Origin: Antrodiella citrinella | Taxonomy: Eukaryota > Basidiomycota > Agaricomycetes > Polyporales > Steccherinaceae | Assembly (NCBI GenBank): GCA_004802725.1 | Contig: SGPM01000090.1 | Location: 22,990-86,989, forward strand | Length of the DNA stretch: 64,000 bases | Direction: 5' to 3' | In this document: positions 1 to 64,000 of the stretch, piece after piece | Layout of the letters: each line of letters opens with the position of its first letter | Position numbering within the stretch: position 1 is the first letter of the stretch | Position numbers and translations under genes: made by a program | Notes under the pieces: generated by a model | Database searches by the model: none | Seen by the model: only the letters and a program-made list of their open reading frames with translations | What the model was told of the DNA's origin: nothing

Positions 1-3000
1 AGGATCCGAAGAAGGGGTCGATGTTCTGAAGCCCCACGCTCATCTAGATGATACCGACCCTAATGTGGTACTTGGTCCCGATAGCGTTGGTACACTTTCC
101 TTCACCAGTGGTAGCACCGGAATCCCCAAGGGTGTGAGAGGTCGTCACTACAGTCTGACGCACTTCTTCCCTTGGATGGGAGAAAGGTTCGGGTTGGGCG
201 AGAATTCCAAGTTCACCATGCTCAGTGGCATCGCTCACGATCCTATTCAACGCGATAGTGAGTCATCCATTCCTTGATTGATGCGATTCATAACAAAATT
301 GGTTCCATTCTTCGACAGTGTTTACGCCCCTCTTCTTCGGCGCACAGCTCTACGTCCCTACGGCAGATGACATCGGTACACCAGGACGACTTGCAGAATG
401 GATGGCGGATAACGAAGTCACCGTCACCCATCTTACGCCCGCTATGGGTCAGCTCCTCTCCGCTCAGGCTACTCATCAAATTCCGGCTCTCCGCAACGCG
501 TTCTTCGTCGGCGATGTCCTCACCAAACGAGACTGCCATCGCCTGCAATCCCTAGCGGCAAACGTCAACATCATCAACATGTACGGCACAACGGAAACGC
601 AGCGTGCAGTCTCCTACTTCTTGATTCCTAGCGTGTCGGAGGATACCACATTCCTTACGACGCAGAAGGACATCATGCCAGCCGGAACAGGCATGATCGA
701 CGTCCAGCTTCTCGTTGTCAACCGCAACGACAGGAACCTGCCTTGCGCGATCGGCGAAGTTGGCGAAATCTACGTTCGGTCGGGAGGGCTCGCCGAAGGA
801 TACTCCGACCCTGAAAGCACTGCGGTCAAATTCGTCGAGAACTGGTTCTCTGCCAACGCACCTGCGCGCGTTGACACGATCAAGCATCCGGCCCATGGGC
901 TCCCAGGGCCAGAAGCCCGTTATTGGAAGGGTATCCGCGACAGGATGTATCGTTCTGGAGATCTTGGTCGGTACTTACCCGACGGCAGTGTTGAGTGTAC
1001 TGGTCGTGCAGATGACCAGGTCAAGATTCGAGGATTCCGTATCGAATTAGGAGAAATTGACACCCACCTTAGCCAACATCCGTTCGTTCGCGAGAATGTC
1101 ACTTTGGTCCGTCGTGACAAAGATGAAGAGAAGATCCTCGTCAGCTACTTCGTTCCTATCGATGGCCCTTCACTCGATGAATTTGCGAGTGACATCCCCG
1201 AGGACGATGAGAAGAACGTCGTTGGCGGTATGAGAAAGTATAGGAGATTAATCCGCGATATCAGAGGATACCTCAAGAAGAAGCTGCCCAGCTATAGTGT
1301 TCCAACTCGTGCGTGCTACCTGTTCATACATGTCTTTCATATTCCTGGTCGAATACTGATATTGAACCTTGCCATTATAGTGTTTGTACCATTGAAGCGC
1401 ATGCCCCTCAATCCGAACGGAAAGATTGACAAACCTGCACTTCCCTTCCCAGACACGGCACAGGCAGCTTCGACAAGCGAGTCACAACGAGACGGTCCGA
1501 CAGTCAACCCCACGGAGAAGACTCTCATTGACCTCTGGTCTCAAATATTACCCAATGCGCCCTCCCCTATACCTGTGGACGAGAGTTTCTTCGACCTTGG
1601 CGGTCACTCCATTTTGGCTACCCGACTGATCTTCGAGATTCGCAAGGCTTTCGTTGTTGACGCACCTCTCGGGCTGGTTTTCGACAAGCCCACCATCTCA
1701 GCTCTCGCCGATGCCGTAGACAGGCTTCGCAATGCCGATCTTGGCTTCGTTTACAATAACGGCGGAGACAATACATCTGCAGGCGCTTCAGCTCAATACT
1801 TCGCCGTTCCAGGTCGAGAAGGATCAGCAGGCAGCCGTGCACGTCTCGAGTACGGCGCAGATTTTGATAATCTCACATCCCAGCTGCGCGCGTCATACCC
1901 ACCCCTGCCATCAGATTATTCCACGCGACCACTCACAGTGTTCCTCACTGGTGCCACGGGATTCTTGGGCGCGTTCATTTTGCGGGACCTTTTGAATCGG
2001 GGCGAAAGAGTGCAGAAGGTCATTTGCCTCGTTCGCGCGTCCTCATCGGACAAAGCTCTGGACCGCTTGCGCGACACCGCCGTCGGACGTGGAGTGTGGA
2101 ATGAAGATTGGATGAAGACGGACAGATTGGAGGTCATTAGAGGTGATTTGGACCAAGATCTCTTCGGACTTGATCAGGCGTCGTGGACGCGCGTGGCCGA
2201 AGAAGCAGACGTTATCATTCATAACGGTGCATTGGTGAGTAAATATGAGTCTGCAGGTAGAACTGATGCACTGATCCTACGCTTTACGTCCCTTCCCAGG
2301 TTCATTGGGTATATCCTTATGAAAAGCTCCGTTCTGCCAACGTGCTCGGAACACTCACTGCCATCACTTTGGCGTCCATCGGCAAACCAAAGTTTTTTGT
2401 GTTCGTTTCGTCTACGTCAGCGCTTGACACTGAGCATTATGTTCGGCTCTCGGACTCGCTGTCAAGCGATTCAGAGAATGCTGGCGGTGTTCCTGAAAGC
2501 GACGATCTCGAAGGAGCCCGGACGTCTTTGAAGACAGGCTATGGTCAAAGCAAATGGGTGTCCGAGAAGCTCTTATTTGAGGCGGGCCGGAGGGGATTGA
2601 AGGGACATATCGTCCGCCCGGGTTATGTCGTGGGGGATTCCCAATCAGGTGGTGAGTACTTGGCCACTTCTTGAGCGTTTTCATGTCGTTGACGGATGGT
2701 GGCGTTCTGTAGTGACGAACACCGACGACTTTGTGTGGCGCCTCGTGAAAGGTTGCATACAGCTCGGGCTTATTCCCGACATCAACAACACGATCAATCT
2801 TGTACCAGTTGACCATGTCGCGATGAGCACTGCTCTGGCAGCTGTATCTCCTCTATCCTCCCCACGCGACCAGCTGAGCGTCTTGCACGTTGCCGCGGAA
2901 CCGCGACCGACGTTCAATATACTCTTGTCTTCGTTGACGCGGTACGGCTTCCCGACGGAACGCTGCGAATACCTTGTCTGGCGAAGCAAACTCGAGCGAC

Positions 3001-3296
3001 ATGTCATGGAAGTCCAGGATAATGCATTGTTCCCATTGCTGCACTTTGTGTTGGACGACCTTCCGACAAGCACGAAGGCGCCGGAATTGAACGACACGAA
3101 CATGAAGGACCTTCTGTCCCCACATACGAGCCAGACGAACGGTACGGTCGACGACGAGCTGATGGGCAAGTACCTCGCGTGGCTTGTGGCTGCCGAGTTC
3201 TTGCCTTCTCCAAGCCTGGACAATCCCGAGAAGGTGCTTCCACAGCAACTTGCGTCCACGTCGGCCACGCGAGCAGTTGGGAGGAGTGGGAGTTAG
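1..3296 (+). CDS. LYS2: L-2-aminoadipate reductase (alpha-aminoadipate reductase), 5' truncated by window edge
   Basis: The enzyme adenylates, thioesterifies and reduces L-2-aminoadipate to the semialdehyde in fungal lysine synthesis. The exons 1-257, 319-1308, 1381-2234, 2300-2651 and 2713-3296 join in frame and show about 1,011 residues. The start lies outside the window; the full family protein is about 1,400 aa. In order one sees the adenylation domain ([12 protein letters not shown], later [13 protein letters not shown] and NPNGKIDK), a carrier domain with the phosphopantetheine serine in [14 protein letters not shown], and the terminal short-chain-type reductase (NAD(P) loop TGATGFLG, Tyr-Lys pair in [10 protein letters not shown]). 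All junctions are GT-AG introns of 61-72 nt. The domain order A-PCP-reductase, without a condensation domain, separates it from larger peptide synthetases. It needs a phosphopantetheinyl transferase, which is not in this window. Confidence 0.96.
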
Positions 3297-4107
3297 TGGA
3301 AGGATGGTTGCATGGCTGCTGCTGCGCCACAGTGCTAGGGCGGCATTATGTGGACCCCAGAATATGAAATTGTATTGGTGCGTAAAAGGTTGACGTAGTG
3401 TGTGTACCTATGTAAAGCCATCCATGATTGTACAACGATAATTGAAGTCTGTTCATCTCCGTCTGTTCTGTGCGCATCGTTCCGGATACGAGTTTGGATA
3501 ACATTAGTTTACGGCTCCTAGTGACTCAGTAACGGGAATCTGCCGAGTCGTTAACTTCGTGCCACCGCTAGGAACGCCTGTCGCCATTTGCGACTACGTA
3601 CGATTCGGAAACGAAAACTGAACGCCCTGCACTTCGACTTCTTCTCAAATGAGCAACGGAAATGAGTCTCATTCCCCTCGCCATGTGAGCTATGAATAAC
3701 GTGAATAACATCGTGACTTTTTCAAAGGTGGGAGCAGAACCCGTTCCAATCCATTCTCATGTCTTTTACACGCCCAGATGGCGAAAATTGCCGGGATCCC
3801 TTGGCGGTAGGCACCGCACGGCAGCATGGGCGATACCAGGAGATATCCTTTTTTTCGGCCGGCAGCGACAGCACATCCAGGCTCAGGCTGAGAGATATCT
3901 CGAACCCTCGACGGAAAACGCCTCCGGACTACCACTTCCATACTCCCACCCAACTGTCCGTGAAACGAATGATGAATCGCCACTGATTTATCTGCACCTG
4001 GATGTCGTCTGTTGCACCGTAACGCCCGCCCAAACTCCCGGCCGCTGCTCGGTATATTACAAGAAGTAGGGCTTCCCGTTTTCCAGACGCTACTGTCCCC
4101 GCACACT
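3297..4107. other. intergenic, no gene seen
   Basis: This holds the 3' flank of LYS2 and the upstream region of the first DUF6533 gene. The reading frames here show no family resemblance and no splice-supported extension. Confidence 0.5.
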
Positions 4108-5960
4108 ATGGCCTCAGCTCCTAGCTTCCTGCAAGGCAATGGAGCATCGTACCTTCGCGTTGGGTCCATAGCGATCGCTGCATACGAGTACGTCGTGGTC
4201 ACCTTCTAACAGACCCTCGAAGCTGATCTTGATACAGTTATATCGTGACCTTGCCTGCGGAGTGGCGGTTCTATCGAGGTCAGAAACCGTGGAGGATCAG
4301 TCCAGGGTGCATGTTGTTCATATTGATTCGGTGCGTACTATCGTCCATGCTGCAAGTATATGCACGTCCGTGTTGACTATATGCTGTCTTCAATAGATAC
4401 CTCAGTATTGCCACAATCGTTGTTTCAAATGTTGGATATTTTGGCACCTTCTCGCAGCAGATGTGCGATCGTTACTACATCGCAGCACCGGTATTCAAAG
4501 GTGCGTCGTATCGTTACGAGGGTCCATCGACCTCGACTGATAGAGGTGTGTCGGCCAGTGCTGCAAACTATGGTCTCGCAAGTTATCCTGGGTATACGGT
4601 ACGTCTTCGGCCTTTCTTGGATAGTGACGACATGACTGAACATCGCCACAGGGCATATAACATCTCCAGGAGGTCACAATGGGTCATGTATACATACTTT
4701 GTACTCTTCATTCTGCTCACAGCGGTGCGTGTCTTTCCCGTCTTACCCATCCCCAGGAGACTCACATTGCCCGATTTGTTATAGGCGGAATCTTTTACCA
4801 ACCTGTGGGATCGCGTTCGTGAGTGTCTGGTCTAAGAACACGCAAGACGTCTAGCTAACACGCGCTCCGGAACGACTCGTAGCTGTGCAGAAGGTGAGCT
4901 GACCGCCATATCCGTCATCTGTTGATATACGTACTTAGGCTTCGTTGTTTTCTAGTCTAACAAGTAAGCTGTACAGGTTTTGGGACGACGCTCATGTACT
5001 GACCTCCACCATCAGCTGCACACCTGGGAACAGTCATTTATCGGTGTGGCTGTACTATGTCTTGGCCATGTTCTACGACCTCTTCACACTGGTCCTCTCG
5101 ACCTACTTCCTTGTCCAATTCACTTCAAGCTTCAGCAGGTGCGTCCTGCGTGTTATCATGGAAGGGGAAATACGTCTAACACCACCACTCATAGGATGAC
5201 TGGCCTTATTCGATTGTAACTGCTTCATCGACCCTCTCTGTCGACAGGGCTAACTTACATTTGATGTCAGGATGTTCTATGACGGACTGGGATATTTTGC
5301 TGCGCTTACAGGTGCGTAACATGTTGACTTCATGCTGTTCCTAATACTGACCAGCATTGCAGGGGCGAACATCTTCAATCTTGTCCTATACAGAACAGCA
5401 AATGAGTCGTATCAGGTGCGTCACGGCGTTGCAGACGTATTTTGTTCCTCATCTCACCTGCATTGTTTCTACTCGGTGTCTGTAGTCTTCAGGGTAAGTC
5501 CGCATACCGTCTTACCTCCGACGATTTGTACTCAACGGTCTTCTCAGAGCTTCTGTGGGCTATGCCGTCACATGGATCATGTCTCAGCGAATTCTCATTC
5601 ATCTACGTGGTAAGCACCGTCGAGCTACTTTTCCGTTCATCTCTTACCGACTCTGCTGTTGTAGATGCCGCCGCAGAACATCAGGTCAAGAATGTCATAG
5701 TGTCGCATAAGCTGAATAGCGGACGCGACGTCTCACGAGCGATGCGTTCGCAGTTCAACAGCAGCAACCACAAGGACCGTCTGAACGACGAATACGACCT
5801 GAAGAGCCGCTCTACCTCTGGCGCTGCAGATTCCTACGACCACGTCGTCGCCGACGTCGAGCTCGACATCCAAGTGCAAGTCGAGCAAACCGTCACTGTA
5901 GACTACATCCCTCCAGGGCCGAGGCGCCATCCCGATCCAGGACACGTGCTGCCGCGTTAG
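4108..5960 (+). CDS. DUF6533 multi-pass membrane protein, tandem copy 1 (348 aa)
   Basis: This looks like an integral membrane protein of the basidiomycete-expanded DUF6533 group; no biochemical function is known to me. The 15 exons are 4108-4187, 4238-4330, 4397-4500, 4559-4598, 4652-4724, 4785-4818, 4883-4893, 4956-4963, 5016-5138, 5195-5215, 5271-5311, 5363-5415, 5486-5493, 5548-5609 and 5665-5960. They sum to 1,047 nt and give 348 aa. The N-terminal part carries the DUF6533-like signature around AYDYIVTLPAEWRFYR. Several hydrophobic segments follow, including MLFILIRYLSIATIVV and VWLYYVLAMFYDLFTLVL. The C-terminal tail of about 100 residues is hydrophilic and charged. Three exons are only 8, 8 and 11 nt. 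The start was chosen because it aligns with the paralogue downstream. Exon lengths match that paralogue almost throughout, so the two arose by tandem duplication. Confidence 0.85.
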
Positions 5961-6767
5961 CCCTTTTACATGTGTTTTTTTGTCTTTGTGATGGTGCGTT
6001 CAATAATGCCACCGATTGTCGATGCAATAACCGCTAATCTCGACGTCTTCTGTCAATTAGACCTGTTTCGTTTGCTGTCTTTTTCGTCGCTTTGGGTGTG
6101 CTGTTGTTCTCCAAGTCCTGTCGTTTCTCGTGTACACATACCATCTATTGGCCAAATGTAGAGTATATCTTTCATAACACAATGCTGCTATTACAGCTTC
6201 TATCGGACGTTGATTTTGCGCAGAAGAGTGTCGAGTGTGATATGAGGAGCACATGGGACGCAGGCGTCTGTCGACGATCGTAGACCACTCGGAAGCCCCT
6301 TCCCCCTTGATTATGATTTATCGATCGGTCTGCACGCAAATCTTTACGATTACATCCTCAAGGCCTCAAATGCGAGTCGTCGGTCCGCATGAGGAGCTAT
6401 GAAGAGACCACAGGAACCTTAGAGCACGAGCGTACGGAGGCGCAGAGTCTTGTCTGGTCCGTTTCGACGAGAATTTCAGTCGGAATGGATCTGAATCTCG
6501 CATAAGCCGTTGTCCTTTGATCTCCCCCGACGCCACCGAGGGTGTGTGGGGAGGGGCGTTGTCGGCAAACTCTGCAGTGGGAACGTCCCGGTCACTCAGG
6601 TCATCAGACGTAAAGACTTTGCGGGAAAAACAGCCTCCCTGGAAGATACATCAGCGACATACCCTCCCAGCGCTGGTTCTCATCTCTTGACCTCCCCCTC
6701 CTTCCTCCTCTGCTGCGCGGGTTATCCTCAAGTGCATGTGAAGGCGCTTGGGACCTACGAAGCCCTT
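5961..6767. other. intergenic between the DUF6533 tandem copies
   Basis: An open frame runs upstream of the second copy's start from about 6510, but it has no counterpart in copy 1. I read it as leader and promoter sequence. No other gene is visible. Confidence 0.5.
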
Positions 6768-8742
6768 ATGGTCACGAAATCACATTCTTTCGATAACATC
6801 CTGACGAACAATGGAGCGGCGTACTTGAGGGTGGGATCCCTCGCCGTAGCAATGTACGAGTACGTGACAGTTTCCTTCTCGCACACCCCGCACTTCCGCG
6901 CTTCCGAGTCTGAGCCCAAAACTGACAGCGAGTAAATCGCTTGACCCTGCGTTTCTATTGCTTTTTAGCTACGTTTTGACACTGCCGGCGGAATGGCGGT
7001 TCTATAGGATTCAGAAGTCGTGGAAACTCAGCGCTGGTTGCATTATGTTCATACTTTTAAGGTGAGTACCGTCCGTTGACGATGTCGTCATGTATGCTTG
7101 CTCACATCTGCCTCTGCGACACAGGTATATCAGCGTGATCACGTTGATTGTCAGCGAAATTGGATACTTTCATCACTTTACATTCGACCAGTGTCGCCAG
7201 TATTATCTGGTGGCACCGGTGTTCAAAGGTGCGCACAATCTACAAGGGGGACAGGCTTCTCAATTGACATCGACTTCGCATTCGTCAGCTTTGCAGACGT
7301 TGATTTCTCAGATCATCATGGCTTTCAGGTAAGTAGACTCAGGCGTACAGTCCATATATGCTCGGCGGACTCTGACATCATCATTGTAGGACGTACAATA
7401 TCTCTCAGCGTGCGGAATGGCTGCGATACGCTCTGCCGATCATCGTGGTTGTCACTTCTTCGGTGAGTTGCTGCGACGATGCGTCGAGATCTTGCTGAGC
7501 TTTTCCGATGGGTAGATGGAGTTCTTCACAAACTTATTCGCTCGCTCAAGTACGTTATTGGATTTCATTGTCGCCTGTGTTATTTTGACATTCATCATCG
7601 TACGTAGTGGTTCAGGGGACAATTGGTCAATTGGCGGTATGTTCCTTGTATCTTCGTTCACCTTCAGACTCTGAACGCGTAATCGGCCGCCCAGGTTACC
7701 AAGTCAGTGAAGCTCGCTCCCGATTTGGACCGTAGCCACACTAACGTTTCTCAACAGCTGTACTGGAGGGAATGTCGACCACAAAAGCGTCTGGATTTTC
7801 TACCTCATCTCTATGCTCTATGATTTCTTCACCATGGGAGTCTCGTCTTATTACCTGATGCGGTCGACATCTAGTATGTTCCGGTACGGTTTCCACGCTT
7901 GATTAGAACGTCTTCGTACTAATCGTTCTTACAGTATGTCTGGTTTGGTCAGAGTGTAAGTGATCCTCGATGTAGAGGGCAAGAGTCAAGTCCTATGTTG
8001 CAGATACTCATGAAGAACGTATCAATTGCATCACAGTCTGTTCTACGATGGTATCGGGTACTTCTTGTGTCTCACTGGTATTCTTCACGTTTTAATTATC
8101 ACCGATCTGTCCTGACGCTGGGTTTGTTCGCTAGCGGTCAACATCGTGAATCTTATCTTGTACCGGGCGAGTGACGTTGAAACTCAGGTGAATTCATATT
8201 ACATGGCGGTCTCGGGTAGCAACTAATCTATGGCATCTCTAGTCTTCCGGGTATGTTGCTCATTACGAAAAGACACAACGGTTGAGCTAATACCTGTTAT
8301 ACAGCGCATCCTTAGGATACACAGTGACATGGATCATGAGCCAAAAGATTCTCATCCACCTTCGTGGTACGCGTGAATATCTCTCCGTTTCTGTGCAACC
8401 TCGCTAACTGACCTGGCCGTCTTGACTACAGACGCTGCCGAAGACGCACACACCTACAGCGCACACGCCGTGACCCGCGAACTCACCTCCGCGCGCGACA
8501 TCACCCGCGCCATGCGTTCCCTCGGGCACTTTGAGAAGCCGAAACCGCGCCCGCGCGATCGGCTCGACGACGAGTACGACCTGGGGTCGCCGAGCAACTC
8601 CCCCGCGGACGGGTTCTCCGAGCAGACCGAGAACGAGTTGGATGTGAAGGTGCAGGTCGAGCATAGCGTCAAGGTGGATTACGACCCGCATGCGTACGAT
8701 CGTGAGACGTATCTGAAGCAGAAGACGTCCCAGGGGGCATGA
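6768..8742 (+). CDS. DUF6533 multi-pass membrane protein, tandem copy 2 (364 aa)
   Basis: This is the paralogue of the gene ending at 5960. Its 15 exons are 6768-6859, 6969-7061, 7125-7228, 7289-7328, 7390-7462, 7516-7549, 7608-7636, 7695-7702, 7758-7883, 7935-7955, 8037-8077, 8135-8187, 8243-8250, 8305-8366 and 8432-8742, summing to 1,095 nt. Eleven exons have exactly the same length as in copy 1, including two 8-nt exons, the 21-nt exon and the 41-, 53- and 62-nt exons. Exon 7 is 29 nt here against 11 nt in copy 1, and exon 9 is 126 against 123 nt; both differences keep the frame. Conserved blocks include YDYVLTLPAEWRFYR, LFYDGIGYF and GYTVTWIMSQKILIHLRDAA. The acidic tail is rich in D, E and K. 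Start by alignment to copy 1; an upstream in-frame ATG at 6510 is possible but unlikely. Confidence 0.86.
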
Positions 8743-10760
8743 CGTATACCAGGCCCCATCCTGTCGTTCGTTTGCTGTTTGTGAAGTGAGCTCTCTTCTT
8801 TGGTTTCGTTTGGGCCATGGGATGTATGAGCTGACTTGTGGGGTAGTTTCCCTCTACATGTATGTTCTGCTAGTTCTGGCACACGCACCGGCTCATGGAT
8901 CTAATTCGGAGAGGTCTCTCTGTGTACATTATCCATTACTTAAAGCGATGCTTTGCTTCCTTCCCCTCGGTTCCAAGCTTCCAAGCATCATCGACATCCG
9001 GATGTATGCAGCGCATGAGCCACTCACTTTTCGCGACCCTGTTGAAATTGTACAAGAAAGAGGAGGTTCCGGATTTGCAACTCGTTGCATGTATGTGTTG
9101 CGACGATCAAGGTTGCTCCAGAAGGTTGGTTCAATTTCATCTGAGTACATTGGAGTAGCCGTTGCTATCGGGGCCACATTTTTCACAAATGCCACAGTCC
9201 AGAACCTTTAAAGTCAAATTCGTTCTACGTCTACGCCACCGTACTGATGAGTCTTGCGACGCGAAATGCCAATGGCCCTCCCTGGTTGCTTCGTCGGACG
9301 CCATGTATCAGTACGAAGTCTTAAAGTAGCTCAGTGACCTTCCGAGCATATCGAAGGACAACCTGCGACCGTTGATGTGTCCAGAACTCCAACCTCATGC
9401 AGGATTCGGACCTTCTAGCTGACAACTCTTTCGTGTGGCAGGACGGCCACTGTATTCTGGCCACTCACGGACAATCGACCGAATGTTCAAAGCAAACATG
9501 TCATCTTCACTCCTGTACTTACGAGAGCTGTTTGCAAGTTGCGAACGATGGGCCAGTTTAACACGAAACGCAAATCGGTAGAGGCAAAGCGGAAGAATTT
9601 CGACGAATGTCAACCTCGAGGAAGAAAGCTTGAAAATGCTGTGAATTTCTTACCGTGCGGGAATGCCGTCTTGCGCATCCGTCATGAACGTGCATGAACG
9701 AACTGCGGTACGTGAACTTGAAAATCAGGAAAGACATTAAATGTTAGAGTGTATGATACTTTGGTGGTCGTGATTCATGATAGAGTACAATTGATTTCCG
9801 CTTCCGAGCCTTCGAGCAACTCATGAAGCGATTGTTGACGCGTTGACGTGTCGCTGGCTTCAGATACGGTAGACCATGTAACAAAAGGTGAGTATGAAGA
9901 TCATGACAATAGCCATATGATCAGAGCGTACCTTTTGGGTTGAGGCTTCTCGTCCGCGATGTACCACTTAGGATCCTAAGTCCTTCCCAGCACCTTCTGC
10001 ACCTTCTCCACTTTCTCCAAATCTATCACTTTGTTCGCTGCGGTCCTGTTATCCGCAAGGAAGAGGCATACACGGAGGGAGTGATTCGGCCCCGTGCGCA
10101 GAGCACTGGTTCTGGTGGTAATCCAACCCTACCTCATCGAGGGTACGTTCCAACCACGCGTACAAAGTGTCGAAGAGCGTGAACCTGGGGTCCTCTTCTG
10201 TTACGCCTAGTTCGAGGGTTTGAATTGGAGCCTGATGCTTGCATTGTAAGTTGCTGTGATTCTCTGCTGCAGCGTGTAAGAGACGATATAACAGTTTGGA
10301 GTGAGTAATCACGAAGATGACATGAGTTCTCCCTTGACAAAACAAAACTTTGAGCCAATTTGTGAGATGGCCAGGTGGTCGCAACTCGGAAGAGGTCGCA
10401 GTTTGGTCGCAGTCGGTGTTGAGCATGCTCGGGCCGCCGGCTTTCCGGGTGCCGGTGCCCGATGTATAGACCTCCTCCTTCACTGGCAAATTGTGGCAAT
10501 GAACTTCTCGTCGCTTGTCCCAGTTTACTCCAATTTCCAAACCGTCGTAAACCGTTTTTCATGTCTCGCGTAACTCGCCCGTCGACGACCTTGCGAAATC
10601 AGTGAACCAGAGTTACTCAGCCGCTATATCTCTCGCCAGATTCGTGGAATCGATTCCCAAGATTGCGGGTCACGAGTTGATATGTCGACAATCACCCCAA
10701 CTTCCCCCTCTCACAGCGACTATAAAACCAGTTTGAAGAGACGACACTCTGAGACAAACT
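8743..10760. other. 2-kb intergenic stretch with possible decayed coding fragment
   Basis: No convincing gene was found. On the minus strand between about 10,550 and 9,940 a few segments look protein-like (for example EEDPRFTLFDTLYAWLERT, then DPKWYIADEKPQPK after an in-frame TAG). They cannot be joined into an open model, so they may be relics of a lost gene. A TATA box for the downstream synthetase lies at 10721. Confidence 0.4.
10721..10727 (+). promoter_or_regulatory. TATA box of the acyl-CoA synthetase gene
   Basis: TATAAAA lies 34 bp before the ATG at 10761. The spacing implies a very short leader, or initiation at a more upstream site. Confidence 0.45.
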
Positions 10761-13336
10761 ATGCAGGCTCAAATCTGCCCTTTGTTATGTACACGAATAC
10801 CCTCGGTGTCCGGTCACAGAGTCGTTAGACGATCGGTCTCACTGACCTCGAAACTCACAAATTCCTCCATAACAGGACCCACTACACCTGCACTGTCTGA
10901 CCTTACGCTTGGGTCATACTTCAGGTCGCAAGTCCTCGCTAATCACTCGTCACGACCTGCGCTCATATGCCGCGCTGAGCGTGCTGGGGCTCATGGGGGA
11001 CCATCCTCACGGATGCGGAATTTGGCGAAGGAGGATGGGAGAGAGAGAGCTTATCTGGCTTGGGATTATGAAGAGTTCGATCGTAACATCATGGCACTGA
11101 CGAGAGGACTCATTGGATTGGGGGTAAAGAAAGGGGATCGTGTGGGTGTCGTCATGGGAAATAACAGGTGCGTCGTGAATCTCATTGTGTATTGTCCGAC
11201 TTTTGAACAAGTTGAAAAGTGTGTACGCTATGTTGCAGTGGGCGTGCGCGAACATCGGTGCGGTCCTGGTCACATTGAATCCTGCATACAGAATAAATGA
11301 ATTTGTACGCAGTGCTCAGTCCTCTCCTTGAATTCTGATTTACCTCGTGACAGATATCTACTCTGTCTCTCGTCGGAGTCTCTCACCTATTCGTCGTGCC
11401 TAGTATTCGCTCGTCGCATTACGTCCAAATGCTCTCGTCTGCCTTTCCTGCGCTCTGCTCGGCCACGCCTGGCGAGATACAAGAGGAACGTCTTCCGGAT
11501 CTGAAACACTTGGTTGTATTTGATGACTCCGCAGCAAGTGTCTCCGGCAGTGCAGGTAGCAGTAAAATCACTGGGGTGGAAGATTGGCGAGAGACAAGAG
11601 CTACGATTGATTTCAGGGAAGTTCTACTTTGGGACGAGAATGGACGAGAAGCAAAAACAGTTCAAAGTATGGGAGATTCGTTGCAGAAGGACGACGTCAT
11701 AAATCTACAGTTCACCAGGTGAGTCTCCTCTCATGAGCTAAGATGCATTCTCATGAGAAATTAGTGGTACCACAGGTGCCCCTAAAGCTGTTTCTGTTCG
11801 TTAAGTTTACTGCAGCTTTCAGACTAGGCCCTGACATCGTATTAGTTGACGCACAGTAATCTTCTGAATAATGGTATCCTGGTCGGCAATGCGATGCGCA
11901 TTACACCTCAGGATGTACTCTGTAACGTGCCACCACTGTTTCATTGCTTTGATAAGTCTTGTGCAACTCTTTCCCATTTCCACTCTTAAACTAATTTGAA
12001 CCGTAAACACGCCTTGTCCTAGGAAATTTGGCGTTATGGACCCATGGTTCATGTATCGTATATCCGTCACCCGTTTTCTCTCCTTCAGCCATTGTGTCTA
12101 CGCTGGTGGAAGAGAAGTGCACAGCTCTGCACGGCGTTCCCACTCACTTCTTAGGCGTGCTCAGCGAGGTGGAGGAAAGGAGGAAAAGTGGTCAAGGCTT
12201 AGATCTCAGCCGATTGAGGTAAGTGCTTGAGCTGTCTTCATTTTGATCTATTTGAGTTGACGGTTGTGACTATGCTGTAGGACTGGTATCGCTGCGGGAA
12301 CGTCAATGCCTATAGACCTCATGAAACAGCTCATGGCGAAGATGAACCTGACTGATCTGACTGTTGCATATGGTATGAGTAAGTGCTCTCATTCACTCGC
12401 CACCATAGTCGAAGCTCATGTAGGCCCGCACCCACAGCTGAAACTAGGTGATTTCTACTCTAGCACTTCACTTTTACCTTCCAGTCCTGACATCGCCCAC
12501 CCAGCCCGGTCTCGTTCCAAACGACGCCTGTGGACTCAGTCGTGCATCGCGTTGAGACAGTTGGCAAAGTTCATCCGCACGTGCGAGCCAAGATAGTTGA
12601 TAACGACGGTAATATTGTACCGGTACACACGCCAGGAGAGCTGCTCGTAGCTGGCTACTTGGTCCAGGAGGGATACTGGAATGATGCAGAACAAACTGCG
12701 AGCGTGATGAAGACAGACGAAGACGGGACACTTTGGATGTATACAGGAGACGAGGGTGTCATGGACGAAGATGGATACTTACGAAGTGGGTCCGTGTCCT
12801 ATTCTTGTTGATGCATTACTCAACTTTCCCATTCGCAGTCGTCGGTCGTATCAAGGACATCATTCTTCGTGGCGGCGAGGTAAGCCTCCTCCTCCGTTGC
12901 TCATATTTCGCTGAACCTTCCTTCAAAGAACCTCTTCCCAGTCCAAATCGAGAACGTCCTCACCGACCACCCGTCCATCCGCGAAGCCGCAACTGTAGCC
13001 GTTCCTGACGCTAAATACGGTGAAGTGGTCGGAGCGTGGATTGTCCTGGAGCCCAACAGTCAGATGTCAAGAGAAGACGTACGACAGGTCGTTTGGGAGG
13101 GTATGAATCCACAAGTACGCGTGTTTGACCACACTTTACCACCTACTCATTTTCGTACTCACGATGTGTAGAATGCACCGGCATGGGTATGGTTTGTAGG
13201 TGAGCCTGGTGTTGCGGACGAGCTGCCCAAGACTGCAAGCGGGAAAGTGATGAAGCACATACTGCGGAAATGGAGTCGAGATCTAGCCGTGGAAGGAGTC
13301 GGGAGAGTCGCAATCAGCAATGGACGAAAGCAATGA
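10761..13336 (+). CDS. acyl-CoA synthetase, AMP-binding (ACSF2-like, 660 aa)
   Basis: This enzyme would activate a medium or long fatty acid with ATP and CoA. The Arg-rich, acid-free start suggests import into mitochondria or another organelle. The 12 exons are 10761-11167, 11220-11304, 11354-11718, 11765-11795, 11846-11951, 12011-12218, 12281-12378, 12438-12447, 12505-12785, 12839-12879, 12929-13114 and 13172-13336, total 1,983 nt. Adenylate-forming motifs fall in order: SGTTGAPKAVS (P-loop, alone on a 31-nt exon), FHCFGLVLGNLALWTHG, YGMTETSP (TETS on a 10-nt exon), YTGDEGVMDEDGYL, GRIKDIILRGGENLFPVQIE and the catalytic lysine region PKTASGKVMKH. Intron 5 (11952-12010) begins ATAAGT and ends AC; no GT-AG choice there keeps the frame. 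Substrate chain length cannot be read from the sequence. Confidence 0.9.
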
Positions 13337-13980
13337 GCTTTAGAACAATATTGACAAGTAAGGACAAAAATAAATTTCTGTACGACGGGGCGACTGGAAC
13401 ACCCGGCTTGCAGACATTCACCTTGCCATTGCTCCCCAACTGAGCTATCTCGACATTGTTCGCATCCCTCGAGCTTATATCCGATTGTACCCATTCGATG
13501 AGGAGATACCACATTGGAGAACTCGCCCCCTTGACGGATCGACCCCCAGAAACGTACATATTCATGATTCACCAATTCAACATGCGGACACACCATGGTA
13601 GAAAGCTCAAGTTTGTGGTACAACAACCTCTGGCTTTTGTCATTCTAGCTGCAATATAAGCTCCACATCTTTCAACTTTCAAATCCACCCACCGTTGGCA
13701 GTTGGTGTGTTACAGCCGTTCACGAAATTGTAGGCGTGTCCGAAAATAATAGTGTAGTTGTCGGCTAGCGGGAATATGTGGGATTAGGACGCCACTGACA
13801 AGAATGTTGCGCGGCACAGGCATACTAGTATCTTTGTCGACATCTCTCGTAAATGGTGCGAGAACATCCCCGCTGACTCTCCGTTTAGCTTTATACTGAG
13901 CTCCGCCCAGAGCTGACTACTACTGATTTTTTTCAAACACTCCTACAATTTCGTGAACAGCTGTAATTTGAGTCCACGAA
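13337..13980. other. intergenic, no gene seen
   Basis: This is the 3' flank of the acyl-CoA synthetase. Short open frames on both strands show no family resemblance. Confidence 0.5.
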
Positions 13981-14193
13981 TTGGACATTCCTCCGCTTCA
14001 GATCAGCGTGAATGAGCCGACCACGATCCTGCCACCCGAAATTTTGGTGCATGTGTTTGTGCTCGTTGTAGACGACAACAATTTCGTTCTCCGGAGCTGG
14101 ATCTGTCTCACCACCTTCTCGCTGGTATGCCGATGCTGGCGAGAGGTCATCATTGGCACCCTGTTCAGGCTCATGGTATACGGAAGATCGTAG
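13981..14193 (+). pseudogene. F-box N-terminal remnant
   Basis: The translated stretch shows an F-box core (LPPEILVHVFVLVVDD, then LTTFSLVCRCWREVI) like the N-terminus of the minus-strand F-box gene that starts near 16,448. It has no ATG in frame at its start, since the first codon of the open frame is TTG. It stops about 70 residues in, before any repeat region. I read it as a truncated copy of that family. An unrecognised spliced gene is the alternative. Confidence 0.5.
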
Positions 14194-14907
14194 CCAAGCC
14201 GATGGTGAAACGTGGGTTATAGGGTATTGCATACGAACCAAAGTCTCAGATCGTCTCGATGGTGATGGAACAGGGCTGAGGACGAATTAGGATTCAGAGA
14301 TTCAAGCCCTGTGGCGGAGCAGGAGAAGGGTTCACCTGATGTCGACGTTGACGAGTACGAAGACCACGGAGATGCTGATGTCGAAGAGGGACGCAGGAAC
14401 GCACCTGGGACCCAGTCTGGACCCAGTGGACGTTGGAGAAAGCGCGACGTGGACGTCAAAAGCGCTGAGCCTCGTGAGTCGCTTCAAACGAGAAGCGTCA
14501 CTTCGGGTAATTATTCGTATACAGTCGGGTTGGAACAAACAGACGAGCACAGGTTGAGAAAGACGTTGAACTCGCACATGTAGGAACAACAGGGTTATAT
14601 TCGTTGATATAGAGCGGAAAAACCCAGTACGGACAAACATAGGCGAAGGAAGAACTGCAAGTGTCGCGACATAATCAGACTCACAGAGTGAACTTAGATC
14701 TACTGGGTGTCAGTGGGTGATGGTACATGGTCTTCGACAAGATGAAGAAAGCAACAAATAATGGGCCGGCCACTGCACATATACTGGAGAGGATCTGTAG
14801 TGCACCACGGATATTTATCGGGAGACTTCACCGGCCCATTTGATGTTATCGACGTACGGCCGCAACGAGTCCAAATCCATTGGGAGTACACCTATCGCAT
14901 GAGGGAG
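14194..14907. other. intergenic, no gene seen
   Basis: Open frames on both strands (for example a D/E-rich one near 14,311) show no recognisable family, codon or splice support. Confidence 0.4.
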
Positions 14908-16448
14908 TTACAAAGTCGTCAGCTTCTTCCCCTCGTTGACGTGCGCTTGCAACATCCGCACCAAGCTTTCTGTGAGAATGCTGGGATCCGGAAGTTTTGT
15001 CCGGGTGTTTGAACTCGGAGCATGGGGTCGAAAGTAGGCGAACCAAAGGGAAAATGTATGGAGTTTCGGGAATGGAAAGGGCGCAGCACGGGATTTGGCT
15101 TGAGTGGCTGGGGTTTGTGGATCGGTGACGACTTGGCTCAGAGCATGGGCCTCAAAGATGCTGTCCAATATGGTGGGAAGGCGGTCGAGGATTAGGACTT
15201 CGAGGTTCTGAAACTTTGAAGTGACCAAGGAAGGGCAGGCTGAGAGTCGTGGAAACCCCATTTGGATTTCAGCGAGACTACACGTATCTCTGCCAGGCAG
15301 TCCTCCGAAGCAAGGGCGAAAATTCGTTCCGACAAGCTACCTGCCAGCACCTTGGAGGTATCGACCACTACGTGACTGAACGTCCCGCGTGCCTTATTCG
15401 CAGCAATGATTTTACCGATGGAGCCGCCGTTCGTTTCTACAAACAATTCGCGGAGTACAGATGCGGGCCCTATTAGACCATGCCCTGAGAGCTTCCGGAA
15501 AACAGCCGCAAGCAGCTCAAACGGATCCTTGATAATCTGGGCGCCTCCAAGCTCGGTGATTCCAACCGGTGCTGCCTCGAATGGTGTACCATGGCCTGCC
15601 TTGTTGTACACCATCGAGCCGGGGAACTCTAGGTGGTTCAGCATGACAGCAGCCTGTAGAGCGTCCTCCTGAATAGAGAGTTCCCGAAGAGAGGGCAAGT
15701 TGACGACAGGCAGAATGGTGTGAAGGGGAAGAGGTGAAGTGAAAGTCGACTCGATTTTCAGTTCCTCCAAGACGGACATGTCTTCCAATGCTCGAAGGAA
15801 CGCGTCCAGAGACGAACCAGACCCTCTGTCAGGACAAACTTCCAAGCGGAGGATCTTCAATGTTGGTCGAAAAAAGGGTGAGCAACTAGGGTAAGTGATG
15901 CGACTCAGGATCAAAGCTTCCAAACGCTTCAATGGAAACCGAGGCGATACCAGTGGTACGTCTCCTAAATAAGTCTGGAAACCGCCAGTGACCGTGAGTC
16001 GCTTCAGGATGGGTGCGTCGAGTGTCCCTGGATTGAGCATACCGCGAGCAGCTGTATAGTCCAAGGTCTCTACGCGATGCAATTGTGCTTCAGCGATGGC
16101 AGCGTCGGTATACCCGTCGCATGAGGCGATGAGACGAAACGCTGTCTCGCCTGAGCGCCGAATTGCAAGGATGGTCTTGGAACGAGGGGTGTCCGAGTTT
16201 AGCGAGATGTTTCGCCATAGAAGGGCTGTTTCAATGACAAACTTTTTCCAAGACCGACATACTGAGGAGAACCTCGCAAGGCGTTTCCACTGATCCAGCG
16301 GTTCCAATTCCTCGATAGCTAATATGAAAATCTGAACCAGGAGTTCGGAAGGAAACGATGTGGAGGGAGAGGGACGCGACAGGTCTGTGACTTGGATAGA
16401 CGGATCCATCTTGTGCTGCTCGAAGCTATCTTCTAGTGATAGCAGCAT
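14908..16448 (-). CDS. F-box protein with divergent leucine-rich-like C-terminus (about 498 aa)
   Basis: F-box proteins recruit substrates to SCF ubiquitin ligases through Skp1. Here the F-box is PSELLVQIFILAIEELEP through FSSVCRSWKKFVIETALLW, near residues 30-85. It is followed by repeats with L/I-rich spacing such as LKRLEALILSRITYPS and FRPTLKILRLEVCPD. Exon 1 runs 16448 down to 15284 and exon 2 runs 15239 down to 14908. The 44-nt intron GTGTAG...TCTCAG restores the frame ACPSLVTSKFQNLEVLIL; without it the protein ends early at 15192. An alternative start is the ATG at 16409, and an upstream exon cannot be excluded. The substrate is unknown. Such genes are highly expanded in mushroom genomes. 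Confidence 0.7.
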
Positions 16449-17432
16449 AAGCTCGTCAACTTGTAGGAACTCAGGCGGGCCCACGTACCAGTTACGAATG
16501 AGACGTATGCCAAATGGGTTCAGCTGAGATTCTAGGGCTCAGTTAGGCTCACAAGGCAGGACAGACTTCTAGCGCTCGAATATTCTTGTAGTCGGAATTT
16601 ATGTAAGCTCTTGTAATGAAAAGGTTTGTTCTATGACATGCATATGATGTTCGACTGACCTCCATCTTAGCAAGCAAGGATTGACTAGTAGCTGAGGATC
16701 TCGTGCTGGCAGTAAGTAACACACAACAGCGTCCTCAACTACACCACGCTTTGTTTCGATCGATCCGCTGAATAGAGCAAATGCCGGCATTCAAACGCTC
16801 AATTTTCACGTCTGTAAGTTTGTTCTCAAAATTGATTTCACCGTAAAAGAGGGCAGCGTTACGCTCCTACTTGCCGTTACTACTAAGTACGGAGCTCGTT
16901 CCTTGGCACCGAAAAAGCTCTCAGGATCTTCTCGATGCGGCTGTGTCTGTGACGCCTTTGTGTCTTTCTCTGCTGAGGGCGCGTTTGGTGGAGCAGAAGA
17001 CGCGATATCAGAGCAGTGCCCATTCAGATATCGTTCTCAGATCTCAATAGTAGTACTATCTACTGAGACCACTGATCACGGGGATCGCAGACGGTCCTAC
17101 CGATTGCACAATGCCGTGATAGAAACGAGCACTCTCCTTCCCAGACGACGTTGCTCCCCTGAAACGACCGGCGGCACATTCGGCCGGGGGCACTGAAAAC
17201 AATCGCCGGTGTGCACGCGGTTTCGGCCTCTGACGTCAGTCCGAGATCTGATTATCGGCACATATGGGTGCTTCTTCTGCCTTCCTCCGGCCGGCCATTG
17301 ACACCCACTCTTCCATCCAAAAGTCATATATAAGACACCAAAGATGCTCGTTCACGCGATGTTCAACCTTTTTCCCTCTCCCCCACCACCAATTTCTCCT
17401 CACCGCTACTCTCGTACCCGTTATCGCCCGCC
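16449..17432. other. divergent promoter region between the F-box gene and the dehydrogenase
   Basis: About 1 kb separates the two divergent starts. It contains a TATA box at 17325 for the dehydrogenase and no gene that I can support. Confidence 0.5.
17325..17334 (+). promoter_or_regulatory. TATA box of the dehydrogenase gene
   Basis: CATATATAAG lies about 100 bp before the ATG at 17433. A pyrimidine-rich tract (CCTCTCCCCCACCACC-like, about 17,380) follows before the start, as is common in fungal promoters. Confidence 0.55.
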
Positions 17433-18801
17433 ATGCCAGAGGGAACCATGAAAGCGCTGTGGTACAACAGCGTACGCGTTATCACAGCGTCTTCCCCAAT
17501 ACCTCTGCTGACCGTATCGTTGACAGCCCAGGAACTTTGAGATCAAGCAGGTGCCGATCCCCAAATGCGGTGATGATGAAGTCCTTCTCAAGGGTGAGTT
17601 GACAGCGAATGCCTCCCAGCGTCATTTTCTAATGCGTTCTGCGCGTAGTTTCGTGCTGCGGTGTTTGCGGTACCGACGGACATATCCACGAAGGAGAGTT
17701 CATCGCCACGTTCCCGGTAAGGCGCTATTCACAGTACTGATACGGTTCAAAGCTGACTGTATGCGCCATTTCTCAGCTCATTCCAGGACACGAAGCCATC
17801 GGAAAGGTGGTAGAAGTAGGAAAGGACGTCAAGGGTTTTGACTTGGGCGACCGCGTTGTCGCAGATGTGGGCATCTCGGTACGTTTTTCTAGATTCTTGT
17901 ACATACAATAGCGCTGACACCGCTATTTAGTGCGAGCATTGCTTCTACTGCCGTCGGGGTGAAGCTGTGTTATGTGAGAACTTCCACGCCCGCGGCGTTA
18001 CTCAAGATGGTGGTTTTGCAGAGTACATCGTCTAGTAAGTACCTCAAACCCTTTGATTCGTCAGTCGTTCAAAGACTAAATCGCATGTTACAGCAAATCG
18101 AAGAAATGCTACAAGATTCACAATCTGTCAGATGAGGAGTCTACCCTGCTCGAACCTGCCGCTTGCGCCATCCACGGTCTTGACAAACTGAATCCGCCGG
18201 TCGGCATTGACGTCCTTCTCCTCGGTGCTGGGCCCACCGGTCTGATCCTCGCTCAGCTGTTGAAGCTGAATGGTGCACACCGCGTCGTGATTGCAGCTAA
18301 CAAAGGCATCAAGATGGATATCGCAAAACAATTGAACGCTGGAGACGAGTACATTGAGCTGGACAGGCAAAACCCCGGCGCTCAGTGGGAGCAACTTAAG
18401 AAGGACAACCCGTACGGGTTCGACGTGGTTGTAGAGGCAACCGGCGTCGAAAAGATAGCGCAGGAAAGCATCCAGTATGTCAGGAGGGGTGGAACGATCA
18501 TGATATACGGCGTGTACGAGAATAAGGCAATGGTGCACTGGCCTCCGTCTAAAATCTTTGGAGATGAGATTCGGGTGAGTGCGAGCGGATCTCTTGGTGA
18601 ACCCTAGTAGCTGATCTTTCTCTTCAGATCATCGGGTCCTTCTCTCAAGCTTTCTGTTTCCCTCGTGCCGTTGCCTACCTTGATGGTGGCAAAGTGAACG
18701 TCAAGGGTATGGTAACGGATATCTTCAAGCTGGATGACTATCAGGCCGCTTTGGACAAGATGAACAGTCGTCAGGCTTTGAAGATCGCTATCAAGCCTTG
18801 A
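17433..18801 (+). CDS. zinc-dependent medium-chain alcohol/polyol dehydrogenase, D-arabinitol dehydrogenase-like (344 aa)
   Basis: It would oxidise a polyol or reduce a ketose with NAD(P). The family look is that of fungal arabinitol/sorbitol dehydrogenases, but the substrate is inferred. The 7 exons are 17433-17471, 17527-17593, 17649-17716, 17777-17878, 17931-18034, 18094-18574 and 18628-18801 (1,035 nt). Visible motifs are the catalytic-zinc region [16 protein letters not shown] and [18 protein letters not shown], the structural-zinc cysteines [15 protein letters not shown], and the Rossmann loop [18 protein letters not shown]. The cofactor segment [15 protein letters not shown] follows. 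Length matches the family. The first exon holds only 13 codons. Confidence 0.93.
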
Positions 18802-20377
18802 AGGAGACTCTGCGAGTCTTTGTGGATAATCGTATGGATGGTAACGCACGTATGTATACTAGACCCTCAAGTTGTATTCCAGTTCCGAGCATCGATTTAG
18901 CTACGTCGCGACCGACTTCAAACAGTCGTCATGACTGTATACCCAAGTGTACAAGTATGTAGGTGAATGCACAGTTTCTCAGCACTCAGCGGAAAGTCCG
19001 GAAGGGCCGGACCGTGCACTTCCTACGTCACAAGAAGCCTCTTTCAGTCTTATCATCAGCACCAACAATGTCGTTTACAATTGCCCATTGATTGCACATA
19101 GTCTGGACATCCACCACGCGATTGATATGATTAGGGCGCATGACGTGGACGCTACCCCAACATGTCGAGATGGGAAACGACAGAGGCGCAATACAAGGTG
19201 ATGTGGGTGTTCATTCGTGTGATACCTACAACTCGACTTTGACAATTCTGACGACCCTTTAGACCTACGACCTCTTTTAAGCGGTACCTACCTGAAGCTG
19301 AAGCTTGGCTTAGCCACTATCAAGCAACCGAGAGCTCAGGTGGAGAATCCTGAGATCACAAAGGATGACTTGAACGATCTGGCCTTCGCAAACGTACCGC
19401 GAATCCTAGAACGCAGGTACCTGATTTTCATCTTGCCGTTGTCAAGTTGTAGCATTTATGACCTTCGTGGTACTGGTGACATCTGGTTTGTTTCTCCATT
19501 TTGTCATGAATTTGATCTTCTCGTGAAGGCCATGATGAAGCAGCTCAGGCATTCTCGTTGGTCGGAGATTCGGCTACGGGCTGACCCTTACCAGATTGGA
19601 AGGAATGCCAAATTGGAAGGAAGTCACCACGTCGCAATGGTCCGCAACGACGGTGTAAGTACGACGGTTCCTCCGTTGACCACCGACGAACTCCTGCCGT
19701 CGCAGTACTCACTGACTCGTCGGCGTCGCATAGATGAAGAGACAGCCAACCTAGATGTATGGCCAGGAACGTTTGTGCACGGCCCGGGCACGAGATCTCG
19801 GAAACTACGGTATCATGTCTTGTAGTCATCATGTTTTGAAGATTCAAGCTACATTTCACAGCTGCCAATAAGACGTCTCTTTGAACGCGGAGTCGTACCT
19901 CTGAAAACACCGAAGGTGTATTGGCAGGTGATTTTGTACCTCGTCCCGAGAAGAGCACTCTCTTATGTTATGTTGAACTTTCAGACATGGATGTACAGTC
20001 ATCGATATCCTTGTATTCCAGACCATGGTGTCTCAGTCTCCGAATGGAAAATTGGCTCACTGTTTATGCAGCGGTCCCATTACCAATCGATTGGCGTCCT
20101 AGAGACTGTCGTCGCCGGGGTGTATGTCGCGTTTTTGAAGCCGCCAACGGACGCCATCACTTCTGTCCTCGGTCGTTCCGGCACTGCCTCGCAGTAATAC
20201 CTCATCGCAGCTCGTCAGCATAGCGCATGTCTTTCCTCCGATAGCCGATGTAGTACATCCGCGCTCAACACCGTGCCTTTCCGATTGGAAGTATAAGTAC
20301 ATGATGTCGCGCGACATCCGGCGACATCATCTTCACTCTTTTCTTTCACTTTTGTTTTATCCTTCAGACAGGCAGGT
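18802..20377. other. intergenic, possible decayed coding at 19,260-19,830
   Basis: Open stretches on the plus strand around 19,260-19,430 (containing ENPEITKDDLNDLAFANV) and 19,520-19,825 look somewhat protein-like. I could not join them into an open, family-recognisable model. Nothing else was seen. Confidence 0.35.
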
Positions 20378-21838
20378 ATGTCAAATAGAACAGACTGTAC
20401 GTGCTCGGTATTGGGATATGAGTTGTTCTCGAGCTGACCGTCTCTCATAGTCCCGATTGGCACTTTTGCTCCCGATGGCACCGTACTCAAATCCCCCTTC
20501 TATGGGTATCTTGTAGACAAGGTTGTAGCTTGGACATTTATGATTCTTTTCTCTACCACTCTGCGTAAGTCCCTCGGTCTCGAGTCGAGCTTTGCTGATC
20601 CCCTCGATAGTACTCCATGTTACTCAAGCTATCTATTACCGAATGTGGTTTCTGTTTCCGACCGTTATCCTCGCTACAAGTGGAGAGATCGCAGGCTGGT
20701 TTGGACGGTTGTGGTCGGCTTATGATCCGTTGGAGAATAATCCATACCTTATACAGTACGTCTGCTTGCTTTTACTCCTCACGCATCCACTAAAATACGC
20801 GTAGGATTGTGGCTACCATTCTGGCTCCAACACCCTACGTAGCGGTCCTGTTCATCCTCTTCTCGAGAATTACGCAGCAGCTCGGGACACACTACAGTCG
20901 TTTGTCGCCACAATGGTGTGAGTTGTTTCAGTTGTCCAGTCTTGTTATTCACGATACTCACAGATCGCTTCTTCAGATTCAAGAATCTTCCTCACAGGTG
21001 TAAGCAAGACACTTATATCTACGATTCCAAATTTGACTGTGAAGTTATCAGGATATCATTGCCCTTATCGTGCAAGGTGGTGGAGGGACCATAGCAGCAG
21101 GAGCCAAAACAACCGCCGGAACTAATCTGGTGAGTACCGTTAGTTCTGTGTAATGTTCTCATTGTTTAACTGGTGATACTCTAGGGTGGACATATCATGC
21201 TTGGCGGTATCATCTTCCAACTGAGTGAGTAATCCGTTGTAACTCTATCTCCCTTGTCTGACGATGCTTCCTGCAGTTGCGTTGATCATCTTCATCACCA
21301 TCTCTACCGAGTACTACTACCGCTATATCACCGACCGCCCACTTCGCAAGCCTAACCAGTTCAGTCATCGGTCTCAGTGGGGTTACCAAATGAAAGTCTT
21401 CACTGCTGCTTTGGTGTTCATCCTCTTCCTGATCTTCATTCGGTACGTACTTGGCACCGTGTTCAAGCTTCGGACTCAGTTTTTCTCTGATATATTTGCC
21501 TTAGGTCGATATACCGTACCGCTGAGCTTGCAGACGGCTGGACTGGGCCTATCATTACAACCCAAGTGTACTTCAGTACGTGATGCTATTCTTCTCTAGC
21601 TCACACCAAAGCTAACGCGACCCTTGCCAAAGATTTCTTCGATGGAATGGCTATTCTCATGGCCATCTTCACGATGAACTTCTTCCACCCGGGTCAATGG
21701 ATGAAGATGCCACCGCAAGACAACAGTGACAACGAATCAATGCGAACTCTTCCCGCCACCGGCAACCCCTCAAAGGATCTGTACAACTACTCGAACAGCT
21801 CTACGGCCTACTCGAGTGCCTCCTTCATCAACACCTAG
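20378..21838 (+). CDS. RTA1-like seven-transmembrane protein (324 aa)
   Basis: RTA1 family proteins are fungal plasma-membrane or ER proteins linked to lipid translocation and resistance to toxic amphiphiles. The 10 exons are 20378-20396, 20451-20564, 20611-20755, 20805-20917, 20977-20999, 21052-21129, 21185-21224, 21277-21442, 21505-21575 and 21633-21838 (975 nt). The conserved RTA1 run is visible: GEIAGWFGRLWSAYD, the LLAP-like TILAPTPYVAVLFILF, QLGTHYSRLSPQWYSRIFL, then the GGG-containing DIIALIVQGGGGTIAAG, GGHIMLGGIIFQL and RSIYRTAELADGW. Seven hydrophobic segments fit the family. The short cytosolic tail is rich in N, S and T. Start chosen because the next exon continues PIGTFAPDGTVLKSPFYGY, the usual N-terminus. 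Confidence 0.92.
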
Positions 21839-24044
21839 AGGCGACTCGTCGTCTATTTATCCCAACACTGACACACCTCCACGCACTACGCGTCCTGTCC
21901 ATATCTCCGGACATTTTCTGATTTTCGTTCACGGACACAGTCATTCTTTACAATCTAGTTCCTGGGCGCTTGGACTATGGCACACATTCTTTACGCAGAG
22001 GCAAAGTAGTATATGCTTCGTTTGATGACTCACTTGCATTGGGTTCCCACACTGGTTGTGTACAGTGAGGCGTTGATCATCCTTCTTATCGCTTTCTGAC
22101 CATCCGTAGGTTGCCCAGGAGACTGTGATATGCGCAACCCGAATGACTAGGGGTGAGAGCTGAATGTTGACGGGAGTCCAATCTTGATGACGTATCGACG
22201 GAGCTGCTGGCCGCCGACAACAGGGATGTCACTGCAACTAAAAGGAGATATGCAGTTGTTGCATCAGTATGTTGACGAAGTCCTCTGAGATGATAACACA
22301 CCGTGCAGCGATATAATATCTATAAGGGATGGTAAGAGTAGCAACCCAGCAGTGCGGGCCCTACCCTAAGCTTAAGTATGCTCGCTGACAATACAGTAAC
22401 AGTGAGGTCGAATACTCTCGCGACTCTGTTATATGATTAATGGATTGTTTGTGAGCATTTGTATCTATGCAGCAATGGAACAGTGATGTTGTACCGGCGA
22501 TAGCGCAGTCGTAAAATTTAAACGCGAAAAAACGCGTCGCGTCGACAAAATACATCATGTGATCGTGTTCCTTAGTCATTATTGAATTTATTCAATAACA
22601 TTTCGTTTCGGTGGCACTGTCAGCACTGGCAACTTCACGCTCACAGCCCGCCACTCGAAATTGAACCTGTTAGTTCAAGACTCATTCGAAAGCCCCGTGC
22701 AACAGACCGTAGCGTGGTGGCTATTCTGCCCACAGTGAATGCTCAATTGACTGGTGGTGGCTCAGATTTCTAGTCGCGGGTCACGCCACGCGGACACGCC
22801 CGGGCTATTCTTGTAGGTATGCCAGTGAACATGGGAGAATTCGAAAGTCGTCGCTTGGTACGTGATCTTTGAGAGATTTGAAATCTGTCTCACGAATATT
22901 CAGATTGAACGCTTCGCCGTCGTATCGCTAGGGTAGTACTCTGACGAAGGACGGCACGTCTGCCAGGGATCGAGACCACCGTTGCATCGGCACAATGACC
23001 TGTGACGTGCAATGCTTACAACCAGTTGGAATTTTCTCTGATTCGTCCATTGCGGATCCGGACTCAGCGCGGACACACGTTCTATCTTTTTGACCAGAAT
23101 GATTCATCTCATCTTAGTCCTCTCTCACGTCTCGCGATTGAAGATGTATATAGTAATCAGGCATAACAGGCCCAATGTCTGAAAGGTAAGACATCTCATC
23201 GATCCGACGGCCGCATCGTGGTTTAGGGTCCAGAGTTGCTTTTGTGACCCCATGCATCCTGCTGCTTCTTGGCCAGCGCTGTTCTACTTAGCCAGTCCTT
23301 GTTAATGTCTCTGATAGGATGGTGAGTAAATTCCATGCTGCACACTTGCCGAGACATGGTACACCATTCGTCGATTTTGACAGGAGATGCGAAGATGCCG
23401 AAGATGTCTTGCGGCCGCTCACCAGGCTTCTCACTGGCACTCGAATCACCGCAGTTGATCATGACATGTGTAACATCGTCCCTATGCTTATGGATCTACC
23501 AACAAACTCACTATACTATCCTCGCAGCTGTTCGGTCTTTCTGTCCTCAGAGACACGGGTCTGGCTATTCATCTCTTCCAAAATGTCGCTGACCGGTAGA
23601 ATGGGACACATCTGATCTCACCGTGATATTGCAGGCATGTCCGCGACGGCGAGATCGCTTGGATGCATGGAAGGTATGTGATCCATTTGGATGTTCCCAT
23701 CTCTGCCAAAATAGGCAATTCATTCATTGACTCCGGTGGAACACAACGCCGACCTTCCATGCGTATAGGATGCTCAATTCAGTCATCTAGCTATTCGAGC
23801 AGGCCTTCGTTTTTGTGTCCTCGCTTGTCGTCGGCGTACACTGCTCACCTGCATGGTCAGTAGCAATAAATGACAAGGAGCTTTCGAATCTCCGGTATCC
23901 CATCCATCTAGAAATAATCGAGTGGAGGAGGCTAGACCTTTTTCATAGACCTCTGCGACGTGTATAAAATACGGTTCATGTTTGCCATGGTAGTTCAAGC
24001 TAAAATTCGCATTTAGCTCCTCAACACTTAGCACTCTCATCAAC
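21839..24044. other. 2.2-kb intergenic stretch, no gene seen
   Basis: Open frames are short and lack family resemblance or supporting splice sites. No repeat or RNA gene was recognised. A TATA box for the next gene is at 23963. Confidence 0.5.
23963..23970 (+). promoter_or_regulatory. TATA box of the 259-aa gene
   Basis: TATAAAAT lies 75 bp before the ATG at 24045, a typical fungal spacing. Confidence 0.55.
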
Positions 24045-25159
24045 ATGGTCCAAGCCACACCTCAGAACTACAAGCAGGCATACGAGCAACGCCTCGAAAA
24101 GTACTCTGAATCCGCTGGAGCATCCGCCTTGTTCTACTTCAGCGACGCCAACAGCAAAGAAGAGCAAGGCCTGCGCATCGAAGCTCCTGAAATCATGAAG
24201 GAGTTCGTCGACAAGGTCCCCTACGGCAGAGGTCGGTGATCCTCTCAAATGCCTGGTGCATACTCACAATACCACCTAATCAGATCCCGTTGGTACCTTG
24301 TTCTACAACTCCATCGACGACATTCTTGGGAAGACCAAGTACAATGTCATTTACAGCGACTCCTCTGTCCCCGATGCCGATGCCTGTGTCATTGTTCAAT
24401 TCTTCGGAAGCACACAGGACAAATTCTATGCCGAGGTATGTCGTTCTTGGGGTGTCCAGTCTGTTCACAATTTCTGACTATCTTCCATCTACAGTTCGTG
24501 GGCAAGGATCCAGTATGCTGTGCAGTTTTATTGTCTAGACCGAATCATTGATAGCATCGCATAGGCCCGCACTGTGTGGTGGATCGTAGACGGTACTCAA
24601 CATAGTGGCGGTAGCTGGAATCCCCTCTCGCTCGTTACCTCCACCGCCTATGTCTACAAGAGGTCCACCGAAAGCAATGTGACCATCTCGTTGAACCCCA
24701 TTGGCAAGCAGGTCAGCTTCGACGTCCCTTCCGGCTTTGACACCGGCAAGTCCGTTTGTAAGCTCCTACAAGTTACAAATCATGTCACGTATCCAAATCG
24801 CTGATCGTTTCACGCAGCCGTGTGGGGCAATTTGTCCACCAATAACATTTCTAAGCTCGCGAAGGGTACCAAGTCCGTCGTCAACTACAATAACGACCGT
24901 ATTGTACTCTATCCCGAGAATGGTAACACTAACATGACGGCTGTGGTAAGTTGATTCTACACTTTTTCGTCGTGACCAGCTTGCACTAACGAGTTGCCTT
25001 CTTATCAGTTCATTCGTGAGTATAGCTTATGTTTTGCTATTGCCTTGAACTCATATTCTTGTAGCTCTTGAGACGCGAGCCTCGGATGTCAGGGCGCTGG
25101 GTGACATGCGCTTCACGTCGTCTGACCAGATTGCGCTCTGGGACGAACTCCAAGACTAA
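24045..25159 (+). CDS. unrecognised soluble protein (259 aa)
   Basis: I do not recognise the family. The 7 exons are 24045-24231, 24284-24435, 24495-24512, 24565-24757, 24818-24945, 25009-25015 and 25065-25159 (780 nt), joined in frame by GT-AG introns. Exon 3 is 18 nt and exon 6 only 7 nt; the latter gives FIPLETRASDVRALGDM across the junction. The protein has no signal peptide or membrane segment. It is mostly polar, with a Trp-containing middle (RTVWWIVDGTQHSGGSWNP) and beta-rich-looking sequence, so a soluble cytosolic beta fold is a guess. The proper exon chain and the nearby TATA box support a real, expressed gene. Confidence 0.75.
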
Positions 25160-25456
25160 ATCGGGGAGGTATCAAGGTTCTCTAGAGTTTGATCCTTCAT
25201 GAACTGCTGTAGTTTTTAGTAAAGGCGGATTTGTAGGTTGGAGACAATGTATGCACGAATCTACTTTGCATCGAGATTATTATATGCGATCGTTCGATCG
25301 TTTTGGAAGTCATGTCCGCAGACCTGCTTCTGAGACGATGTATCTAGTAAGGTATACGATTTCATTCTAACTTTGGACTTGTATGTTGAATACTAGCCAG
25401 CTATGTATGGCGCTAGGGCTACATCTTGACTTCGACATGATTATACAGACAAATAT

Positions 25457-26947
25457 TCAAACCTTGGATACTTGTACTTCTGCAACGAGCGGTATCCCTG
25501 CAAGTCCTGCAAGAAGATTCTGCACAGCTATCGTACCCATGCCGATCCGGCTTTCCCAGGTCGCGCTACCAATGTGCGGAATCATGACACATCTATACAA
25601 TAGTCAAAAAGTAGCACCATCACAATAAAAGTAAAGCACAGACCTCGGTTCTTTGACGAGAGGGTGATCCACGGTGACGTTGGGTTCTCCCTCTACGACA
25701 TCTACTCCCGCACCCCACAGCCAGCCCTCCTTCAACGCTTTGGCCAACGCGTCGGAGTCTACTAAGGTGCCGCGTGCATTGTTCACTAGCACAGCGGTCT
25801 TCTTCATCTGCTTCAAGAATGTCTCGTTGACGATGTGGTATGTCTCCGGCCCACCTGGGGCAAGGATATACAGGACATCGCTTTCTCGAGCCAGCTGGTC
25901 AAGCTCAACACGCTGCACGGTCGTCAGAGTAGGGTGCCGCGCCTTGATCGTCTGCTCAATTTCTTTTGCACGAGCTGGATCCTTGGAACGAGCGACATAC
26001 ACGCAGCGCGTGTATCCGAAACCAATCATACGAGCAAGTGTAGCCTGCGCGATGCGACCAAACCCGATGAAACCAACCGTGCGTATGTCCTGTGGGGAGT
26101 TCGGGCTCATCTGAGGACCGCATAACCCATACGGTGACCACCCCCAGCCAGGCCACTACTCGAACCACAGATGAGTTACGAATTGATGCACACAATAGGC
26201 TGGACTGACCTCCCCTTTCTCTACAACATTTGTGGCTTGTTTAGTGTTGCGACCAGCCATGAGCGCAAGCATAACAGAAGAGTCAGCGACTAGAGATGAC
26301 CCCTTCGTCATCATACTTATCGGAGAATTTGAGGTATACACACACCGGAGTCGGATAAAATGTCTGGTGTGTTTCCCAACTTGATTCCACGTTTGGCTAA
26401 TTCTTTCAGATCAACATGATCTGTACAACGTTATGGTTTAATCGTTTTCCTCACGCGGCTTAAAACTCTCATCTTACCATATCCAACTGACATAGTTGAT
26501 ACCACTTTCAGATTAGGGCCCGCTGAGTTCACGAATCAGCAACCCATTCCGTCAGATGAACCTCTGTCAAGTTCACGTACCTGCATCGAAGACTTCTGCG
26601 TCGATCTGCGCTCAAATGAATACATGCAATCAAGCTGAAACAAAGACACGAGTTACCTTTTCGAACAACATGATAATGCAGCCATCAGCCCCGGCGATGT
26701 TCTTCAGGAGCCATTCTTTGCCTGACGCGCTCTCGTGCGGCCATACGACGACCTACAAACATAATGAGGGTAAACTGAGAAAGGGTGAGAACATGACACG
26801 TACGTCCAGGTTGGGCTGATTATACAGCAGAGGCATGACCTCCGGTCCCAAGTCGAGGGAGACAACGACCTTCAATTTCCTGAAATTACGATTAAGAACA
26901 ACACAATCCACCAAGTAAAAGGGCACAAACTTTTGCACTTCAGCCAT
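25457..26947 (-). CDS. D-2-hydroxyacid dehydrogenase, glyoxylate/hydroxypyruvate reductase-like (353 aa)
   Basis: It would reduce glyoxylate or hydroxypyruvate with NAD(P)H, or act on another 2-oxoacid. The 9 exons on the minus strand are 26947-26931, 26879-26804, 26752-26657, 26605-26581, 26522-26478, 26420-26346, 26289-26210, 26155-25644 and 25592-25457 (1,062 nt). Visible landmarks are the substrate-side sequence VVSTMSVGYDHVDL, the dimer segment SSVMLALMAGRNT, and the linker WPGWGWSPYGLCGPQ. The nucleotide loop is GFIGFGRIAQATLARM, followed by the catalytic Arg in NNARGTLVDSDALA, the acidic residue in GEPNVTVDHPL and the catalytic His in MIPHIGSATWESRIGM. The first exon is 17 nt and another is 25 nt. 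The pattern matches GRHPR rather than phosphoglycerate or formate dehydrogenases. Confidence 0.92.
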
Positions 26948-27471
26948 TGCACTATCTAACACTTCGAAGACAAGAAAAAAGTACGAAGGAAACAGATATA
27001 GTGGGAACGAACATCAAGTCGATGAGAATTGTAACACCGAGCTAGGGCTTGAACGATATCGGGGACGGAGTACCGGGCCGTAACGGTCTCTCCCGGCGCT
27101 CCGTGAGTGCTCCGTGAATCCGCTGGTCCGAGTCCGCCAGCGCAATGGCATTCGAAAATTTTGCTACTGCTGGCTTAGTCTCGTGAATCAGACGTTATGT
27201 ACAGTGTGTGCGGAAGACAGACCAGGCATGCTCCCTGGGCCTCTCGGGAGAACCCGATCGGAGCCCGAAAACTTTGAAGGCACACACTGTACACGTAGTC
27301 GGTGCCCTCAGTTGTACCGACTACTGCTGGCTCAGCATTGATCATCCATCGGACCCCCGCGATGGTATCCAAGATAAATAGAGCCTCCGTGATCGACGTA
27401 TAATAACGACGACGCCACGCTACAAGGACTGTTCCCCTTTCCTTTGCATACTCTTCATCGTCGAAATCACT
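26948..27471. other. intergenic, no gene seen
   Basis: The divergent upstream region of the reductase gene and the aldo/keto reductase remnant. Nothing further was recognised. Confidence 0.5.
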
Positions 27472-28627
27472 TTGCCAACGCGAAAAATCGGTGGAAATGC
27501 TGTGACGGCTGTTGGGTATGGAACAATGGGCCTTTCAGCAGCCTATGACAAGCCCAAAGCAGACGCGGATCGACTTGACGTGCGTGTTCTTGGACTTTCA
27601 GCCTCTTAATCGCGCTGAATGAGTTGGTACAGTTTCTAGATCGCCTTTACGAGTCAGGTTGTACCTTTTGGGACACATCAGACCGCTACGGAGACAGCGA
27701 AGATCTACTTGGAAAGTGGTACGTTCATTTTGAACTACTCGATCGGTGTTTGCTGGGTAGCTTACTAAGATTGCACAGGTTCAAACGATCTGTATTATAT
27801 CCATAGGGTGGATCAGGAAATACCTATTGAGGTTGGTTCTATAGTCTTATCATAAATGAGCTCATGCTGAAAACCACTTACAGTAGCATACAATGTGTGC
27901 TCTGAAGAAACTCGTTGAGTGCGTTCTATTCACGCTATTGAGATCATCAGCTGAGATCATCTTGCGGAGCTGGAAAGATCGGCCAGATCGGTATATCTGA
28001 GTGCTCCGAGGACACCCTTGGTCGTGCTCACGCTGTGCATCCCATTGCGGCCGCACAGCTCGAATATTCACCGATTACGCTTGAGAAGATCCCAAGCTGA
28101 ACCTCCTCAACGCATTCCGCGAGCTTGGTATCACCGTTGTGGTATACTATCCTCTGGGACGAGGAGTCCTCACTGGACAATATACAAAGTCATACCCGTG
28201 ATTCATTGATGCTAGGTGTCTGACCCTGCCGTTTACTTGACAGCATTCTCCAGACGAATTTGAGGAGGGCGACTTTAGAGTTGCCATTACCCGCTACTCG
28301 AGGGAGAACTGGCCCAACGTGATGAAATTGGCAGATGGCCTGAAGACCATCACCTTGGCGTGGGTGCTTGCTCAAGGGGATGATATTATCCCGATTCCAG
28401 GTACTCGTTCTGTGAAGGTAGGATCATCCCAATCACTTCACGCAAGACAATACTAATCTTGGCTGCAGTATCTGCACGAGAATCTGGACGCATTGAAGAT
28501 CAAATTGTCGCCCGAGGTGATCAAGGAGGTCAGAACGATTACACGGAACGCCGGAGCCTCGAGTCTGTCGAGGTATCCTTCCGCTGCCGTGGGGTTGACC
28601 TATGCGAACACCCCACCACTCAAGTAG
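27472..28627 (+). pseudogene. decayed aldo/keto reductase
   Basis: Blocks of an aldo/keto reductase (AKR, plant/fungal pyridoxal-reductase-like type) appear in the correct order: [104 protein letters not shown] and the C-terminal YLHENLDALKIKLSPEV to the stop. The expected initiator is TTG at 27472 instead of ATG. The segment between WFKR and DLYYIHR, which should carry much of the barrel, is missing. A frameshift at about 28,083-28,092 puts a TGA in frame. Another segment is missing between DGLKTI and TLAWVLA. Exon borders are still visible. These combined lesions rule out a normal product. Confidence 0.85.
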
Positions 28628-28712
28628 ACTGCAAATGAAATGAAGAATCAATCGGACGAAATGATAGGGAACTTGTACAATGTGTGCTATAAAGCTGAGT
28701 CTATAGATCCGT

Positions 28713-30661
28713 CTACCTATTCTTCTTATCCTCTTGGCTCTCGACACTGATCGTCTTCGGAGTGCCAGTGAGGATCCCTGTAGTATCCACGTGCCAACCA
28801 CCCCGCATTATGTCGCGTATGAAGTGCTTGTAAACGGTATCAACCCTGCTCTTATTCCAGTCTATGATATCGAGTCGGGCCTCGGAACGCATGCGAGGCA
28901 TCGCGCATGATGCTATCGTGTTCGCAACTATCCACGCTTCTAGATGACAATGCTGATCGTGTCCATCCTTCAGGACGATAGATACCTGGGGTATGCTCCC
29001 TGAAGTATCCAACCCGATTACATATTTCTTGTCCGAAAAGATATCGAGTAGACGGCGCAGATAGCTATCAGCGTCCGACGGCTGACTGGAAAGCAATGTG
29101 GGTATTATCGACGAGAGTGGCGCTCCGATGATTGCGCGTCCTGTCACGTAAACTCGATTTGAGTGGCTTTTTAACAGGACGTCGTTTCTGCCAAAAAGGT
29201 GCTCTTTCGATGCCACAGTAGATGGTGATAACACAGGACGCGATTCCTTCGGCTCTGGGTTCTCGTCTGCGATACGTGATAAATATGAGTTCGAAGTGGA
29301 AATGTACTGACAATGGAGTCAAATGACACGCACCGTCCAACAGGCCTTCGCTGTAGGCAGCCCAGAGAATCGTGGCACGTTGTCGATTGAGAGTGCTCAT
29401 GACTACCGCACGAACAGCTACATAGTTGATCCATATGTGCAAGACGAGAAGTATTGCCACCACGGTATAAGTCCGGTTTGATGTGGACAAATACGGCATC
29501 AACAGGGACCCACTCTGGTGAAAACACGTGAGCCAGTGAGTGATCTGCAGCATGACTCGATTTGAGATCGATCTTACCAACATGCCAGCGAGTGCGAGAA
29601 CGGTCTCCTTACTCGCATCTTTAGCACTGAGGTCGCCCACGTCCCCCGGCACGACACCGTCCTGCGCGTGATGCAATGTGATGGCCGCCTTTGCGCCTCC
29701 AGCGGCTATGCCACACAACGCTCGGAAAGCACCACTCAAACACAGCGCGACCAAGCGTAGGGAAGTCCCAGGTGTACGGACGACAAAAGGAGGACTGAGA
29801 GACAGGGAGAAGCTCGAAAGTTGAGGAGACAGGAGGTCGAGCACTATGGCGACATCGTTGGTCACGTCGGCGACCAGTCTGTAGGTCTTAGCTTCTGGGT
29901 AGAGGAGTGTGCCCAAGTAATATGCACTCAGAATGGCTTAACCGCACAGTATAAGCTTTTTAATTATTGAAAAGTCGAGCGATCGACTGACTCGTGAAAC
30001 GACTGAACGCGTCTTGCAGCACAGTGAGAAGGACGGCATGCGTGGCCGAAGCTTTTGCGTTTCCGATTCCATGCCCTGAAATGCAACAAGTAGTTCAGAG
30101 AAAAGCATGCAGACTATGAGGAAGGATCTACCTTCAAGTACCGCGCGTGAAGCGATCAACCCAGCCAGGGAACTGCAAAAAGCTTGTAGCCCATTGTATA
30201 TTTGAACTCTAGAAACCAGCACCGCTCAACTTCAGTTACAGCTCCTCATAATTGAATGAGTCCTACTCAGTATAATCTGGTGAACATGTTCCAATATCAG
30301 CCTTCACTTTCGAGGTAATTCGTGGATACGAACTACGCACCTGACGACACACTGGCGGGATATCCTGCGGGTAAGAAGACATTTCGGAAGAAGCTGCGCC
30401 AGTCCAGACGTGTCCACGTAGCAAATGTCTGCTTCAGAACCGTTGGTTTTGCCTAAGTTCACTCTTTTAGTCTATACGTACACGTTCGAGTCGTTTGCGG
30501 AGGTACCAAGACACGTCATGGCACCATTTCCCACATACCTCCATTCTGACTGAAATCCTTGGATCGCCAATTTTATGAACAAATGAAACATATCCAGAGC
30601 TGTCTTTTTCTATAATACGCAGCGGTGTTGTAGAAACACTTGATGGTTCAAAGGAATTCAT
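28713..30661 (-). CDS. RUS family protein (root UVB sensitive / DUF647), 511 aa
   Basis: RUS/DUF647 proteins are conserved from plants to animals and fungi; in plants they affect UV-B sensing and vitamin B6 homeostasis, and the fungal role is unknown to me. The 8 exons (minus) are 30661-30482, 30431-30341, 30276-30267, 30208-30132, 30075-29992, 29936-29578, 29514-29334 and 29266-28713 (1,536 nt). Family landmarks are FLPAGYPASVSSDYTEVQIY, LQAFCSSLAGLIASRAVLEG, GIGNAKASATHAVLLTVLQD, YYLGTLLYPEAKTYRLVADV, AAGGAKAAITLHHAQ, DVGDLSAKDASKETVLAL and the RATILWAAYSEG block. Several hydrophobic segments lie in the middle. Exon 3 is only 10 nt. The acceptor of exon 2 could be 3 nt further on (an extra CAG codon). 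Confidence 0.9.
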
Positions 30662-31534
30662 GGCTGAGAGGCTACACTAACAGCCGCCGTGACGGGTTCA
30701 AATTCTGGTTCGTAATGTCACTTGTCACGATGCCACGGTCGACAGTGAGTGACGGTGACAGTGACACTGTGCTGCCAGTGCGTCCTCGGCGCGTTTGCTC
30801 GCGTATGTCTAGATGCTGTCTACGTTCCGGTGAGCTGTTTGCGCTTTGCTCATGTTAACCCACCAACTGTAGTTGATCACTGTAGTAAATTTGGGATTCC
30901 GCTCCCTATCCAGACTCGATCGTCTGTGAAGCAGTGTGATCGCTTTTTCTGCGTACGGATTCCTTCACCTCCTTCTATGTTTCATTCTTACTTTTGTGTG
31001 TTTTCCGCCACTGTTGGCATCCCCTTTTGTTTGTCAGATATCTTTTCACATGTTTATCCCTACTGTATTTAGCTGTTGTCGTAGCTACTCAGAGATTATT
31101 GATTCATCTTTTCGCCCCTATCCGAGCGCGGCGCGCCAGACCTACAACAATTACGAAGTCTCGGATTCACAACTGCAAGAGATCTACTAGACACCCTCCC
31201 GTCTAATGTTCAGCGGGATTCGACACCGGCATTCCCGATTCGGAGTATCCAGATTTAAAACAACATTTGCCTCCGCCGAACCATCCTCTCATGATTGGAG
31301 TCTCATCCTTTCGCTGACATGTCATGGAGGATAAACTACGGAAACTTGAGACATCGTATTTCCGCTTATGCGCTGTCCCCCTATCGTTGCATACGAAACG
31401 CCGGGAGGATAATAATCGCCACCGGGATCGTGTTCCCGTGTGTATAAGAGGGTACGGGACTCGTCGTAGCTGGTGTGTCTTTGGCTCGTCCTTGACACAG
31501 ATCCGACTCTAGAAACCATCCACACAACACAACA
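30662..31534. other. divergent promoter region between the RUS and P450 genes
   Basis: No gene seen. A TATA-like TATAAG at 31443 precedes the P450. The plus-strand stretch near 30,660-30,720 resembles tRNA A and B boxes but does not fold as a tRNA. Confidence 0.5.
31443..31448 (+). promoter_or_regulatory. TATA-like box of the P450 gene
   Basis: TATAAG lies about 90 bp before the ATG at 31535. Confidence 0.45.
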
Positions 31535-33917
31535 ATGTTGAACGACCTGTTCGCACTTGTCCTGTTCATAGTCGCGATGTGGGCTATATGGGTAAATCGT
31601 CGTCCCAAGACGCTCCCGCCTGGACCTCCCGCAGGCCTATGGGGCTTACATACTCATCTCATTCCGAAGACTGAGCCATGGAAGAAGTTCTACGAGTGGC
31701 ACCAGATGTATGGTGAGTTACGGTCAATGCCAGGGGTCGTGTTAATGGGGGCTTATAGCGCATGGACAGGTCCGGTCATTTCCTTCACCTTTGGCCCTCA
31801 GAATGTCGTTTGTACGCCTTTTCAGCTTCGAATGTGGACTGACGGAGACTGAGCGTTGTCTTCAACAATTAGCGCTTGGAACTGCGAAGGCTGCCTGGGA
31901 TCTTTTGGAGAAGCGTGGAGATATCTATTCCAGTCGGCCAAGAAGCATCGTTGCGTAAGCAGTCTCTCGTACAATCTGGGTTGTGATACATAAACGCATA
32001 CTCCACGGTAGGGGAGAGATTTATAGCGATGGCAACCGCGGTATATTCACGCCTTACAATCAGAGATGGAAGAACTGGAGATCGGTGAGTATTCTTCGGC
32101 AAACTGTAGTTGTCCTAGCTGACGATGCATTTGTAGCTTATGCAGGCCGGAATGAATCCGACTGCTTCATTGGCTTACAGGGAGAGGCAAACACTCGAAA
32201 GCGCTATTTTGTTGAAGGACCTCTTGGAAGACTCTGATCAGTACCGTGACAAGATCAAGAGGTAAGCTACAATTGACTGACATCTTTGCTTATGTGGCTA
32301 ATCCCATGTGGAGGTAAGCTACAATTGACTGACATCTTTGCTTATGTGGCTAATCCCATGTGTAGATACACTACATCTGTTGTGTTCTCCATAGCGTACG
32401 GTAGGCGTGTCAGGTCGCTCAAGGATGACATAGTCCTTGGCAACGGTCAAGTGGAAGGTTGTAAGTTACTTCAGCCTGTATACGTGTCGCGCAGAATACT
32501 TACTCAGACTTGCCGTAGATATCGGAAAGTGAGTGTAAAATAAGGCCACAGTGTCTGACCCTTCTCACACATCTCACAACGCGTCATTTTAGGATTGTGT
32601 AAGTTGTCGTCTCCACTCTTGCGTACGTGACCACGCCTAACGATGTGACGATTAGACTTCCGGGGAAGTTCATGGTAGATTCTGTGAGCGGCCTTTTCGG
32701 ATATTGCGTACACGGCTTACTCATGGAAATTGTGTCCAGTGGCCTATTTTGCTCTGGCTTCCCGTGCGTTCTTGCGACGCCTTCATTTCAAATTCGTCAC
32801 TGATGTCCTTCCGGGACATAGAAATGGCTTCAGTGGTTCCGGTGGGAGCCCGAAGTCCGGAAGCAAAAGGACATCGACTTCTATATGTCCTTGATGAACA
32901 CCGTGAAGAGCCAGATCGCTGACGGTACTGCGCAAAACTCGATGGCGACTCGCGCCCTGGACAAGCAGTCCCAATTTGGCCTGGATGAAGTGCAGACGGC
33001 ATATGCGCTTTCCGGTCCTTACGCTGCTGGTGTTGGCACGGTGAGCTGCCCTGTTTAACGTGCTTGAATGGTGTTGTCTGATCGGTCCGACACACGTTGA
33101 AGACTACGGCCGCGGCTGACATTCTGCTCAGTGAGTTCTTTGCTTATAAATACAGCATTCATTTTTGACCGTTTTTGTTCTCAGTGGCAATGCTCAACTA
33201 TCCTGAATGCCTGCAGAAAGCCCAAGAAGAGCTGGACAGAGTAGTGGGACCTCATCGCCTGCCAGACTTCACAGACGAGAAAACCTTACCTTACTGCCAA
33301 GCGTGCATCAAGGAGGCGCAACGGTGGTACACGCTCGCTCCGACTGGTGTCCCTCACGCGGTGTTGCAAGACGACGAATACGAGGGTATGTTCATTCCAA
33401 AGGGTACAACGATCTATTCCAATCTCTAGTAAGTCGCCGTCAGACGTTGATACTCTACGGAAAACTTAAGGTTAACTACTAGTGCGATATTCCGTGACCC
33501 CGAAATGTTCCCTGAGCCTGAGGTGTATCGCCCAGAACGATTCCTCAACACAGACGATCCTCGTTTCAATAACTTCCTTCTTCAGTTTGGCTTTGGCCGC
33601 AGGATATGTCCAGGCATGCACGTTGCTTCGGCATCTCTGTTTCTCATCTTCACTAGGTAAGTACTGACTGCGCCAAGCAGTCGGATCTGTTTTCCTCACG
33701 TTATTGAACCAACAGGTTGCTTTGGGCTTTCAATATCACCCCTAAGAAGGATGACATGGGTAAACCCATAATCCCGGATTTTAATGTCGGAGAGACCTCG
33801 CTCATCCGTTCCCCCCTTCCATTCGGGATCGTCCTCGAGCCTCGCCGGAACGATGTCGCTGAGATCATTTTGCGGGAGGCAGAGTCGGCAGAGGATCAGC
33901 TTAAGTCTTGGCTTTGA
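31535..33917 (+). CDS. cytochrome P450 monooxygenase (509 aa)
   Basis: An ER-anchored haem monooxygenase of the kind very common in mushrooms, often annotated as O-methylsterigmatocystin oxidoreductase-like; the substrate is unknown. The 15 exons are 31535-31712, 31770-31811, 31873-31954, 32012-32084, 32137-32261, 32366-32460, 32519-32528, 32593-32598, 32656-32683, 32740-32763, 32822-33040, 33103-33130, 33185-33428, 33483-33656 and 33716-33917 (1,530 nt). Seen: N-terminal anchor LFALVLFIVAMWAIWV, hinge LPPGPP, I-helix ALSGPYAAGVGTTT, ExxR in IKEAQRW, PERF motif and haem loop FGFGRRICPG. The middle looks broken until exons of 10, 6, 28 and 24 nt are used; they restore VEGYIGKIVLPGKFMVDSW and PILLWLPKWLQWFRWEPE. 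The intron at 32262-32365 is an internal tandem duplication. Confidence 0.93.
32261..32364 (+). repeat. tandem duplication of a 52-bp unit covering one P450 intron
   Basis: Two head-to-tail 52-bp copies (32261-32312 and 32313-32364) start GGTAAGCTACAATTGACTGA and differ at one position near the end (GTGGA against GTGTA). Each copy contains a full intron from donor to the bases before the acceptor. The junction reads GAG|GTAAGC, so copy 1 ends in AG directly before the donor of copy 2. Confidence 0.97.
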
Positions 33918-34504
33918 CACGCCCAAATTCCTACTCACCCATATCTGTCATTCCATGTTTCTCTTTCAATTTGAATGTTTTGAGATGCTTGCACGTGATT
34001 ACGTAACGCGACCCGGAAATCATGTTCGCAACCGTCACTCAAGCTCTTTCATCAATATTCACAAATCGCTCCGATTTTTCAAGTTAGGTATCGTGATGAT
34101 TCGAGACCAAGCTTGGGGTGGTTGATCATTTTATAGCGTGCGTTCCGTGAAATCCCCTCTTTGCTGTACGTTTCCCGACATCCCCGGTCGGCGTTGTCGA
34201 CACTATTACTTTGCTCTCTCTATTTTAGCTTGATGAGCGCGTTCCCGATTTCATAGGATATGCTAACGCGCCATTGTATGTGTACAGGTGGAGCGCGCTG
34301 GGGTGACCCGCCCATTTTACACCGCCGCGCATGGAGCCGCGGGTCTCTCGCATTCTGCGTTTCATGGGGAGGAGCCGCATGGAAAGAGGCTATTGCGCTT
34401 CCTCCCCTCGCATACGAGGTTGACATAATGTTTCGTGGTTCGCGGTATATATACAAAGGACAAGCTGAGGTGTGATTTCGTGTCCCCAACCTCATCGTAT
34501 CACC
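33918..34504. other. intergenic, no gene seen
   Basis: The 3' flank of the P450 and the promoter of the F-box gene, with a TATA box at 34446. Confidence 0.5.
34446..34453 (+). promoter_or_regulatory. TATA box of the intronless F-box gene
   Basis: TATATATA lies about 50 bp before the ATG at 34505. Confidence 0.5.
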
Positions 34505-35776
34505 ATGGAAGTCGTTCACGCTCGTCCAGCGCCCACCCATATCAACACTGACATTCATGCCAGAATCCCGACCATTGACATCCCTCAGGAGGTCTCCGAC
34601 ATCATCGTTGACCTCCTCTCACGCGACGCCAGGTCCCTGAAGTCGTCTGCGCTTATTTCTCGACAATGGCGCGACCGCAGCCAATACCACCTGCACCACA
34701 CTCTGAAGCTCGATCGCAAGAGCAACATCCCATCCCTTGTGGACATATACGGCGACAACCTCCTCCCCCACTACGTCCGCGCCATCTCCATTGACATGAT
34801 GTGGGGCGACTTCTGGAGCATGATATGGGGCGAATCCTGGAGCAGCCTGCTTCCAATTTTCCATCAGTTCGATGGCGTACGCTCACTGTCGCTTGGACGT
34901 ATGGGCCCCATAAGCGTCGCGATGCACGAGTTCGTGTCCGAACGTTTCGCGTGTCTGGACTCCCTCTCCCTCACCTGCGTCTCCGTCGAGAACTTCTCCA
35001 CGTTCTCAACCTTCCTGAACGCGCTCCCCCACCTCGCGCACCTAGCGCTGAAAGACGTGCACTGGTCGAAAGCCGGTGGAGAGGTCTCTCCGAGCGTACA
35101 CAGACTCCGAACACTCCGCCTCGCTTTTTGCACAGAGCAGAGCGTGTTCGTGAAGTGGCTGATGAGCGTGGGCGAGGATAAGCTTAGACTGGAGTCTCTC
35201 TCCCTGACGTGGTACCACGACTCCGACAGTTTGCGGGCTTTCGTGGGCTTCGTGGGCGGGCACTTGCAGCACCTCGCGTTCTCTTACGTGTTCTCGGACA
35301 TTTTCTCGAGGGGTAAGCTTGCGGAAAGATGCTGTCTCATTATAGCGGATTCTCGTACTGATATATTGGTGTTAGATTGGAGGCAGTGTCCGCTGGACTT
35401 GAGCCCAAACACGGGTTTGCGTACGCTCGAGTTCCAGCAAAACATCATGGCGCCCCACGTCTGGGGCAGCCTTTCCACCGTTCCCGAGATGCTGTCAAGT
35501 GTCGCGTCCTCGCGGCTCACCACACTGTGCTTGCACTTGACCAATCTGGAAGAGGAACCTGTCCCGTACGCGTGTTTGTCCACCATTGACGCTATACTCG
35601 ACAAGTCACCTTTCATTTCCGCACTCGCGAAGGTCAACTTATTCACGGACGTGTCGCTCTCCCCTGAGAACGGGCGAGAGCACTGCATGGAACGGATTCA
35701 ATGTTCCATCCATTCTGCCATGCCGAAAGCGTTGAAGAAGGGTTTACTGCGTATCGGGTGTCTGTCTGCGAAATGA
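34505..35776 (+). CDS. F-box-like protein, single exon (423 aa)
   Basis: The N-terminal part reads as a basidiomycete F-box: IDIPQEVSDIIVDLLSRD, then SLKSSALISRQWRDRSQYHL, near residues 22-62. After it comes a long region of leucine-rich-like strands without a clear repeat length (for example LDSLSLTCVSVENFS and LRLESLSLTWYHDSD). It is uninterrupted, which is unusual here since almost every neighbour has many introns. The ATG at 34505 is the first in frame. By family it would serve as a substrate receptor for an SCF ubiquitin ligase; the target is unknown. Confidence 0.82.
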   Translation: MEVVHARPAPTHINTDIHARIPTIDIPQEVSDIIVDLLSRDARSLKSSALISRQWRDRSQYHLHHTLKLDRKSNIPSLVDIYGDNLLPHYVRAISIDMMWGDFWSMIWGESWSSLLPIFHQFDGVRSLSLGRMGPISVAMHEFVSERFACLDSLSLTCVSVENFSTFSTFLNALPHLAHLALKDVHWSKAGGEVSPSVHRLRTLRLAFCTEQSVFVKWLMSVGEDKLRLESLSLTWYHDSDSLRAFVGFVGGHLQHLAFSYVFSDIFSRGKLAERCCLIIADSRTDILVLDWRQCPLDLSPNTGLRTLEFQQNIMAPHVWGSLSTVPEMLSSVASSRLTTLCLHLTNLEEEPVPYACLSTIDAILDKSPFISALAKVNLFTDVSLSPENGREHCMERIQCSIHSAMPKALKKGLLRIGCLSAK

Positions 35777-35913
35777 TGTGATGCAACGTCCAGATAGTAT
35801 TGTAGGGGGCCGACGTAGAATAGTAATGTGTGTATATCGTTCGAGCGTAGCGTATAATATATAAGTTGGAACCTCACTTTCCCCTGTCATGTCATATCCG
35901 GAAACGAAACGGC

Positions 35914-37838
35914 TCACTGAACCCCAAGACCCCATCCAATGAATGCGAAAGTGACGGGCATGACACCGGTAGCAATGACTGCAATGCCACAGTACACGAA
36001 GACCTTCGTTAGGACTGATCACACGAAAGGTCATTTACGTTTCGATAGTGGAAGGATAGTGAAACGTACCATCGGCATCGTAATGCTTGACAATATCTGC
36101 CTCCTTTCCACCCAGCTCCTCCATGTTGATACCCAACCCATCCGCATAGCTCAATCCCTTCCCAAGCTTCCCACCTTTCCTAAGCTTAATCTGCCTTCCC
36201 TGCCCGTGTGCCCNCTCCTTGCTATGCGCCGTGCTAGCGCCAATGCCGTCTGCTTCAAATTCTCCAGGTAAATCAATGACTGATGGGATAGCGCGAAGTC
36301 CGCGCTCGGCATACATGTTCTTGTAATCTGTAGCGGGGGTGTAGTAACGACGGTGTGGGAGGGAGAAGGCAAGTGCGAGGAAACGGAAGATGGGAGGAAG
36401 GATGCGGTGGAGAAGGAACTTGGCAAAGATACGCCACGCGAAGATGGCCAACACACCGCAAATCATCTTGAGGGCAGCAAGGCTCCACCATGTGGACATC
36501 TCGGCCCACATACCGATGGGGTGTCCGGGCATGATGAGGGTCAAGTGCTTTGCATCGAGTGGGTAGCGTGCCATGGCCCAACGAGTGAGATAATCACCCA
36601 TGGCGACCGAGATGAAAGCAATGGCATCCTCGAAGCAGGGACAATCGTCCACGGGTACAGGATGACGATGGACAAGAAGTATGCAGAGAGGAACGATAGT
36701 CGCAGGCACTAGAATACACTGTTGGCTTTTGAATACTATAGGATATTGAAATAACGCACCAATCCACCCAGACCGTATTACCCATGCATTGATCATCGGG
36801 CCTACGAAATGTTGCATGGCCCAGATAGCAGTCCCGAGGAGGGCACCGACGACACAATCTGTGAAGGAATGCATTCCGGTGTAAAGACGCCCATAAACAA
36901 TCGAGAAAACGTAGAAGCCCAAAAGACAAGTCGCCATAACAAACCAGCCTGTAGACAGCCCGGTCTCGACAGGAACCAGGAGGTCTTCAGGAATACCGGC
37001 AAGCGTCGAGTTGCCCGCAGAAGCAGGTGTGATTTTGGGAGACACCGGCGTGGTATAGAGTGTGTAGACAGCCGCGAACAATTGCAGAGCGATCGATATG
37101 CTGTTCGTGGAATGTGTGGAAGGGAAGCCATACTCCAGATGATGGTCGCCGATAGCTATGAAGAAACAATGACTACAGATACTTGTTAGGAGAAGAAAAA
37201 GTACGTACTGAGTCGGGTAACAGGCGGAGCATAGGGTCTAGGGGCACAGATCAAATCCTTGATGAAAGAACTGGCGTAAACACCGATGGCCAGAACGACT
37301 AGCAGGCTATCACACAACCACAAATGAGATCACAAATAGCGTAGCAGAAGAAATGAACTCACCCTGAGCCGAATTCACCATATCCAAAAAAGAAGAATGC
37401 AGGAAGCACGGTCATGAAAAAAGTATGGGTTCCAAGGGAGGATGTGTATACGAAATACGCATCGAGGAACGGCGTACGGATGAATTCCTGCAGTAACATA
37501 TAGTCATTGCTTTAATATTCCATAGCTCAATGTAATGCTGTATGGCGTACCTGCATCCTACCAATGACTTTGGACTCCCATGCCACAGTCCGGACGATGC
37601 GCCTCCTGATCGCCGCCCGCCAGAAGTTCAACGTCCTCGAGTAAACCTCCTCCGGGAGAAGGCCCACACCGCGGAAAACGCCATCGATGTCGCCCTCCTG
37701 GACGCTCTGAGTGTCGCTCTGATCGCCCTTCTCGTCGTAATCCGTAGAGGGTACAGATTGCAGCTGTGGGGCCTCGTACACTGCTGGCTCCGGCGTGGAA
37801 CTTCGGGAGCCCGTGAAGAATTTTGTGTTCGTCGTCAT
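35914..37838 (-). CDS. sphingoid long-chain-base 1-phosphate phosphatase, PAP2 type (548 aa)
   Basis: It would dephosphorylate phosphorylated sphingoid bases in the ER, like yeast Lcb3/Ysr3. The 6 exons (minus) are 37838-37551, 37487-37363, 37306-37209, 37155-36760, 36708-36070 and 36014-35914 (1,647 nt). The three PAP2 motifs are clear: KDLICAPRPYAP, the EYGFPSTHSTNSISIAL block, and GRLYTGMHSFTDCVVGALLG. Multiple hydrophobic segments follow, including a C-terminal one (VIATGVMPVTFAFIGWGLG). The N-terminal 60 residues are polar and S/T-rich. One undetermined base (n at 36214) falls in a codon after HSKE, which would be W, R or G. The gene converges on the upstream plus-strand F-box gene, only about 140 bp away. 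Confidence 0.93.
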
Positions 37839-39784
37839 ATCGGTCGTTAAAAAAGGGGAGTTACATGCAATTCAGAGCAGCCCTGGAGGCGAGGAGGAAG
37901 GGGGTAGACGCAGGATGTGGAGAAGGTGGGAGATACTTGGGGGGGGGGAATGGGAAGGAAAGCCAACTGGGAATTTCAAACAGCCGTTCCCTCTCAGCGC
38001 CCATTACTTGAGTCTGATACATCAAGACAAACAGATGCGCTCGTCATGCGGCCGCACTCATATCTGATATAATGTCGAGACATTGGGCGAGTAACGAGAG
38101 CGGAGCTCATCTTGGGAGACCTCACACTGAGGCTGAGGCCTGAGGCTCACAGCAGAAACAGATGACAGAACACAGGATCATCTTGGATCATCACGCGAGA
38201 TCATGTATGGGTCACCGCTATTCGCGATGGGAGTACAATACATAACACGAATCACGATATGCGATGCCCAGATAGAAGAGCGAGACAATCCCAGATGGAA
38301 AACGGACGAGCAGCGAATGAACTGTGCGCACTAAACGGAGGAGAGTCAGTGATGAGGACGCAGCAATATCGACAACACAAAAGCCTCAGTCAACATGAAT
38401 TTATCCTTCACGAATATCGGACATATGCTTGTATAAAATTTTGGCATCATAGGCGGATGAAAGGGTACTAGCAAAAAACATAAAAAACAGTGACTGACCT
38501 CGAGCCCAAGAGCAACCGACGACAAACGTTTGTATCCTGCAATATATCATCATTCAGCGTGCTAAAGCAAAGACGGAAGTCGATGGGCGATTCTTCAGGG
38601 GGTGGTGTATGCTAGCAAAGGGCCCACAGGTATGGTCGCCCGCTAGATATATCGTCACAAGAAGGGGCGGCCTGGAGTCGGCACGGGATCGAGCACAAGA
38701 TACTTACCTACCGTCAACGAGTGCATGCCTGACAAGAGAGGGATAATCAGCAAATCATTCACAAAAAAACTGTGAAGGAAAAGAAAAAGCTCCGTTGGTG
38801 ATGCATGTTAATGAGTAAGGCTCAGGTGTTCGCCACTCGGTGTGTTATGGAAAATAAACTATCTTCATCGCTACGAACAGACACGAAATGAAGCTCACCA
38901 TGATGAAGGACAACGACGTCGATGTCGACTAAAACCTTGCCAAGAACCGAGAGTGTTGAAAAGGAAAATAGTTAGGCTGAAGAGAGCGCGTGCGCCGCGC
39001 GACGCTATATAAAAGGCGGAGTTTGGGCGGCGTTAATATCGGAGCTGGCTGAGCTGTACAGTCTCGCGTATAAAGCCTCACAAATTTTGATCTGTTCTTC
39101 CTCGTCGTGTCCATTTCCTCGTTGGCTCTGGCGTTGACTGGTGTCTTTTGACTCTTATGGTGAGTTTCCGTCGTCTTTGTCTCTGCACACGAAGTCATCC
39201 TTCGTTTTGTGATGAACAATCAGTTCTGCTTCCGAAAGAGAGAGCAATCTCCTTGTGGACAACAACTTTATACCAAAAAAAACTCTTTCTGACCTCTTCT
39301 CTATGCTCGCACTTCATTGTACTTGCGCTGACTTCAATCCTCTGTAGGCTAGCTGTGTTGTATGCTGGTTGGGATACGTCTAACTTCGTGGGATCGGTGG
39401 ATTAGTGTAAGGTGTGTACGCTCTTCCATGTATGTGTCGATAGGACGAAAACAAGTTCATCCATTCTTTGAATGTCCCGTCAGGCATCTTGTGCCTTCCC
39501 GCTCTCGCTTGCGAGGGTCGGCTCGTTGACGTCGTCTTGATGTCTTCAGGCTGGGAGGGTATGAGAACAGCGTGGCGGGAAATTTGAAAACATCGGCTTC
39601 TCTGATCCTATGTGATTTTCTTTCGCGCCAGACGTTTCACTGACCTCACTTCTTCAGATGTTCACTTCATATGTATCGTTACTGTACCGCAATCAATACG
39701 ATTTTATTGGATTTCTACAATATGACTGCGATGGTGTGAAGATAGCTCTGGGTATCTGAAGACTGAGGGAGAAAGACGAATGAA
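37839..39784. other. 1.9-kb intergenic stretch with an unassigned TATA box
   Basis: No protein gene was found. A strong TATA box sits at 39006. Downstream of it ATG|GTGAGT at 39158-39166 and CTCTGTAG before 39349 could be a donor and acceptor, suggesting a spliced non-coding or micro-ORF transcript. A G-run lies near 37,940. Confidence 0.4.
39006..39015 (+). promoter_or_regulatory. strong TATA box without an assigned gene
   Basis: TATATAAAAG within a GC-rich context (CGC...GGCGGAG) is the best TATA box of the window, yet no coding gene follows within 1 kb on the plus strand. Confidence 0.45.
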
Positions 39785-41189
39785 TCATATCAAGACCGCT
39801 GGTTTATACGACACCACCACCCTCCACTTATTCTCAGTCGCGTCCAAGAAGTCCATCCTCTGCTCTCTTCTATCGCTCCGTTCCGCCCTCCGCTTACGCC
39901 TATCCGCTCTTCGCTCCCTCCGCTTCCCACTCCTTTCGGGGTGACTGTCATCTGATGAGAAGTCATCGTCTGAGACGTTCCCGCCTCGACTATGCACTAC
40001 ACCCTTCTCGTGGCTCCCCTGTCTGTGCGGCATCATATCGGGAGGTAGACCTTGATGTGGTCCGGAATAGCAGAACCGCCCACGGGCAAGGACGACGTCT
40101 ACCTGTCTAGGATGGAAGAAATGCTGGTGAAAAAGATCGTCGGTATCGCTATGTTTCTCCCGTGAACGAATTGCTCTCACCTGATTCCAGGTGTCGAAGA
40201 CCTGAGCGAGCGGTCCGCGCCTCTTGCTCTTTACATGTGCTTCGATACCCATGTTCACCAAACGACCGAGGCCTGTGCAACGCGATCCATAAGCCCTCGC
40301 GCCGCATATCATTACATGAACGCCACGTACCAAATGACACCGCTAAATGCGCCGCTGTCGGTGCGACGATTGGGAGGCTCGTGAAGTCGATTCCACCAGT
40401 AGCAGCGACGCCTTTGACAGCACTCAGGAACCACAACCAGTCTTGCTCACAGATATCATGCGTCGCAAACGGGTGCGGGTTTACGATCGACTGTGGTGGC
40501 TCGCGCGGGAATCCTTTCTTCAGGTCGTTATCCGCGGTGAAGAGCACGGTCGATGGGAAGGAGGGGTAGGTCAGGTCTCGGGGCGGTGTGCGGAGGAAAG
40601 ACGGAGGAGGCGTGACTTGACCTGATTTTAACCCAGAGCCACTGCTGGTGGGCGCGATGGACGCGGCGGAGGATGTGGTGAACTCGTTGGTGCCGCGAGA
40701 TGTGGCGAAGGAGCTGGCCCTGTTCAGGTCGGTGGCCCCGGAATGCGAAGCCACACTGGGGTCCGAGTATGAAGTGTGGGTGAACGACGAGGATGCGAAG
40801 GAGCCGCTCCTGTTCAGGTCGGTAGCCGTGGGCTGTAGAACCACACTCGGGTTCGAGAACGAAGAGTGGGGGAACGGCACGATAGTCCCCGCTGGCGTGA
40901 CCGGGGTAGTCGAATGCGAGTACGTATCGCTGACAGAATTCAAAGTTGCACTTCGGTTGGGTTTCTCCGGAAGTGCAAGCGGGGCTGGTAGACGTGCATC
41001 AGGTGGTGGTTGTGCACTCGATGAGGCGGAGACGGAAGGGGAAGAGTAGTGAGAATCGTAGGCAGGAGGGGGCAACTCTGCGTCGGCGCCAGCGCTGTTC
41101 GACGGAGTGTGATTTGCCGACAGAATGTGATTTGCTTCTCTTCCAGCGTTGTACCGCGCCTTCAATCGCTCTTTCTCGCTGGTGAACAT
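39785..41189 (-). CDS. Ser/Pro/Thr-rich protein with conserved C-terminal domain (about 422 aa), function unknown
   Basis: I do not recognise a characterised family. The 3 exons (minus) are 41189-40331, 40272-40181 and 40102-39785 (1,269 nt). The first about 200 residues are low-complexity, rich in S, T, P and A, with near-repeated pieces (SVVLQPTATDLNRSGSFASS, then SVASHSGATDLNRASSFATS). A compact region follows: PFATHDICEQDWLWFLSAVK through SFGLGRLVNMGIEAHVKSKR. It ends in a very basic R/K/E-rich stretch (GKRRERRADRRKRRAERSDR) that could be a nuclear or nucleic-acid-binding tail. The last acceptor could alternatively be CACCAG 24 nt upstream, also in frame. A TATA box sits 70 bp before the ATG. 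Confidence 0.75.
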
Positions 41190-41257
41190 GCTTGTCGTGC
41201 GATCAGTTCAAGACGTGGAAGTGGGGAGAGTAGTCGGTAGGTCCCTGCTCGCGAGGG

Positions 41258-41264
41258 CTTTATA
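41258..41264 (-). promoter_or_regulatory. TATA box of the Ser/Pro-rich protein gene
   Basis: On the minus strand TATAAAG lies about 70 bp before the ATG at 41189. Confidence 0.5.
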
Positions 41265-41419
41265 TGCAGGTTCCAGGATCTAATTGCGACGGACCTCTTT
41301 GATGGAGGATATGAAGACCTGGCGCCGGCAAGGTCTGACACCACGACAAAAAGATTTTCCGTTAGGACACTTGACAACAGCGCCCTGCAAAGCGACAACG
41401 CGATGGAGCGAAAACTTAG

Positions 41420-41507
41420 GCAACCCAAAATTTTGAAGGCACCGCAGCCCCGCTTTTTTGGTGGTGCTCGGACATTTCCGAGGACAGTGCTCAATTTTTT
41501 GGGTTGC
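41420..41507. repeat. 88-bp imperfect inverted repeat with inner hairpin
   Basis: The left arm GCAACCCAAAATTTTGAAGG pairs with the right end TCAATTTTTTGGGTTGC. Inside, CTCGGACATTTCCGAG forms a second perfect 5-bp hairpin with a 6-nt loop. The unit lies in the intergenic space between the Ser/Pro-rich gene and the next F-box gene. Confidence 0.7.
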
Positions 41508-42038
41508 TCTCTTACTACATAGCGATAAGCATCTCTGATTGTCGACTAGCTTGGGATGCTCGGAGGGCTGCATGAAAGCAGTGATACTGATCGTACTACC
41601 AGACACTGGCGGATCTCATTGTGGGTCCAACGAGTGATCGGTGATATCGATCTTGACCTGTGGAAGGGCCGCGTAGGTTGGAACTTCAAGAAACACCGCA
41701 CTAACGATCTGACGCAGTGCTGGGACGTAGCCTTGATGATCATCGGCGCGGAGTTACCTGAAGGTCAATGCCAAGGTCGATGCGGTAGCATGAGGCACCG
41801 TGCACACCTCGAGGTGCTATGGATCTTCGAATACGAATCAGAGCGCCACTATCAAAAGCGACATACTAGTTTATGGTTATCCTCGATCAGCTGAGCTGGG
41901 GTGATGCGAATACAGAGGGATGGATGCGTGAGAACTGACTTAGGTCGGGCGTAAAGCAGGAACGACTGGGAGAGATGATTTGGGAAGGGTATCGTGTTTG
42001 CTGAAAACCCGAAAGCTGACACCATGAGCTCATGACAC
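41508..42038. other. intergenic, no gene seen
   Basis: Open frames here are antisense or unsupported; no family was recognised. Confidence 0.45.
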
Positions 42039-43421
42039 TCAAGCCATGATATCAAGCCAAACGTGCAGACCACGCTCCTCCTCTGCCCGCCATATGTTAG
42101 GGAACACCAATTGCAACCATGTCTTCACCACTACACCACTCGGACCCGAATACACGAATCGCACCTCCTTCAAGGAGCGAAACGCGGAGCCCCGGAACTT
42201 CCTATCCAGCGGCTGGTAATGCGCAGGCTTCATATCCTCATCGGAGAAATGGTTGAAAGAGATGTGGAAGATAATGGAAGAGAGCTTGGTACACCAATTT
42301 GCGCAGGTCTCCAAGATGGAGCAGATGAAGGGGTGGTGTAGAGGGTTGAGTTGAAGTTCCAGGATGCGGAGGTTTTTGAGATGGGTGAGACTAGGTATCC
42401 ACATGACATCGAATTTCAAGGTCTCTACAAGTATACGTGCATGCATGAGTGAACATTCGTCTAGGAAGATTCGTTTCAACAGATTTCACGTACCGGCAAC
42501 GTGAGGCAGGTTAACAATAGAGATCTTCAGCCGCCGCAGAGCGCGTCCGCACTCCGGGAGGATGACATTGGAGATATCATCCATCGCATGCAATCGCGCG
42601 CCCGTATGGTAGATCTCCAACGTTTGAACCGCCCGCAACGACTTGGAGCAAATCAAGCTCCCGAAGTCATGAACGAAATCGTGGTGCTGGATTGTCAGAG
42701 TGTTGAGCGGGATCCGCACATGCATTGCATTGTGCACCGGATGACTCAATGGTGTACACATCGACATGAATGGAAACTGGTCGTCTTGGAACTGCTGGAC
42801 AGCAACGTGGAAGTCGTCTGCGCCGAGATCGAACGTCCGTGTACCAAGAGAGTTCAGCTCGTGCAGCAGCGGGAATGCGTGCATGAGCGCAAGGAAGAAT
42901 CCCTTGTGCCCCCAGCAGGATTTGAAAGTGAGGGATCGGACCCTCGACGCGAAAGCTTCGGACACCCTGTAGATGCCTTCCGCCGAACTGCGAGGATCAT
43001 TCGCATTGATCTGCGAGAACGTCAGGGAATGCAACTTCTTGAGTTTATCGGCGAGGATGGGACCGGGGAAAGGTTTGACAGTGTTGTCCGTGCCACAAAT
43101 ATCACAACGGGATGAAGACTGGGCATGGCCGAAGAGCCAATCCTGAAGACTGTCGCCGCTGGCGGATCCGTCGATGTAGAGTTCTCTTATCCAGTACCCG
43201 ACGGTTGGATCCCTAATCAGGATATCCTCCAATTCCGCCAGTCGTTCAGGGTTTCTGAGAACAACGTGGCGAAAGACAAAAGGACGCACGGCGGTGTACC
43301 ATCTACGAGAAACGAGAGTGCAGTGAGAGAGGGTGACACAATCATTCCACAGAAATGATGCCACATTCTCTACCGTCTCAAACGGAAGGAAAGATTCATC
43401 TGAGGAAAGGATAGAAGACAT
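42039..43421 (-). CDS. F-box-like protein (437 aa)
   Basis: The N-terminus is a basidiomycete F-box: FLPFETVENVASFLWND, then LSHCTLVSRRWYTAVRPFVF, residues about 10-50. It is followed by FRHVVLRNPERLAELEDIL and a long LRR-like body. Exon 1 is 43421-42494 and exon 2 is 42424-42039 (1,314 nt), separated by a 69-nt intron (GTACGT...TTGTAG). An earlier CCTAG would give a 33-nt intron that is also in frame but is too short to be likely. The middle carries a Cys-rich spot (SSRCDICGTDN). Probable SCF substrate receptor; target unknown. Confidence 0.8.
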
Positions 43422-43959
43422 ATGTCTGTGTAGCTTACAAGACTTGACTTCCGGTCGTTGGTTTCGAACAAACCTTGTCTCGGCTGCGAGTCCGAATGGA
43501 CAAATGTAGCTTACGTCACACTTCCATTCTGAGTCCGTGGACCGAAATCTCTTTCAAGTTCTTGTCATGAGGTGGAGGTCGTAAGATTACCCGCAGACTC
43601 ATAATTCTGGACAGCATGGATCACTAGTAGCTATTAAGCAAGAATGAATGACGGAAGCAGAAGTATCAAATAGTATCTCAGGACCGAGTCCCAACCCGAC
43701 ATGGTGTAGTGGGGAGCGAGGCACATGCAAAGGGTCGATGCGATCATCCTGAAGAACGTTCAGTAAAGTATGTCAAAATCGAAATGGCGCAGGGCTCACC
43801 TGAGCTAATTGCTCCAAGAGGTCAAGGCACATCTAGGCTGAATTTAGCTGCCAAGTCTCTCTAGATACGTCGGCGGTCTTTGATATATGTGAGCATGGTA
43901 TGCTTCTTGCAATCCGAGCATATCTTGAACCCCTGAATCCTTCTCATAGTATCAAGGAC
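43422..43959. other. intergenic, no gene seen
   Basis: The upstream region of the F-box gene and the 3' flank of the decayed BTB gene. Confidence 0.45.
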
Positions 43960-44880
43960 TCAAACGTAGCCATCTGCGCAGTCTAAAACATCGTCCTTGT
44001 GACCATCCAATTCGCTTTTGCACTCGTCTTTTTGAGTGCATTCAGGACTAGTGGTCTCCATGATAACAAAATAGGATTGTTGAATATTGTCGTAGCGAAG
44101 AGCGCGTTGCCCTTTCAATATCCTCTCCAGATCCTTTCGGGATAGTTTCCAACAGATTCCGTCTTTATCCTGGTATCCACGTACGAGCCGACTCGGATCC
44201 GACAGTTGGGCGCAGATGTAGAATGCTGGGGGAAGGATCTCGTTCATAGTGAACATCCTGGCCAGATTGATAACGGCGATGACATCGACGTTGGTAATGT
44301 GTAGAGCATCACTTGCGTGCAGGACTTGGGTATGAAGGTCGATCTCGGGTTCTCCGAGTCCTCCGTCATCCGTATAAATATTTCAGAACGCGTCCAGACG
44401 AGAAGGAAATACTACTTGGAGGCGTTTGATTGCATCAAGGCGGAGATGCTCGATCTGGTACTTGGTTCTAAGTCTGAGCCATCATGAAAGTAACCGTGCG
44501 TTGGTCTTCAAACAATCTAGGATACATCGATAAGTCAGATTGCCAAGAAGAACGAGGGCGAGCATACATGTTCCGGTTGTCAAACATGAAACGGAGGATA
44601 TGCTCGAGGTCCTTCTTCGTGTCCGACAGTTGAACAACAGGGCATCCGTCAAGCACCTCTGCGTCGGCGGGCTGAGGAAATGTGAACATAACGTTGAAGA
44701 CACTAGAGTCCCTCGAAAGGATGTTCCGAAAGACACGAAACGCTGTCCTGTCCTCTGCTACAAGAATGACATTGCCGTCTTCAAACCAGACTCGGATGTC
44801 TCCTCGGATGTAGGTATTTTGGCTGCTCGATACCGTCGACGGTGGTGCTGGTTCGTGCTCCCGACATATGTCCTCCGTGC
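43960..44880 (-). pseudogene. decayed BTB/POZ domain gene
   Basis: The minus strand carries a BTB/POZ N-terminal part (VWFEDGNVILVAEDRTAFRV, SSVFNVMFTFPQPADAEVL, VVQLSDTKKDLEHILRFMFD). A second part follows (LRTKYQIEHLRLDAIKRL, VIAVINLARMFTMNEILPPA, FYICAQL, ICWKLSRKDLERILKGQ). The order matches the intact paralogue at 62.5-63.8 kb. Lesions are a TGA in frame at 44383-44385 after SRLDA, another TGA plus loss of the FEEVLAM block before LRLRTKY (about 44,475), and a C-terminus cut short relative to the intact gene. The start region is also unclear. No spliced product of normal length is possible. Confidence 0.75.
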
Positions 44881-45939
44881 GTGGTCAACTGGAGAGTTAC
44901 CTTGGTATTAGTAGGATTTTTCACCGTTTATGACGCATTATGAATCCTACTTTGAGGAAACGAGCGTGAGCTCCGAGCTGTTACTGTAAGTTGCAGGACA
45001 CTTGTGGTAGTATGATGAGGTGTTGCTTCAAACCTAACTTTGGTGGTTGACATATTTACCTCAATGTACGGTAAGTACGCGAAACACGTTGATATCGATC
45101 AGGCTCTCGATGGCGTGTACCAGGACCTGATAAAGAACTTGCGCAAAGCCAAACATTATACACGCTCGTTCAACAAGGCAAATTGACGACGCGCCGACTG
45201 GCGCTACATCGGACCGCATGTCCCGACGACGTTGAGACTTGCTTCACCATCTCCACGCCAGTCACTACAAACGTCAACATTGTCCGCCTCTACATAACGA
45301 GATGACGACCCACCTTTGAGCTCGTGTTTAAAGGTGTTTACTGAGAGCACCGTACTGCCACTACTTCTTCTGCAGCGCATTCAATGTGGCGGACGAGTCC
45401 TCGGACGGCGGCCACGGCATTGCCTGTCAAGCGGATCAGCACCTTCGGAGAGCTCGAGCCCTGACGAATCTCACAGGGATATTGCTCTAGTGCTTTTGAA
45501 TAGGCCTTCTTCCGCTGGTCCATGTTCACTGAGGCCGCTACGCGGAGCTTCTGGCACACGTTGCGTTCCGCGCACATTTGCTCTCCGCGACATCTAGTTC
45601 TAGAGCGGCCAACTAGCCTGTCCCTGCGGAGTTTGTCAGTGGCATAAAGCTCCGATCAAGAAGTATACAGGGTCTTTACAATCCCCTTGCCCGCTCCAGT
45701 CGACAAAAACAGCATAGCCTACTACCTTGATTGGTCCTTGAACCCTGATACACATCCGACCGCCGTCCCCGCCAGTCTACCTGTTAAAAATATCGCACTA
45801 GATGACACCGTGACTTCTTCTCGGCCGTCATTCGCGAACGCGACATGTGCCAAGAACACGGAAAAGCTCTATATAATGTATTCTGCTGAGTCTGCTGAGT
45901 CTCCAAAAATCTCCTCGCCCTTTGCTGAAACTTTCATGC
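44881..45939. other. intergenic, no supported gene
   Basis: Fragments of open frame exist on both strands (45,060-45,190 plus; 45,338-45,577 minus; 45,687-45,971 plus), but none joins into a model or resembles a known family. A short TCTGCTGAG repeat is at about 45,883-45,900. Confidence 0.4.
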
Positions 45940-46543
45940 ATGATGCCGCGTGTTCCGAGCAATTCTGGTAAGTTTCCGTTTGCCCAGACACACGGTCAAT
46001 TGTCTTACCTACTCGTTGCAGTGCTATCTTACAATGAACGCCGTACGATCCTCCGAAACGAGCTGCGCAACGTCGCTACCAGTAACCTAGGTTTGTCCGA
46101 TCCTACTTCTTTTTGCAGACGGTCTCACTCAATAGTATCATCTCATAGTGTCTATTACCGATGTTACTGTGCTCATGCGCTGGTCGTGGGCGATGGTATA
46201 CCATCATATCTTCATCCCACACCAAGTCATGCTCTTCGGCTGGCCGCGCAAGATCGAATTCGGCAGTCCAACCACCTTCAGCTCTGTGGATGTCCTGGAG
46301 CGCCTCATCGACCTGTGGCACACCGGCGAGATCTACTTTCGACGCTTGTCAAACAGACAGTTCACGGCCATGGTCGAGAACCCTCCCTCGCGGTTTGCGG
46401 CTATCCTGCCGCTGTCGTCTCGGTCAGATGCCAATGAGAAACGCCCCGTGAGACCTCCAGCGACTCGCAGCAAGATACTCAAGCCCGGACGGAAACAACC
46501 GAAGACGTCGAAGTATGTCTCTAAACGTCATCGCGAATTGTAG
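45940..46543 (+). CDS. small unrecognised protein (163 aa)
   Basis: I do not recognise the family. Three exons, 45940-45967, 46022-46090 and 46149-46543, join in frame with GT-AG introns of 54 and 58 nt (492 nt). The joins give SYNERRTILRNELRNV then VSITDVTVLMRWSWAMVYHH. The core has a hydrophobic/aromatic run followed by VMLFGWPRKIEFGSPTTFSS and VDVLERLIDLWHTGEIYF; the tail is basic (RSKILKPGRKQPKTSKYVSK). The first exon is the weakest part. The gene lies between two decayed BTB genes, so a mobile or lineage-specific origin is possible. Confidence 0.5.
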
Positions 46544-46777
46544 GGCCGCTGTACTTCACGGTGGATGATCCGGGATGCAGGATTTATGGTGTGGAGATTG
46601 ATTATGAATGACATTACATTGTTTCCTCGTTGGTGTTTCTGTGACTGCCAGAATAATCGCCCCACTAATGATCGATGAATTGAACTCCTGCATGATTTCT
46701 AACAAGTCAACTATATCCTATGCGATGCGTGCGACATGTGTACCAATATCAAGTCAATGAAGAGGTGAGAACACCAT

Positions 46778-47245
46778 CAGTGATCAGCATGGCTCAAACA
46801 AATGAACTACCACATCTACTTTTCTCTGCATTCTACATCTGCGCCCAACTTGATTGGAATGTTTTGGTCGACGGGCACACGGATACCGATGGCACGCTCT
46901 AGAAGTTATCTGCAAAATATTTGAAGAGGGTTTTGGTCGGCAAGGCGGATTTGGAGGGATGGTCCACGAAACAGATGGAATTCGCTCTCGTTGCACGATC
47001 TGGACCCGGGTACATGCAATACTATGGGGTATGCGCAGATATTATGTCGGCTTATCGAGCCGGGTATATCCATTGCAAACCGGAAGACGTAGGCCCTGAC
47101 GGTCTCATCGAAGCGACTTGGGTAGAATCTTTGGGTTTATGTCATATATGTGAAATGCAGTGACTTACGGGCGAGACTCTGGGACGCATTGGCCGAGGTG
47201 TTTCAGCTGGAAGACGTGGAATGGCCCATCGAGACCGAGGACTGA
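46778..47245 (+). pseudogene. truncated, decayed BTB-family gene
   Basis: The C-terminal half of the BTB family is recognisable: VISMAQTNELPHLLFSAFYI, CAQLDWNVLVDG, KLSAKYLKRVLVGKADL, then CHICEMQ and, one frame over, LRARLWDALAEVFQLEDVEW. The BTB half is absent. TAG at 46900-46902 replaces the conserved Trp codon (GTLxKLSAKYL against GTRWRLAEKDL and GICWKLSRKDL in the other copies). A frameshift lies near 47,158. It is on the opposite strand to the other two copies. Confidence 0.7.
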
Positions 47246-47667
47246 GGATGAGGACAGGTAGATTTTATTGTGGCTCAGTGTCCATGATACATTGTGTGGC
47301 AAGTTCTAGGGATACTTCACAATGGATCAACTGCCGCCCACAACTATCGGGCAGTCTGGTCGTCGTTCTTGGTAACGGAACACGTCGTTGCCGATGTTCG
47401 ACTGCGTTCGGTCGTGTTCTCGGCGGCGCGGTCGTGACGCACCGGAGATAAACATCCCAATAAGGATAAAATCCGGCGCTAGGAGGGTTTGTCAGCGGGT
47501 GCCGCAGTGACAGATCGGCGATGGCCGAGGTGGACACGCGTATGCCTGCGGCCCAGTGGCCGGCGCTAGTCCAAAGGTGTTTTGTGCTTTCGACCATCAT
47601 CATCTCCGCTGTCTTTCGTCCTCTCCTCGTCGTTGCCAACGTTGATCTCACCACGCTCGTCGCCATC
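47246..47667. other. upstream region of the bZIP gene
   Basis: An ATG at 47521 is in frame with the bZIP protein and no stop intervenes, so a longer N-terminus is possible. No other gene was seen. Confidence 0.45.
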
Positions 47668-49835
47668 ATGCAGGTCGACAACCCCCTCAACTTCAACTTC
47701 CCCTCTCATCCTGCCTTTGAGGACTTTTTCAATATGGATCTCCTCGCAGGTCCCTCCAGTGGCGCTGCTTCCAGCTCGCGCTCATCATCCAGCTCTCCCT
47801 CCAACACGTTCTCACCGCTGCCTCCGACACCTCCCAACGAGTTCATGGCTCACGAGCCGTCTACAAACCCCTTCTTCAACTTCCTGGACGACGACTTTAA
47901 CACAACAAAGATCGACCCCCTCGCACCTCCTCCTGCCACCTCGGCACCTTTTGACTTTTTAGGCGCTTTCCCCTCTGCTGCAGAACTGCAGAGTAGCAGC
48001 CCCGGGGCAGGTGCTGGCGCTGCAACAAGTCCGTCAGTGGGAGATTCTCCTGTTGGCATCGACCCCCAGCTGGTTGGGACCCCGGCCACTGCGAAAGATA
48101 TGAGCGAATTCGGAGAAGAGGAGGATCATTCTCCATCTCTCGAAGATGACATGGAGGACATGGAGGACGATTCCGTCGATAGTCCGTCTCCCTCTGAGGA
48201 AGCGCTCCTCGAGCCTCACAAGGTGGGAGGCCGAGGCAAGAACGCTCGCAAGGGCACAGTTCAGTCTGGCGGCATCGTTAAGAAGTCTACCGCCACCTCT
48301 TCAGTCGTAAAGGAGAAGAAGGATCCTGGTCCTGGCATAATGTCCACGACTTCCGTCGAGCCGGATGATTGGCGACCCACCCCTGAAGAATACAAGAAGA
48401 TGTCCCCTAAGGAGAAGCGCCAGCTCCGCAACAAGATCAGCGCAAGGAATTTCCGTGTGAGGCGCAAGGGTCAGTGTCTTTCTTCTTATCCTTGCTTGTT
48501 TCTGACTGAACCATTGTTCAGAGTACATCACCACCCTGGAAGGCGACATCGCCGAACGCGATCGCCTAATTGACCACATTCGCACCGAGCTTCTCGGCTC
48601 CAAGTCTGAGAATTCCGCTTTGAGGCAGGAGATTCATGCATTGAAGAAAGCTCTCCTCGAGGGCCGCGGTCTTCCCACAACGCCTGTCCTTCCTCCTCCT
48701 GCTCCACTTTCCAGTGTATCCGCCTCCGCTGCCTCTACTTCCAAGCCTACCACGAAGAGCCCATTGATGACACCCAACATTCACAAGGATCTTCCAACAT
48801 CACCTCGTCTCGGCGCTCGCAACTTCTGGGGTGGCGCTACTGCTGCCAATCTGGGTGGCTTTGGCGGTATCACTCCTGTTCATACCACCCTCATCCCCGA
48901 ATGGGGAAGCGTGTTGTCAGGCAAGCCCGTCGCCGCCAACGCGGAGAGACGCAGCCCTCCTCTGCAGGAGAATATCAACCCAGGGCTCAACTTACCGTTG
49001 GGATCGCAGAACGCACAGCAACCTGGGTCGCAATTGCCGCTCAATCCCTTTGACTTCTTCGCCGACAAGAATATGTTCACACTGAAGAGTATGGAAGAGT
49101 AAGTCATTCCGTCCTCCACGGGAGTCTCATTAGTCTAATGATCTTCTCACTAGTTACCGCATGCAACTCTGGACCAGGATGGGCCAACAACAGGCGCAGC
49201 ATCGCCAGATGCAGCAGCAGCAGCAGGTCACTACCCCTTCGTCGTCGCCTTCCCCTTCAGCGCCCACCGGTCTTGCATCGAATATGCGCCCTCACTTCTT
49301 CGCTGCCAAGCAGTCATCTACCATGTCGGCACTGCTATCTGGAAAGTCAGTCTCGGCTTATCCGTCGTCACCTTCTTCACCTCCGATGTCGTACCAAACG
49401 CCACTCGCCTCATCTTCAGCACACAACGCTCCAAGCCATGCGGAGCAACAGGCTATGCTCGCTGCGTCGATCGCTTCGCAAACGCTGGTACGCAAACTCG
49501 GAGGTGCATTTTGGGATGCATTCTCCGGCGGTTCGTCGTCCTCTGTTGGTACTTCTGGTACCAGACCCTGGGATGCCGATAAGGTGCGCAAAGTGTTGGA
49601 AGGCAAGGCCGTCGTCCGTATCGTCGACGTAGAGCCTGTTCCCGAGAAGGTCATCAAGCGGCCGTCGTCGCCAGCTAGCTCGGTCGTCGATCGCATGGCT
49701 TCCATGTCTCTTGATACCGGCATGTCTTCTAACTCTTCCTCCCCTGCCCTGCCATCAACGTCTTCGGACAAAAAGGCATGCATGAGCAAGGCCTGTAGTA
49801 TTCTGGAGGATGGGTTGCGGAATATGCACCTGTAA
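47668..49835 (+). CDS. bZIP transcription factor (686 aa)
   Basis: A nuclear DNA-binding regulator. The 3 exons are 47668-48469, 48522-49098 and 49154-49835 (2,061 nt). The basic region NKISARNFRVRRKEYI straddles the first intron (residues about 255-270). It runs into a leucine zipper LEGDIAERDRLIDHIRTELL then SENSALRQEIHALKKALL (about 273-310). The N-terminal half is rich in S, P and acidic residues (EDDMEDMEDDSVDSPSPSEE), consistent with an activation domain. The C-terminal half has a Gln-rich patch (RMGQQQAQHRQMQQQQQ) and S-rich stretches. The intron exactly inside the basic region recurs in fungal bZIP genes. Which pathway it controls cannot be read here. An upstream in-frame ATG could add 49 residues. 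Confidence 0.93.
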
Positions 49836-51305
49836 GGGTACCAGGATTGACACGGTGTCGTGTGGACATGAGGGTACTCATCAAAAGAAAGAAGTTTTAA
49901 TATTGTAAGTATTTGATAGCACCTCACAATGTAGACGTTGCACACTGAGGACTATTCGTAGCTAGCTTTTCTAATTCGACTTGAGAAAGTTTCGTGTGTC
50001 GTTTCCGTCAAGCGTCTTTTCGTGCTCCACTTTATCTGTTCTGTTGCTTGTCATCCCCACCCTCGTTAGCCTATTTTCTCTCCGGCTGTGTCTGCCTCCC
50101 CTGTGTCTACAATCCCACCTCCATCACTCGCTCTCTCTTTCCCGCTCCGTCCCTTATCATCTCGGTCGCGTTCTTGAAGTCTCGTTCATCCCATCCCATC
50201 TGCATATGCCATCATTGAATCTCGCTACTCTTGTTCGATACGTCGTAGTATGGCCTCTCGTCTCTTTCTCTCTGTCTCTTGTCGTCGCCATCGTTTCGCG
50301 AATACTCAGAATATCTGTTTACACAGAAAATGGTCTGATTAATTAATGACAATCAACTGTTGCATATGTATATACTGTCTCTTGTGAAAATTGTCGCGCA
50401 GACAATCCTGCTGCTAATGACGTTGACCTCGGTATCATGTTGAGCATAGGTTTGATGGTCTCGAAACCAGACGGAACTCGCACCCAACCATCACATTAGA
50501 CCACGGTGGTTGGGTGCGAATCCGCGGCAGGCACGAGACCAAGGTTTGAGTATTTCACGACATTCTGATCTAGGAGAGCGATAGATGTGCTGTTATTACC
50601 TTGGCAGCATGAGTCGCCGCAACGCTCACCTTGACCGTTATCGAACCTCAACATTCATCCAGAAAATATGCACCATGTGCGCGACCGGATGGAAGCACCG
50701 TTGGTACTTCGGGGTAAGGGATATTCTCGTCCAGGCCATGGTCCCATGGCACCGATCACGTATGCCCCTCTGTCGCGCTGCGAACGCCCGACAACCAGGC
50801 AAAAGACCACTGTCACTATGAGGGTACACAAAGTCCTCAGTCTTGACTCTAGAGAAAATGGAGAGAGATCTCTACTCACCAAGTAAGCCATATACCAGCA
50901 CTCACCGGTTGAAACGTTGAAGCTAGTGATCATTAGCGTCCGCTATGCGACCGAACTTCAACGTTCACTGCTTGCGAATAAGCAAGCACACATTCGCTCA
51001 AGCGCACAAACATTCTTTCCACTCATCGGGGAAGTACGTGGGCATAATCTTTTCAATCTTCCAAAACCCAGCGTCGTACACGGTACAGGCCGGGGCGTAA
51101 TGTCCTCGTGATTCAGAATATGATTTGTAATTTGTGTGGTGGTCCACAGTAACATGCGTATGAAGTATGCGTACACGTAGATATCGAAAGCGAGAAAACA
51201 GGCAATGTAAGGACGGGGTAAACGTAAGTGTATGTAGCAAATCCGAACGAATAATCAAAGTCTAATCAGAAAGCAGAACAACGTCAGACCAGGACCGCGA
51301 AAACC
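49836..51305. other. 1.5-kb intergenic stretch with a palindromic repeat
   Basis: Between the convergent ends of the bZIP and HMG-CoA reductase genes. It holds the inverted repeat at 50456-50541. Pyrimidine-rich sequence runs about 50,030-50,290. No gene seen. Confidence 0.5.
50456..50541. repeat. 86-bp inverted repeat related to the palindrome at 60.3 kb
   Basis: The ends GGTCTCG / CGAGACC and the inner arms TCGCACCCAACCA / TGGTTGGGTGCGA are perfectly complementary. The left arm shares the pattern TCTCG..ACCAGAC.GGAAC.CGCACCCA with the palindrome at 60280-60329. Confidence 0.75.
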
Positions 51306-54300
51306 TCACAACTTCTCTGGCGTCTCCATTGGCACGTTCACCACATCCGTCGACGCCGACGCTGACGGCGCCACAGGCGGAAGCAGCCCCCGTGACTCCT
51401 CGTGATTCGTCTTTGCAACTGGTGGCGACCAGAACGCGTCTTGGCTCGCTCCCGGGGTACCAGGTCCAGGCGTCGCTGGTCTCGACGCTGGTCTTGACGC
51501 CGCAGGGGTGTTCAGTTGCGAGCGGTTGTGTGCCAAGTGCGCTCGGACTAGGTGACCGGCAGCGAGGGCGCTGATGAGGGAAAGTTCGCCTGCCATGACG
51601 GCGGCTGCGATGATACGGGCGAGTTGTTGTGCGTTCTGACCAGGGTTCGTTTCGTGTGCGCCCTTAACACCGAGCATATCGAGGACGGCTTGTTGAGGTC
51701 CGAGAATGGTGCCTCCGCCAACAGTGCCGACTTCAATGCAAGGCATTGTAACAGTCATAAGCAGGTCCTCGCCTTTGTTCGTTCTGGCTAAGATATCAGT
51801 CATCATGTCATTCCATAACAACGAAAAGAACTTACGGCTCCATGAGAGTCATGCAGTTGGAGCTCTCGACGTTCTGCGCAGGATCTTGTCCAGTAGCCAA
51901 GAACACAGCAGTAAGGATGTTCGCGGCGTGGGCATTGAATCCACCAACGGATCCTGCCATAGCACTTCCAACCAAGTTCTTCTTCGTGTTCAAATTGCAG
52001 AGCGCCTCAACGGTCGTCTTCAGAACGGACTTGACGATCTTTCCAGGGATGACAGCCTCGGCGACGATGCTCTTGCCACGACCCTCAATCCAATTGATGG
52101 CGGCGGGCTTCTTGTCCGTGCAGTAATTACCCGACAACGCGAGGACGACCATCTCTGGGAAGTACTTGGATAGCACATCCAACGCCTTCTCCGTCGCTTT
52201 CGAGATCATATTCATACCCATGGCGTCACCGGTACGCGTCGCGAAGCGTACGAACAGCGTGCGTCCAGCCATGGCCATCTTAATGTTCTGAAGCTTAGCG
52301 AATCGGGATGTTGACTCGAACGCCTCCTTGATGATCGCGTAGCCATCTTCAGACTCGATCCACGCCTTAGCGTCAGCGGCAACAACGATGGACGGGAAGT
52401 CGATAGCAGGTCCACGGGTCATGCCGTCGTAGGTGAGCACAGTTGTAACGCCACCGCCTGCATTCAGGGCCTTGCAACCACGAGAGGTGGACGCAACGAG
52501 GGTGCCTTCGGCGGTGGCCATTGGAATAGGGTAAGAAGCACCGTCGATCTTCAAAGGTCCAGCGACACCGAGGGGGAGAGGCATGTAGCCGATGACGTTC
52601 TCGCAGCAGGCACCCATGACACGAGAGTAGTCGTAGCCGATCATTGGGACTTCTGAATCTTCAAGCGTCTTAGTACGGGATGCTCGTGCTGAGAGATATT
52701 GTCAGTAAACACACGAGGAATTCTGAGAGCAAGGAGACGTACAGATCAAAGCCCGACGAATGGAGACGGCCCGCTCGAAATCGCCTAGCATCTTCTCCAA
52801 AGCGTACGCCGCGATCTTGCCAGTCTGAGACAACAAAATAACCTCCTCGTCGTTGAGCATGGCCAAAGATACAGAAACAGGCCGGGGTCCGTTCTCAAAG
52901 ATCTCAACACATTCCTCAAGTGACCGCATGGGGCCATCGTAGACAGGCTTGGGTGTAGGTGCAGGAGAAGGAAGGGTCACCCTGGTGGACTCTGCTCGCA
53001 AACGCAGGTCGACACGGTCGAGATCAACGGGCAGACTGAGCTTCTGTAGGGAGCGTTTCCTGGGTGCTTCTGGTTCTTGTGGGGCGACAACCGGAACGGT
53101 GGGAGCAGGTTGTGGTGACACAGGCGCGGTGGCGACGATCGCTGCAGAAGCCAAAGCGAACATGGCTCCCTTGGAGGACGACTCTTCAACCTTTTCATCG
53201 CTGTCGTCTCCTTTGGAGAAACGGACACCACGGCCACCAATAGCACGGACGGGGAGCTTGAGAGCGAGACTAAGACCACTTCCAGCTGCAATACCCTTCA
53301 GGAGATACCCGTTCAAAGCAACACTGAGGGAGAGCAAAACGACAATCCACTTGGAGATGACGGGATCACCGACGAGTGACGTCCAGCTCGACATGAACGA
53401 GTCAAAGGTGGTCGGTGGTACCGTGGCAGGAGTGGCAGGGTGATACTGAGGCTGAGTGGAGAAGAGGGAATGGAGAGAACCAAGGATGCTTGTGTGGGTC
53501 GCCACATTGGGAAGGATATGAATGTAGACAGGAGGCGCGACTTTCACGTACAATGCGCTCTCGCCGTCAACAGCGTTCTCGTCCTGGGCGAGGATATCAA
53601 GAATGCTTGAGATAGACCCTGCAGAAAGATCGACGCGAGGAATGACAGCAACATCAGTGGGACGGAAGATGTCGTTCTTGCGAGCGATCGTGGTGGCCGG
53701 TGTGAGTGTGGTGCAGAAGTTCAGGATGTGGAGAGTGAGGAACGAGGCGAGCTGAGAAAAGGGTCAGCAAAAACCCCACGTGAAAGACGATACTCCACTC
53801 ACCACCAAGAGCTTGAGCCGAGACATGGGGTTCTCCTCGATGTCGGACGCTTTCTTGCCATCGACCAACAACGCACCCTTCACCCCCAGCAACTTCCCAC
53901 TCAGACCACTCGGCTTCTTGACTTCAGGTACGAGTACCGGAGCAGCCACACTCACAGATCGTACGAGAGCTGGCTTAATGGAAGGCGAAGGGGTCGGCGA
54001 GTCCTGGGATTTCCTCAGCGCGCGAACCATCTTGATCCTTCTCACTTCGACCATGATCGTTAAAACCGCAGTGTAGAAGCTGCTGAGCATAATGCAGTCA
54101 AGAATCATGGCAACGGCAGCGAGCGCACAGAACTCTTTGAGACCACCAACATGGCTGTAAGCACCGACGAGAAGCACAGCGATCTCCAGTGCGTAGTCTC
54201 GCACGATGGAGTTGCCTGTACGATCAAGAGCTTCAAGAACAACCTCGCCTGCGGGCTTCATCACTTGCTGTTGACCTGCAGCGCCTTCCCGGGGCGGCAA

Positions 54301-55689
54301 AGGTGTAAGAATGTGTTCGTGCTTCATGACCTCACGTGCCAAACGGAGGGGTTTCTCAAATCCGACGGTGCATACCAAAAAGGGCAATGCCTCAGATAAG
54401 GCGACAGGGTCGAGAGGGATGTTCAGGGGCGCGCAGAGGGCCAGCGTGAACAGAAAGGCGGTGACGGAGGACATGAAGATACCGGTGGACAGCCAGAAAT
54501 TTGAGCCAAGGGCGCGCGAAGAGAAGAACAAGCGCAAGAAAGTAGTGTGCATCAGGATGTAGCCAATGAGAACGAGGAGAATGTCCAGAGAGTCCGCTTT
54601 CTGTGATGTGACGTCAGCATGCGCCCACACATGGCATATCACAATTGCTCACCTTTGCGAGCTCCCAGAAGCGCATAACGGACGCCCGGAGCGCGTACGC
54701 GATCCATCTGCTGCTCTGCATGTTGCCAATGGACGTTTCGGCTTTCATTTTGTAGACCTCGTAACGGATACCATCGTCGGATGGGAATGCTGTTTCACGT
54801 TTCAACGCGCTGGTCCATTCTTCCCTGGCACCGGCCTTGAATGTCAGTGACAGTACGGCGGAATGTGGCGTTCTTGAAGTTGTAGTGGTGAAACATTTCG
54901 ACGTCAAATTGGAAGTCGAGGAATAGCAGAGGGATGGGTATGTCGCGCCAGATACGGAGGGGAATGCATGGACCAGGACGTCACTGATTTCTGCGACCGA
55001 AGACGTATCAATGCTCAAGTCCGGGAATGCCTACACGAATAAAATAGCAATTAGTAGCAGTACAGGAGGGGTATGACGGGAGAAGAAGGTACGACCGTCT
55101 CAAGGAACGCATTCCCAAGGTGACGATTGCACCATTCGGACGATTAAACATTACCCTGATGCCGAAGCAGCCAGCATCAAAAGTTGTGATGCTAGGTGTG
55201 ATGCCACAGGGAATCTGATGCCACCATAGTGTCCTGCTAAAATCGAGACTTGAGGCGAGCTAAACTAGCCTCGTGCAGCAGGACATGTGCACAGGGCTGC
55301 AAATTTGCACGTAGCTCAGAAGTAGTAGCACGCCACAACGAACGTAGAAAAGAAAAGACAGAACCAATGATGGAAGATTTGCTCACTTTACGTGTCTTGT
55401 CGTCCAATGAGAAAACTACCTGCTGCAACTCGATAGCACGGTCGCTATCCTCAGGATGCTTGAACGCCTGAACCCAATCCCTCTCACTGACACCGACCCA
55501 TTTTCCACCTGACAAATGGGCATGCGCTGGTCGGAGTGTTGCAGGGAATGTCGGTGCGAAGAATGACGAGTGTTTGATGGCAGCAAGGATGTGGAAGTAG
55601 GCGAGGGTGGCAAGTACGCAGACGAACACAATGGTTTCGATGGGGGAGAAGGCGGATTGGAAGGCCAACGGGCGCACTATAGCACGCAT
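51306..55689 (-). CDS. HMG1: 3-hydroxy-3-methylglutaryl-CoA reductase, class I with sterol-sensing domain (1,272 aa)
   Basis: The rate-setting NADPH-dependent step of the mevalonate pathway, in the ER membrane. The 6 exons (minus) are 55689-55387, 55030-54653, 54600-53803, 53751-52743, 52688-51836 and 51783-51306 (3,819 nt). The N-terminus has a membrane segment ([17 protein letters not shown]). Residues about 228-400 form the sterol-sensing domain ([20 protein letters not shown]). A linker leads to the catalytic domain from about residue 740. Catalytic residues are visible: Glu in [10 protein letters not shown], Lys in [11 protein letters not shown], Asp in TGQDPAQN and His in [18 protein letters not shown]-loop sequence [16 protein letters not shown] and [20 protein letters not shown] are also present. 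The C-terminal tail is P/S/A-rich. Intron 1 is 356 nt, about six times the usual length here. The sterol-sensing domain suggests sterol-regulated turnover. Confidence 0.97.
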
Positions 55690-57404
55690 CTTGATAGTGG
55701 GTCGAGAGGAGAAGGAATCACTAGGCCGATTAGAGGTCGTTAAGTAGTGACGACTGGGTATCTATTGAGCAGAAAAAAGACAAGAACATGAGTGTTCACG
55801 TTGGCGGACTAGAGTGACACGAGGATAGATAAAGGTCGTACTTACGTTGTGAGGAGGATTAGTCCTTGAAGAGCCCTAGCTCTCCGGGATTGTGGTATAT
55901 AAACGAAACACCTCTAAGGTCAGGATCAAATGGCGTTAGTAAGTAGTATAAAGATATGGAGAGATGGCCGTATTCGAATGAGGAATGAACGACGGCGACC
56001 TGGTCAGAGTTGCTGAGCAGGAAGACCACTTCTGCAAAAATCCCAATCGAACGACTTTTGCTGCCTATTGTGACTTGCCTTATCGGGACAATTATTTATA
56101 CTGATGCCAAAATAGCCAAATAATCCGAGCTTCCTTAAAAACTGCGCACGCAGAGAGCAACGTTGGTCGAAGACGTGCGAAAAATGAGGTGAGGGTGACC
56201 AAGGGTGATATGAGGACGTCGACGCTACTTATTATGAAGACTTGGGAACTATATGTCTCACTGTCTGCTCCGTTCCGGTCTCGTATGGAGCGCCAAAGCC
56301 CTTTTGTCTCGTAATTTGACTCTCCATTCACGTCCAATCTCAAACTTCAACTTCATCGACATGATGGAGAACTTCATCTCATACCCGTTCGCCCGCTGCT
56401 TGCGCCACACTGCGTGTGTGACACTTGCTGTGCATCTTGTGTCGATGCGGTGGCTGCGCACCGCCGGTTACTCGTCCTAACTTGCCGTCCATTCTTTCAT
56501 TCTTTCGGTCTGTCGGTCTGTATCTGTACCGGTAAATGTACAACATATGCCGGTGCGTAATGATGCCAACTTTACAAGTGCTTACGGCTGACTGGAACAG
56601 ACTGGAACGCGAACAAAGCTTCGGAATGCAATAAACTACATATCTAAAGAACGGTTTGTCGCCGAATGGGCGCCTATTATCATTGAGTTGTTGCGTTCCA
56701 TCCCACTATCTGAACTTTGAAGGGCGCATCTTCCTGGACTCGAACGCCCAGTGTCTTCCTGTAGCGCTTCATCGGAAACAGACGACTGACTAATGGCACG
56801 ACATCTTTCGCCGTCTCCGTGATGATTGGACAGCACATGCATCGTGGAACGTCGTTCGAAAGACCTCAGCGTCCGAGAATACCCAAGTACCGATGAACTG
56901 AATAGACCACGGAATCGCGCGGTGATTGACGTATGTATCTGGCAGGCAATGTTCCTCTGCAGGGATGTTAAGTATGACTATGTAAGTGCCTTTGCTTACT
57001 ATAGTGATTTGAAGCTGAGAACGTCTTGGATTATCGCACGTCGCAGATCATTGCCAATGCCATGTAATCATTGGAATGTTCAAGGGTCCGCTATTTCCAA
57101 GCAATTGCCAGAAGAGTAACTCTTCAGTACTTCAGTGCTTCCCAACATCGGGCAGGGCAGGTTCGGTGTTTGAATATGAATAGGTAGCCTTGATATGGTG
57201 AGGATCGTACCTGACATATGTTATCTTCCTCCCTCGGGTCAATACCTTATGGCCATCTCTTCGTTCTGGTATCGGAAGAATTTGTCTGTCAGTCCACTCT
57301 CGCTCCCGTCGTGATTACACAAAGAGAACTGAAGGTGCGTCTTTCGGCTTCCCCAACAGCTTTGGTTGATCAGACCGCCGAGATATCTTTACAGCTTTCA
57401 CAAG
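55690..57404. other. upstream region of HMG-CoA reductase, no gene seen
   Basis: About 1.7 kb. A TATATAAA-like stretch near 55,896 may belong to the HMG-CoA reductase promoter. No coding gene was recognised. Confidence 0.45.
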
Positions 57405-57655
57405 ATGTCCGCCCAGACTGTTCAGACTGTCTCTGCCGCAGATGTTCAGGTTCACTTCGACAACCCTCCTCCCCAGCCCCATGGCTCAGGTACGTCTTGA
57501 CATTCATCTCAGGCTCGATTACTCGACCATACGGAAGTCGTAGAATATATCTGGGAGAACCCAAGCCGTGATAGGACATTGACTTGAAGCTCTACGCCGG
57601 TCTCTTTCATGACATCGTCCAGCGTTCTCCCCCAGAGGTCCGCAAGACTCCGGCT
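57405..57655 (+). pseudogene. possible small decayed gene
   Basis: ATG at 57405 opens TVQTVSAADVQVHFDNPPPQ. A 48-nt intron (57490-57537) then leads in frame into VVEYIWENPSRDRTL. There the frame breaks: TTGAC appears duplicated (ACATTGACTTGAAG), and only the shifted frame continues as LKLYAGLFHDIVQRSPPEVR. The family is not recognised, and whether the frame break is real cannot be decided without a homologue. Confidence 0.35.
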
Positions 57656-58703
57656 TGATAGAGCTTTCTCTAAACGATCGCGTTGGAAAGCACTAGTCGT
57701 CGGGATGCTTACCGATCAAATGAAGCGTCACGACAAGACGAACGATGGGCTCAAAATGCCTACAGGAGCTTCTTGGTGCGTTTCATCTTCTGCGCATATC
57801 GTTGCACCTGACTTGACAGCGTCACAGCTGGCGTAGGCGATGCATATCTTATCGTAGCCGTGACTCTCGCAAGTTATATGCTCTCCCCGCTAAGACACAG
57901 CGACAGCTTAAGCTAGCGCGGGAGGCAGCGATACTCTACGCCTAGTTTACACGCCTGGGACGATTTCATGCAAGGCAACTCACATGTTTTCATTTTCCTT
58001 TCCTGTTTTACGCTTATCGTGGAGAACGGACAGTACATGTTAATCTGCGATAACGAGAATGCACCTTCCTTACCATGGCCACAGCACATCCCGTGAGGCT
58101 CATATTCTCTTGACGTCGCCGCGAACTCTTCCCATAGTGAGCAGTCTGTGAGTACACCCTGAGCAGCCGTATGTGACCCGCCACCAAGCGTGCTACTCAT
58201 GCAAATGAAAACTGATGGTCAGGTTTTCTCCAATCTTGGAGGCTATTCAAACTTCAAAGTGTATATGGACTTGTCGTCCGCGACGTAGATCATTCACAGC
58301 GAATCTATCCAAATAAATACAACGTGACGTTGCGGGACATGCTCAAGCCTCGCATCGTTGGCATCAGTGCGCTCCACAGTTCACTCAGGTCCACTCCTGG
58401 CGTTTCCGAGTCGGGTTTGATTCGAGAGCGGATGAATAGGTGATGCCCTGCCGTGAAGTTACCGATTGGACCAACGTCGGTCGACTCCTCGGACGAATAT
58501 ATTGCCAAATCACAATGCAATATTGACCGGTTATCGTGATCCGCGAATGTGCAAATCTGCATGCAGCACCGTCGGCTACAGCGTCTTTTTCTTTCGTCTC
58601 CCCAGTCGTCCCCCCGCCGTCGCAGATAGCGCATTCATCTCCTTCCTCGGTGTTCTGTTCTGCTCGTCGACTCCAGCTCGGCGACCGCATTCATGCTGCA
58701 TAT
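57656..58703. other. intergenic, no gene seen
   Basis: Upstream region of the membrane-protein gene at 58704. Short frames only. Confidence 0.45.
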
Positions 58704-60170
58704 ATGACCGACCGACCGTTTTCCGGCCTTGACTATGACACCACTTCGTTAAGAACGGAATTGGATGTCAGTCGTATGGCAGGTGAGTCCACTGGAAAGT
58801 CCTTCGCTGGACCCACACTTCCACGATCGAACGAGGTGTCAACTCGTCATGAGACTCATTACTGATCGACTTGATTCACGAAGTTGCAGCACTGGTGTTC
58901 GCCTTGTGGGACGCGTTGATATCTGTTTCGACAGAGGTGAGCAATAATGACACACTGGACCTGATTCACCTTTACTGACTATCCTTGAAATGACTAGGTG
59001 GATGTCATTTGGACGTATACTTTTTCACTTCAATTCATATCTGTCCAGCCGTTTATCATGGTATTGTAGCGGACGGACGAGTTCTTGGGTACGGTGGTCG
59101 TACGCCTTCATGCGGTACATTCCCATCGTAGCTTTGGCGTGCGTAGATCCGTGAATTCATACAGCTTTTGCGATTGCTGACCTGTCCCTTGTCTCACAGT
59201 TCGATCATGGTGACTGTTACAAGCGTGTCAACGAACGTGAGCTTCTCGCCGACTGGGTGCATGTCATGGCAGATATGGCAAGCCATGGTGACCATGGCGC
59301 TGATTTGGGTAGTGGATTCCATTCTTATTTTGCGACGTACGCTGTTTGAGTCAACTCTCAATCCGCCATGGCAAGCTAATGTTTCGTCCACAGTTTACGC
59401 CGTGTACCATCGCAGCAAGTTCATTCTGTGGTCAATTCTTTTTTTGTTTGTGATAGAGATGTCTGCAATGCTGTTTGGGTCCATCGCATCGATTACGAAA
59501 ATGCAACTCACCTCGGGTTGTTTGATCATTCATACACCTAGTACATACTTAGCGCCCTGGTGAGTGGCATGTATCTACACGCATGATGAGGACTCATACT
59601 TACTGGAAAACCCTCAGGCTTTCAGCTCTTGGATTCCAAACGATCGTGGTCATGCTAATGGCGGCTAACTTCCTAGTCACTTCCTTCCGGCAGAGGAGAC
59701 GCCACACGATTCTGCATATTGTGTTCAGGGACAGCAGTTGGGCGTATGCGTTAATCTTCTGTGAGTCTGCCATGATTTGTATGATGCTCGTTCTGATAGT
59801 ATGCGTATTTTGAAGTAATCACGCTGTCAAATATAGTGCTTTACAAGGTTGCACCTGCAGTACCTGGTACACCGTACGCGTAAGTCTGCGCCGAACACTC
59901 TGATTACTCAATTACTGACTCAAGAGGCTCCAGGTGGGCTTTGGCTCTGTACTCGTCTGCAGTACGTTCTTCATCCATACTGCTGTCTCAGGGTGCTCAT
60001 ACAATGTCTTTCCATGCCATTAGGGATGTCACCTGCAGCTGAATATTCACAAGAATGCGGCGACTGACGAAGAGGCAGAAGAAGTCTATGCTCCATTTAC
60101 CTCTCACATTGAGATGGATGCCGTAGAAGACCCGAATATCCAGTGTGCACAACGACCTTTCTTGATTTGA
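58704..60170 (+). CDS. DUF6533-like multi-pass membrane protein (291 aa)
   Basis: A predicted integral membrane protein of the DUF6533-like style, more distant from the tandem pair at 4-9 kb. The 10 exons are 58704-58782, 58890-58936, 58998-59014, 59070-59138, 59200-59336, 59394-59559, 59618-59760, 59837-59879, 59934-59961 and 60024-60170 (876 nt). After ELDVSRMAALVFALWDAL comes EVDVIWTGRTSSWVRWSY, which resembles the family's loop. It is followed by about six hydrophobic segments (IWQAMVTMALIWVVDSILI, RSKFILWSILFLFVIEM, TIVVMLMAANFLVTSF) and LRLYAVYHRSKF, which follows a membrane segment as in related proteins. The short tail is acidic. The last two junctions (59961 to 60024) are the least certain. 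Confidence 0.75.
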
Positions 60171-60250
60171 GCCATTAGTATTGTACATACGATGTTCGGA
60201 ATGTATTTCCTTACTATCGACCCCATGCGAATAATGTGGCAGAATGACGT

Positions 60251-60280
60251 CCTTGAAACAACTTGAAACAACTTGAAACA
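60251..60280 (+). repeat. three tandem copies of a 10-bp unit
   Basis: Units CCTTGAAACA, ACTTGAAACA and ACTTGAAACA abut the palindrome. TTGAAACA occurs once more just after the palindrome (60329-60336). Confidence 0.85.
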
Positions 60281-60329
60281 TCGTCTCGTACCCAGACTGG
60301 AACCGCACCCAGTCAGGTTTCGAGACGAT
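60280..60329. repeat. 50-bp palindrome related to the 50.5-kb inverted repeat
   Basis: The ends ATCGTCTCG / CGAGACGAT are perfectly complementary, and the interior ACTGG...CCAGT pairs as well. The left arm TCTCGTACCCAGACTGGAAC then CGCACCCA matches the element at 50456-50541 in pattern. Confidence 0.8.
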
Positions 60330-60486
60330 TGAAACAAGGGCTGTGAGGTTATCCAGCGTCTGTTTACGTCATACAGGATGTGTCACGTCAGTGTCATGCT
60401 CAAGATTCCAGGTCGACCACTATGATTCTGCAACTCCAGGAACTCGGGCTGTGAACATTCAAACCTTCGATAAATCGCGGAATTGG

Positions 60487-61917
60487 ATGTCCACAACAAT
60501 TTCAAACGGTGAGTGATATCTACTATTGACCGTAACTATCTAACGTCACCGATGCACCAGAGACAAGTTCGTCCTCGTCACCGCATTCTCCCGGTGCATC
60601 TCTCCCATCTCTCCCTTTTGACATCGTCCAACTCATTGGAGGCGTTCTCTGGAGGGATGGACGATCAGTCCGAGCCAGCTCGCTCACCTGTCACCTGTGG
60701 TACAACGCGTTTCGGCCCCGAATATACCGGAGGATCACGATACGCAATGCCGACGACACTCGAAGACTGCATGAACTAATGCTGGGCGATCCACATGTAG
60801 CAGCGTGGATCCACGAGATCACGATCACCTACGACCATTGCTACCTTGGACTCTACGATTGGTTTTTAGGTTTTCCGGACACGCTTTCCTCCGACGCCTT
60901 GAAAAACATACACTCTATTCACTTTCGTGATCAGCAAGTTTGGCATACTTCTGACGAACAAGCCCTTCGAACAGTCAAATTGATGCCACGTCTCGCTGCC
61001 TTTGTCGGTATACGTTGTCTCAGCTTCGTGGACTGTGTTCTACCATACGACCTCGCCAAATCCATCATGTGCGCTTTCCCAAAGTTGCGAGATATTCATA
61101 TGCATGGCGTCATAACTACGCAGCCACATCCGCGAATTGAGCTCCCTCAGCTGTATCCCCCTCATCACGTCGAGTCCATCCGAATCCATGGCGATGACCG
61201 ATTACCTGCAGACGGCTTCTACAGCGACCTACTGTTGGCAGAGATGCCGCCTTTTGCACGCTCCATGCGGTCGTTGACTACCCTGCACTTCCACTTCGGA
61301 GGGAATAGCGGTCCTGTCTTGCAGGAACTTACCAAGATCGTCTTCCCGTCCGAGCCCAACGCGATACGTCATCTGGAGTTCTACTTCCCGATATGCCAGG
61401 GCTATTCTCCAATAGCGTTAGCCTCTTGCAACCGATGTTAGTACCCTACCTCCAGAATCCAATCTTCATCCGACTGACTTGATGCATGGATCCAGTCATA
61501 GTCGACAACCTGAACATGAGCGTCTTCACGGAGCTGCGCACGTTCCACGTCCGTGGTCTTAACAAAGCGGATCTGACGCTCGCCGTCGTCAGTGCTTTGA
61601 ACAGCGTCCACCTCGATCAAATCGTCCTCGGAATAGCGTCCTCGGGGCTCGACTCGTCTAGCGACTACGCTCTCGTGGACAAGTGTATTGCGGACATCGA
61701 GAAGTTCAGTAAGCTCAGCGACGTGCACGTGTTTGCTTATGACGTCGTGTCAGAGGATTCCACGGGCATAACACGGAAGGTGCAGAGCTTGTTTACGAAG
61801 GTGATGGAGAGGGGGTTTTTGCGAACGTCACTGGTGGATGATCCAGATGTAAGTGATCGGCTCTCGATAATTGACGTGTACTCAGCGACTCACCGTCTTG
61901 GTTCAGAAGCAATGTGA
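60487..61917 (+). CDS. F-box-like protein (439 aa)
   Basis: The 3 exons are 60487-60508, 60561-61436 and 61496-61917 (1,320 nt). The 22-nt first exon gives MSTTISN, and the next exon starts ETSSSSSPHSPG. The F-box-like segment SLPSLPFDIVQLIGGVLW then SLTCHLWYNAFRPRIYRRI lies near residues 20-60. The body has the usual LRR-like character of basidiomycete F-box genes (LRDIHMHGVITTQPHPRIEL, SMRSLTTLHFHFGG). The second intron uses a GTTAGT donor. No better splice keeps the frame. Substrate unknown. Confidence 0.75.
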
Positions 61918-62545
61918 ACTATATACATCCTGTAAGCACATACCCATACCGACAAATCATGATTAGCGCAAGTTTTCAAGCCCATGCTCAGCAGCTCATA
62001 GTCTCCGAGATTGACTTCATTTTAAAGAGTGGTCTCGTCATAGAGAGGTTTACCTGTCTCTTATTGAGCGCCCTCTTGATATGACATGATCGAGGACGTG
62101 TCCGTTTGGTTAGCGCAAACGACATCAGCTTCATCGAGAACTTTCCTCCGGGCTTGTCGCGAGTCCAACGTTTATGGAGGTACGTTTGACCGAGGCCCAG
62201 ACGACTTGCGCAGAATCGCTTCAAGTTTGTTCCTGATCCTTGCGACGGCTCCCAATTTCGGGATTCCAATTTCTCGCGCGCGCGTCACTCATGGTATCCT
62301 TGTTGGATTTAACAAAAAACCATCGCGAAAAGCAGCGTGTCCAATTATGAAAATTTATGATACCATGCTGAGCTTCCTTCGATTCCTTTCTGATATACTT
62401 ACATCTTTCACTGCAATTTTCCGTCTCAGGTCGGACGCATGATGAGGATAGTAGGAACGCAAGCAATTATAATCAATAACCTTGCAGCATACAATGACGA
62501 CGTAGGGTGGGGCAAGAGGATGATTGTGATCTAGTACCTTGCTAG
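61918..62545. other. intergenic, no gene seen
   Basis: Convergent 3' flanks of the F-box-like and BTB genes. Nothing recognised. Confidence 0.5.
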
Positions 62546-63779
62546 TCATCGACGGGACTGTGTGGTAAACGGATTATTTAATAGACTTCTGTACGCACAA
62601 GTGATGTGCACGTACGCTTGTCCGCCTTCTTGCTCCTTCTCCGGACCCTCCTCTTTGTCTTTAGCAGGTGGTAGGTCAAAGTAGTCACGGAGGTTGTTCC
62701 ATGTATCTTCGCGTACATCGTCGTAGGAACGCCTGAGGTGCCCAAGACATATGTCACAATACTTTTCAGGCAGGTCCGCGTCCATCCAACAACCATTGAC
62801 CAGGATATCCGCACCCGCCGAAAGTCTCCACACGAAATCCAGGTTGCCTTTGACGGCATCTTTACACGCTCTGGGCGACTTGCAGTCTTTGCTGGGACCA
62901 TTCAGCAATCCTCTCAGGCTGCGTCGTGTTGCACCCAGTAAAGACTGCCTACCCTTTAGACATCGCTTCAAGTCTTTTTCCGCTAATCTCCAGCGAGTTC
63001 CGTTGTCGTCTAAACAGCCATCTATCAATTCGTCGTACTCCAATTGCGCGCAAGCATAGAACGCAGCCGGTAAGAAAGAACCCAGGTCAAATTGGTGGGC
63101 CATATTAATCACGGCAATGGAGTGGTTTGTGCGAAGGCGCATGGTTCTCCTCTGATCAAATCCATCTTCCGGATCGGGGTAGAGATGTTCAGTGTGTATA
63201 GTGCAGAGATCCTTGAGGTGGTCCGGGAAGCAGAGATTGAGGCGGCGGATGGCTTCCGCGCGGACATGCTCCACGTCATACTTTGAGCCAAGGCGAAGCA
63301 TTGCCAAAACTTCCTCGAACGAGAGCGTGTTCCGTTCGGCAAAGTACCTGACAGGATCTCAGCATCATGCAGTGCGGACCAGCAAGTGAAATCGGCGCCT
63401 GGCGGCAGTGTTGAACATGGCGGTCAACAAGTGACCGAGATCCTTTGGATGGTCTGATAAATGGACGATGGGACAACCGTCGATGTTCTCCGCTTCAAGT
63501 GGTTGGGGTATGGCGAATATGTCGCGAAAGATCGTGGAGTGTTGGGATAAAACGCCTTTGTACACCTAAACGTCCATTGTGCGTGAACATAATATTGTTA
63601 GGTCTATCGGCAGGATGAGTCTAGCATCATGTACTTACCTTGAAACCTGTCCCGCCAGCAATTAAGATCAAATTCCCGTCGTCGTACCAAATATCACTGC
63701 GCGACTGCATCGAGCTAGACGAGCTGGACGGACTGTCTCCGACATTGGTTTTGCGTTTCTTCCCGCGTCTGGTTTCCAT
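62546..63779 (-). CDS. BTB/POZ domain protein (369 aa)
   Basis: The 3 exons (minus) are 63779-63639, 63565-63399 and 63347-62546 (1,110 nt). The basic start (METRRGKKRKT) is followed by the BTB fold: SDIWYDDGNLILIAGGTGFK, VYKGVLSQHSTIFRDIF, ENIDGCPIVHLSDHPKDLGH. A BACK-like region follows (YFAERNTLSFEEVLAMLRLG, SKYDVEHVRAEAIRRLNLCF, AFYACAQLEYDELIDG). There are Cys pairs in KYCDICLGHLRRSYDD and a D/E/K-rich stretch before the end. Intron 2 begins with GC rather than GT (63398 down to 63348, 51 nt). No GT donor keeps the frame there. BTB proteins often serve as adaptors for Cul3 ligases; this mushroom-type subfamily has no known partner. It is the only intact member of three in the window. Confidence 0.85.
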
Positions 63780-64000
63780 TCAAGCTTGGATGAAGGCACG
63801 ATGATTCGAGCACAATGATTGTAAGCAGTTGAACCGAGGGGCGCCCAGTAGAGCTGGCGAAGACATCGACCACCCCTCTCTTGAAAAGGAAACCAGCCCC
63901 TACTTGTGCCAGGGGTCCTGTCAAGATTAGATGGATCAGATCGTCTCTGGCTCATCGCTCTCAATCTCACTCTTATTCAACGTTCTCGTTCTCGTTCGCC
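63780..64000. other. upstream region of the BTB gene, window edge
   Basis: No gene seen. Confidence 0.5.

What the first reader, a model, noticed from the sequence alone, without database searches (positions are those of the whole stretch)
11952..12010. Probable AT-AC intron in the acyl-CoA synthetase gene
Intron 5 begins ATAAGT and ends AAACAC. Using exactly these borders joins FHCF to GLVLGNLALWTHG, a conserved stretch of this enzyme class, and keeps the whole 660-aa frame. I tried nearby GT donors with the only nearby acceptor (TCCTAG, 12022); they give a shifted frame or a stop. The intron is 59 nt, the normal length here, and has a branch-like ACTAAT about 20 nt before the end. The donor is U2-like apart from A at position 1, and the last base is C. 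First A with last C is the known tolerated exchange for first G with last G. AT-AC introns are rare, especially in fungi.
Basis: partly seen in the sequence, partly recalled or inferred. Interest (0 to 1): 0.75.

Follow-up and report, generated by a model that had tools for sequence, protein, structure and literature searches.

The report
Ancient AT-AC intron in mushroom gene
A fungal gene carries an intron with the rare AT...AC ends instead of the usual GT...AG, and protein records from many mushroom groups betray the same odd intron, which gene-finding programs often get wrong.

Summary
The gene at 10761-13336 (+) is an intact 660-aa acyl-CoA synthetase with 11 introns: ten GT-AG, and intron 5 (11952-12010, 59 nt) ATAAGT...AAACAC. 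Of 4916 open donor/acceptor pairs tried, only 11952/12010 restores the conserved FHCFGLVLGN; none of the 22 GT/GC-AG pairs and no micro-exon solution does.

It is not a local oddity. Annotated fungal orthologues break here far more often than at any other junction of this gene: 61 of 139 models, against 1-14 of 139. Broken models that read into the intron betray its bases: Asp after FHC[FIM] in 17 of 18 (exon G + AY), Arg before LVLGN in 23 of 24 (last base C); GT-AG would give Gly, never seen in those 18 and 24. Signatures occur in at least seven Agaricomycete orders.

Implied donors fit AT-R-N-G-T (15 of 17 fully), not U12 ATATCC, and a survey reports no convincing minor introns in Basidiomycota. 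Best reading: a U2-dependent AT-AC intron, old within Agaricomycetes, probably trapped because changing one end alone blocks splicing. Splicing is inferred; no RNA of this species and no fungal DNA beyond this genome could be read.

The parts
10761..13336 (+). acyl-CoA synthetase gene, 12 exons, 11 introns, 660 aa
   Evidence: script-built model; Pfam PF00501 and PF13193; 79% identical to a Cristinia sonorae protein over 95% of the query
11846..11951 (+). exon 5, ends ...CCA CTG TTT CAT TGC TTT G (PLFHCF + first base of Gly)
11952..12010 (+). intron 5, ATAAGT...AAACAC, 59 nt, phase 1
   Evidence: only open pair of 4916 that gives FHCFGLVLGN; Asp/Arg read-through signatures in relatives
11952..11957 (+). 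5' splice site ATAAGT (GTAAGT with A for the first G)
11990..11995 (+). branch-site-like ACTAAT; candidate branch A at 11994
   Evidence: by eye; not tested
12005..12010 (+). 3' splice site AAACAC (CAG-like with C for the last G)
12011..12218 (+). exon 6, starts GC CTT GTC CTA GGA AAT (rest of Gly, then LVLGN)
12020..12022 (+). competing TAG; with the AT donor would give an in-frame 71-nt AT-AG intron lacking LVLG

Best explanation
Intron 5 is a genuine AT-AC intron removed by the major (U2-dependent) spliceosome. Its donor is a normal GTRNGT site with A for the first G and its acceptor a YAG site with C for the last G. The A-C pair stands in for the usual contact between the first and last G in splicing (known from yeast genetics; cited in PMC6726248, not tested here). 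The intron was already AT-AC early in Agaricomycete history and has stayed so, most likely because a change at either end alone blocks splicing, so it cannot return to GT-AG one base at a time. Shown: the sequence, the uniqueness of the junction among enumerated pairs, the A and C implied in relatives. Inferred: splicing in this species, U2 dependence, single origin, the trap.
For: Only pair of 4916 open ones giving FHCFGLVLGN. Junction 5 broken in 61 of 139 annotated models, the other ten junctions in 1-14 of 139. Read-through residue after FHC[FIM] is D in 17 of 18; residue before L[VI][LI]GN is R in 23 of 24; nine models read one base off all show TTG-AT(G/H), none TTG-GTN; 41 of 62 broken models carry at least one signature. 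Implied donor allows purine at +3 in 17 of 17, G at +5 in 15 of 17, T at +6 in 17 of 17; the residue before R is codable by N-pyrimidine-A in 23 of 23 against a background of 0.502, so the end is YAC. The closest informative relative, Steccherinum ochraceum (P0002), reads FHCF-DKS, as the window's unspliced DNA does. The 25 transcript-type proteins and P0059 all read FHCFGLVLGN. Signatures in seven orders. No convincing minor introns in Basidiomycota according to PMC10639083 (passages).
Against: No RNA from this species; bases in relatives are deduced from protein models, not read from DNA. Asp allows AC as well as AT at +1/+2 (AT is fixed only by the nine frame-shifted models). 77 of 139 models are intact and do not tell whether they have an AT-AC, a GT-AG or no intron; 21 of 62 broken models carry no signature, among them the closest relative P0001. 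Exceptions: P0087 (P after FHCI) and P0162 (F before LVLGN); P0113 and P0160 (D-D-S, D-N-S) do not allow G at +5, and P0122 and P0155 (ALII) do not show a GTRNGT-like start directly. The 25 transcript-type proteins are favoured by the length filter of the search, and clustering at 90% could hide an isoform lacking LVLG. U2 dependence rests on the splice sites and literature: my snRNA search also missed U1.
Confidence: 0.86

Rival explanations
1. The AT donor is joined to the downstream TAG (12022): an AT-AG intron of 71 nt giving FHCF-GNLALW without LVLG, as the main or an alternative form.
For: Open and in frame; it is the first AG downstream of the branch-like site.
Against: LVLG is kept in the 25 transcript-type proteins and P0059 and in the 77 intact annotated models. 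In 23 of 24 broken models that show it, the base before the downstream exon is read as C, and the pattern NYA-C fits a selected YAC end. AT with AG is expected to stall the second step (yeast genetics, recalled).
Confidence: 0.05
2. It is a U12-type AT-AC intron removed by a minor spliceosome.
For: AT-AC termini are typical of part of U12-type introns; CTCTTAAAC at 11983-11991 faintly resembles the U12 branch motif CCTTAAC quoted in PMC3033335.
Against: Donor ATAAGT here and D-[KETMDN]-[SYC] in 17 of 17 D models; ATATCC would read D-I, seen in 0 of 17. No U11, U12, U4atac or U6atac match while U6 and U2 were found, but U1 was missed too, so this absence is weak. PMC10639083 finds no convincing minor introns in Basidiomycota.
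Confidence: 0.03
3. AT-AC arose several times at this position by paired changes in separate lineages, rather than once.
For: Only models, not DNA, were seen for relatives; intact models could hide GT-AG introns between the signature-bearing lineages.
Against: Same position and phase in at least seven orders, each origin needing a double change; the closest two relatives are both broken at this point.
Confidence: 0.05
4. Base-call error, assembly error or pseudogene in this genome.
For: Nothing specific; no reads were available.
Against: Two errors at exactly the two compensating bases would be needed; the rest of the 660-aa frame is intact; the signature recurs in relatives from independent assemblies.
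Confidence: 0.01

Closest known systems
U2-dependent AT-AC introns of animal sodium channel genes (SCN4A intron 21; described in PMC2831892, passages; Wu and Krainer 1997 seen only as a citation)
   Same: AT-AC ends with a donor otherwise like GTRNGT, G at +5, proposed removal by the major spliceosome and proposed trapping.
   Different: Here in a fungal acyl-CoA synthetase gene, 59 nt long, in a group reported to lack minor introns; splicing not shown experimentally.
AT-AC introns of Caenorhabditis elegans (PMC3033335, passages: at least 42 suspected real, probably U2-processed)
   Same: AT-AC introns in a lineage that seems to lack U11, U12 and U4atac.
   Different: No claim there, in the passages seen, of one intron conserved across orders.
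AT-AC protointron in yeast SUT635 and alternative AT-AC use in RPL30 (PMC6726248, passages)
   Same: AT-AC splicing by a fungal major spliceosome, junction sequenced.
   Different: Non-coding, or a minor alternative to GT-AG; protointrons are described as poorly conserved, and no standard yeast intron normally uses AT-AC.
U12-type AT-AC introns
   Same: Terminal dinucleotides.
   Different: Donor ATAAGT, not ATATCC; no exact CCTTAAC branch site.

Membership tests
U2-dependent AT-AC introns | AT first, AC last dinucleotide with the protein restored | tested here: met
   11952/12010 is the only enumerated pair giving FHCFGLVLGN
U2-dependent AT-AC introns | U2-like donor positions +3 to +6 (RNGT) | tested here: met
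   AAGT in the window; allowed at +3, +5 and +6 together in 15 of 17 D models
U2-dependent AT-AC introns | Spliced in cells with these borders | not testable with these tools
   No RNA of this species; transcript-type proteins of relatives read FHCFGLVLGN, 25 of 25 plus P0059, but their genomic borders are unknown
U2-dependent AT-AC introns | Needs U1/U2/U4/U6, not U11/U12 | not testable with these tools
   Biochemistry needed; literature reports no convincing minor introns in Basidiomycota (PMC10639083)
U12-type introns | Donor close to ATATCC(TT) | tested here: not met
   ATAAGT in the window; Asp-Ile reading in 0 of 17 D models
U12-type introns | Branch motif CCTTAAC near the 3' end | tested here: not met
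   By eye: no exact match in the 59 nt; CTCTTAAAC at 11983-11991 is only faintly alike
U12-type introns | Minor snRNAs in the genome | tested here: inconclusive
   U11, U12, U4atac, U6atac: no match; U6 and U2 found but U1 missed
GT-AG introns | GT and AG borders compatible with the protein | tested here: not met
   0 of 22 open GT/GC-AG pairs keep FHCFGLVLGN; no micro-exon solution

The most novel reading that the evidence does not exclude
The intron is a fossil of the minor spliceosome: a U12-type AT-AC intron in an ancestor that still had U12 splicing, whose donor changed to AT-R-N-G-T so that the major spliceosome could take it over, and which has been trapped as a U2-dependent AT-AC intron ever since. 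This is the route proposed in PMC2831892 for the animal sodium channel introns, here frozen across a class of fungi that lost the machinery. Nothing here tests the origin; it is not excluded.
Probability: 0.2. Interest if true: 0.78.

Novelty: new member of a known kind. Interest (0 to 1): 0.62.

Why it matters
U2-dependent AT-AC introns are rare, and how they arise and persist is open. One that is betrayed in at least seven orders of mushrooms, in a group reported to have no minor introns, gives a natural data set for the trap idea: 41 signature-bearing models, about 38 species by hand count, in which to look for reversions, one-step intermediates and losses. It also exposes a systematic annotation error: 61 of 139 public models of this enzyme break at this junction. 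The misread-protein signature (Asp at the donor, Arg at the acceptor) could find other AT-AC introns without RNA data.

Tried and rejected
GT-AG, GC-AG and micro-exon explanations: rejected by enumeration. Apparent frameshift after YGM in exon 7: resolved as a 10-nt micro-exon (12438-12447), so the gene is not broken. Paralogue comparison inside the genome: of 16 matches, those outside this gene are at most 39% identical; only the C210 match (37%, query 261-349) crosses the junction position, and it was not followed up. Search with a 44-residue region around FHCF-DKS of P0002: returned only P0002 itself, one of three protein searches spent for nothing. Same-species proof by pairing transcript-type proteins with broken annotated models: the listed nearest matches hold no pair at 95% identity or more in which the annotated model is broken. 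Rfam searches for minor snRNAs: negative but uninformative, since U1 was missed as well. Species identity: Antrodiella citrinella was considered, but the paper gives 33 Mbp in 1228 contigs (PMC12878558, passages) against 30.0 Mb in 602 here, so it is left open. Literature: searches for AT-AC with U2-type and fungi, with major spliceosome and basidiomycete, with non-canonical splice sites and basidiomycete, with U2-dependent and related terms, with Schizophyllum commune, with acyl-CoA synthetase and for 'U2-type AT-AC' listed no paper whose title or abstract start describes this intron. Only listings and passages were seen; supplements were not read, and the library lacks most subscription journals, so prior notice cannot be excluded.

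Full report
The sequence. The window lies in a 30.0 Mb, 602-contig genome. The closest proteins to its enzyme are from Cristinia sonorae (79% identity) and Steccherinum ochraceum (75%), which the taxonomy places in Agaricales and Polyporales; so it is an agaricomycete, species unnamed. The gene at 10761-13336 (+) was worked out by eye from translations and checked by script: 12 exons, 11 introns of 46-62 nt, 660 aa without a stop, with the two Pfam domains of AMP-forming acyl-CoA synthetases. Ten introns are GT-AG. Intron 5 (11952-12010) starts ATAAGT and ends AAACAC. An apparent frameshift after YGM proved to be a 10-nt micro-exon (12438-12447) that restores YGMTETSPVSFQTT.

Uniqueness of the borders. 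I enumerated pairs with first intron base 11860-12099, last base up to 12119 and length at least 26 nt. 4916 pairs keep the frame open, 22 of them GT-AG or GC-AG. Exactly one of the 4916, AT-AC 11952/12010, gives FHCFGLVLGN; none of the 22 does, and no micro-exon solution with GT/GC-AG borders does. Retention shifts the frame and meets stops. AT-AG 11952/12022 is open but drops LVLG.

Relatives. Two protein searches listed 164 different homologues; each listing is the best 120 of about 8000 hits. The first ranked by the whole protein, which works against broken models; the second was scored only downstream of the junction (residues 328-620 of P0118), so breaks were not penalised. I split the 164 into 139 annotated models and 25 proteins known only from lgn or jgi sources. 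That the 25 are mostly spliced transcripts is inferred from unbroken reading frames on contigs of 1.2-5.9 kb; the search's length filter favours such unbroken proteins. Around each of the 11 junctions I counted models with a gap or insertion within six residues. Junction 5 is broken in 61 of 139 annotated models; junctions 1-4 in 5, 5, 5 and 9, junctions 6-11 in 4, 14, 14, 5, 1 and 4 of 139. Among the 25, junction 5 is broken in 0 (others: 4, 2 and 1 at junctions 1, 2 and 6, otherwise 0). The 25, and P0059, which has both kinds of source, read FHCFGLVLGN.

What the broken models say. By a motif test 62 of 139 annotated models are not intact and 77 are. Where a model reads past FHC[FIM], the next residue is D in 17 of 18; the exception, P0087, reads FHCIPSIR. 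Exon G followed by a GT donor would give Gly; G followed by AT or AC gives Asp. Where a model enters LVLGN from upstream, the residue before it is R in 23 of 24; the exception, P0162, has F. A final G would give Gly, a final A mostly Ser or sometimes Arg, a final C gives Arg (CGN). Six models show both signatures (P0055, P0056, P0083, P0102, P0113, P0160). Nine models read the stretch one base off; all nine show L followed by M or I, that is TTG-ATG or TTG-ATH, and none shows V, as TTG-GTN would. In all, 41 of 62 broken models carry at least one signature and 21 carry none. Of the two closest relatives, P0002 reads FHCF-DKS, as the window's unspliced DNA does, and P0001 merely lacks FGLVLG.

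Finer features. In the 17 D models the codons allow a purine at +3 in 17, G at +5 in 15 and T at +6 in 17: GTRNGT with A for the first G. P0113 (DDS) and P0160 (DNS) do not allow G at +5. The residues before R are T 7, S 5, I 4, L 4, P 2, A 1: 23 of 23 can be coded by N-pyrimidine-A, against a background fraction of 0.502 in the same proteins, so the acceptor is YAC. A full read-through in one Schizophyllum commune model (P0126, TALMS...SSRLVLGN) implies an intron of 58 nt (counted by hand).

Breadth. Signature-bearing species include Steccherinum (Polyporales), Heliocybe (Gloeophyllales), Plicaturopsis (Amylocorticiales), Phellopilus (Hymenochaetales), Amylostereum (Russulales), Coniophora (Boletales) and Cyathus (Agaricales); these seven orders were checked in the taxonomy. 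Counts are models, not species: S. commune gives 3 of the 23 R models and 1 of the 17 D models. Within S. commune two models are intact (P0022, P0079) and four carry signatures (P0126, P0129, P0132, P0134); Agrocybe pediades has one intact model (P0066) and one broken (P0111). So an intact model does not show a canonical intron.

Mechanism. Donor and acceptor look like those of ordinary introns except for the first and last base, and a survey of over 3000 genomes found no convincing minor introns in Basidiomycota (PMC10639083, passages). My snRNA searches found U6 (5 copies) and U2 (3 copies) and no U6atac, U12, U11 or U4atac, but also no U1, which a spliceosome must have, so they cannot show absence. 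U2 dependence therefore rests on the splice sites and the literature. PMC6726248 (passages) states that mutation of a yeast intron shows AT-AC to be the most efficient combination after GT-AG. PMC2831892 (passages) proposes that U2-type AT-AC introns come from a rare conversion of U12-type AT-AC introns and are then trapped. The present intron fits a trapped state; which route created it cannot be decided here.

Limits. No RNA of this species and no genomic DNA of other fungi could be read. Bases in relatives are deduced from protein models. The listings held Agaricomycetes among the named models as far as I looked, so nothing is known here about the junction outside that class. PMC7072748 reports low AT-AC rates in fungal annotations (passages), which may be lowered by the very annotation failure seen here (inference).

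Noticed in passing
12438-12447: A 10-nt micro-exon (CTGAAACTAG) encodes the core of the YGMTETSP motif; public models break at its two junctions in 14 of 139 each, the second most common break point in this gene.
   Followed up: partly
11983-11991: CTCTTAAAC in intron 5 faintly resembles the U12 branch motif CCTTAAC and overlaps the ordinary branch-like ACTAAT; a chance likeness or a relic, not tested.
   Followed up: no
L019-L023 (G000 contigs C90, C76, C94, C173): Five U6 snRNA genes over the Rfam cut-off with the usual ACAGAG box in the two copies read.
   Followed up: partly
whole genome G000: The Rfam U1 model finds nothing although U2 and U6 are found, so U1 is probably too divergent for the model or missing from the assembly.
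   Followed up: no
15192-16538 (-): A 448-aa open frame has an F-box-like stretch near its start (SFPSELLVQIFILA, by eye).
   Followed up: no
P0151 (Mycena pura model), junction 3: This model reads FTRQV through junction 3, which would fit a GC donor (AG|GCAAGT) there (by eye).
   Followed up: no
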